38,862 bases of DNA from Campylobacteraceae bacterium (GTDB taxonomy: Bacteria; Campylobacterota; Campylobacteria; Campylobacterales; Sulfurovaceae). The stretch lies in assembly GCA_027081405.1 (NCBI GenBank), contig JALWKO010000064.1:1-38862 (forward strand). Reading direction: 5' to 3'. Shown piece by piece: positions 1 through 38,862 of this stretch. The position numbers were made by a program, and so were the translations under genes. The notes beneath the pieces were generated by a model. That model was given only the letters and a program-made list of their open reading frames with translations, had not been told where the DNA came from and did no database searches. Each line of letters starts with the position of its first letter. The first letter of the stretch is position 1.

Positions 1-252
1 GCCGGCCCCAAAGGGGAGCTGATCACCTCTCCGATGGTGGGGACCTTCTACGCCGCCCCCTCTCCCGATTCGCCTCCGTTCGTCAAAGTGGGCGACACGG
101 TCCGCAAAGGGCAGACCCTGTGCATCCTCGAAGCGATGAAGATCATGAACGAGCTCGAAGCGGAGTTCGATTGCAAGATCCTCGAAGTGCTCGTCGAAGA
201 CGGGGAGCCGGTCGAATACGACAAACCGCTTTTCAGGGTGGAGAGACTCTGA
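1..252 (+). CDS. accB: Biotin carboxyl carrier protein of acetyl-CoA carboxylase, C-terminal part
   Basis: This is the C-terminal biotinyl domain of BCCP, which carries biotin between the carboxylase and carboxyltransferase half-reactions of acetyl-CoA carboxylase (first step of fatty acid synthesis, cytoplasm). The frame is open from base 1, so the 5' end lies outside the window. The visible part reads [13 protein letters not shown]..., the usual entry into a biotinyl domain, and contains the biotinylation motif EAMKIMNE; the lysine that receives biotin is encoded at 139-141. It stops at TGA 250-252, one base before the accC start, the usual accB-accC operon. Family assignment is firm; the start is not visible. 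Confidence 0.96.
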
Positions 253-253
253 G

Positions 254-1594
254 ATGGGTACGATCAAGCGGATCCTGATCGCCAACCGGGGGGAGATCGC
301 CCTCCGGGCCATCCGGACGATCAAAGAGATGGGCAAGGAGGCCGTCGCGGTCTACTCCACCGCCGACAAGGACGCCCATTACCTGCAGCTGGCCGACGCG
401 GCGATCTGCATCGGCGGCCCCAAGAGCCAGGAGAGCTACCTCAACATCCCCGCGATCATCTCCGCGGCGGAGCTGGCTGAGTGCGACGCAGTCTTTCCGG
501 GATACGGATTTCTGAGCGAAAACCAGAACTTCGTCGAGATCTGCGGCCACCACGGGCTGACGTTCATCGGCCCGAGCGTGGAGGTGATGCAGCTCATGGC
601 CGACAAATCGAAAGCCAAGCAGGTGATGGCCGAGGCCGGGGTCCCCACGATCCCGGGAAGCGACGGGGCCGTCCCCGACGCCGAAAGCGCCAAAAAGCTG
701 GCCCGCAAGATCGGCTATCCCATGATCCTCAAAGCCGCCGCCGGCGGAGGCGGACGGGGAATGCGGGTCGTGGAGGATGAGAGCTACATCGAAAACGCCT
801 TCCTCGCCTGTGAAGCCGAAGCGGTGAGCGCCTTCGGCGACGGGACGCTGTATATGGAGAAATTCATCGAATCCCCCCGCCACGTGGAGGTGCAGGTGAT
901 GGGGGACAGCCACGGCAACGCGATCCACATCGGAGAGCGGGACTGCTCGATGCAGCGGCGCCACCAGAAACTGATCGAGGAGTCCCCCGCGCTCGTACTC
1001 GACGAAGCCCGCCGACAGGAGCTCCTCGAAGCGGCCGTTCGTGCGACGAAGCATATCGGATACCAGGGGGCGGGGACCTTCGAATTCCTGGTCGACAAGC
1101 ACAAAAATTTCTACTTTATGGAGATGAACACCCGGTTGCAGGTGGAGCACTGCGTGAGCGAAATGGTCAGCGGGATCGACATCGTCGAGTGGATGATCCG
1201 GGTCGCCGAAGGGGAGGCGCTCCCTCCCCAGGAGGAGATCGTCCTCGAAGGGCACGCCATCGAGTGCCGGATCACCGCCGAGGATCCCGTCAGCTTCCTC
1301 CCTAGCCCCGGGAAGATCCAGAAATGGATCGCCCCCGGGGGCAAGGACGTACGGATCGACACCCACGCCTACTGCAACTACATCATCCCCACCTATTACG
1401 ACTCGATGATCGGCAAACTGATCGTCTGGGGGGAGAACCGGGAGCGGGCCATCGCCAAAATGCGCCGCGCCCTGGACGAGTTCGAAGTGGGCGGCGTGCG
1501 GACCACGATCGAATTCCACCGCAAGATGATGCGCAACGAAGATTTCCTCTCCAACAACTTCGACACCAAGTACTTGGAGAATTATAAAGGATAA
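254..1594 (+). CDS. accC: Acetyl-CoA carboxylase, biotin carboxylase subunit
   Basis: AccC carboxylates the biotin on BCCP using ATP and bicarbonate. The 446-aa product has normal family length. It begins IKRILIANRGEIALRAIR (biotin carboxylase N-domain), has the glycine-rich ATP-grasp loop KAAAGGGGRGMRVV near residue 160, and the catalytic stretch FMEMNTRLQVEH near residue 295, followed by the C-terminal domain. ATG 254 directly follows the accB stop with one base between, so the two are co-transcribed and probably translationally coupled. Its high-GC codon use matches most of the window, unlike the two genes that follow. Confidence 0.97.
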   Translation: MGTIKRILIANRGEIALRAIRTIKEMGKEAVAVYSTADKDAHYLQLADAAICIGGPKSQESYLNIPAIISAAELAECDAVFPGYGFLSENQNFVEICGHHGLTFIGPSVEVMQLMADKSKAKQVMAEAGVPTIPGSDGAVPDAESAKKLARKIGYPMILKAAAGGGGRGMRVVEDESYIENAFLACEAEAVSAFGDGTLYMEKFIESPRHVEVQVMGDSHGNAIHIGERDCSMQRRHQKLIEESPALVLDEARRQELLEAAVRATKHIGYQGAGTFEFLVDKHKNFYFMEMNTRLQVEHCVSEMVSGIDIVEWMIRVAEGEALPPQEEIVLEGHAIECRITAEDPVSFLPSPGKIQKWIAPGGKDVRIDTHAYCNYIIPTYYDSMIGKLIVWGENRERAIAKMRRALDEFEVGGVRTTIEFHRKMMRNEDFLSNNFDTKYLENYKG

Positions 1595-1597
1595 CCG

Positions 1598-2143
1598 ATG
1601 CTAGAAGCGCAGGTGATCGAATATTACACTTATGAAGATTACCGGCAGTGGGAAGGCGATTGGGAATTGATCGGTGGAATTCCTCTGGCGATGGCACCCA
1701 GTTCTCTGGTAACACATCAGAAAATGGCCGCTGCTCTGATCTGGGAGATGATGAATCAGACGGTGGAGTGCGAAGAGTGTTTCGTCGTCGCCGAACAGGA
1801 TTGGAAGATCAACGAAGAGACGGTGGTGCGTCCTGATGTCGTCTTTGCTTGTGACGATCCCGGCGAGGAGCATCTTAGCAAAGCCCCCGAAATCGTCGTG
1901 GAGATCGTCAGCCCCTCCTCGGCCCGTCGGGACGAGGTGACCAAGTTTGAACTCTATGCGATCGAAGGGGTAGACTACTATCTGCTGGGATATCCGGAGG
2001 ACCGAAAGTTTCGCCTTTATCGTCTGGAAAACGGACGGTATCGCAAAGAGGGGGATTTCACCGGTGGCAATTATCGTTTCGAGGGGAAACACTGCGCATT
2101 TGATGTAGACTTCTCCCGAATCTTCTCGCGGCTGAAACGTTGA
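1598..2143 (+). CDS. Uma2-family (DUF820) putative restriction-endonuclease-like protein
   Basis: A 181-aa protein of the Uma2/DUF820 family, which has a PD-(D/E)XK nuclease-like fold; biological roles in this family are poorly known. The visible core is RPDVVFACDD (about residues 79-88), VVEIVSPSS about 15 residues later, then DEVTKFELYAIEGVDYYLL. These supply the acidic residues and the lysine expected of the active site. ATG 1598 has AAGGA at 1587-1591, inside the end of accC. Base composition is lower in GC than accC, and with the next gene it forms a two-gene insert between accC and the glycan locus, suggesting acquisition. Uma2 genes often occur in multiple copies; I see one here. Confidence 0.85.
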   Translation: MLEAQVIEYYTYEDYRQWEGDWELIGGIPLAMAPSSLVTHQKMAAALIWEMMNQTVECEECFVVAEQDWKINEETVVRPDVVFACDDPGEEHLSKAPEIVVEIVSPSSARRDEVTKFELYAIEGVDYYLLGYPEDRKFRLYRLENGRYRKEGDFTGGNYRFEGKHCAFDVDFSRIFSRLKR

Positions 2144-2148
2144 AGGCC

Positions 2149-2850
2149 ATGAATCGTACTCAAATTCTCCGACAGGTCAAGGCGATCATACTAAAACATT
2201 GCCGACCGGAGCGAATCTATCTTTTCGGTTCGAGGGCGACGGATGAAGCCAAGCCCACGAGCGATCTCGATATCGCATTCGACGACCCCGAATGCAAAAA
2301 ACTTGGAAAAATCCGGGAAGAGGTGGAACAGCTTGAAACCTTGCTAAAAATCGATGTGATCAATTTGGCGGGTGTCGACGATCGTTTCCGGAATCGGGTC
2401 TTCGATACAGGAAAGGTACTTTACAGTGCTACCAAACGCCTTCGTGCGGAGGATGGGTTATACGCTTTCGAGAAAGCGTTGAAACGTTTTCAAGAAACCT
2501 TGGATCGAAAGGTGAAGCTGGAACAGGAAGGGTTTGGGGACCTCTATCTGGACCTTTTGGTCAAACGCTTCGAATTCGCGTACGAAATGGCCTGGAAAGC
2601 GCTCAAGCGCTATTTGGACTATTTGGGATTGGATGCCGCCAGTCCCCGGGGGGTATTTCGTGAAGCGTATGCACAGGGGATTTTGAAGGAAGAGGCGGTC
2701 TGGCTCGAAATGATCGAGATGCGAAACCTCTCCTCACACATCTACGATGAAGAGGAGATTACCGTTATGATCGACGAAGCGGGACGATTCTGCGCCGCAT
2801 TTGAGGAGCTGAAGCGTTATCTGGAAAAAGAGATCAAGGGGGCTCAATGA
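2149..2850 (+). CDS. Single-chain MNT nucleotidyltransferase-HEPN protein (fused MntA/HepT-like toxin-antitoxin)
   Basis: The N-terminal third is a minimal nucleotidyltransferase: [19 protein letters not shown] fits GS-X10-D-X-D exactly (G27, S28, D39, D41 from ATG 2149). The C-terminal part resembles the HI0074 nucleotidyltransferase substrate-binding/HEPN family and carries RNLSSHIY, matching R-X4-H-X-Y (R192, H197, Y199), the HEPN RNase motif. In separate MNT/HEPN systems the MNT antitoxin AMPylates the HEPN tyrosine and blocks RNase activity. Here both domains are in one 233-aa chain, so self-modification is possible (inference). A TTG at 2140, overlapping the Uma2 stop, is an alternative start; neither has a good ribosome-binding site. 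The stop overlaps the next ATG (ATGA). Confidence 0.85.
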
Positions 2851-3902
2851 AGATTCTCGTCACCGGCACCGCCGGATTCATCGGTTTCCATCTGGCGCGG
2901 CGGCTTCTGGAGCGGGGCGACGAAGTGGTTGGGATCGACAATGTCAACGATTACTACGACGTCCGGGTCAAATACGGCCGCCTGCGGGAAACCGGCATCG
3001 AAGGGGACGAAACGATCGAATACGCCAAACCGGTCCGGAGTGTCAAATACGACGGGTACACCTTCGTCAAGCTGAATCTCGAAGATCGGGCGGCGATCGA
3101 GGAGCTCTTCGAGCGGGAGCGCTTCGACGCGGTCTGCAACCTGGCGGCCCAGGCGGGGGTGCGCTACAGTCTCGTCAACCCCCATGCCTACGTTGACAGC
3201 AACCTTGTCGGTTTCGTCAACATCCTGGAGGGGTGCCGCCATACGGGGGTGAAGCACCTGGCCTATGCCAGCAGCTCCAGCGTCTACGGGCTCAACGAGT
3301 CGATGCCTTTTTCCGTCCACGACAACGTCGACCATCCCATCAGCCTCTATGCCGCCAGCAAAAAGGCCAACGAACTGATGGCCCACACCTACAGCCATCT
3401 CTACGGCCTGCCGACGACGGGGCTGCGTTTTTTCACCGTCTACGGCCCCTGGGGACGGCCTGATATGGCGCTTTTCCTTTTCACCAAGGCGATTTTGGAA
3501 GGGCGTCCCATCGACGTCTACAACTATGGCGAGATGAAACGGGACTTCACCTACATCGACGACATCGTCGAGGGGGTGGTGCGGGTGATCGACCATCCCC
3601 CCGAAGGCAACCCTGACTGGAGCGGCGAAACCCCCGATCCGGGAAGCTCCAGAGCCCCCTACAAAATCTACAACATCGGAAACAACAACCCCGTCAAGCT
3701 GATGGATTTCATCACCGCCATCGAAAAGGCCATCGGCAAAGAGGCGCAGAAAAACCTCCTGCCGATCCAGCCCGGCGACGTACCGGCCACCTGGGCCGAC
3801 GTGAGCGATCTCATCGAGGATCTGGGATACAAGCCCGCCACCCCCGTCGAAGAGGGGGTGCGCCGTTTCGTAGAGTGGTACCGGGAGTTCTACAATGTCT
3901 GA
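2847..3902 (+). CDS. NAD-dependent epimerase, probable UDP-glucuronate 4-epimerase
   Basis: An extended short-chain dehydrogenase/reductase of 351 aa, closest in pattern to the CapI/LspL UDP-glucuronate 4-epimerases, which convert UDP-GlcA to UDP-GalA in the cytoplasm. The NAD-binding motif TGTAGFIG is at residues 6-13, the NDYYD stretch typical of this subfamily is near residue 34, and the catalytic YAASK is at 168-172 (Tyr168, Lys172). It sits where gne lies in the C. jejuni pgl locus, directly before pglK, so it probably supplies a sugar nucleotide to the glycan. The start overlaps the upstream stop as ATGA, although the upstream gene is unrelated in function. Exact substrate is inferred. 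Confidence 0.85.
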
Positions 3903-3974
3903 GAACGGTCGGATGGTCTGTTGCGGCGGATGGAGCGGATGGTTATTTTCCAACGGTGATCGTGACTTGTCAAA

Positions 3975-5708
3975 ATGATCAAAGACATTGGCAAACTTCG
4001 CTATCTCCTGAGCCGTCGGGACCGCCGGATATTGTGGGGTTTGGTCGTTTTTTCGATTCTGGTATCTTTGCTGGAGATGGTAGGGGTTTCGGCGATCATG
4101 CCCTTCGTGGCGGTGGCCGTCGATTTCGACAAGATTCAGGAGACCTGGTATTTTCGTACCGTTTACGAGGCGTTTCATTTCAGCTCTCCCGTCCATTTTG
4201 TCACCGCTTTTGGGGTGGTGCTCATTGTGTTTTATATCTTCCGCAGCCTTATCAATCTGGTTTATTTCTATGCGTTGGCCCGGTTTTCGCAGGGGCGTTA
4301 TCACCGCATCGCCTATCGGCTCTTTGAAAACTACATCGGGATGAGTTACCGGGCCTTTCTGGATAAAAACAGCTCCCAGATGATGAAAAGCATCATCAAC
4401 GAAGCCCAAAACGTCGTAGAGATCCTCTCGTTCGCCCTTTTCATGCTCAGCGAGATTTTCGTCACGCTTCTTATTTACGGGATGCTTCTGTTTGTCAACT
4501 GGAAAATGACACTGCTTTTGACACTTTTTCTGGGTGTGAACGTAGCGCTCATCAAATGGACGGTTTCACCAAGGATCAAGCAGGCAGGTCAGGAGCGTGC
4601 GAGGTTTCAAGAGCGCTTCTATGAGATCCTCTCTTCGACGTTCGGAAATTTCAAGATCATCAAGCTCAAATCCAACGACAAAGAGATCTTGGATCGTTTC
4701 CGGGAGGCAAGCTGGGGCTATGTGCGCTCCAATATCAAAAACCAGGCATTGGCACAATTCCCCAGACTTTTCCTCGAAGCGATCGGTTTTTCCCTCATTG
4801 CCGTGGTCGTGATCTATCTGGTTTTGAAGTATCAGACCGATATCCGTGCCGCGCTGCCGCTGCTTTCGGTCTTTATCCTGGGGCTCTACCGTCTGATGCC
4901 CAGTATCAACCGCATACTCAATTCGTACAATGATATCCTTTTCCGTCTCGAAGCGTTGAAAATCGTTCACAATGAGCTCATTTATGAACCGGAAGATTTG
5001 GGTGATGAAGCGATTGGATTTCATCATGCGATTCATCTGGAAAACGTGGGGTTCGAATATGTAGAGGGCAAAACGGTCCTCAGGAACGTGGATCTGACGG
5101 TACGGAAAGGGGAGCGCATTGGGATCGTAGGGGAGAGCGGCAGCGGCAAGTCTACGCTGGTGGATATCATCGCCGGGCTCTATCGTCCCAGCCAAGGCAG
5201 GGTCCTCATCGACGATGTGGAGCTGAGCGAAAGTAATGTCAAAAGCTGGCGCCGCAAGATCGGCTACATCCCCCAAAGCATCTATCTTTTCGACGGCACC
5301 GTGGCCCAAAACGTGGCCTTTGGCGAAACGATCGACGAAGAGCGGGTCAAGGAGGCGCTGGATAGGGCCAATATCCTCGATTTTCTCGAAACTCATTTCG
5401 AAGGGATCCATACCCGCGTAGGCGAGGGGGGCATCAAACTCAGCGGCGGACAAAAACAGCGCATCGCCATAGCCAGAGCGCTCTATGCGGACCCGGAGGT
5501 TCTCATCCTCGATGAAGCAACCAGTGCACTAGATACGGAAACCGAGGCTAAAATAATGGATGAGATCTATCGGGCGAGCGAGAACCGGACCCTCCTGATC
5601 GTGGCCCACCGGCTCAGCACCCTTTCGGGGTGCGATATCATTTATCGGGTGGAAAACGGAAAACTTCTTTTTAACAGCTTAGAAAACAAGAAATACATCA
5701 TGAAATAA
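3975..5708 (+). CDS. pglK: ABC-transporter flippase for lipid-linked oligosaccharide (PglK-like)
   Basis: PglK flips undecaprenyl-diphosphate-linked glycan from the cytoplasmic to the periplasmic face. The 577-aa protein has an N-terminal half with about six membrane segments (for example IMPFVAVAV, FGVVLIVFYIF, LIAVVVIYLVLKY) and a C-terminal ATPase with Walker A GESGSGKST (386-394), signature LSGGQKQR (from 489) and Walker B VLILDEATSALD. It is a half-transporter that should work as a dimer. ATG 3975 follows an in-frame stop at 3963 and has only a weak ribosome-binding site; the 72-bp gap upstream shows nothing clear. The last about 15 codons turn AT-rich, the start of the first foreign-looking segment. 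Confidence 0.9.
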   Translation: MIKDIGKLRYLLSRRDRRILWGLVVFSILVSLLEMVGVSAIMPFVAVAVDFDKIQETWYFRTVYEAFHFSSPVHFVTAFGVVLIVFYIFRSLINLVYFYALARFSQGRYHRIAYRLFENYIGMSYRAFLDKNSSQMMKSIINEAQNVVEILSFALFMLSEIFVTLLIYGMLLFVNWKMTLLLTLFLGVNVALIKWTVSPRIKQAGQERARFQERFYEILSSTFGNFKIIKLKSNDKEILDRFREASWGYVRSNIKNQALAQFPRLFLEAIGFSLIAVVVIYLVLKYQTDIRAALPLLSVFILGLYRLMPSINRILNSYNDILFRLEALKIVHNELIYEPEDLGDEAIGFHHAIHLENVGFEYVEGKTVLRNVDLTVRKGERIGIVGESGSGKSTLVDIIAGLYRPSQGRVLIDDVELSESNVKSWRRKIGYIPQSIYLFDGTVAQNVAFGETIDEERVKEALDRANILDFLETHFEGIHTRVGEGGIKLSGGQKQRIAIARALYADPEVLILDEATSALDTETEAKIMDEIYRASENRTLLIVAHRLSTLSGCDIIYRVENGKLLFNSLENKKYIMK

Positions 5709-5723
5709 AATTAGGAAATGTTT

Positions 5724-6596
5724 ATGGTATTTATTGAGAAACAAAAAAACAGATGGAAAATTTTAAGAGAATCACAAAACCCCCTGAAATTACTTTTTGC
5801 GTATATCCTTAGAAGACTCCATCTTTCTCATTTTTTTATTATCGATAAGTATTCATACAAAATGAGATTTTACCCGAGTGCACTACTAATGCATTATTGG
5901 GTAAATCCAAATATTAGAGAAGATGAAACAATTTTTTTAAGAAGACTAGTAAAGTATGGTTCGGTGGTGCTTGATATTGGTGCAAACGTGGGAACGCTGA
6001 CACTTCCACTGGCTTGCCAAGTAGGGAGTCGGGGGAAAGTGTATTCGATAGAAGCTAGCCCTAAAACATTTCGTTATTTGAAGGGAAATGTCGAGCTAAA
6101 CACTCAGTTGAACAATATAATTTTATTTAATACGGCCATAGGCGATAAGTGTGGAATAATACATTTTTCGAACCTGTCTTCGGACGATATGAATAATGTA
6201 GTTGGTAAAGATGTCCCCCATGCGTTTGAGGTTCCTGTCAGTACCTTGGACGATATAAAAAGATCAAACGGTATCACGAAAATCAGGTTATTGAAGGTAG
6301 ATATTGAAGGATACGAACCGTTTGCATTCATGGGGGCAAAGGAGACCCTGAATATCACAGAAATAGTCTTTTTCGAGAGTTGGGAAGAGCATTTCAGAAA
6401 GTATGGATATTCGACTGTAGATGTCATCGGTATTTTGAAGAGGCATGGTTTTTTTGTATACAAAATCAACAAAGACTATTCTCTGAAAGAGATCGATAGT
6501 GATTATATATCTTTAGAGTGCGAAAACCTGATCGCCTTCAAATCGAAAGAGTTTCTTCGATGTATCTATGAGAATATCCAGAATGAAAACAATTAA
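5724..6596 (+). CDS. FkbM-family SAM-dependent methyltransferase
   Basis: A 290-aa protein with the FkbM methyltransferase pattern: VVLDIGANVGTLTLPLA (SAM-binding motif I, about residue 80), then VYSIEASPKTFRYLKGNVELN, and the later KVDIEGYEPFAFMGA typical of FkbM. Enzymes of this family usually O-methylate sugars or polyketides; here a glycan residue is the likely target (inference). ATG 5724 is preferred over ATG 5718 because AGGA at 5713-5716 is correctly spaced only for 5724. The gene is much more AT-rich than its neighbours and I found no CGATCG site in it, both pointing to recent acquisition. A 98-bp gap with a weak CAACG/CGTTG hairpin follows. Confidence 0.85.
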   Translation: MVFIEKQKNRWKILRESQNPLKLLFAYILRRLHLSHFFIIDKYSYKMRFYPSALLMHYWVNPNIREDETIFLRRLVKYGSVVLDIGANVGTLTLPLACQVGSRGKVYSIEASPKTFRYLKGNVELNTQLNNIILFNTAIGDKCGIIHFSNLSSDDMNNVVGKDVPHAFEVPVSTLDDIKRSNGITKIRLLKVDIEGYEPFAFMGAKETLNITEIVFFESWEEHFRKYGYSTVDVIGILKRHGFFVYKINKDYSLKEIDSDYISLECENLIAFKSKEFLRCIYENIQNENN

Positions 6597-6694
6597 GAAA
6601 GTTTTTAAGAATAGAAAAATGGGCAACGTTTCTATCGTTGACTGAATAATAGTTTGCTCCATGGAGTCGGAGCCTTGAAAAGGATATTAGGATA

Positions 6695-7555
6695 ATGGAT
6701 GCCAATCGATTGCTTTTGACGATTTTTACGCCGACTTACAACCGGGTCCATACGCTGCATCGGGTTTATGAGAGTATATGCAATCAGACATTGCAAAAAA
6801 AAGATGGTGAGTATCTTTTCGAATGGATCGTCGTCGACGACGGATCGACGGACGGGACGGAGGATCTGATCGAAAAATGGAAAAACGAATCGGATTTTCC
6901 CATTGTCCATATCCGTCAGGAGAACAGGGGCAAAGCGGCCGCCGCTTTGCGGGCAATCCCCGTAGCGAGGGGAGAACTGTTCGTTTTTGCCGACAGTGAT
7001 GACCGATTCGTGCCGGAGACTTTTGAGACCTTTTATGTACTATGGATGGGATTGACGGAAAAAGAACGGGAGCGATGTGACGGTATCGGAGTGCTGTGCC
7101 AGGACCAGCACGGAAACCGGATCGGAAACGACTATCCGATAACCGGTAGGCTCGTTCCCACACAAGAGGCGGTTTTCAAATGGAGAAAGCTTGGGCTTGG
7201 GGAGACCTGGGCGGCGCTCAAAACCGAAAATCTCAAAAAATCTTTCGTCATCCCGGAGGAGGCGAGAGGGCTTCGCTTCATCCCGGAAAGTTTCTTTTGG
7301 ACGCGGATCACTTTGGAACAGGGGAAATATTCTCTTTTTTGCAATAAGGTTCTACGGATCTATTATCGTGAAGGGGAGAGTCTTAGTACTGGCATTCGCA
7401 ACCGCTACCCCGAAGGGTTTCTCTTTGAATCCAAATGGTTTGTCACCCATTATTCCCATCTTCTTTTCAAACATCCTGGGTTGTATCTGAAACACCTGCT
7501 AAAATACCTCTACTATTCATTCAAAATAAATTGTACAATCAAGACATTTTTTTGA
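6695..7555 (+). CDS. Family 2 glycosyltransferase
   Basis: A 286-aa cytoplasmic GT-A enzyme. The N-terminus LTIFTPTYNRVHTLHRVYES, the nucleotide-binding WIVVDDGSTDGTEDLI (about residue 46) and the DXD-type FADSDDRF (about residue 98) are diagnostic of GT2. Donor and acceptor sugars cannot be read from sequence; its place between pglK and pglB suggests it adds a residue to, or branches, the lipid-linked glycan. ATG 6695 has AGGA a few bases upstream. Base composition is moderate, between that of the GC-rich pgl core and the AT-rich inserts on either side. Confidence 0.9.
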   Translation: MDANRLLLTIFTPTYNRVHTLHRVYESICNQTLQKKDGEYLFEWIVVDDGSTDGTEDLIEKWKNESDFPIVHIRQENRGKAAAALRAIPVARGELFVFADSDDRFVPETFETFYVLWMGLTEKERERCDGIGVLCQDQHGNRIGNDYPITGRLVPTQEAVFKWRKLGLGETWAALKTENLKKSFVIPEEARGLRFIPESFFWTRITLEQGKYSLFCNKVLRIYYREGESLSTGIRNRYPEGFLFESKWFVTHYSHLLFKHPGLYLKHLLKYLYYSFKINCTIKTFF

Positions 7556-7572
7556 ACGGGAAAAGGAGATTC

Positions 7573-8352
7573 GTGTATCCAGTACTTGTTGCCAGTCATG
7601 CCAAAGCATCGGATCTGTGGCCGATCGCCCACCATTTCATCCGAAAAAACTGGCCGGATCACCCTCCGATCTATCTGGGGGCCAACGGAGGGGCGAACAT
7701 TGACAAAGTTCCAAAGGGGTGGCAACTGATCGATCGGGGCGAAGACCGTTCGTTTTCCCGCAGTTTGATGGACTATGTGGATGCCGTCGAAAGCGAATAC
7801 CTCATTTTGATGCTCGACGATTTCGCCATTCTGGATCCGATGTCGAACGAGCGGTTGGAGGAGGCCTGCCGTTTTGCCAAAAAGCATGAAGCCGTCTACC
7901 TGCGGTTGACTCCGAACCCTCCCGGGGACATTCCGTTCGAGAGTGGCTATACACAGATCGTGATCGATAAGCGTCCTCCTTATGCCACCTCTTTGCAGAT
8001 GGCAATCTGGAAGCGTGATTTTTTGCGAACACTGCTTGAATATGACTTCAATCCCTGGGAATTCGAGGTCCGTGGAGGCAAGACGGAGGAAGCGTTGGCC
8101 AACGCGTCTCGGTTTTTCGTCGCTCGGGAACCCTTGATCCGGTATACTCGTTTCGTGGAAAAAGGGAGATTTTTCCCATTTGTACATCACTGGAAAGACG
8201 AAGGTATCCCTACTGATACGACACGGGGCTATTGGACCGAAGAGGAAGTGCGACGGATGCAGGGTGATTGGATACGACGGACCATCCGGAAAATCGTGCC
8301 CCGGACCTGGAGAAACCGTATCCGGGTCAGGTTGGGGCTATCTGAATTATAA
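7573..8352 (+). CDS. Uncharacterised glycan-locus protein, possibly a GT-A-like glycosyltransferase
   Basis: I do not recognise this family with certainty. The 259-aa product begins YPVLVASHAKASDLWPIAHHF, has YLILMLDDFAIL near residue 77, which resembles a GT-A nucleotide-sugar/metal site, and SLQMAIWKRDFLRTLL near residue 140, similar to segments of other glycosyltransferases; the C-terminus is basic (WIRRTIRKIVPRTWRNRIRVR), possibly for membrane contact. GTG 7573 is chosen as start because GGAG lies at 7565-7568 and conservation-like sequence begins there; the frame is open further upstream, into the end of the GT2 gene, but that part looks unlike protein. Role in glycan assembly is inferred from position only. 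Confidence 0.6.
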   Translation: MYPVLVASHAKASDLWPIAHHFIRKNWPDHPPIYLGANGGANIDKVPKGWQLIDRGEDRSFSRSLMDYVDAVESEYLILMLDDFAILDPMSNERLEEACRFAKKHEAVYLRLTPNPPGDIPFESGYTQIVIDKRPPYATSLQMAIWKRDFLRTLLEYDFNPWEFEVRGGKTEEALANASRFFVAREPLIRYTRFVEKGRFFPFVHHWKDEGIPTDTTRGYWTEEEVRRMQGDWIRRTIRKIVPRTWRNRIRVRLGLSEL

Positions 8353-8377
8353 GTAAATTATTTTTTGGAGAAAACAA

Positions 8378-9109
8378 TTGATTAATCCCTCACCAGTAAT
8401 AGCTTTTGATAAGAAAAGAACCCAATATTATAAAGGTATTAAGATCAAAGCGGATACAGATTTACACAATCAGTTGGCTGATTATATTCTCAAACACTTT
8501 GACAAAGGAATAAAAATTCTGGATTGGGGGTGTGGAGAAGGAGCGCTTTCTCAGAGATTGAAAGATATGGGATGCAATGTGTTGTCGGTTGACATAGATG
8601 AAAAAAATTTCAAAGCTGACACCCCTTTCATAAGACTTGATTTTAATGATGAAAAGCAGCTTGATGAATTTATTAATGAGTATAAAAAAAGATTTGATCT
8701 AATTTTGGGAGTTGAGGTGATAGAGCATATAAAATCACCTTGGAAATACATAGAAAATATTTATAGACTGTGTGGCGATAATACATCGGTTATAGTAACT
8801 ACACCGAATGTAGCAAATTGGTGGGGTAGATTTTGGTTTTTTATCAAGGGAGAATTGTGGGGGTTTTCTAACGAGGGATGGTATGATCCTGGTCATATAA
8901 ATCCAATACTTGATTTTGAGATTAGAAATATTCTAAGAGAAAATTGTTTTGAAATAATCGATTTTTTTAATGGAGGGAAATTACCATATATATGGCTATA
9001 TAACTGGAAAAGATTTTTGGTGAGTTTGGTCATCTTGCCTTTTCAGCCATTTATAAAGGGCATAAAAAGGGGCTGGGTTAATTGTTATGTTTTCAAAAAA
9101 AAGTGTTAA
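8378..9109 (+). CDS. Class I SAM-dependent methyltransferase
   Basis: A 243-aa UbiG-like methyltransferase: ILDWGCGEGALSQRL (motif I, about residue 48), VLSVDID (motif II), FDLILGVEVIEHIKSP (motif post-I/IV region) and a downstream VIVTTPN. Substrate unknown; sugar methylation is plausible from context. The start is TTG 8378, supported by GGAG at 8367-8370 with 7-nt spacing; no in-frame ATG lies near the N-terminus. The gene is strongly AT-rich and opens a second foreign-looking segment that ends inside the next gene. Its stop is separated by one base from the next ATG (9111). Confidence 0.82.
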   Translation: MINPSPVIAFDKKRTQYYKGIKIKADTDLHNQLADYILKHFDKGIKILDWGCGEGALSQRLKDMGCNVLSVDIDEKNFKADTPFIRLDFNDEKQLDEFINEYKKRFDLILGVEVIEHIKSPWKYIENIYRLCGDNTSVIVTTPNVANWWGRFWFFIKGELWGFSNEGWYDPGHINPILDFEIRNILRENCFEIIDFFNGGKLPYIWLYNWKRFLVSLVILPFQPFIKGIKRGWVNCYVFKKKC

Positions 9110-9110
9110 G

Positions 9111-10208
9111 ATGAATATAGTTTTTGTAATTTCGTCGCTTGGAACTGGGGGAGCCGAGAGAACATTAACATTGATCGCAAATAGTCTATCAGATAAACAT
9201 AGAGTTAAAATTATCACTTTTTCGGAGGTTAATCCTGTATATCATATTAATGACAATATAGAAATTGTACATCTTAATCTACCCAACTGCTCAAAAAGTG
9301 TTTTTTGTTGGATTATTAGTAACATACGGAAAATATTTGATTTGAAAAAAGCTCTAAATGAATCAAAAAGCGATGTAAATATATCTTTTTTGATACATAC
9401 GAACATATTCACAATTATTGCCTCTAAAATAAATGGGCAGAAAATAATTGTTTCAGAAGATGTGGAATACAATTACTATAAAAATGACAAGATCTTGTTT
9501 GCAACTAGAAGAATAATATATAGATTAGCCAATCATGTTGTGGTAAAGACCTTCTCAGATAGTAAAAACTATGTCTTCTTAGATAGAGTAAGCGTCATAA
9601 AAAATCCGCTGCCGAAATTATCGAGTATCAATCATGTGCAATGCATCGAAAAGAAGCCAATTTTATTTGCAGCAGGAAGGCTTGAGCATCAGAAAGGGTT
9701 TGATACACTTATTAGATCCTATTCGAAAATAAGAACAAGCTGGAAACTCTATATAGCAGGCGAGGGCAATGAAAGAAAACACCTGGAAGAAATGATAAAA
9801 AAATATTCTTTGGAGGATCGAGTTATATTATTGGGCAGGATAGAGAATATATTTGATTGGTATAAAATGGCTTCAATCTTTGTACTTTCCTCTCGAAAAG
9901 AAGGTTTTGGAAATGTTCTTATAGAAGCAATGTCGATGGGGTGCGCCGTGGTGAGTTTCGACTGTCCCTACGGTCCCGGGGAGATCATCGAGGACGGCGT
10001 CAACGGGATCCTGGTCGAAGATCAAAACGAAGAGAAATTGCGGGAAGCGTTGGAGCGTCTGATCGACGATGCGGAGCTGAGGCATAGACTGGGGGAAGAA
10101 GCGAAAAAGGCACGGGAGAATTATTCGATCGAAAAAATCGGCGGAGAGTGGGAACGGCTTATCCGGGAAGTTGCAGGGGACAAGAGCCATAGGGGGCAAA
10201 ATCGATGA
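9111..10208 (+). CDS. Family 4 glycosyltransferase with mosaic base composition
   Basis: A 365-aa GT-B enzyme. N-terminal MNIVFVISSLGTGGAERTL is the typical acceptor-domain opening; the C-terminal donor domain has LFAAGRLEHQKGFDTLI and the E-X7-E motif EGFGNVLIE, followed by EAMSMGCAVVSFDCPYGP. ATG 9111 is preferred to ATG 9087, which would overlap the upstream gene by 23 bases. GC content changes abruptly inside the gene: 30% at 9841-9900 and 63% at 9961-10020, with the step near 9931, immediately after the E-X7-E codons. The protein reads without interruption, so the gene appears functional despite the chimeric DNA. Sugar specificity unknown. Confidence 0.9.
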   Translation: MNIVFVISSLGTGGAERTLTLIANSLSDKHRVKIITFSEVNPVYHINDNIEIVHLNLPNCSKSVFCWIISNIRKIFDLKKALNESKSDVNISFLIHTNIFTIIASKINGQKIIVSEDVEYNYYKNDKILFATRRIIYRLANHVVVKTFSDSKNYVFLDRVSVIKNPLPKLSSINHVQCIEKKPILFAAGRLEHQKGFDTLIRSYSKIRTSWKLYIAGEGNERKHLEEMIKKYSLEDRVILLGRIENIFDWYKMASIFVLSSRKEGFGNVLIEAMSMGCAVVSFDCPYGPGEIIEDGVNGILVEDQNEEKLREALERLIDDAELRHRLGEEAKKARENYSIEKIGGEWERLIREVAGDKSHRGQNR

Positions 10209-11314
10209 TTCGAATCGTGTTGGCGATCCGATCGCTCGACATCGGTGGTGCCGAACGGCAGTTCATCGAGCTGGTAAAAGGGATCGACAAAACGCGATTC
10301 GAGGTAACGGTATGCACGATGTACGGTGGCGTCCAAGAACCGATCGTGCGGGAGATTCCCGGTATCACATACCACAACCTGGGGAAAAGGGGCCGGTACG
10401 ACATTTTCGACTTTTCTTGGAAATATCGGAGACTTTTGAACGAAGTGCGGCCCGACGTGATCTATTCGTTCATGGGAGAGATGAATCTCTTTTCGCTCTG
10501 GTGCAAACCCAAAAATACCAGGCTGATATGGGGATTTCGCGCTTCCGATATGGTTCTTTCCAAATACGGGAAAATGGCCCAACTCCTTTTTTGGCTCCAG
10601 AAGAAATTCTCCTGCAGGGTCGACAGGATCATCGCCAACTCCCATGCCAGCGTCGCTTTTCACGAAACGAACGGATTTTGTATGGAACGGGCGGTAGTGA
10701 TCCCCAACGGCATCGACACTGAACGGTTCTGCAGGGACATGGGAAAACGAGAAACGTTTCGAAAACGATACAATCTTGCAAAGAGCGACATCGCGATCGG
10801 GATCGTCGCCCGCATCGATCCAATGAAAGGGTATCCGGTACTGGCACAGGCGGCAAAAGCGCTGCTTGTAAAGTATGTAAATGTGAAGTTTTTCGCCGTC
10901 GGGGATGGGGATCCGGCTATCAAAAACGAATGCGAAGCGATCCTCGGAGAATTTAGCGGTTCCCGATTTGTCTGGCTCGGAAGACGGGAAAACATAGAAG
11001 AGATCTACAGTGGACTGGATGTCGTCGTCTCTCCATCGCTTTTCGGGGAAGGGTTCAGCAATTCCATCGCCGAGGCGATGAGCTCCGAAGTGCCGTGTGT
11101 CGTGACCGATGTGGGGGACAGCGCCGTTATCGTTGGGGATACGGGGATTGTCGTGCCTCCGAATGATCATAAAGCACTTTCTAAAGGGATTGAGAAGATG
11201 ATGCAGATTGATGTATCGAAATTAGGAAAGAGAGCAAGAGATAGGATAAAGGAAAACTTCTCCATTGACAAGATGATACATAGAACAGAAAGGGTCATTC
11301 GTGAAATTAGCTGA
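10205..11314 (+). CDS. Family 4 glycosyltransferase with AT-rich 3' end
   Basis: A 369-aa GT-B glycosyltransferase. It opens IRIVLAIRSLDIGGAERQF, has GIVARIDPMKGYPVLAQA in the donor domain, and E-X7-E as EGFSNSIAE with EAMSSEVPCVVTDVGD after it. ATG 10205 overlaps the previous stop (ATGA). Most of the gene is GC-rich (63% at 11101-11160), but from about 11161 it falls to 35% (21 of 60 in both 11161-11220 and 11221-11280) and continues AT-rich into the next gene. The change lies about 85 bp after the E-X7-E codons, as if the 3' end came together with the downstream methyltransferase. Substrate unknown. Confidence 0.9.
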   Translation: MIRIVLAIRSLDIGGAERQFIELVKGIDKTRFEVTVCTMYGGVQEPIVREIPGITYHNLGKRGRYDIFDFSWKYRRLLNEVRPDVIYSFMGEMNLFSLWCKPKNTRLIWGFRASDMVLSKYGKMAQLLFWLQKKFSCRVDRIIANSHASVAFHETNGFCMERAVVIPNGIDTERFCRDMGKRETFRKRYNLAKSDIAIGIVARIDPMKGYPVLAQAAKALLVKYVNVKFFAVGDGDPAIKNECEAILGEFSGSRFVWLGRRENIEEIYSGLDVVVSPSLFGEGFSNSIAEAMSSEVPCVVTDVGDSAVIVGDTGIVVPPNDHKALSKGIEKMMQIDVSKLGKRARDRIKENFSIDKMIHRTERVIREIS

Positions 11315-12116
11315 TTCCCATAATGAAAAACGTTTTGAATTTGGAAAAAATTGGTCAAATTTTCTGAAGAACCTATCAGAAGAACAAATTGAGAATGCAA
11401 AAAAGGATCTGAAGGATTGGCTTGGCGATATAAAGGGAATGACGTTTTTGGATGCCGGTAGCGGCAGTGGCATTCATAGTTTGGCTGCCAGGATGTTGGG
11501 TGCAAAAGTATATAGCTTCGATTACGATCCGCAGAGTGTTGCGTGCACGAAAGAGCTAAAGAATAGATTTTTCCCCAATGATCCTGATTGGAAAATCGAG
11601 CAGGGGAATGTGCTCGATCAATCCTATATGGAGAATCTAGGGGAGTTCGATATTGTTTATTCTTGGGGGGTGTTGCACCATACAGGGGATATGTGGAAAG
11701 CCTTAGAGTATATAACGATTCCTCTAAAAGAAGAAGGAAAACTATATATCGCAATTTACAATACTCAAGTTTATTGGACGAAATATTGGACATTTGTTAA
11801 AAGAACGTATAATAGCAATGTGGTAATGCGATATTTCTGGACCATATTTTATATTGTATTCAACACTACTAAAGGTGCCATAAAAGACCTTTTGATGCTA
11901 AAAAATCCTTTGACAAGATATAAAGAGTATAAGAAAAATAGAGGCATGTCGATCTATTATGACTTGATTGATTGGATCGGCGGATATCCATTTGAAACCG
12001 CAAAGCCTGAAGATATTTTTGATTTTTATAAGAAGAAAGGCTATATATTGGAAAAACTATATACGGCGAATGGTGGAATTGCCTGTAATGAATTTTTGTT
12101 TATAAAAGAAGAATAA
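11301..12116 (+). CDS. Class I SAM-dependent methyltransferase
   Basis: A 271-aa methyltransferase with MTFLDAGSGSGIHSLAARML (motif I, about residue 48), VYSFDYDPQSV (motif II) and FDIVYSWGVLHHTGDMW (motif IV region); the C-terminal half is hydrophobic and basic, perhaps lining a lipid- or glycan-binding pocket. The GTG start at 11301 overlaps the end of the preceding glycosyltransferase by 14 bases. It is AT-rich, has no CGATCG, and shares its composition with the 3' end of the upstream gene, indicating they arrived together. Substrate not determinable; sugar methylation is likely from context. Its stop abuts the asnB start. Confidence 0.85.
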   Translation: MKLADSHNEKRFEFGKNWSNFLKNLSEEQIENAKKDLKDWLGDIKGMTFLDAGSGSGIHSLAARMLGAKVYSFDYDPQSVACTKELKNRFFPNDPDWKIEQGNVLDQSYMENLGEFDIVYSWGVLHHTGDMWKALEYITIPLKEEGKLYIAIYNTQVYWTKYWTFVKRTYNSNVVMRYFWTIFYIVFNTTKGAIKDLLMLKNPLTRYKEYKKNRGMSIYYDLIDWIGGYPFETAKPEDIFDFYKKKGYILEKLYTANGGIACNEFLFIKEE

Positions 12117-13943
12117 ATGTGCGGAATAGCCGGATTGACCCGAAACGATCCCGACCTTTTGGGGAGGATGCTCGCTTCCATCGCCCATCGGGGGCCGGAC
12201 GATCGGGGAGAATTTTTCGACCGGGGGTTGAGTCTGGGCCATGTGCGCCTCTCGATCCTCGATCTCAGTCCCGCCGGCCATCAGCCGATGGAGTTCGGAA
12301 ACCTGGTGCTGGTCTACAACGGCGAAGTCTACAACTTCCAAGAGATTCGCAAGGAGTTGAAGGCCGGGGGGTATCGTTTCGATTCCGACTCCGATAGCGA
12401 AGTGGTCCTCAAAGCATGGCACCGTTGGGGCGAGGAGGCGCTGCAGAGATTCCACGGAATGTTCGCCTTCGCCGTATACGACAAAACAAAGCGCTGCCTC
12501 ACCCTCTGCCGGGATCGGGTAGGGGTCAAGCCGCTCTATTACCTTGATCGGCCCGATATCTTCGCCTTCGCAAGCGAGCTGCGGGCACTCATGCCGATCA
12601 GCCGCAAGACGATCGACCGTATGGCGCTGGCGCAGTTTTTTACGATCGGCTACATTACCGACGATCAGGCCATTTTCGACGACGTTCGCAAAGTCCCCCC
12701 GGCCCACATCCTCCGCTACGACCTGGAAAGCGGGCACAGCGAACGGGTTCGTTATTGGCGGGTGGAGGAGCATTTCAAGCCTTCGGCCAAGAGTGAAGCG
12801 GAGCTGATCGACGAACTGGAAGAGCGACTGATCGAGGGCATCAAGCTTCGGATGGTCTCCGACGCGCCGGTGGGGGGTTTCTTAAGCGGCGGAGCCGATA
12901 GTTCATTGGTGAGCGCCATCTTGCAAAAGCACTACGGCGATATCCACACTTTCACCATAGGTTTCGCCGAATCCAAGTATGACGAGTCGGGCTACGCCGC
13001 GGCGGTCGCCAGACATTTGGGGACCGAGCACACCCAGGAAATTCTGGGAGCCGATCGGGCCAAGGAGATCCTTCGATCGTTCGTCGAGATCTACGACGAG
13101 CCCTTCGGAGACAGCAGCGGGATCCCTACCTATCTGGTCAGTCAAGTCGCCAAAGAAAACGGCGTCAAAGTGGTCCTCAGCGCCGATGGGGGAGACGAGC
13201 TCTTTTGCGGTTACGAGCGGTACTGGCTCACCCACCGTCTGGGGCGCAAATTCGCCAAACTTCCTTTCCGTAGATATGCCGCATCGATCGTCGAACACTG
13301 TAAACCTTGCCTAATGCGCGTTCCGATCCGAAATATGGAACATAAGCTCGGCTTCTTGCAGAAAATATTGCGTAGCGACGATTGGTTTGCGATCTATCGG
13401 ACGGTCCTCTCCAACTATCGGGACGATCTGGAGATGCTGGGATTGCACTCCCCCGGTTGGGAGGGGGATTCCTTCGCATTCGGCGAAAGGGTCGATCCGA
13501 TGCAGGGGATGATGCTCTGGGATTTCCACCACTATCTCCCCGACGACATCCTAGTCAAAGTCGACCGTGCCACGATGGCCAACTCCATCGAAGGGCGCGA
13601 ACCGCTGCTGGATCACTCCATCATCGAATACGCCGCAAAAATCCCCTTTGAATACAAATACCGAAACGGTGAGAGCAAATACATCCTCAAAAAGGTGCTG
13701 GAGCGGTATTTGCCAAAAGAGCTGATCTACCGCAAAAAGATGGGCTTCGGGATCCCGATGTTCGAATGGTTCCGTAACGATCTGATCGATCTGTTCGATC
13801 GCTATTTCACCGATGACGATGTTATCGATATGGAGTATCCCCGTGCCCTGCTTCAGCGATTTAGGTCCGGAGAGTATGTCAACGTCAACAAACTGTGGTT
13901 CGTCCTGGTTTACAAAATGTGGCGGGAGCGGTACCTCGGATGA
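12117..13943 (+). CDS. asnB: AsnB-like glutamine-dependent amidotransferase (asparagine synthase family)
   Basis: A 608-aa two-domain enzyme. The N-terminal glutaminase begins MCGIAGL with the catalytic Cys2; the C-terminal synthetase domain has the PP-loop LSGGADSS (residues 256-263), which binds ATP. Classical AsnB amidates aspartate, but family members within polysaccharide loci amidate uronic acids of the glycan. Because a probable UDP-GlcA epimerase lies in the same locus, uronic acid amidation is the more attractive role here (inference); ordinary asparagine synthesis cannot be excluded. ATG 12117 directly follows the preceding TAA. GC-rich composition returns exactly at this gene. Confidence 0.88.
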   Translation: MCGIAGLTRNDPDLLGRMLASIAHRGPDDRGEFFDRGLSLGHVRLSILDLSPAGHQPMEFGNLVLVYNGEVYNFQEIRKELKAGGYRFDSDSDSEVVLKAWHRWGEEALQRFHGMFAFAVYDKTKRCLTLCRDRVGVKPLYYLDRPDIFAFASELRALMPISRKTIDRMALAQFFTIGYITDDQAIFDDVRKVPPAHILRYDLESGHSERVRYWRVEEHFKPSAKSEAELIDELEERLIEGIKLRMVSDAPVGGFLSGGADSSLVSAILQKHYGDIHTFTIGFAESKYDESGYAAAVARHLGTEHTQEILGADRAKEILRSFVEIYDEPFGDSSGIPTYLVSQVAKENGVKVVLSADGGDELFCGYERYWLTHRLGRKFAKLPFRRYAASIVEHCKPCLMRVPIRNMEHKLGFLQKILRSDDWFAIYRTVLSNYRDDLEMLGLHSPGWEGDSFAFGERVDPMQGMMLWDFHHYLPDDILVKVDRATMANSIEGREPLLDHSIIEYAAKIPFEYKYRNGESKYILKKVLERYLPKELIYRKKMGFGIPMFEWFRNDLIDLFDRYFTDDDVIDMEYPRALLQRFRSGEYVNVNKLWFVLVYKMWRERYLG

Positions 13944-15106
13944 AAAAACGGCTGGCGATTTTGATCTACTCTCTGGCGCCTGGCGGGGCTGAGCGGGTAG
14001 TCGCTACCTTGTTGCCGGAGTTGATGCGGCACTACGAAGTGACGCTGGTATTGATGAACGAGACGGTTTTTTACGAGATTCCCGAAGGGGTGCGTATCGT
14101 TTTTTTGGAGCGATCGGATCCCGAAGAGAACGGAATCAAAAAGCTGCTCAAACTCCCGCTACTGGCTTGGAAATACCGCACATTGCTGCGATATGAGAGG
14201 GTGGATATCTCGCTGAGTTTCATGAACCGTCCCAACTACATCAATGTCATGGCCAAAATCTTCGGAAGCGGTGCGAAAACGGCGATCAGCGAACGGACGG
14301 CGCCCTCGTATCTATATGCCGGATCTTCGTTCAAAGATCGCGTCAACCGATTTCTCATCCGGAGACTCTATCCCCGTGCTGATCGGATCATCCCCAATTC
14401 GCAGTGGACCCGGGAGGAGTTGATCCGGATGTTTTCCGTCCCGGAGGTGAACATCGATGTGCTGTACAATCCGATCGATTTGGAAATGATCGACCGGCAA
14501 AAAGATGTGGCGATCGATCGGGAAAAGAGGCGGTTTACCTTTGTGGCGCTTGGCCGATTCGAACGACAAAAAAATCACGCAATGCTCATCGAAGCGTTTC
14601 ACCGTGCCGATCTGGATGCCGATTTGTGGTTGATCGGAGACGGTGCATTGCGGCCGGATATCGAACGAATGGTACAACGTTACGGCCTGGAGGATCGGAT
14701 CGGGTTCTTGGGGCGTCAAAAAAACCCTTTTGCGTATTTGTCCAAAGCCGATTGCTTCGTTTTCTCCTCCGATTTCGAAGGATTTCCCAACGCTCTCTTG
14801 GAAACCCTGGCATGCGGTCTACCTGCCGTTTCGACCGATTGTCGTAGCGGTCCGCGGGAGATCCTGGCACCCGGCACGGATAGTACGGCTCAGTGTACCG
14901 GGATGGAGCCGGCCGAATACGGAATTTTGGTTCCTCCCGGAGATACGGACGAACTGGCCCGGGCGATGGAAAGAATGTATAATGACGAGAACTTGCGCCG
15001 CCGCTATGCCCAAAAGAGTCGGCAAGGGGTGCATCGTTTTGAAAAAACTCAAATCGCCCGGGAACTCGGCGGGATTTTGAAAAAACTGGAGGATGAGCCG
15101 GTATGA
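13940..15106 (+). CDS. Family 4 glycosyltransferase, PglJ/PglH-like
   Basis: A 388-aa GT-B enzyme with N-terminus KRLAILIYSLAPGGAERVVATLL, closely resembling the PglJ/PglH GalNAc-transferases that extend the N-glycan on undecaprenyl diphosphate at the inner face of the membrane. Donor-domain signatures are FVALGRFERQKNHAMLIEAF and the E-X7-E EGFPNALLE followed by ETLACGLPAVSTDCRSGPREIL. ATG 13940 overlaps the asnB stop as ATGA; an upstream ATG at 13895 would add 15 unlikely residues within asnB. Position just before pglB matches pglJ in Campylobacter. Whether it is PglJ or PglH in function, and whether GalNAc is the donor, is not certain. Confidence 0.88.
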   Translation: MKKRLAILIYSLAPGGAERVVATLLPELMRHYEVTLVLMNETVFYEIPEGVRIVFLERSDPEENGIKKLLKLPLLAWKYRTLLRYERVDISLSFMNRPNYINVMAKIFGSGAKTAISERTAPSYLYAGSSFKDRVNRFLIRRLYPRADRIIPNSQWTREELIRMFSVPEVNIDVLYNPIDLEMIDRQKDVAIDREKRRFTFVALGRFERQKNHAMLIEAFHRADLDADLWLIGDGALRPDIERMVQRYGLEDRIGFLGRQKNPFAYLSKADCFVFSSDFEGFPNALLETLACGLPAVSTDCRSGPREILAPGTDSTAQCTGMEPAEYGILVPPGDTDELARAMERMYNDENLRRRYAQKSRQGVHRFEKTQIARELGGILKKLEDEPV

Positions 15107-17268
15107 AAACAAACCGATCGGATTTTTTGGATGTGGGGGAAGTGCGGCTCTCGGCGGGTACGTTTGCCGTATTGATGCTGATCGCGTATCTTTTTGTCTT
15201 GGCAATACGCTACATCTGGGTCGACTGGGCCTCGGGGTTCCCCCAGTTTCACTGGAACGGGGAGCTGATGATCAACACCAACGACGGCTATTACTGGGGC
15301 GAGGGGGCTAGGGACATTCTCGCCGGGCATCACCAACCCAACGACCTCTCCCCGGTCGATCAGCCCATCGCAATGCTCACGGCGTTCCTGGCCCGGGTGC
15401 TGCCGCTGAAATTCGAGACGATCATCCTCTGGATGCCGGCGGTTTTCGGTTCGCTCCTGGTGGTGCCCGTGATGCTCATCGGCCGGGCGTTGCGGCATGA
15501 TCTGCTGGGCTTTTTCGCCGCGATGCTCGCCGGGATCGCCTGGAGCTACTACAACCGGACGATGGTGGGGTACTACGACACCGACATGCTGACGATCGTC
15601 TTCCCCACCTTCGTGCTCTGGGCGATCATCCAGGCGTTTCTGACCCGGAAGGACGACTGGGCATTCGGTGCCGCACTGATCACGCTGCTTTATGAGTGGT
15701 GGTATCCCTCCGCGGTGCCATTGGTTGCGGGTTTTGCGGGGGTGGCATTGGTGTATACCGTGATTTTCGAGCGTAACGATGCGATAGGGTACCGGGTTGC
15801 GGGATATCTTTTTCTGGCGGCGACCCCGATCGCGATCGGATACAAGGGGGCGCTGCTCGTCGCGGCGTGGGCCCTTTTTCGTTTTTCGGGCAAGGATCTC
15901 GCCCTTCGGATGACCATGCTGTTCCTCCCGGTTACACTCGTTGTTTTCGCACTTTTCGGGGGGTTCGATCCAATCTGGTATCAGCTCAAAGGGTATATTT
16001 TCCGAGAAGGCACAACGGATGTGGAGTCGAACGCGACACTCCATTTCTATGCAGTGAGCAAAACGGTGCGCGAAGCGGGGAAAATCCCCTTTGAGATCTT
16101 CGCCGATCGGATCAGCGGCCATCCGATCACTTTCGTTTTGGCGACGATCGGGTACGTGATGCTTGCGTTGCGGTATCGGGTGATGTGGCTGGCGCTCCCG
16201 ATGGTGGGGCTGGGATTTCTGGCGATGGCCGGGGGGCTTCGCTTCACCGTTTATGCCGTTCCGGTTTTGGCGCTAGGGATCGCTTATCTGGCGCTTTGGT
16301 TCGCCCGCCGGGTCGCGGGGAGTTTCGGGAAAGACGAGCAAGCCGAAGGGAAACTCGAATGGATCGTCACCTTCGTATTGCTTGCTCTCGTGCTCTATCC
16401 AAACATCCGCCATGTGATCGCCTACAAGGTGCCGACCGTTTTTGATGCCAGCGAAGTCAAAGTTCTCGATCGCCTCCACAAAACTGCCGGAAGAGAAGAT
16501 TACGTCCTGGCGTGGTGGGATTACGGCTATCCGATCCGTTACTACAGCGACGTCAAGACCCTGATCGACGGGGGGAAACACACCGGTGACGTCAACTTCC
16601 CCGTCAGTTTCGCGCTGACCCGACCTGAACTTCCCAGCGCAAACATGGCGCGGCTCGATACCGAATATACCGAGTCGGCTTATCGGACGAAGCGATCGGG
16701 GGCCTATCTGGAGATGATGATGGCCGACTACAACGTCTCCGAACCCGATGCGTTCTTGGCCATGCTGGACGATGTGCATTTCAAACTCCCCGCCAAGAGT
16801 CGAGAGGTCTATTACTACCTACCGTTTCGGATGATGGGGATTTTCCCGACGATCGAAAAGTTTAGCGATATCGATCTGACGACGGGGAAAGAACGGCCGT
16901 TGTCGGCCTTTTACGCGCTCCCCAATTTCATCGTCAAAGGCCGGACGATCGTTTTTGGCAACGGGGCTGCGATCGACACCCAAACAGGGACGTTGAATCT
17001 TGGAAACGGGCAAAAGCAGACCCTCAACCGTCTGGTCGTCACCGGCTACGATCGCAGGGGGAAGCTTCATGTAGAGCAGCGGGTGTTCGATCCGGGGGCT
17101 CGATATTATGCAGTGTTGATGAAAAACTACCACCGTTTGCTCCTGATGGATCGGCGGGCGTTCGAGTCGACTTACGTACAGCTTTTCGTCCTCGAACATT
17201 ACGATCCCAAGCTCTTCGAGCCGGTGATCCTCACCCCGATGGCCAAGGTGTATCGCCTGAAAAAGTGA
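15103..17268 (+). CDS. pglB: Oligosaccharyltransferase, STT3 family (PglB)
   Basis: PglB transfers the lipid-linked glycan to asparagine in sequons on the periplasmic side. The 721-aa protein has a multi-spanning N-terminal membrane region and a soluble C-terminal domain. Metal/acceptor-site acidic residues are visible in NTNDGYYWGEG (Asp61) and YYDTDML (Asp159, Asp161). The sequon-binding WWDYG motif is at 471-475, followed by GYPIRYYSD. The stretch LPFRMMGIFPTIEKFSDID resembles the region that binds the +2 Ser/Thr in the Campylobacter enzymes. ATG 15103 overlaps the upstream stop (ATGA), and pglA follows after 4 bases. This gene identifies the locus as general N-glycosylation. Confidence 0.97.
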   Translation: MKTNRSDFLDVGEVRLSAGTFAVLMLIAYLFVLAIRYIWVDWASGFPQFHWNGELMINTNDGYYWGEGARDILAGHHQPNDLSPVDQPIAMLTAFLARVLPLKFETIILWMPAVFGSLLVVPVMLIGRALRHDLLGFFAAMLAGIAWSYYNRTMVGYYDTDMLTIVFPTFVLWAIIQAFLTRKDDWAFGAALITLLYEWWYPSAVPLVAGFAGVALVYTVIFERNDAIGYRVAGYLFLAATPIAIGYKGALLVAAWALFRFSGKDLALRMTMLFLPVTLVVFALFGGFDPIWYQLKGYIFREGTTDVESNATLHFYAVSKTVREAGKIPFEIFADRISGHPITFVLATIGYVMLALRYRVMWLALPMVGLGFLAMAGGLRFTVYAVPVLALGIAYLALWFARRVAGSFGKDEQAEGKLEWIVTFVLLALVLYPNIRHVIAYKVPTVFDASEVKVLDRLHKTAGREDYVLAWWDYGYPIRYYSDVKTLIDGGKHTGDVNFPVSFALTRPELPSANMARLDTEYTESAYRTKRSGAYLEMMMADYNVSEPDAFLAMLDDVHFKLPAKSREVYYYLPFRMMGIFPTIEKFSDIDLTTGKERPLSAFYALPNFIVKGRTIVFGNGAAIDTQTGTLNLGNGQKQTLNRLVVTGYDRRGKLHVEQRVFDPGARYYAVLMKNYHRLLLMDRRAFESTYVQLFVLEHYDPKLFEPVILTPMAKVYRLKK

Positions 17269-17272
17269 GCCG

Positions 17273-18397
17273 ATGCGTTTTGGCTTTCTCTCCCACCTGG
17301 ACGACAATCTCTATCTGTTTCGCCTCCCGATCATGCGAGCGTTGGTGGAGCGCGGTCATACGGTCTATGCGATCGCTCCCAAAGGGAAGCGGTGGGAAGC
17401 GTTCGAATCGGAGGGGATCGTACCGGTGCACTATCCCATCGATCGCCGCAGCGTAAATCCCTTCAAAGAAAAGCAAGCCGTCGATGCGATCTACCGGGCG
17501 ATCGCGCCGTTGCGGCTGGATCTGCTGCATACCTTCACCGCCAAACCCAACATCTACGGCACCATCGCCGGACGCAAAGCAGGGATCGAGCGGATCTACA
17601 ATCTCGTCGAAGGCTTGGGTTCTTTTTACGTCCAGGACGATCTCAAAAGCCGCGCGATGCGCCTTTTGATCGAGCGTCTCTATCGGCGTACGTTCCGACG
17701 CAGCGACGGAGTGGTGTTCGTCAATCGGGACGATCCGGCGTATATGATCGACAAAGGGATCGTCCCACCCGAAAAAGTGACGGTGATCCGCAGCGTGGGG
17801 GTGGATACCGAGGCGTTTTCTCCCGAGCGAGTCGATCGCAAGATGCTTGCCGAACTCAAAGCCCGTTACGTCCCTGGGGATAAACCGGTGGTTTTGATGG
17901 TGGCGCGAGCCATCTGGCACAAGGGGGTGCGGGAGTTTTACGAAGCGGCCGGGCGGCTGGGGGATCGGGCCCGATTCATCCTGGTGGGGGGGATCGATCC
18001 GGGAAACCCCAGTTGCGCCGATGCGGCGTTTCTGCGTTCCGGGGCGGTGGAGTGGGTCGGCGAGCAGCAGGCGATGCGGGAGTGGACGGCCTTGGCCGAT
18101 GTGTATGTCCTCCCAAGCTATCGAGAGGGGGTCCCCAGGACCTTGCTGGAGGCCGCCGCGATGGGCAAGCCGATCGTCGCTACCGACGTGGTGGGGTGCA
18201 GAGAGGTAGTCGAAGACGGGCGAAACGGACTGTTGGTACCGCCCAGAGATGCCGCGGCATTGGCCGATGCCATCGGGCGGCTGTTGGACGATTCCGCGTT
18301 GCGGCAGCGGATGGGGGAGGCTTCTAGGGAGTTGGCCGTGAAGGAGTTCGCGATTCCCCAAATAGTCGAGCAATATTTGCGTTTGTACGGGGTATAG
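17273..18397 (+). CDS. pglA: Family 4 glycosyltransferase PglA (second sugar of the N-glycan)
   Basis: A 374-aa GT-B glycosyltransferase starting [20 protein letters not shown], like C. jejuni PglA, which adds GalNAc to undecaprenyl-diphospho-diNAcBac. Further features are [18 protein letters not shown], typical of this subgroup, [20 protein letters not shown] in the donor domain and the C-terminal [20 protein letters not shown], where the E-X7-E motif spans EGVPRTLLE. It lies between pglB and pglC as in Campylobacter. ATG 17273 is 4 bases after the pglB stop. The gene is dense in CGATCG sites (five at 17341-18180), which is the compositional signature of the host region. GalNAc as donor is inferred by similarity. 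Confidence 0.9.
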
Positions 18398-18399
18398 GG

Positions 18400-19005
18400 A
18401 TGTATTGCCGATGGATCAAGCCGCTGTTGGATCGTGTGACGGCGGCAGTGCTGCTCATCCTCCTCTCCCCCATTATGCTGGTCGTGGCGGGGCTTATCCG
18501 ATGGAAGCTGGGGGGTCCCGTCCTTTTCCGGCAGCGCCGCCCCGGCAAAGATGGTAAAATTTTTACGATATACAAATTTCGTACCATGAGTGACGATCGG
18601 GACGAAAAGGGCGAACTCCTCCCCGATGCGATGCGGCTAAAAGGGATCGGCAAAACGATCCGCGCTTTGAGCCTGGACGAACTGCCTCAGCTGTTCAACG
18701 TGCTGAAAGGGGAGATGAGTTTCGTCGGTCCACGGCCGTTGCTGGAGGAGTATCTGCCGCTTTATACCGAACGCCAGGCGCGCCGCCACGAAGTCAAACC
18801 GGGCATCACCGGCTGGGCGCAGGTCAACGGCCGAAACGCCATCAGCTGGGAGGAGAAATTCGAGTATGACGTATGGTATGTCGACCATTGCTCCTTTTGG
18901 CTCGATCTGAAAATCGTGGCGCTAACGATACGCAAAGTGTTCAAAAAAGAAGGGATCAGCCAGGAAGGAAACGCGACGATGGAGAAATTCAAAGGGAGCC
19001 GATGA
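18400..19005 (+). CDS. pglC: Undecaprenyl phosphate N,N'-diacetylbacillosamine 1-phosphate transferase (PglC)
   Basis: PglC is the monotopic phosphoglycosyltransferase that starts the glycan by moving phospho-bacillosamine from the UDP-sugar to undecaprenyl phosphate on the cytoplasmic face. At 201 aa it is of normal length. It has the N-terminal re-entrant hydrophobic helix [38 protein letters not shown], the catalytic Asp-Glu dyad in [12 protein letters not shown] (Asp93, Glu94), [17 protein letters not shown] and [14 protein letters not shown]. It starts 2 bases after pglA and its stop overlaps the next ATG (ATGA). In Campylobacter pglD follows directly; here six other genes intervene. Confidence 0.95.
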
Positions 19006-20582
19006 GTACGATCCATTTTCTGTCCAACATGATCGTTCAGCCGGTGGGGCAGCATCTGGGCAAGTTCTATCGGTGCACCTATGCCGATTTGGATGCGATC
19101 GTCCCGACGCTTAGCGGCCGGGTGGATGCCGAGTATCTGGTATTGCTGCTCGATCCGCGGTTTTTTTATGATTTCCATATCGACGAGGGGGCTCTGGAGC
19201 GGGCGCGGATGCTCGAGGGGCTTTTGCAGACCTTCCGTAGCAAGAACCGGGCGAAGATTCTTTTGGGGAACGTCGATGACGATTTTTTGACCCCCGATAC
19301 CGCCTCTCGTACCCGGAGCTTCGGGAAGCTGATGGAACTCAACGCCTATCTAGAAAGCTTCAAAGAAAAAATCAGTGATATAGAGATCGTCGATCTGTTC
19401 GGCCTGGCCCACAGGATGGGACGCGAACGGCTCTACAACGAAAAAAACCGCTATCTCTTTCAATCCCCTTTCACTCTGGAGGGGGCCAAGGAACTGGCCC
19501 GCCTCATCGACGGTGCGATCGAGCGCTTCGAAGTGAAGCGCAAAAAGGTGATCGTCGTAGACGGGGACAATACCCTCTGGGGCGGGATCGTCGGGGAAGA
19601 CGGGATCGACGGCGTCGCCTGCGACGAAAACTACCCCGGGATCGCCTACAAGCGCTTCCAGCAGTTTCTTCTCACCCTCAAAGCAAGCGGCCTGGTTCTG
19701 GCTCTGGTGAGCAAAAACAACGAAGCCGACGTGGTCGAGCTTTTTCAGAAGCGTAGGATGCCGCTCAGGTTGGAGGATTTTGTCACCACCCGGATCAACT
19801 GGAACCCCAAAAGCCAAAACATCGCCGAAATCGCCGAGGAGCTCAACCTGGGGCTGGAGAGTTTCCTCTTTATCGACGACAACCTTTTCGAGATCGGAGA
19901 GGTTCGCAAGGCGTTGCCGATGGTCGACACCCGCCGTTTCGATCCCGACGATCCCTTATCCAGCATCGAAGTGATCGCATCCGACCCCAGCCTCCAGGCG
20001 ATCCTCGTCACCGAAGAGGATCGACGCAAAAGCGAACAGTACGCCTCCGAGCGGGCCCGCGGAGAGATCCTCAAAAGCGCGCCCGATCTGGAAAGTTTCA
20101 TCAAAAGCCTCCACATCCGGATCATCTGGTGGCGCAACAACCGCTCCCAATTGGGCCGTATCACCCAGCTGATCAACAAAACCAACCAGTTCAACCTCAC
20201 CACCCGCCGCTACACCCAGGCGGAGGTGGAGGCCTTGATGGAGACGGCGGAGGTCTTTTCGTTCAAGGTCGAAGACGATCTGGGCGATATGGGGATCGTC
20301 GGCGTCGTCATCGTCAAAGCGGGGCATATCGATACCTTTTTGCTCAGTTGCCGGGTACTGGGGCGGGGGATCGAAGATCGGATCATGGACATCGTCGTCC
20401 GGGAGACCGATCTCAAAAGCGCCGAATACATCCCGAGCTCTAAAAACATGCAAGTCGAAGATCTCTACGAGAAACTGGGCTTTGAGGTGGAAGATCGCAA
20501 CGACGAAGGAGTCAAACGGTACCGCTACGTGGGCAAAACACCGGGCCGGGAATACATCACTATCCAAAGGGGCGAATCGTGA
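19002..20582 (+). CDS. FkbH-like HAD-superfamily protein (possible glyceryl-ACP forming enzyme)
   Basis: A 526-aa FkbH-type protein. The HAD IIIC motif [18 protein letters not shown] places the DXDXT signature at 187-191 (Asp187, Asp189); [10 protein letters not shown] and [12 protein letters not shown] supply the second and third HAD motifs. The N-terminal about 170 residues look like the SGNH-type region of FkbH proteins, and the C-terminus ([21 protein letters not shown]... [14 protein letters not shown]) is the GNAT-like end. Studied FkbH proteins take a glyceryl unit from 1,3-bisphosphoglycerate and load it on an acyl carrier protein; the next gene is an ACP, consistent with that. ATG 19002 overlaps the pglC stop. 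Substrate is inferred from family and context. Confidence 0.85.
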
Positions 20583-20863
20583 ATGACGCAATCGAAACCA
20601 TCGTGCTGGAATCCATTGCACGGATCAACAAAGATCTGGACAATCCCAAACTCCGCCATCCCGCACCGGACGATCCGCTTTTCGCCGAACTCGATTCGAT
20701 GGCGGTACTCGATCTGATCCTCGAGATCGAAGCCCGGCTCCAGGAGCATCTGGGACGCTACGTCCAAATCGCCGACGAACGGAGCATGGATCCGCAAAAA
20801 ACTCCGTTTTTGACCGTGCAAAGCGCGATCGAACACGTGCGCGAAAGGGCGGACAATGGCTAA
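20579..20863 (+). CDS. Acyl carrier protein
   Basis: A 94-aa acidic, helical carrier protein. The phosphopantetheine attachment serine is in FAELDSMAVLDLIL (Ser40), where DSM replaces the usual DSL. The GTG start at 20579 overlaps the TGA of the FkbH-like gene, implying coupled translation. Being paired with FkbH, it is the best candidate to receive a glyceryl or related acyl unit, which would then pass to the ketoacyl synthase-like protein encoded next (inference). It is slightly longer than housekeeping AcpP, with an unusual Pro/Asp-rich region after helix II. The fatty-acid AcpP of the organism should lie elsewhere. Confidence 0.85.
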   Translation: MNDAIETIVLESIARINKDLDNPKLRHPAPDDPLFAELDSMAVLDLILEIEARLQEHLGRYVQIADERSMDPQKTPFLTVQSAIEHVRERADNG

Positions 20864-21932
20864 GGTCCGCTTCGACAAGGGGGCGATCAAGGCCATCGTC
20901 ACCACCGTGGGCGATCGGCTGCTATCGATCGACGAGGAGGCCGAGAAGTTCGGTTACGACGAGCGGACCCTCAAGCGGGTCAAAAAAAGCATGGGCTTTC
21001 ACACCCGTCGCGTCGTGAGCGACCCGTCGGTATGCACCAGCGATTTGTGCGCCCAGTCGGCCGGGAGGCTTTTTGAGCTTACCGGCGTCGATCCCGCATC
21101 GATCGATGCGCTCATCATGGTGACGCAGACCCCCGATTATCGGGCACCCTCCACGGCGATCATCCTCCAGGACCGTCTGGGGCTAGGTACCGGGACCGTG
21201 GCATTTGACATCAATCTGGGCTGCAGCGGCTTCATCAACGGCCTCTATACCGCCTATGCGATGATCGCTTCGGGGTTGCAACGGGTGCTTTTGTGCGTCG
21301 GTGACGTGGCGAGCAAATTTGCCTACGAGCGGGACAAGGTGCTCACGCCGCTCATGGGGGATGCGGGGAGTGCGATCTTGATCGAGGCGGAAGCGTCCGA
21401 GAGCCATTTCGTGCTCCATAGCGACGGCAGCGGTTTCGAGCATCTTATCATCCCCGCCGGGGGGTGTCGCTATCCGTGCAGTCTGGAAGCGCTGGAGCCC
21501 AAAGCGCGTCCCGACGGAGCCGTGCGTCGGGATGTGGATATGTACATGAACGGCGGGGAGATTTTCAATTTCACCCTCAAAGCGGTGCCGGAGATGTTTG
21601 ACGAACTCTTCGCTTTCGCCGGAGTCGAAAAGGAGCGGATCGATTATTTCGTCCTCCATCAGGCCAACCGCTACATCCTCCAAAACATCGCCAAACGGAT
21701 CGGAGTGGACGAGGAGCGCCTCCCGATGAAGACCGTCACCGAATACGGTAATCAAAACTCCGCTTCGATCCCCGGGACGATCAATGCCTTTTTGCATGAG
21801 CCCTTTTCGGGCCGATCGCTCCGTTCGGTTTTCGCCGGTTTCGGGATCGGTCTGAGCTGGGGGGCGTGTCTCGTCGAGACCGACGGCATCGTCGCCCCCG
21901 AACCTCTCATTTACAAAGGAGCCTCCACATGA
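20856..21932 (+). CDS. 3-oxoacyl-ACP synthase III-like (KAS III/FabH family) protein
   Basis: A 358-aa thiolase-fold enzyme. The full KAS III triad is present: Cys123 in NLGCSGFINGL, His268 in VLHQANRYIL and Asn299 in EYGNQNSASIP. Enzymes of this family either condense an acyl-CoA with malonyl-ACP or act as acyltransferases in secondary metabolism and flagellin/O-antigen glycosylation clusters. Placed between two ACP genes in a pgl locus, it probably handles a specialised acyl chain and is not the housekeeping FabH. ATG 20856 overlaps the ACP gene by 8 bases. The product cannot be predicted from sequence. Confidence 0.9.
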   Translation: MAKVRFDKGAIKAIVTTVGDRLLSIDEEAEKFGYDERTLKRVKKSMGFHTRRVVSDPSVCTSDLCAQSAGRLFELTGVDPASIDALIMVTQTPDYRAPSTAIILQDRLGLGTGTVAFDINLGCSGFINGLYTAYAMIASGLQRVLLCVGDVASKFAYERDKVLTPLMGDAGSAILIEAEASESHFVLHSDGSGFEHLIIPAGGCRYPCSLEALEPKARPDGAVRRDVDMYMNGGEIFNFTLKAVPEMFDELFAFAGVEKERIDYFVLHQANRYILQNIAKRIGVDEERLPMKTVTEYGNQNSASIPGTINAFLHEPFSGRSLRSVFAGFGIGLSWGACLVETDGIVAPEPLIYKGAST

Positions 21933-22156
21933 GCCTGGAAGAATTCCTCGAAGGGATCGCCGAAGCCCTCGACACCGAAAACGAATTGACTCCGGAAACA
22001 GAGTTGGAGAGAATCGACGAATACGATTCGATCGGAGTGCTCAGCCTCATGAGCTATTTGGACGAGATGGGGATCAAGGCTACTCCGGCCGATTTCGAAA
22101 AATTCCGCACCGTCGCCGATCTCGTCGCTTTGGCGGGAGAGAAAATCGATGGCTAA
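21929..22156 (+). CDS. Acyl carrier protein
   Basis: A 75-aa acyl carrier protein, of typical length. Phosphopantetheine attachment is expected at Ser34 in IDEYDSIGVLSLMSYL. The start at ATG 21929 overlaps the KAS III stop (ATGA) and is supported by AAAGGAG at 21915-21921; an upstream ATG at 21866 lies inside the KAS III gene and adds no plausible sequence. Together with the ACP at 20579 it gives the cassette two distinct carriers, for instance one for a starter or glyceryl unit and one for the extender or final acyl chain (inference). The stop overlaps the next gene by 8 bases. Confidence 0.87.
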   Translation: MSLEEFLEGIAEALDTENELTPETELERIDEYDSIGVLSLMSYLDEMGIKATPADFEKFRTVADLVALAGEKIDG

Positions 22157-22865
22157 TATTCTGGTCGTCGGAGCCAGCAGCGGGATCGGCCGGGCCACCG
22201 CCGTGCGACTCGCTTCCGAACACCGGGTCTTTGCGATGGCCCGTCGTGCCGATCGCCTCGGTGAGCTGGAAGCGGAAGGGATCGTACCGGTTCCGTTTGA
22301 CGTGCGGGACCTGGAAGCGATCGTCCCGACGCTCAAAACGCTGGCCAAAGAGCACGGCCCCTTCGCTTCGCTCGTTTACTGTGCGGGGGTGCAGTCGATC
22401 AAACCGATCCGGATGCTCAAGGTGGACGAGACCGAGGAGCTCTACCGGGTCAACGCCGTCGCGCCTCTGTTTTTCGCCAAAGCTTTCGCGTCCCGGTCGG
22501 TACACGATCCGGACACCCTTCCGTCGCTGACTTTCGTCTCGTCCATTGCGGCTCAGCGGGCCGAAAAAGGGATCGTTGCCTACGGCGCGACGAAAGCGGC
22601 GCTTGATCAGACGGTTCGCGGCCTGGCCAAAGAACTGGCGCCCATTCGGGTCAATGCGGTGGTACCCGGGTTTTTGCGCACCGAAATGACCGAGCGTTTC
22701 GCCCATGTCTACGACGAAGCCTTCATCGAGCGGATCCGCTCGGAATATCCGCTCGGCCTGGGCGAGGTGGAGGATGTGGCGGAGCTGATCGCGTTTCTGA
22801 TCGGCCCCAAGGCCCGCTATCTCACCGGCGAGGTGATCCGAATCGACGGGGGAGGGGCGCTATGA
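22149..22865 (+). CDS. Short-chain dehydrogenase/reductase, FabG-like
   Basis: A 238-aa classical SDR. It shows the cofactor motif VVGASSGIGRA (residues 6-16), the NAG-equivalent VYCAGVQ, the catalytic serine in FVSSIAAQ and YGATKAALDQ (Tyr145, Lys149), and the C-terminal LTGEVIRIDGGGAL common to FabG-type enzymes. A ketoreductase acting on a 3-oxoacyl-ACP made by the neighbouring KAS III-like enzyme is the natural reading, giving a 3-hydroxyacyl group; a sugar or other carbonyl substrate is possible. The gene overlaps both neighbours (8 bases upstream, 4 downstream), so it is part of the same coupled cassette. Confidence 0.88.
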   Translation: MANILVVGASSGIGRATAVRLASEHRVFAMARRADRLGELEAEGIVPVPFDVRDLEAIVPTLKTLAKEHGPFASLVYCAGVQSIKPIRMLKVDETEELYRVNAVAPLFFAKAFASRSVHDPDTLPSLTFVSSIAAQRAEKGIVAYGATKAALDQTVRGLAKELAPIRVNAVVPGFLRTEMTERFAHVYDEAFIERIRSEYPLGLGEVEDVAELIAFLIGPKARYLTGEVIRIDGGGAL

Positions 22866-23239
22866 CGATCGATCATATCGGATTCGTCGTCCCCGATACG
22901 GAAGCCTACCTGCGTCATCTCCCTCTGCACGAGGTGCTCAAGAGTCTCTACGATCCCCTGCAGCAGGCACAGTTGACCCTCGTGGACGGCGGGACGACCC
23001 GGATCGAGCTGATCGAGCCCCGTTCGGAAGAGTCGTTTACCTGGAATTTTCTCCAAAAGGGGGGCGGGTGGCATCATATCTGCTACGCGGTCGCCGATGA
23101 GGCCGAAGCGAAAGAGGCGATTCGGAACGCCCGGATGATCTTGGTGCGCGGGCCGATGGAGGCGCCGCTGCTTGAGGGTGAAGTGCTCTTCGCCCGGAAC
23201 CGCAATCGTGAAATGGTGGAGTTCGTATGGCGCGCGTAG
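22862..23239 (+). CDS. VOC-superfamily (glyoxalase/methylmalonyl-CoA epimerase-like) protein
   Basis: A 125-aa vicinal-oxygen-chelate protein. It begins MTIDHIGFVVPDTEAYL, with the metal-binding His of the first module; IELIEP and GGGWHHICYAVAD supply further ligand positions (Glu and His), and the terminal EMVEFVW carries the last Glu. The arrangement resembles methylmalonyl-CoA epimerase, though it is a short single-domain pair. In this cassette it may epimerise or otherwise act on an acyl-thioester intermediate; this is conjecture. ATG 22862 overlaps the SDR stop (ATGA), and the 3' end overlaps pglD by 13 bases. Confidence 0.8.
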   Translation: MTIDHIGFVVPDTEAYLRHLPLHEVLKSLYDPLQQAQLTLVDGGTTRIELIEPRSEESFTWNFLQKGGGWHHICYAVADEAEAKEAIRNARMILVRGPMEAPLLEGEVLFARNRNREMVEFVWRA

Positions 23240-23862
23240 CGATTATCGGGGGTGGGGGATTCGCCAAGGAAGTGATCGAAGTGGCCCGGATGAATGGACA
23301 CGAAATCGTCGGGATTTTCGCCCGGGAAAATTCGCTGGAGCGCTATCCCCATCTGGGCTACCTGGATGAAATGCTGACCTTGCGGGATCGCTACGATGCC
23401 GTGCATATCGCCGTCGGGGCGGTCAACCGTCAGGGGATGCACAATCGTCGGGAGATTTTGGAGTTTCTCCGGCGCCACGACATCCCCATGATCTCCCTCG
23501 TCTCCCCCAAAGCCGATCTCGGCGAGGGGGTTTCGGTGGGCGAAGGGGTCTATATCGGTCATCGGGTCCTCATCTCCTGTGACGCACAGATTGCCGATGC
23601 GGTACTCATCAACCAGGGGGCGGTGATCGGGCACGACTGTAGGATCGAAGAGAACGTCTCCATCGCCCCGCTCGTTTTTTTGGGAGGCAACGTCCGGATG
23701 GGACGCGATACGATGATCGGCGCTCGGGCGACCGTGCGCCAGGGATTGCGGATCGATCCGGAGTGCCTGATCGGAATGGGATCGCTCGTGATCAAAAATC
23801 TCAAAGCGGGCTGCACGACGCTGCAAATGCCCAGTAAAATTTATGGACCCGCTGATGGCTGA
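23227..23862 (+). CDS. pglD: UDP-N-acetylbacillosamine N-acetyltransferase (PglD)
   Basis: PglD acetylates the 4-amino group of UDP-4-amino-sugar to UDP-diNAc-bacillosamine. The 211-aa protein has an N-terminal Rossmann-like UDP-binding region ARVAIIGGGGFAKEVIEVA and a C-terminal left-handed beta-helix of hexapeptide repeats (GVYIGHRVLIS... VLINQGAVIGHDCRIEE... and ASVRQGLRI-type repeats). The likely catalytic histidine is His136 in VIGHDC. It is preceded by the acyl cassette instead of pglC; if that cassette supplies an alternative acyl group, a different transferase or this one would have to use it (inference). It overlaps pglE by 20 bases. Confidence 0.92.
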   Translation: MARVAIIGGGGFAKEVIEVARMNGHEIVGIFARENSLERYPHLGYLDEMLTLRDRYDAVHIAVGAVNRQGMHNRREILEFLRRHDIPMISLVSPKADLGEGVSVGEGVYIGHRVLISCDAQIADAVLINQGAVIGHDCRIEENVSIAPLVFLGGNVRMGRDTMIGARATVRQGLRIDPECLIGMGSLVIKNLKAGCTTLQMPSKIYGPADG

Positions 23863-24952
23863 GCGCCTTTTTCTCTCTCCACCCCACATGGGACCCAACG
23901 CCCGCCGGTACGTGCAGGAGGTCTTTGAGAGCAACTACATCGCTCCGCTGGGGGAGTTCGTCGACCGCTTCGAAGCGGCGGTGAGCGACTATGTGGGGGT
24001 TCCCGCCGCCGCGGCGACGGTCTCGGGGACTGCGGCGATCCATCTGGCTCTCCGATTGGCCGGGGTGGAAAGGGGCGATCGAGTTCTGGCTTCCACGCTG
24101 ACTTTCATCGGATCGGTGGCCCCCATCCGTTATCTGGGGGCCGAACCGATCTTCATCGATAGTGATGAAAGCTGGAACGCCGATCTCGCACTGGTGGAGG
24201 AGGCGATCCATCGGGAGCGGCCCAAAGCGTTCGTATTGACGCACCTCTACGGCCAGAGTGCCCAAGTCGACCGGATCGCCCAAATGTGCAAGCGTTACGA
24301 CGTCATCCTCATCGAAGACGCCGCCGAAAGCCTCGGCGCGACCCTGCACGGCCGCCACACCGGGACTTTCGGGGAATTCGGGATCTACTCGTTCAACGGA
24401 AACAAGATCGTCACCACCGGAGGGGGCGGCATGTTGGTGGGGCACAATCGTGAAGCGATCGCCCATGCCCGCAAGCTCGCTTCCCAAGCCCGAGAGCCCG
24501 TCGTATGGTACGAGCACGAGGAGATCGGATACAATTACCGTATGAGCAACGTCCTGGCCGCGATAGGGGTGGATCAGATGGAGGTGCTCCCCGAGCGGAT
24601 CGAAAAGAAACGGCAGATTTTTGCATGGTATCGGGAATGTCTGGAAGATCTGGAAGGGGTCGAATGGATGCCCGAAATTTCCGGTAGCCGCGGGAATCGC
24701 TGGCTAAGCACCCTGACCCTCCGTCGCGCGGATCCGCTCAAGATCGTCGCGGCGTTGGGAGACAAAAACATCGAAGCGCGTCCCCTGTGGAAACCGATGC
24801 ACCTGCAGCCGGTCTTTGCCGGAGCGAAGATCTACGGCGCAAAGGTGAGTGAGCGGCTCTTTGCGCGGGGGCTGTGTCTGCCCAGCGGAACCCAAATGGA
24901 TCGCACGGACGTGGAACGGGTCTGCGACGCGTTGCGGAGGGCGCTGCGATGA
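23843..24952 (+). CDS. pglE: UDP-4-keto-6-deoxy-GlcNAc C4 aminotransferase (PglE)
   Basis: PglE is a PLP-dependent DegT/DnrJ/EryC1-family aminotransferase that makes UDP-4-amino-4,6-dideoxy-GlcNAc from the PglF product using glutamate. The 369-aa protein contains RLFLSPPHMGPNARRYVQEVF at the N-terminus, VLTHLYGQSAQVD, VILIEDAAESLGATLHG and the Schiff-base lysine in YSFNGNKIVTTGGGG (Lys188). Two starts are possible, ATG 23843 and ATG 23855; neither has a clear ribosome-binding site because both lie within the pglD end. The stop overlaps the pglF ATG. Confidence 0.94.
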   Translation: MDPLMAERLFLSPPHMGPNARRYVQEVFESNYIAPLGEFVDRFEAAVSDYVGVPAAAATVSGTAAIHLALRLAGVERGDRVLASTLTFIGSVAPIRYLGAEPIFIDSDESWNADLALVEEAIHRERPKAFVLTHLYGQSAQVDRIAQMCKRYDVILIEDAAESLGATLHGRHTGTFGEFGIYSFNGNKIVTTGGGGMLVGHNREAIAHARKLASQAREPVVWYEHEEIGYNYRMSNVLAAIGVDQMEVLPERIEKKRQIFAWYRECLEDLEGVEWMPEISGSRGNRWLSTLTLRRADPLKIVAALGDKNIEARPLWKPMHLQPVFAGAKIYGAKVSERLFARGLCLPSGTQMDRTDVERVCDALRRALR

Positions 24953-26781
24953 ACTGGCGTCGTTGGCTCCGCCCTTCGGTGCGCAAACGGTTCGCCTTTT
25001 TTCTGGTGATGGATGCTCTGCTGTCCCTTTTTAGCCTCTATTCGGCCTACCTGCTTCGGTTCAATTTCCACATTCCCCCCTTTTATCTGCGCCATTTCTG
25101 GCTGATCTATTTCACCCTTCTGGCTCTCAAGCTCGCCGCGATGTACTGGCAACGCCAGTACCGGATCGTCTGGCGTTTCTATGGGGTGGGGGATCTGTTG
25201 CGGCTTATTATGGCCCATCTCGCCGCCTATGGGCTCTTCGTGGGGGTTCTTTACCTTTTCTACGACCAGTACAAGCCGTTCGCACGGAGCATCTTCATCA
25301 CCGATTTTTTTCTCTCGATCCTTTTGCTGGGGGGCTTGCGGCTGGCCAAGGGGATCATTCTCGAAAAGACCCTCCCCGAGGGGGTCAAGCCGACACTGAT
25401 CGTCGGGGTGGGGGATGCGATGATTCCGGTGCTCCGATCGCTGGGGCGGATCGCTCCGCAGTACCGCCCCGTGGGGATCGTCGCCTGGGGGGACCGCTCC
25501 ACCGTCGGGGGGCGGATCGGGGATCTGCCGGTCCATCCCCCCGAAGCGCTCGAGTCGCTGGCCCGCCGCCACCGGGTCCATACGGTGATCCTGGCCGAGG
25601 ACCTGCCCCCTGCGGAGCTCAACTCCCTCGTGGAGCGTCTGGAGCGCTCGGGGGTGCGGCAGATCAAACGGATCCGCCTCCTGGAGGGGGAGGCCGAGCG
25701 GCTGGAGGATATCGACATCGCCGATCTGCTGGCCCGGGAGCCCAAGGACCTCGATACCGAAGCGATCGGCGCGTTTCTGCGGGGCAAACGGGTGCTGGTG
25801 ACCGGGGCCGGGGGGAGCATCGGCAGCGAAATCTGCCGTCAGGCCCTCCGCTTCGACGCCGAACGCCTGATCCTCGTGGAGAACGGGGAATACAATCTGT
25901 ACAAAATCACCGAGGAGCTGGACGATCCTCGATGCGTCCCGGAGCTCGTTTCGGTGACCGAGAAGGAGGCCCTGGAGCGGGTATTTGAGCGCCACCGCCC
26001 CGAGATCGTCATCCACGCCGCGGCCTACAAACATGTGCCGCTGTGTGAAGCCAACCCCGATACGGCGCTGCGCAACAACGTTCTGGGGGTGATGCACGTG
26101 ATCGATTTGGCCATCGCGTATGGAGCGCGGAAGGTGGTCAACATTTCCAGCGACAAGGCGGTGCGCCCCACCAACGTCATGGGGGCGAGCAAGCGGATCG
26201 GGGAGCTCTACGCCCAGAACGTCCCCTCCGGGGAGACCGAGATCGTTTCGGTCCGTTTCGGCAACGTCCTGGGGAGCAGCGGGAGCGTGGTCCCCAAATT
26301 CAAGGAGCAGATCGAGCGGGGCGGGCCGGTGACGGTGACCCATCCCGAGATGCGCCGCTATTTCATGCTCATCCCCGAAGCGTGCCAGCTCGTGCTCCAG
26401 GCGGCGGCGATGGCCAAGGGGGGAGAGCTCTTCATCCTCGACATGGGGGAGCCGGTCAAAATCGTCGATCTAGCCCGGAAGATGATCCGCCTCTACGGCA
26501 AAGAGGGGGAGGTGGAGATCGTCTTTACGGGACTGCGTCCCGGAGAGAAGCTCTACGAGGAGCTCCTCATCAGCGAGGCCGAGTGCAAAACCCGCTACGA
26601 ATCGATCTACGTGGCGGGGAAGACCGAATACCCCATCGACGCGCTCCGGCGGGATATCGAGGCGCTGCTGGAGGCCGAGGAGAAGCGGGACCACCTGCGC
26701 AAAATCGTCCCGGAGTATCGCCCCGAAGGGGACCGTGAGCCTCCCCAAAGCCCCGATGGGGTACAATCCCGACAAAGTTGA
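24949..26781 (+). CDS. pglF: UDP-N-acetylglucosamine 4,6-dehydratase, membrane-bound (PglF)
   Basis: PglF catalyses the first step of bacillosamine synthesis, converting UDP-GlcNAc to the 4-keto-6-deoxy sugar. The 610-aa protein has four N-terminal membrane helices (for example FFLVMDALLSLFSLYSAYLL and SIFITDFFLSILLLGGL), a linker Rossmann region (PTLIVGVGDAM), and the C-terminal dehydratase with VLVTGAGGSIGSEICRQAL and the HAAAYKHVPLCEANP and NISSDKAVRPTNVMGASKRIGE stretches typical of the PglF/FlaA1 group. ATG 24949 overlaps the pglE stop and has GGAGG at 24936-24940; an in-frame ATG at 24874 lies in pglE. It closes the coupled glycan locus. Confidence 0.94.
   Translation: MNWRRWLRPSVRKRFAFFLVMDALLSLFSLYSAYLLRFNFHIPPFYLRHFWLIYFTLLALKLAAMYWQRQYRIVWRFYGVGDLLRLIMAHLAAYGLFVGVLYLFYDQYKPFARSIFITDFFLSILLLGGLRLAKGIILEKTLPEGVKPTLIVGVGDAMIPVLRSLGRIAPQYRPVGIVAWGDRSTVGGRIGDLPVHPPEALESLARRHRVHTVILAEDLPPAELNSLVERLERSGVRQIKRIRLLEGEAERLEDIDIADLLAREPKDLDTEAIGAFLRGKRVLVTGAGGSIGSEICRQALRFDAERLILVENGEYNLYKITEELDDPRCVPELVSVTEKEALERVFERHRPEIVIHAAAYKHVPLCEANPDTALRNNVLGVMHVIDLAIAYGARKVVNISSDKAVRPTNVMGASKRIGELYAQNVPSGETEIVSVRFGNVLGSSGSVVPKFKEQIERGGPVTVTHPEMRRYFMLIPEACQLVLQAAAMAKGGELFILDMGEPVKIVDLARKMIRLYGKEGEVEIVFTGLRPGEKLYEELLISEAECKTRYESIYVAGKTEYPIDALRRDIEALLEAEEKRDHLRKIVPEYRPEGDREPPQSPDGVQSRQS
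26762..26767 (+). promoter_or_regulatory. Putative -10 element for gltX
   Basis: TACAAT at 26762-26767 within the end of pglF, in the context GGGTACAATCCCGA. It is nearly identical to the site upstream of moaD (29105-29110) and lies 29 bp before the gltX ATG. It would let gltX be transcribed independently of the glycan locus. Inferred from motif and position only. Confidence 0.5.
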
Positions 26782-26795
26782 GTGAAGGATCAGCG

Positions 26796-28190
26796 ATGGT
26801 TGTGACCCGTTTCGCCCCCTCCCCGACGGGGTATCTGCATATCGGCGGTCTGCGCACCGCGCTTTTTAGCTGGCTTTGGGCCCGGAAAAACGGCGGGAAG
26901 TTCCTGCTGCGGATCGAGGATACCGATCTCAGCCGCAACTCCCAGGAGGCGCTGGCGGCGATCCTGGAGGCCTTTGACTGGGTCGGGCTCGACTACGACG
27001 GAGACGTGATCTACCAATCCGAGCGTTTCGATTTCTACCGGCAGTACATCGACCGGCTCCTAGCCGAAGGGAAAGCCTACAAATGCTACATGACCAAAGA
27101 GGAGCTCGACGCGCTTCGGGCCGAACAGATGGCCAGAGGGGAGCGCCCCCGCTACGACGGGCGCTATCGGGATTTCACCGGGACCCCTCCGGCCGGGGTC
27201 GAACCGGTGATCCGGATCAAGGCGCCCACCGAGGGGGAGATCGTCTTCACCGACGGGGTCAAAGGCCAGATCCGCATCGCCGCCAGCGAGGTGGATGATT
27301 TCATCATCGCCCGCAGCGACGGGACCCCTACCTACAATTTCGTCGTCGCCATCGACGACGCCCTGATGGGGCTCACCGACGTGATCCGCGGCGACGACCA
27401 CCTCTACAATACCCCCAAGCAGCTGGTGGTCTACGAGGCGTTGGGATTCACGCCGCCCCGCTTCTACCACGTCCCCATGATCCACAACGAACAGGGGCGC
27501 AAACTCTCCAAGCGGGACGGTGCGATGGACGTGATGGAGTACAAACGTCAGGGCTTCCTCCCCGAAGCGCTGCTCAATTTCCTCGTGCGGCTGGGATGGA
27601 GCCATGGGGACCAGGAGATTTTCAGCCGCGAAGAGATGCTGGAACATTTCGACCCCCATGAGATTAACAAATCGGCATCCAGCTACAACCTGGACAAGCT
27701 GCTGTGGCTCAACGCCCACTACATCAAAAACTCCCCCAACGAAAAACTGGCCACGCTCCTGGAGGGCTTCGGCGTCCATGTCGCTGGGCACGACCGGATG
27801 GAGATTCTGCTCGATGCCGTCAAGGAGCGGAGCAAGACCCTGGTGGAGTTGGCGGAGCATATCCGGATGATCCTCGAGGCGCCGATCGAATACGATCCCA
27901 AAGCGGTCAAAAAGGCGTTCAAAGGGGAGGCGTTCGAGATCCTCGAAGCGTTCAAGGCCCGCTTGTTGCTAGCCGGTGAGCCCCATCTGCCCAGCGACTA
28001 CCACAAAGTGATGGAGGGGTTCGTCGCAGAGCGCGAGATCGGGTTCGGGAAACTGGGGCAGCCGCTGCGGGTGGCGCTGCTGGGGCGGCTGAGCGGCCCC
28101 GGGATGGACGAGGTGATGGCGATTCTGGGGGTGGAGGAGACCGTAGCGCGGATCGAGCGGGCGATCGAGACGCTGCGCGATCAGGAGTGA
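26796..28190 (+). CDS. gltX: Glutamyl-tRNA synthetase
   Basis: GltX attaches glutamate to tRNA(Glu) in the cytoplasm; Campylobacterota often carry two GluRS paralogs, one of which charges tRNA(Gln), and this sequence alone does not say which this is. The 464-aa class I synthetase has the HIGH-equivalent PSPTGYLHIGG (His15) and the KMSKS-equivalent KLSKR (236-240). ATG 26796 is chosen because AAGGA at 26785-26789 is well placed; a TTG at 26778 would overlap the pglF stop and add six residues. The gene ends tail to tail with mqnA, overlapping by 10 bases. Confidence 0.95.
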   Translation: MVVTRFAPSPTGYLHIGGLRTALFSWLWARKNGGKFLLRIEDTDLSRNSQEALAAILEAFDWVGLDYDGDVIYQSERFDFYRQYIDRLLAEGKAYKCYMTKEELDALRAEQMARGERPRYDGRYRDFTGTPPAGVEPVIRIKAPTEGEIVFTDGVKGQIRIAASEVDDFIIARSDGTPTYNFVVAIDDALMGLTDVIRGDDHLYNTPKQLVVYEALGFTPPRFYHVPMIHNEQGRKLSKRDGAMDVMEYKRQGFLPEALLNFLVRLGWSHGDQEIFSREEMLEHFDPHEINKSASSYNLDKLLWLNAHYIKNSPNEKLATLLEGFGVHVAGHDRMEILLDAVKERSKTLVELAEHIRMILEAPIEYDPKAVKKAFKGEAFEILEAFKARLLLAGEPHLPSDYHKVMEGFVAEREIGFGKLGQPLRVALLGRLSGPGMDEVMAILGVEETVARIERAIETLRDQE

Positions 28191-28840
28191 GGGGCGCGCC
28201 TTTTGGCTCTTTTGAAGAAGAGTTTGAGCCCCTTTTTCTCCCTCCAGCCGAGCCGGTAGTCGATATGCTCCAGATACCAGCGTAGCTGCTGTGGGGTAAT
28301 TCTCCGTTTTTTCGCCTCCCTCTCCAGGATGTAGCGGGGGATTTTCCACTCTTTCGATCCAAATCCCCGGGCCAGTTTCCCGATCTGCCTGCCGCGGCGG
28401 TTGTAGCAAAGCCGGGCGAAAACAAACGGCAACCCCGTACGCTCCTTCCACACTTGCGCCAGATCGATCCCCTCTCCGCCGGATAGCAGATGGCGCAGGG
28501 CCGCGTCGCCGATGAGTACCCGTCCCTGCAGACCCAGCACCTCCGCCAGGACGTTGGAGGTGGCAGAGGCGGGGTCGATCCCGCGCTCACCGGGGAGGAG
28601 CAGGACACTCTGGACCGAACCGTCGGCGACGATCCCCAGATCGGTGCAGCGGCAGCGGCCGCTTTCGATACTGGAGATGAATGCGGCGTGGATCCTCCCC
28701 TGCCGGAAACGGCGGTTGATTGCGCTGGGGACGCCGCGCCGCCACCGGAGCATCTGCGCAAACTGGGTCGAGGGGGTGCGGCGCTTCATGTAGACCTGAA
28801 ACGGCAGGAGGTTGAGGTAGGAGATGGAACCGAAAATCAT
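28181..28840 (-). CDS. mqnA: Chorismate dehydratase of the futalosine menaquinone pathway (MqnA)
   Basis: MqnA converts chorismate to 3-enolpyruvylbenzoate at the start of futalosine-dependent menaquinone synthesis. The 219-aa product starts MIFGSISYLNLLPFQVYM, matching the family opening GxIsYlNtlP, and has AAFISSIESGRC, VQSVLLLP and VLIGDAALRHLLS in the order expected of the periplasmic-binding-protein-like fold. It is a short form of the family, as is usual in Campylobacterota. The start at 28840 is preceded on the minus strand by AAGGGG, which is inside a perfect CGCCCC/GGGGCG inverted repeat (28843-28857). The 3' end overlaps gltX by 10 bases. No menaquinone partner gene is seen nearby. 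Confidence 0.88.
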   Translation of the reverse strand: MIFGSISYLNLLPFQVYMKRRTPSTQFAQMLRWRRGVPSAINRRFRQGRIHAAFISSIESGRCRCTDLGIVADGSVQSVLLLPGERGIDPASATSNVLAEVLGLQGRVLIGDAALRHLLSGGEGIDLAQVWKERTGLPFVFARLCYNRRGRQIGKLARGFGSKEWKIPRYILEREAKKRRITPQQLRWYLEHIDYRLGWREKKGLKLFFKRAKRRAPHS

Positions 28841-28842
28841 GA

Positions 28843-28857
28843 CGCCCCTTTGGGGCG
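28843..28857. repeat. Inverted repeat covering the mqnA ribosome-binding site
   Basis: CGCCCC (28843-28848), TTT, GGGGCG (28852-28857) form a perfect 6-bp stem. On the mqnA strand the stem contains the AAGGGG sequence just upstream of the start codon, so folding of the mRNA could limit translation. The element begins exactly where the first heptamer tract starts. Confidence 0.6.
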
Positions 28858-29064
28858 AATGAGGAATGAGAAATGAGGAATGTGAAATTTAGGGGCGTTT
28901 CTATGCAACGCTATCAAATGGAGGCGGGACTTTAGTCCCGCATGCAGGGCGAATGCCCTGTTCCCAATGATCAATGACCAATGACCAATGACTTTTCTTC
29001 TGCCGACTGCAAACTGCGACAGCGCTTTCGGTTTCGCACTCCTCACTCCGCACTCCTCACTCCG
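28857..29064. repeat. Composite heptamer/hairpin repeat, copy A
   Basis: Starts with five 7-bp units (28857-28891; GGAATGA-like, ending GAAATTT), then GCGTTTC-TAT-GCAACGC (28895-28911), a 7-bp stem with one mismatch and a 3-nt loop. Further 7-bp-period tracts follow, CAATGAC x4, CTGCNNN x3 and CACTCCT/CACTCCG x4. The last tract is approximately the reverse complement of the first, so the copy is bounded by imperfect inverted heptamers. Confidence 0.75.
28924..28960. repeat. Two tandem perfect hairpins
   Basis: GCGGGACT-TT-AGTCCCGC (28924-28941, 8-bp stem) is followed after three bases by CAGGGC-GAAT-GCCCTG (28945-28960, 6-bp stem). No T-run follows either, so neither looks like a simple Rho-independent terminator on the + strand. 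Adjacent paired hairpins like this resemble REP-type palindromes; they are embedded in repeat copy A. Confidence 0.65.
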
Positions 29065-29104
29065 AAAAGTTGTCGTATTATACAAGGCGGATTGGCCGTT
29101 TGGG

Positions 29105-29110
29105 TATAAT
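29105..29110 (+). promoter_or_regulatory. Putative -10 element upstream of the Moco genes
   Basis: TATAAT in the context GGGTATAATCCCGA, about 200 bp upstream of the moaD ATG. If used, it gives a long untranslated leader that includes the hairpin at 29185-29201. No convincing -35 is seen, as expected in this phylum. Confidence 0.5.
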
Positions 29111-29184
29111 CCCGAAATATGCATTAGCCAGCACACCATCTGTATCGATTATCGGCGGCATGGGCGACACATCCAAAGCCTCGA

Positions 29185-29201
29185 CGCACCCTCCGGGTGC
29201 G
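29185..29201. other. Perfect hairpin in the putative moaD leader
   Basis: CGCACCC-TCC-GGGTGCG forms a 7-bp stem with a 3-nt loop. Flanking ACACA/TGTGT and CCAAA/TTTGG segments could form alternative pairings around it. A structured regulatory leader (for example a cofactor-sensing one) is possible but I see no match to a known riboswitch core. Confidence 0.45.
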
Positions 29202-29275
29202 CCTGTGTTTTGGCTGTGCACCCCTACACACCGAGCATCGACACATCTGACGCACTTTCTACTGCATATTTTTGG

Positions 29276-29281
29276 GATAAT
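29276..29281 (+). promoter_or_regulatory. Putative -10 element immediately upstream of moaD
   Basis: GATAAT in the context TTTTTGGGATAATCG, preceded by a T-rich stretch (TATTTTTGGG) and 27 bp before the moaD start. This spacing suits a short leader, so it may be the main moaD promoter. Confidence 0.5.
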
Positions 29282-29308
29282 CGTTCCGATTTCAGGCAAG
29301 GGGACGCT

Positions 29309-29530
29309 ATGGTCAAAGTGGAGTTTCTCGGACCCATCGCCAGGGAGCCGATGGAGGTGGAGGCCGATTCGCTGGCCGAACTTTCCAGGGTCCTTTTCCG
29401 GGAGGAATCGATCCGGCCCTGGCTGGAAAAATGTGCCGTGGCGGTCAATGACGTGATGGTCAAGGACCCGAACCATCCGCTCAAAGACGGAGATCGGGTG
29501 AGCATCCTGCCGCCGGTGTGCGGAGGATAG
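29309..29530 (+). CDS. moaD: Molybdopterin synthase small subunit (MoaD/ThiS family)
   Basis: MoaD is the ubiquitin-like sulfur carrier that delivers thiocarboxylate sulfur to precursor Z in molybdopterin synthesis. The 73-aa protein MVKVEFLGPI... ends ILPPVCGG; the C-terminal Gly-Gly is the functional tail. ATG 29309 has AAGGGGA at 29298-29304; the frame is open far upstream, but that part is repeat-derived spacer and was rejected. The next gene is moaE, its partner subunit, after a 106-bp spacer holding repeat copy B. Confidence 0.9.
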   Translation: MVKVEFLGPIAREPMEVEADSLAELSRVLFREESIRPWLEKCAVAVNDVMVKDPNHPLKDGDRVSILPPVCGG

Positions 29531-29543
29531 GCGGTGCTTCGCT

Positions 29544-29637
29544 TGAGTGAAGAATGAGGAGTGAGGAGTGAGGAATTTCGGTATGCGTTGCCTCGCAACG
29601 CTTAAAGATCTAGAGACTATCGACTAGAGACTGAAAA
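29544..29637. repeat. Composite heptamer/hairpin repeat, copy B
   Basis: Five 7-bp units (29544-29578: TGAGTGA, AGAATGA, GGAGTGA, GGAGTGA, GGAATTT), 6 bases, then the perfect hairpin GCGTTGC-CTC-GCAACGC (29585-29601), then a second 7-bp tract CTAGAGA-CTATCGA-CTAGAGA-CTGAAAA (29610-29637). The last base is the A of the moaE start codon. The whole moaD-moaE spacer is essentially this element. Confidence 0.78.
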
Positions 29638-30101
29638 TGAGCGATATGGAACTTTATCAGGGCCCTTTGGACGTCAAAGCGATCTTTGGCCGCTGGCTGG
29701 ACGAGGAGGCGGCTTCCAACTACGGCGCCTTCACCCCCTTCATCGGTACGGTCCGCGAGGAGGGGGGGATCGAGGCGCTGAGTTTCGACATCTACGAGCC
29801 GGTGCTGCGCAGCTGGTTCGACGCCTGGCAGGAGAAGGCGCGCGCACGGGGGGCGAAGCTCTGGATGGCCCACTCTGTCGGCGACGTGCCGGTGCACACC
29901 TCCTCCTACATGGCGGCGGTCTTCTCCCCGCGGCGCCGGGTGGCGCTGGAGCTGATCGAGGAGTTCGTGGAGGACTTCAAAGCCAACGCGCCCATCTGGA
30001 AATACGACGTGATCGACGGGCGGAGGATCTATGCGGAGGATCGGAGCACCCCGATGGAGGGGGCGGGGGTTTTGGAATTAGGAAAGAGGAATGAGGAATG
30101 A
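29637..30101 (+). CDS. moaE: Molybdopterin synthase catalytic subunit
   Basis: MoaE is the catalytic subunit that, with MoaD, inserts two sulfurs into cyclic pyranopterin monophosphate. The 154-aa protein shows GAFTPFIGTVREEGG, LSFDIYEPVLRSWF, MAHSVGDVPVHTSSYMAAVF and the lysine-containing FKANAPIWKYD, all in family order. ATG 29637 lacks a clear ribosome-binding site because the sequence just before it is a heptamer tract; ATG 29646 is an alternative. The last residues, LGKRNEE, and the stop codon are encoded by the next heptamer tract, so a repeat has replaced the native 3' end. The family core is intact. Confidence 0.9.
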   Translation: MSDMELYQGPLDVKAIFGRWLDEEAASNYGAFTPFIGTVREEGGIEALSFDIYEPVLRSWFDAWQEKARARGAKLWMAHSVGDVPVHTSSYMAAVFSPRRRVALELIEEFVEDFKANAPIWKYDVIDGRRIYAEDRSTPMEGAGVLELGKRNEE

Positions 30102-30238
30102 GGAATTTTGGAGTGCGTTGCTCTGCAACGCTTTTTTTTGGTAAGTGGTGATGGCTTGAGGGTTGAGCGCAGACGCATCTGTAAGGTAGTCATAGATTGC
30201 AATCAATTATTTCTAATTTCTAACTCCTAATTCCCAAT
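30074..30238. repeat. Composite heptamer/hairpin repeat, copy C, with 10-bp inverted ends
   Basis: Five 7-bp units (30074-30108: GGAATTA, GGAAAGA, GGAATGA, GGAATGA, GGAATTT), 6 bases, a perfect hairpin (30115-30131), a non-repetitive stretch, and a second 7-bp tract (30204-30238: CAATTAT, TTCTAAT, TTCTAAC, TCCTAAT, TCCCAAT). GGAATTAGGA at 30074-30083 and TCCTAATTCC at 30225-30234 are exact reverse complements, so this copy has 10-bp terminal inverted repeats. The left end lies inside moaE. Confidence 0.78.
30115..30139 (+). terminator. Rho-independent terminator after moaE
   Basis: GCGTTGC-TCT-GCAACGC followed by eight T residues (30132-30139). The 7-bp perfect stem, short loop and T-run fit an intrinsic terminator for the moaD-moaE transcript. 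The same stem occurs in repeat copy B (29585-29601) but without the T-run, so the terminator seems to derive from the repeat. Confidence 0.75.
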
Positions 30239-30257
30239 TTGAAAAAGGATTTTTCCC

Positions 30258-31466
30258 ATGGCATTTCTCCATTTCGACGAATCGATGCGGATTCTGAAAA
30301 GCCAGACGATCGGTCGGCGCAAGACGCTTCGGCTTCCGCTGGAGTGCGCCCGGGGATACGTCCTGGCCGAAGATATCGTTGCCCCGGCCGACAACCCTGC
30401 GGCCCCCACTTCGGGGATGGACGGCTATGCGGTGCGGCATGAGGACCTCGCCCTGGGAAGACTCGCGATCGCAGGGATCAATCCGGCGGGGAACGCCGAG
30501 CTGCAGCCGTTGCGGCCGGGTGAGGCGATCAAGACCTTCACCGGCTCCCTGATGCCCCCCGGGAGCGATACGCTGATCCCCATCGAGAACGTGACGGTGG
30601 AAGAGGGGGGGATCGTCATCGACGAGCCGGTCCCCAAAGGGTTCGCCGTCCGGCCCGTGGGGGAGAACTATGCCAAAGGGGAGCGCCTCATCGAGGCGGG
30701 CACCCGACTGAAGTATCCCCAGATCGGGGTCCTGGCGGGGCTCAACCGCTCCCACGTGAGCGTCTACGCCCATCCCCGGGTGGCGATCCTCGCCACCGGA
30801 TCGGAACTCCTGGAACTGGGGGAGGAGGCAGCTCACGGGGGGCAGCTGCGCAGCTCCAACAACTACACCCTCGCCGCGATGATGGAGCGCTTCGGAGCCG
30901 AGGTCCTTCCCCTGGGCTGCGTGGGGGATGATCCCGGGAGCATCGCCGCGGCGGTGGAGAACGCCCTGGCCCAGGCCGACATCGTCGTCAGCACCGGTGG
31001 GGTGAGCGTGGGGGATTTCGATTTCGTCAAAGACGTGGTCGGGGCGCTGGAGGGGGCCGTGCTCCTTTTCAAGGGGGTGCGGATCAAGCCGGGCCAGCAC
31101 ATCATGGTCGCCCGGCGCGACGATCAGTTCATCGTGGCGTTGCCGGGTTTTGCCTACTCCTCCACCGTGACGGCGCTTCTGTATGTGGTGCCCCTCGTCG
31201 CCATGCTCCAAAATGCCCCCGATCCGATCGAGCGGGTCCGGGCGGTCCTGGACGAGCCCTTTCGCAAACGGGCCCGCAAGGCGGAGTTCACCGCCTGCAA
31301 TCTCCGGCTCGTCGACGGACGGTATCGGGTCGATTTCGCCGGCAAAAAGGTCGGTACCAGCGCCATCCTGACCAACATGCTGGGGCCGGTGGGGCTACTC
31401 TATACTTCCGAAGAGGAGGGGGACAAGGACGCGGGCGAGGAGGTGGAGGTGCTCAAAATCCTCTGA
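30258..31466 (+). CDS. moeA: Molybdopterin molybdenumtransferase
   Basis: MoeA inserts molybdate into adenylated molybdopterin, the last step of Moco formation. The 402-aa protein has the family's N-terminal LPLECARGYVLAEDIVAP and NPAAPTSGMDGYAVRHEDL, then KTFTGSLMPPGSDTLIPIENV, VAILATGSELLELGE, and DIVVSTGGVSVGDFDFVKD, which is the MPT-binding TGG motif. ATG 30258 is preceded by AAAAAGGA. It lies after the putative terminator at 30115-30139 and a heptamer tract, so it may have its own promoter, but none is clear in the 118-bp interval. Together with moaD and moaE it forms a Moco block, with modBC nearby on the minus strand. Confidence 0.93.
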   Translation: MAFLHFDESMRILKSQTIGRRKTLRLPLECARGYVLAEDIVAPADNPAAPTSGMDGYAVRHEDLALGRLAIAGINPAGNAELQPLRPGEAIKTFTGSLMPPGSDTLIPIENVTVEEGGIVIDEPVPKGFAVRPVGENYAKGERLIEAGTRLKYPQIGVLAGLNRSHVSVYAHPRVAILATGSELLELGEEAAHGGQLRSSNNYTLAAMMERFGAEVLPLGCVGDDPGSIAAAVENALAQADIVVSTGGVSVGDFDFVKDVVGALEGAVLLFKGVRIKPGQHIMVARRDDQFIVALPGFAYSSTVTALLYVVPLVAMLQNAPDPIERVRAVLDEPFRKRARKAEFTACNLRLVDGRYRVDFAGKKVGTSAILTNMLGPVGLLYTSEEEGDKDAGEEVEVLKIL

Positions 31467-31535
31467 TCCCCCGCTTTTGCCGCGTCTACGGGCGTTTTCT
31501 CCCCGATTTTTAACCCAAATCACGCAATTTTTCGA

Positions 31536-31541
31536 TATAAT
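31536..31541 (+). promoter_or_regulatory. Putative gyrB promoter (-10 element)
   Basis: TATAAT preceded by a T-rich run (CAATTTTTCGA), the typical Campylobacterota sigma-70 layout without a -35. It is 84 bp upstream of the gyrB ATG. The T-rich tract also may mark the end of the moeA transcript, but no hairpin is evident. Confidence 0.65.
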
Positions 31542-31556
31542 CAAAAGAATTTATAG

Positions 31557-33940
<2,384 letters not shown>

Positions 33941-33941
<1 letters not shown>

Positions 33942-35368
33942 TGCTCCGTTCGCTTCAGGAGGAACGATCCCGCCATTTTCGGATGGCGCTTCGGATCGCC
34001 CTTCCGATCCTCGTTTTTTTCTTCGCGCTGGCCTATGGGGTGTTTTTCCGCGAAGCGCCGATCAGTTTGACGCTGCAGAATGTCGTCATCTTGGGCGGAA
34101 CCGTTTTTGCGGTGGTCTATTTCGTGTTTTTCGCGTTAGAGCTCTCCCGCAAAGAGACACTGCTGGATCGGGTGACCGAGGGGTATCACTACGATGCGTT
34201 TTTGGATCATCTCAAAAAGCATCACCCCCAGACCCTGGCGGCGGTACAAGTCTCCAACCTTGGGGAGATCAACGAAAGTTTCGGTGTGGCCAAAGCCGAT
34301 GCGATACTTAGAGGTGTGGTGCGCGAACTTGATCGCTATGTGTTGGAGACGGTCGATCGGGACGGGTTCATCGGGAGACGGATGGGGTCGGAGATCTTGT
34401 TGGGCTTGGACGCTCCCACTCCCAAAGTGGAAGCGGCCTTAGAGGAGATGCTTGAGCAGGTCAATCGGATCGGAGGGGTGGATGTGGAGCTGCGAAGCGC
34501 CGTTATCGCCAATACGGTGGACGATCCCCAAAAAGCGATCGAGCAGTTGCATGACCTGCTGCATATGCAGCGCAGTGAGCTTCCCGGCCCCGTACCGGCA
34601 TCTGCGGACGCGTTGGAGATGAGCAAAGAAGAGTACCGGATCCTCCACGCGTTGGAATCGGGGGCGATCCGGCTCAGTTTCCGCCCCTTGCTCAATCTCC
34701 ATACCGATCGGATCGATCTTTATGAACTTTCGGTATACCTGGAAGGGGAAGAAGGGCGAAGGATCCTCCCCAAAGAGTTCCTCCCGGTAATCAACCGCAA
34801 AGAAAAAGGGGAATTGTACGACCGTTTGGTTTTTGAGAAAGTGCTTGAGGTCGCTGCGTTGATCGACCCCGAGATACGCTTCAGTTTCAATCTCTCTCCT
34901 TATTCATTGCGTAGCGACGCGTTTTTGCAAACGATGTTCGATGCGCTGGATCGATCCCGAGTCGATCCGAGGCGCTTGATCGTGGAGATTTACGAACGGC
35001 GTAAATATCATAGCGTCGAGCGTTATTTTTCGTATCTGCGCCGACTCAAAGGCCGCGGGATCTTGCTGGGGTTGGACAATTTCGGATCTTCCAACGCCTC
35101 GATGGAATATTTGCGAAGTTTTCCGTTTGATATGATCCAGTTCGATCGGAGTTTCACCAAACGGATCGACAACGAAATGGATCGCGCGATGATGCGCTCT
35201 TTGGTGGCGATGGCGATCGAGCGGCGGATACTCACGGCGGTCAAATGGGTCGATCGCGAAGAGCTCTTGGAAACCTTCCGCGCGATGGGAGTCGATTATG
35301 CGCAAGGGTATGCGGTCGCATCGGTCCTTACGGAATCGGAGTTGATCCGTCGCTACAATCCCGCTTAA
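33941..35368 (+). CDS. Membrane protein with degenerate GGDEF and EAL domains
   Basis: A 475-aa protein with two N-terminal membrane helices (IALPILVFFFALAYGVFF and VVILGGTVFAVVYFVFFAL), then a GGDEF-like domain in which the signature is GSEIL (149-153), and an EAL-like domain. In the EAL domain, the motifs are YELS (Glu262) for EAL, NLSPYSLRS, DNFG (379-382) for DDFG, and QFD (400-402) for KID. Loss of the second Asp and the Lys predicts little or no phosphodiesterase activity; c-di-GMP binding or a scaffolding role is more likely (inference). The start overlaps the gyrB stop (TGATG). Possible TACAAT promoter for queF lies in its 3' end. Confidence 0.85.
35354..35359 (+). promoter_or_regulatory. 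Putative -10 element for queF
   Basis: TACAAT in the context CGCTACAATCCCGC, 22 bp upstream of the queF ATG and inside the end of the preceding gene. It matches the TACAATCCCG found before gltX. Because it is also coding sequence, chance occurrence is possible. Confidence 0.4.
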
Positions 35369-35381
35369 ACAAGGAGTATCC

Positions 35382-35774
35382 ATGCGTTACGGAGAGAAAG
35401 AGATCAAAGCGTTCGACATCGACCGGGAGGAGAACTTCTGGCCCAACGAACACGAAAAAAACTACCGGATCGATATCGAGCTTCCCGAATTCATGTGCAA
35501 ATGTCCCCGATCGGGGTATCCCGACTTCGCGACGATCCGGCTGAGCTACGTCCCCGACAAGAAGGTGATCGAGCTCAAGGCCCTCAAACTCTACATCAAC
35601 AGCTTCATGGACCGCTACATCTCCCACGAAGACGCCGCCAACGAAATTTTCGACACCCTCTACGGACACCTGCAGCCCCGATGGATGAAGCTCGTAGCCG
35701 ATTTCAACCCCAGGGGGAACGTCCATACGGTGATCGAAATCGACAGCGACCGGATCGAAAAATTTCGAAACTGA
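35382..35774 (+). CDS. queF: NADPH-dependent 7-cyano-7-deazaguanine reductase (QueF)
   Basis: QueF reduces preQ0 to preQ1 for queuosine in tRNA. The 130-aa protein is the short, single-domain type. Catalytic Cys41 and Asp48 are in CKCPRSGYPDFA, and VIELKALKLYINSF is the family's substrate-binding stretch with the conserved glutamate. ATG 35382 has AAGGAG at 35371-35376. The upstream neighbour is unrelated and the downstream gene has its own promoter, so this is probably a single-gene unit or the end of the gyrB transcript. Confidence 0.94.
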   Translation: MRYGEKEIKAFDIDREENFWPNEHEKNYRIDIELPEFMCKCPRSGYPDFATIRLSYVPDKKVIELKALKLYINSFMDRYISHEDAANEIFDTLYGHLQPRWMKLVADFNPRGNVHTVIEIDSDRIEKFRN

Positions 35775-35785
35775 GCCGAAGGTGC

Positions 35786-35791
35786 TATAAT
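35786..35791 (+). promoter_or_regulatory. Putative promoter of the DUF2853-type gene
   Basis: TATAAT in the context GTGCTATAATCGG, 30 bp upstream of the ATG, immediately after queF. It shares the TATAATC form with the gyrB site. A strong AAGGAGG ribosome-binding site follows at 35810-35816, so high expression is expected. Confidence 0.6.
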
Positions 35792-35821
35792 CGGAATGCA
35801 ATAATTCTCAAGGAGGAATCG

Positions 35822-36163
35822 ATGAGCAAACTGGAGGAGAAAATCTCCCAATATCAGGCCGAGGCCAAGAAACTGAAGCTGGGGCTCGACGCAGCCCTGA
35901 TCGACAAGGTGACCCGGGGTCTGGGGCCCTCCATCTACCGCAAAGACGCCGAGACCGTCTCCTGCTCCGATCCGGGAGAGCTGGAGCGGGTCCGGAAAAA
36001 CTTCCTGCAGAAAAAGCTGGGCCTCACCGACGACGAAGCCAAGCTCGACGCGGCGATCAAAGAGGTGTGCGAAAAAATGGGCAGCTCCAACCGCAACAAA
36101 TACCGTGCCCTCTTCTACGCCCTTCTGGCCAAAAAATTCGGCAAGGAATCGGTCTACGCCTGA
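35822..36163 (+). CDS. DUF2853-family small protein
   Basis: A 113-aa protein that matches the pattern of the DUF2853 family as I recall it: KLKLGLDAALIDKVTRGLGPSIYRKDAETVSCSDPGELERVRKNFL, then LGLTD, then a helical second half ending KYRALFYALLAKKFGKE. The function is unknown. It is predicted all-alpha and soluble, with no signal peptide. ATG 35822 is fixed by AAGGAGG at 35810-35816 with 5-nt spacing; the frame is open farther upstream through queF, which is an artefact of GC-rich sequence. Its 3' end overlaps the minus-strand 41-codon ORF by 10 bases. Confidence 0.8.
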   Translation: MSKLEEKISQYQAEAKKLKLGLDAALIDKVTRGLGPSIYRKDAETVSCSDPGELERVRKNFLQKKLGLTDDEAKLDAAIKEVCEKMGSSNRNKYRALFYALLAKKFGKESVYA

Positions 36164-36279
36164 ATTCGGGGGCTTCGCCCCATCGTATATCCCCGCAGAA
36201 AGGCCGCCAGTTCCGCGGCGGTTTCCACCCCGAAGGCCATCGCCAGTTTCAGCAGATCCCGTTCTGTCCGGATATTCAT
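36154..36279 (-). CDS. Small (41-aa) divergent ORF next to the S24 repressor
   Basis: A 41-codon ORF from ATG (36279-36277) to TAG (36156-36154), preceded by GGAGAG with good spacing. The product reads MNIRTERDLLKLAMAFG..., followed by VETAAELAAFLRGYT, and looks alpha-helical; the repeating hydrophobic pattern with 'FGVETAAELAAFL' faintly resembles a helix-turn-helix, but it is too short to assign. It points away from the S24 repressor gene, with nested palindromes between the two, an arrangement like a repressor and its regulated divergent gene. It overlaps the end of the DUF2853-type gene by 10 bases. Expression is unproven. Confidence 0.5.
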   Translation of the reverse strand: MNIRTERDLLKLAMAFGVETAAELAAFLRGYTMGRSPRIQA

Positions 36280-36319
36280 CGTCTCTCCTTTTTGTTCTCT
36301 CTTCCAGCACTTTAGCTTT

Positions 36320-36366
36320 TGAAATGACAATTTGGCATAAATATTTCAAAATGAAATATCATTTCA
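36320..36366. promoter_or_regulatory. Nested inverted repeats, putative operator of the S24 repressor
   Basis: The inner palindrome ATATTTCA-AAA-TGAAATAT (36341-36359) has perfect 8-bp arms. The outer pair TGAAATGA (36320-36327) and TCATTTCA (36359-36366) is also a perfect inverted repeat, so TGAAAT occurs four times with alternating orientation. The site lies between the divergent small ORF and the repressor, overlapping probable promoter sequence on both sides. Binding by the S24 protein is inferred. Confidence 0.6.
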
Positions 36367-36415
36367 GGAAAAATGTGCTAAATTTTTAAAAATACATTGC
36401 ACAAAAGGGAAAACG

Positions 36416-37072
36416 ATGAACGATTTTCACGAGATCATTGAGCGGCTCAAGGATATCATTTCGTCCAAAAAGATCGGCGGCAAGGTCTATGACAAAGATG
36501 TAGCGGCGGAGCTTGGGATCGCCCAAGCGACCTTCGCGACGATGAAAAAGCGGGGTTCGATTCCCTACCGGGAGATCATGGAGTTTTGCGCCCGTCGCAA
36601 GATCAGTATCAACTGGCTCTTTTTCGACCAACCCGCCGAAATGCTGATCGAGGAGACCCAGAAGTTTTTCCGGGTCCGGTATTTCGCCGATCTGCGGGCC
36701 AGCGCCGGGGGCGGAGCGGAGGTTTTCGACGAAGGGTACGAGTACATCGACGTGGATCGCACCCTCATCGAGACGATGCTCGGCACCCTTCCCAGCGGAG
36801 AGATCGAAGCGATCCACGTCGAAGGGGAGTCGATGGAACCCACCCTCATGGACGGCTCGATCGTCTTCGTCGACCGGACCCAGACCGATCCGAGTAAGGA
36901 CGGGATTTTCATCGCCTCCACCGCCAACGGGCTCTTCATCAAACGGATCCGACGCCGGGCCGACGGGATGGTGGAGCTGATCTCCGACAACCCTCTCTAC
37001 GCACCGGAGATCCTCTCCCCCGAAGAGGTGCGGATCGTGGGAAAAGTGGTCGGAAACGTGGAGCGGCTCTGA
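36416..37072 (+). CDS. S24-family (LexA/CI-like) transcriptional repressor
   Basis: A 218-aa regulator with an N-terminal helix-turn-helix (DKDVAAELGIAQATFATMKKRGSIP, CI-type) and a C-terminal S24 peptidase. The Ser/Lys dyad is Ser139 in VEGESMEPTL and Lys176 in LFIKRIRR, spaced 37 residues as in LexA. A possible self-cleavage site is Ala97-Gly98 in RASAGGG. Such proteins repress until damage-induced RecA triggers self-cleavage. ATG 36416 follows AAAAGGGA. The palindromes at 36320-36366 probably form its operator, implying autoregulation and control of the divergent 41-codon ORF. It may be a prophage remnant or a stand-alone stress regulator; no other phage genes are near. Confidence 0.88.
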   Translation: MNDFHEIIERLKDIISSKKIGGKVYDKDVAAELGIAQATFATMKKRGSIPYREIMEFCARRKISINWLFFDQPAEMLIEETQKFFRVRYFADLRASAGGGAEVFDEGYEYIDVDRTLIETMLGTLPSGEIEAIHVEGESMEPTLMDGSIVFVDRTQTDPSKDGIFIASTANGLFIKRIRRRADGMVELISDNPLYAPEILSPEEVRIVGKVVGNVERL

Positions 37073-37147
37073 GGATCGCGGCAGATCGGATGCCGGACAG
37101 GTCGACGATCGGCAGGGACGACCTTCGGGCGGATGGACAGATGGAGA

Positions 37148-38197
37148 CTATGCTTCGGGATCGAGAAAAAGGATCTCTTCGGGGGGGATCGATACGGCAC
37201 AGCCCCCCTCGCAACCGGCGGCGTCACGGGGGAGCGTGATCTCGATCGTTTCGCGGCTTCCGGTGGGGATGAAACGGATCCGGCGGGCGGGGAGCGTTTC
37301 GAGGATCCTGCACTCCCCTTCGATCCGGTTGGGGGCGGCGGAGTCGTGATCGGTACAGACGATCCCGTCGGAGCGGAAGGCGACGCGGAAGGGCGTACGA
37401 TCCGGAAGGGGAGCGTGGCTCTGCAGGCGGATCCCCAGCGCAGGGATTTCGACGATCCGGCCCTTTCCGTCTGCGACGCGGGCGTCGAAGATGTTGACGA
37501 TCCCCAGGTAGCGGGCGACCGCTTCGGAGGCGGGGCGGCGGAAAAGCTCCTCCTTCGTGCCGCTTTGGCGGATCTGTCCGTCGATGAGGATCGAGATCGT
37601 GTCGGCGAGGGTGAACGCCTCCTCCAGGTCGTGGGTCACCAGGACGACGGCGGTATCGAAGGTCTCGACGAGGAAACGGGTCAGTTCCCAGAGCTCCCGG
37701 CGCAGCGGTCGATCGAGAGCTCCGAAAGGCTCATCGAGCAGCAAGGCGTCGGGGCGGGGAGCCAGCGCCCGCACCAAGGCCACCCGCTGGCGCTCTCCGC
37801 CGCTGAGGGTGTCGGGTTTGCGCGCGAGCAGGGGGCGGATCGACGCCGCGTCGATCAGGCGGTCGATGTGGCCTCCCAAAGGGGCTGGATCGAGCCCGCG
37901 TGCCCGGATCCCGTAAAGGATGTTCGCTTCGACACTCAGATGGGGGAAAAGAGCCAGATGCTGGGGGAGGTATCCGAATCCCCGTTTGTGGACCGGAAGG
38001 GTGTGGATGGGGCGCTCCCCGCGGAGGATCGATCCCCCCTCAAGGGGGTGGAGTCCCAGCAGGGCCGCTACGAGGGTGCTTTTGCCCGCTCCGGAGGGGC
38101 CCAGCAGGGCGTGGCAGCTTCCCCGTTCGATCCGCAGGTCGATCGGCCCCAGGCGGAAATCGCCGTGGGTGAGCGTGAGCCCTTCGATCCGGATCAT
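37148..38197 (-). CDS. modC: Molybdate/tungstate ABC transporter ATP-binding protein (ModC-like)
   Basis: The ATPase of an oxyanion importer. The 349-aa product starts MIRIEGLTLTHGDFRLGPID and has Walker A LLGPSGAGKST, the Q-loop region GFGYLPQHLALFPHL, signature LSGGERQR, Walker B ALLLDEPFGALD and switch His in VLVTHDLEEA. After about residue 230 there is a TOBE/Mop-like C-terminal region (RFIPTGSRETIEITLPRD). Start at 38197 overlaps the modB stop (ATGA on the minus strand). The substrate is inferred from the modB partner and the nearby Moco genes; sulfate or other ions are less likely. It converges with the S24 repressor across 75 bp with no clear terminator. Confidence 0.85.
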   Translation of the reverse strand: MIRIEGLTLTHGDFRLGPIDLRIERGSCHALLGPSGAGKSTLVAALLGLHPLEGGSILRGERPIHTLPVHKRGFGYLPQHLALFPHLSVEANILYGIRARGLDPAPLGGHIDRLIDAASIRPLLARKPDTLSGGERQRVALVRALAPRPDALLLDEPFGALDRPLRRELWELTRFLVETFDTAVVLVTHDLEEAFTLADTISILIDGQIRQSGTKEELFRRPASEAVARYLGIVNIFDARVADGKGRIVEIPALGIRLQSHAPLPDRTPFRVAFRSDGIVCTDHDSAAPNRIEGECRILETLPARRIRFIPTGSRETIEITLPRDAAGCEGGCAVSIPPEEILFLDPEA

Positions 38198-38862
38198 CCT
38201 CGCCCCTTGCGTTCCAGCAGCGCATGGGCCCCGAAGAGCGCCCCCAGGCCGATCGTCACGAGGATCACGATGAGGGTGACCGTCCCCGTGATGTCGGCGG
38301 TCTCCAGACGCATGAAAATGGCGATGGGGAGGGTCTCGGTCCGCATCGCCATGGTCCCGGCCACGGTGATCGTCGCTCCGAATTCCCCCAGCGCCTTGGC
38401 CCAGGTGAGGATCGCAGCGGAGGCGATCCCCCGTCGGGCCAGAGGGAGTGAAACGGTCCGAAACAGATACCCGGGGCTCGCCCCCAGGGTCCGGGCAGTG
38501 CTCTCCAGCTCCGGCGGAATCTCGTCGAAGGCGCTTTTGACGAAACGGACCGCCACCCCCAGCACCGTGGCGAACTGGGCCAGCACGATCCCCCAGAAGG
38601 CGAAAACGAAGGTGAGCAGGTGTTCTTGGATCCACTCCCCCAGGGGGTTGTTGAAAAAGATCAGGAGCATCGCCCCCAGGGCCGCAGGGGAGACGATCAT
38701 CGGAAACTCCAGCAGGGTATCGATCAGCCGCCGTCCCCGGAAACGGTAGCGGGAGAGGGCGTATCCGGCGGGGAGCGCGACGAGCAGCGCCATCGCAGCG
38801 GCGAGGGTGGCCGCTTCGAGGCTCAAGCCGATCGAAAAGAGGGTCCGTTCGGAGCGGAGGGT
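38194..38862 (-). CDS. modB: Molybdate/tungstate ABC transporter permease (ModB-like), 5' end cut by the window
   Basis: An inner-membrane permease with several hydrophobic helices. The EAA-like cytoplasmic loop, LESTARTLGASPGYLFRTVSLP, is clear, and ALGEFGATITVAGTMAMRTETLPIAIF matches the ModB/WtpB family. The frame is still open at the window edge (12 extra codons, reading TLRSERTLFSIG before the first TTG at 38826), and because ModB normally begins with a longer N-terminus, the true start is outside. The stop overlaps the modC start. Tungstate or molybdate cannot be separated by sequence. The substrate-binding protein (modA) is presumably upstream, outside the window. Confidence 0.85.
   Translation of the reverse strand, partial: TLRSERTLFSIGLSLEAATLAAAMALLVALPAGYALSRYRFRGRRLIDTLLEFPMIVSPAALGAMLLIFFNNPLGEWIQEHLLTFVFAFWGIVLAQFATVLGVAVRFVKSAFDEIPPELESTARTLGASPGYLFRTVSLPLARRGIASAAILTWAKALGEFGATITVAGTMAMRTETLPIAIFMRLETADITGTVTLIVILVTIGLGALFGAHALLERKGRG

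Follow-up and report, generated by a model that had tools for sequence, protein, structure and literature searches.

The GT4-family glycosyltransferase gene gtB (10205-11314; 369 aa; Pfam PF13692, PF00534, PF13439) is probably a mosaic produced by recombination in a variable pgl-type locus for N-linked protein glycosylation. The gene lies in a stretch of 38,862 nucleotides (the window), which makes up the entire contig 64 in a genome of 1.93 Mb; gtA, gtB, mt2 and asnB, with the joint and segments described around them, are read on the + strand. The first ~318 codons of gtB would be locus backbone common to a sister Nitratifractor lineage. AT-rich DNA of a different origin, probably Campylobacterota, would make up the last ~50 codons and also mt2, the methyltransferase gene that overlaps them, as far as the start of asnB. 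The crossover would fall at about 11146-11160, directly beyond a conserved GT4 nucleotide-sugar motif, and the 3' end of gtB and its glycan-modifying neighbour would have been exchanged together. The direction of transfer and homologous recombination as its mechanism are what established knowledge of such loci would lead one to expect, and the donor is likewise putative.

The pgl-type locus occupies bases 3975-19005 and runs, in order, through a PglK-like ABC transporter, an FkbM methyltransferase, a GT2, an unknown gene, mt1, the PglH-like GT4 gene gtA, gtB, mt2, asnB, a PglJ-like GT4, PglB/STT3, a further GT4 and a PglC-like transferase. The closest locus to it is that of Nitratifractor sp. 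S013_45 (L003), apparently genome G038, which we used as the sister. The GT4 domains of gtB all score above cut-off (PF13439, 78 bits; PF13692, 95 bits; PF00534, 85 bits), and no equivalog for a specific sugar or linkage was obtained, the best NCBIfam model, TIGR03088, reaching 140.6 bits where its cut-off is 409.

Coincident steps in composition and divergence within gtB

The GC content of gtB falls, as the original prediction had it, from 0.633 in 11101-11160 to 0.350 in both 11161-11220 and 11221-11280. The AT-rich run that follows does continue into the methyltransferase gene and end at asnB: the segment 11161-12120 delimited by GC segmentation, i.e. the gtB tail plus mt2 (11301-12116; a SAM methyltransferase gene by Pfam that overlaps the end of gtB by 14 bases), is unbroken at a GC of 0.358, and GC is back to ~0.56 at the asnB-type amidotransferase gene (12117-13943 by annotation), from 12117 onward, in segmentations at all four penalties tried. 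Upstream lies a GC-richer block (9934-11160; GC 0.532) made up of the gtA 3' end and gtB codons 1-318. A single GC change-point fitted to 9934-12120 falls after base 11161 (2lnL 67; interval 11146-11178), and GC3 is 0.64 over the gtB codons that end by 11160 and 0.38 beyond them.

A GC step within a conserved GT4 gene has to be compared with orthologues, because some of it will be natural, and natural composition does account for part of the size of this one: most orthologues are GC-rich at codon positions 1-2 across the conserved GT4 EX7E/VVTDVGDS block, and this inflates the 60-bp contrast. At the same codons the drop is 29 points in the window, compared with a mean of 8 and a maximum of 21 in 28 other gtB homologues; the window has the largest drop of the 29 gtB sequences and is the most extreme in GC3 as well, with third-position GC falling by 0.24 against 0.01 on average in the other homologues. 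When steps are scored only inside genes, among 353 ORFs sampled from the genome the gtA step ranks 1st and the gtB step 29th; with 28 of these ORFs showing a stronger internal step, the gtB step would by itself be weak evidence, and it stands out because it is followed by 960 bp of AT-rich DNA and matched by a step in divergence. A ranking on GC3 only was left out, as it looked contaminated by wrong-frame ORFs.

The step in divergence was found by comparison with G038, against which gtB aligns without gaps. As far as 11160 most nucleotide identities lie at 0.75-0.97, and over the remainder of the gene they are 0.57-0.65; the proteins are 80% identical overall, with 85% for the body and 47% for the tail. 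A change-point fitted to the differences alone, without use of GC, falls at base 11144 (11123-11159), where divergence rises from 14% to 40% (0/2000 permutations as strong), and this interval overlaps that of the GC change-point. Together they place the joint at 11144-11161, in the C-terminal donor domain directly past the EX7E/VVTDVGDS block. The pS/pN values are 0.385/0.071 before the joint and 0.764/0.317 after it, with a synonymous difference of at most 0.61 in every 50-codon block of the body, and a locus-wide segmentation on pS+pN that is blind to GC returns a low-divergence block ending at 9924 and 11143. G038 has no GC step at the joint, and the compositional chimera therefore sits in the window.

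The GC step, the coincident divergence step and the higher synonymous difference thus make a recombination chimera the most likely reading of gtB. The C-terminal end of the gene is fast-evolving, and it is unlikely that this end drifted AT-rich beside an AT-rich neighbour gene with no recombination at all: such drift would fit the natural GC loss seen here in orthologues and the lower conservation of gtB tails than bodies in nearly all pairs, but synonymous and third-position signals, which are not forced by the protein, step too, and the change-point is sharp. Very improbable is an assembly chimera, in which conserved GT4 sequence led to the joining of DNA from different community members. 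The genome is in fragments (91 contigs) and the joints are close to conserved GT4 motifs, as an artefact of this kind would have it; however, the gtA and gtB frames are both open across the joints, the gtB-mt2-asnB order with overlapping gtB and mt2 is independently present in G038, and the artefact would require several separate misjoins in the space of 4 kb. Given the intact reading frame of gtB across its joint, and from established knowledge of such loci, the chimeric enzyme is probably still functional.

Phylogeny of the gtB tail and a second joint in gtA

In trees of the gtB body the window and G038 are joined at 100/99. The tree of the 51-residue tail does not contain this pair, so that a uniform phylogeny on the two sides of the joint, which would have spoken against recombination, was not recovered; the split falls short of a clean one, with forced common origin giving an AU p of 0.095 and the pair thus not rejected. 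In a regression of tail on body the window/G038 pair lies 2.6 SD low, where the points are non-independent and gtB tails are generally fast-evolving. The tail scores best against the gtB orthologues of AT-rich loci. A paralogous origin of the tail was considered and rejected: gtB orthologues score up to 153 and the gtA of the window only 74.

The neighbouring gene gtA (9087-10208), which is PglH-like by profiles, is itself chimeric, with a change-point at 9931 (9914-9940). Residues 1-274 group with G244, an AT-rich genome (99/97; window+G038 rejected, AU p 0.0024), and residues 275 onward group with G038 (98/99; window+G244 rejected, AU p 0.029), so two trees, each well supported and in conflict with the other, establish the gtA joint firmly. 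To its left, GC, divergence and trees define an AT-rich module (8338-9933; GC 0.320) that comprises mt1 and the gtA 5' part and is nearest G244, where a relative of mt1 directly precedes gtA just as in the window. The original prediction of joints in the C-terminal donor domains of two neighbouring GT4 genes, with GC steps in opposite directions, is thus borne out, for gtA by trees and for gtB by coincident change-points and synonymous divergence.

The two opposite steps may be the two ends of a single event, and a possible though distinctly less probable account is that a 1.2 kb GC-richer piece (9934-11160) from a G038-like relative overwrote the middle of an AT-rich mt1-gtA-gtB-mt2 block. 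The GC-richer and low-divergence blocks have the same ends, as this would predict, and the mt1-gtA-gtB order of G244 is AT-rich throughout; the gtB body pS is also below that of all nine non-pgl window genes compared (0.46-0.69) and low in a wider gene sample that includes a few overlapping ORFs (median 0.54, 10% quantile 0.37). Against it, the gtA 3' part is not similarly low (pS 0.59), the flanks differ somewhat in GC3 (mt1 0.30 and gtA 5' part 0.29; gtB tail 0.38 and mt2 0.37), and the body pS is still inside the sampled range of other genes, so that ordinary descent still suffices to explain the body; low pS was sought as proof of a recent import of the gtB body and was not decisive. We prefer the model in which AT-rich modules were imported into a common backbone.

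Methyltransferase cargo and the proposed exchange route through GT4 genes

The gtA joint bounds a true cargo swap, of which it is the right-hand, GT4-internal end. The left module differs between the window and G038, which has a different methyltransferase as well as a different gtA 5' part, in line with the predicted cargo swaps bounded by GT4 joints. The same expectation fails at the gtB joint, since mt2 is common to both sisters (85% identical, AT-rich in both) and there is therefore no cargo difference across this joint between them. Most of the relatives examined have asnB directly after gtB; among these loci mt2, an occasional insert, stands between the two only in the window and G038. 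In G282, mt2 is found upstream of gtB, separated by spacers from gtA on one side and from gtB on the other, and it is absent from the congeneric G362. The relatives sampled, including the families of G282 and G244 (for mt2) and of G324 (for gtB), yielded no donor in which an AT-rich gtB precedes mt2. Neither a plasmid match that would indicate mobile carriage nor an Rfam match to an RNA feature was found. An additional discordant patch at the mt2 5' end, hinted by segmentation, was rejected: mt2 N-termini are naturally less conserved, with values of 0.60-0.81 in comparable pairs and 0.63 here.

The prediction had further suggested a recurring route of exchange through GT4 genes, and this holds up only in part, with one clear joint in gtA and one probable joint in gtB, which may both belong to a single tract. 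GT4-internal joints at cargo differences elsewhere were not evident in gtB of two congeneric pairs, G228/G182, where gtB identity is uniform, and G362/G282. It is doubtful that methyltransferase modules in Campylobacterota pgl loci have been exchanged repeatedly between distant, compositionally different lineages via crossovers at the GT4 nucleotide-sugar motif, yielding chimeric working transferases; were this so, donor-domain ends and glycan-modifying enzymes would be swapped jointly.

Some further observations concern the locus itself. Each of its three AT-rich segments (5635-6819, 8338-9933 and 11161-12120) holds a methyltransferase gene, namely FkbM, mt1 and mt2, and the FkbM gene of the window is without a match in the G038 contig. 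The proteins of pglJ, pglB and gtD (13943-18394) are only 50-60% identical to those of G038 whereas flanking genes are at 69-95%, which would make the locus core itself either replaced or very fast evolving.

Relation to known systems and other features of the window

Events of this kind are already documented: intragenic recombination in the glycosyltransferase genes of glycosylation systems has been described for pglP in Neisseria (PMC6959607) and for aglJ and aglD in Haloferax (PMC5867893). As in those cases, the window shows within-gene recombination in protein-glycosylation transferase genes; the Neisseria and Haloferax events, however, are within or between close lineages, whereas in the window the parts that were joined are far apart in GC, and the foreign one extends into the neighbouring methyltransferase gene. 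In capsule and LPS switching, recombination changes the content of a contiguous polysaccharide locus (summarised in PMC6959607); there the joints are around the whole locus, and in the window they are inside transferase genes within it. The gene set and order resemble those of the Campylobacter-type pgl locus (PglK, PglH, PglJ, PglB, PglC), and the set is present as PF21436, PF02516 (STT3/PglB), PF02397 (PglC-type) and several GT4 genes; unlike that locus, the window has PglK, PglH and PglJ scores below the NCBIfam equivalog cut-offs and several inserted methyltransferase genes. The gtB event would be a commonplace instance of recombination in a sugar locus that changes fast, a further case from a little-studied lineage. 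If our reading is right, it offers a clear example of the reshuffling of an N-glycosylation locus, in which joints inside the transferases keep the operon in frame while altering 3' domain ends and the methyltransferases attached to them.

Outside the locus, the interval 1598-2847 between accC and an epimerase gene holds a Uma2-family gene together with a nucleotidyltransferase that has a substrate-binding domain; this pair has no match in the corresponding G038 contig, in which accC adjoins the epimerase gene. Two dispersed intergenic repeats (28855-29020 and 29100-29290), without an Rfam match, have copies ~70-95% identical at many sites in the genome and also in several congeneric genomes. 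Finally, a short AT-rich (0.31) intergenic stretch at 36289-36474 separates two GC-rich genes and is probably a divergent promoter region.
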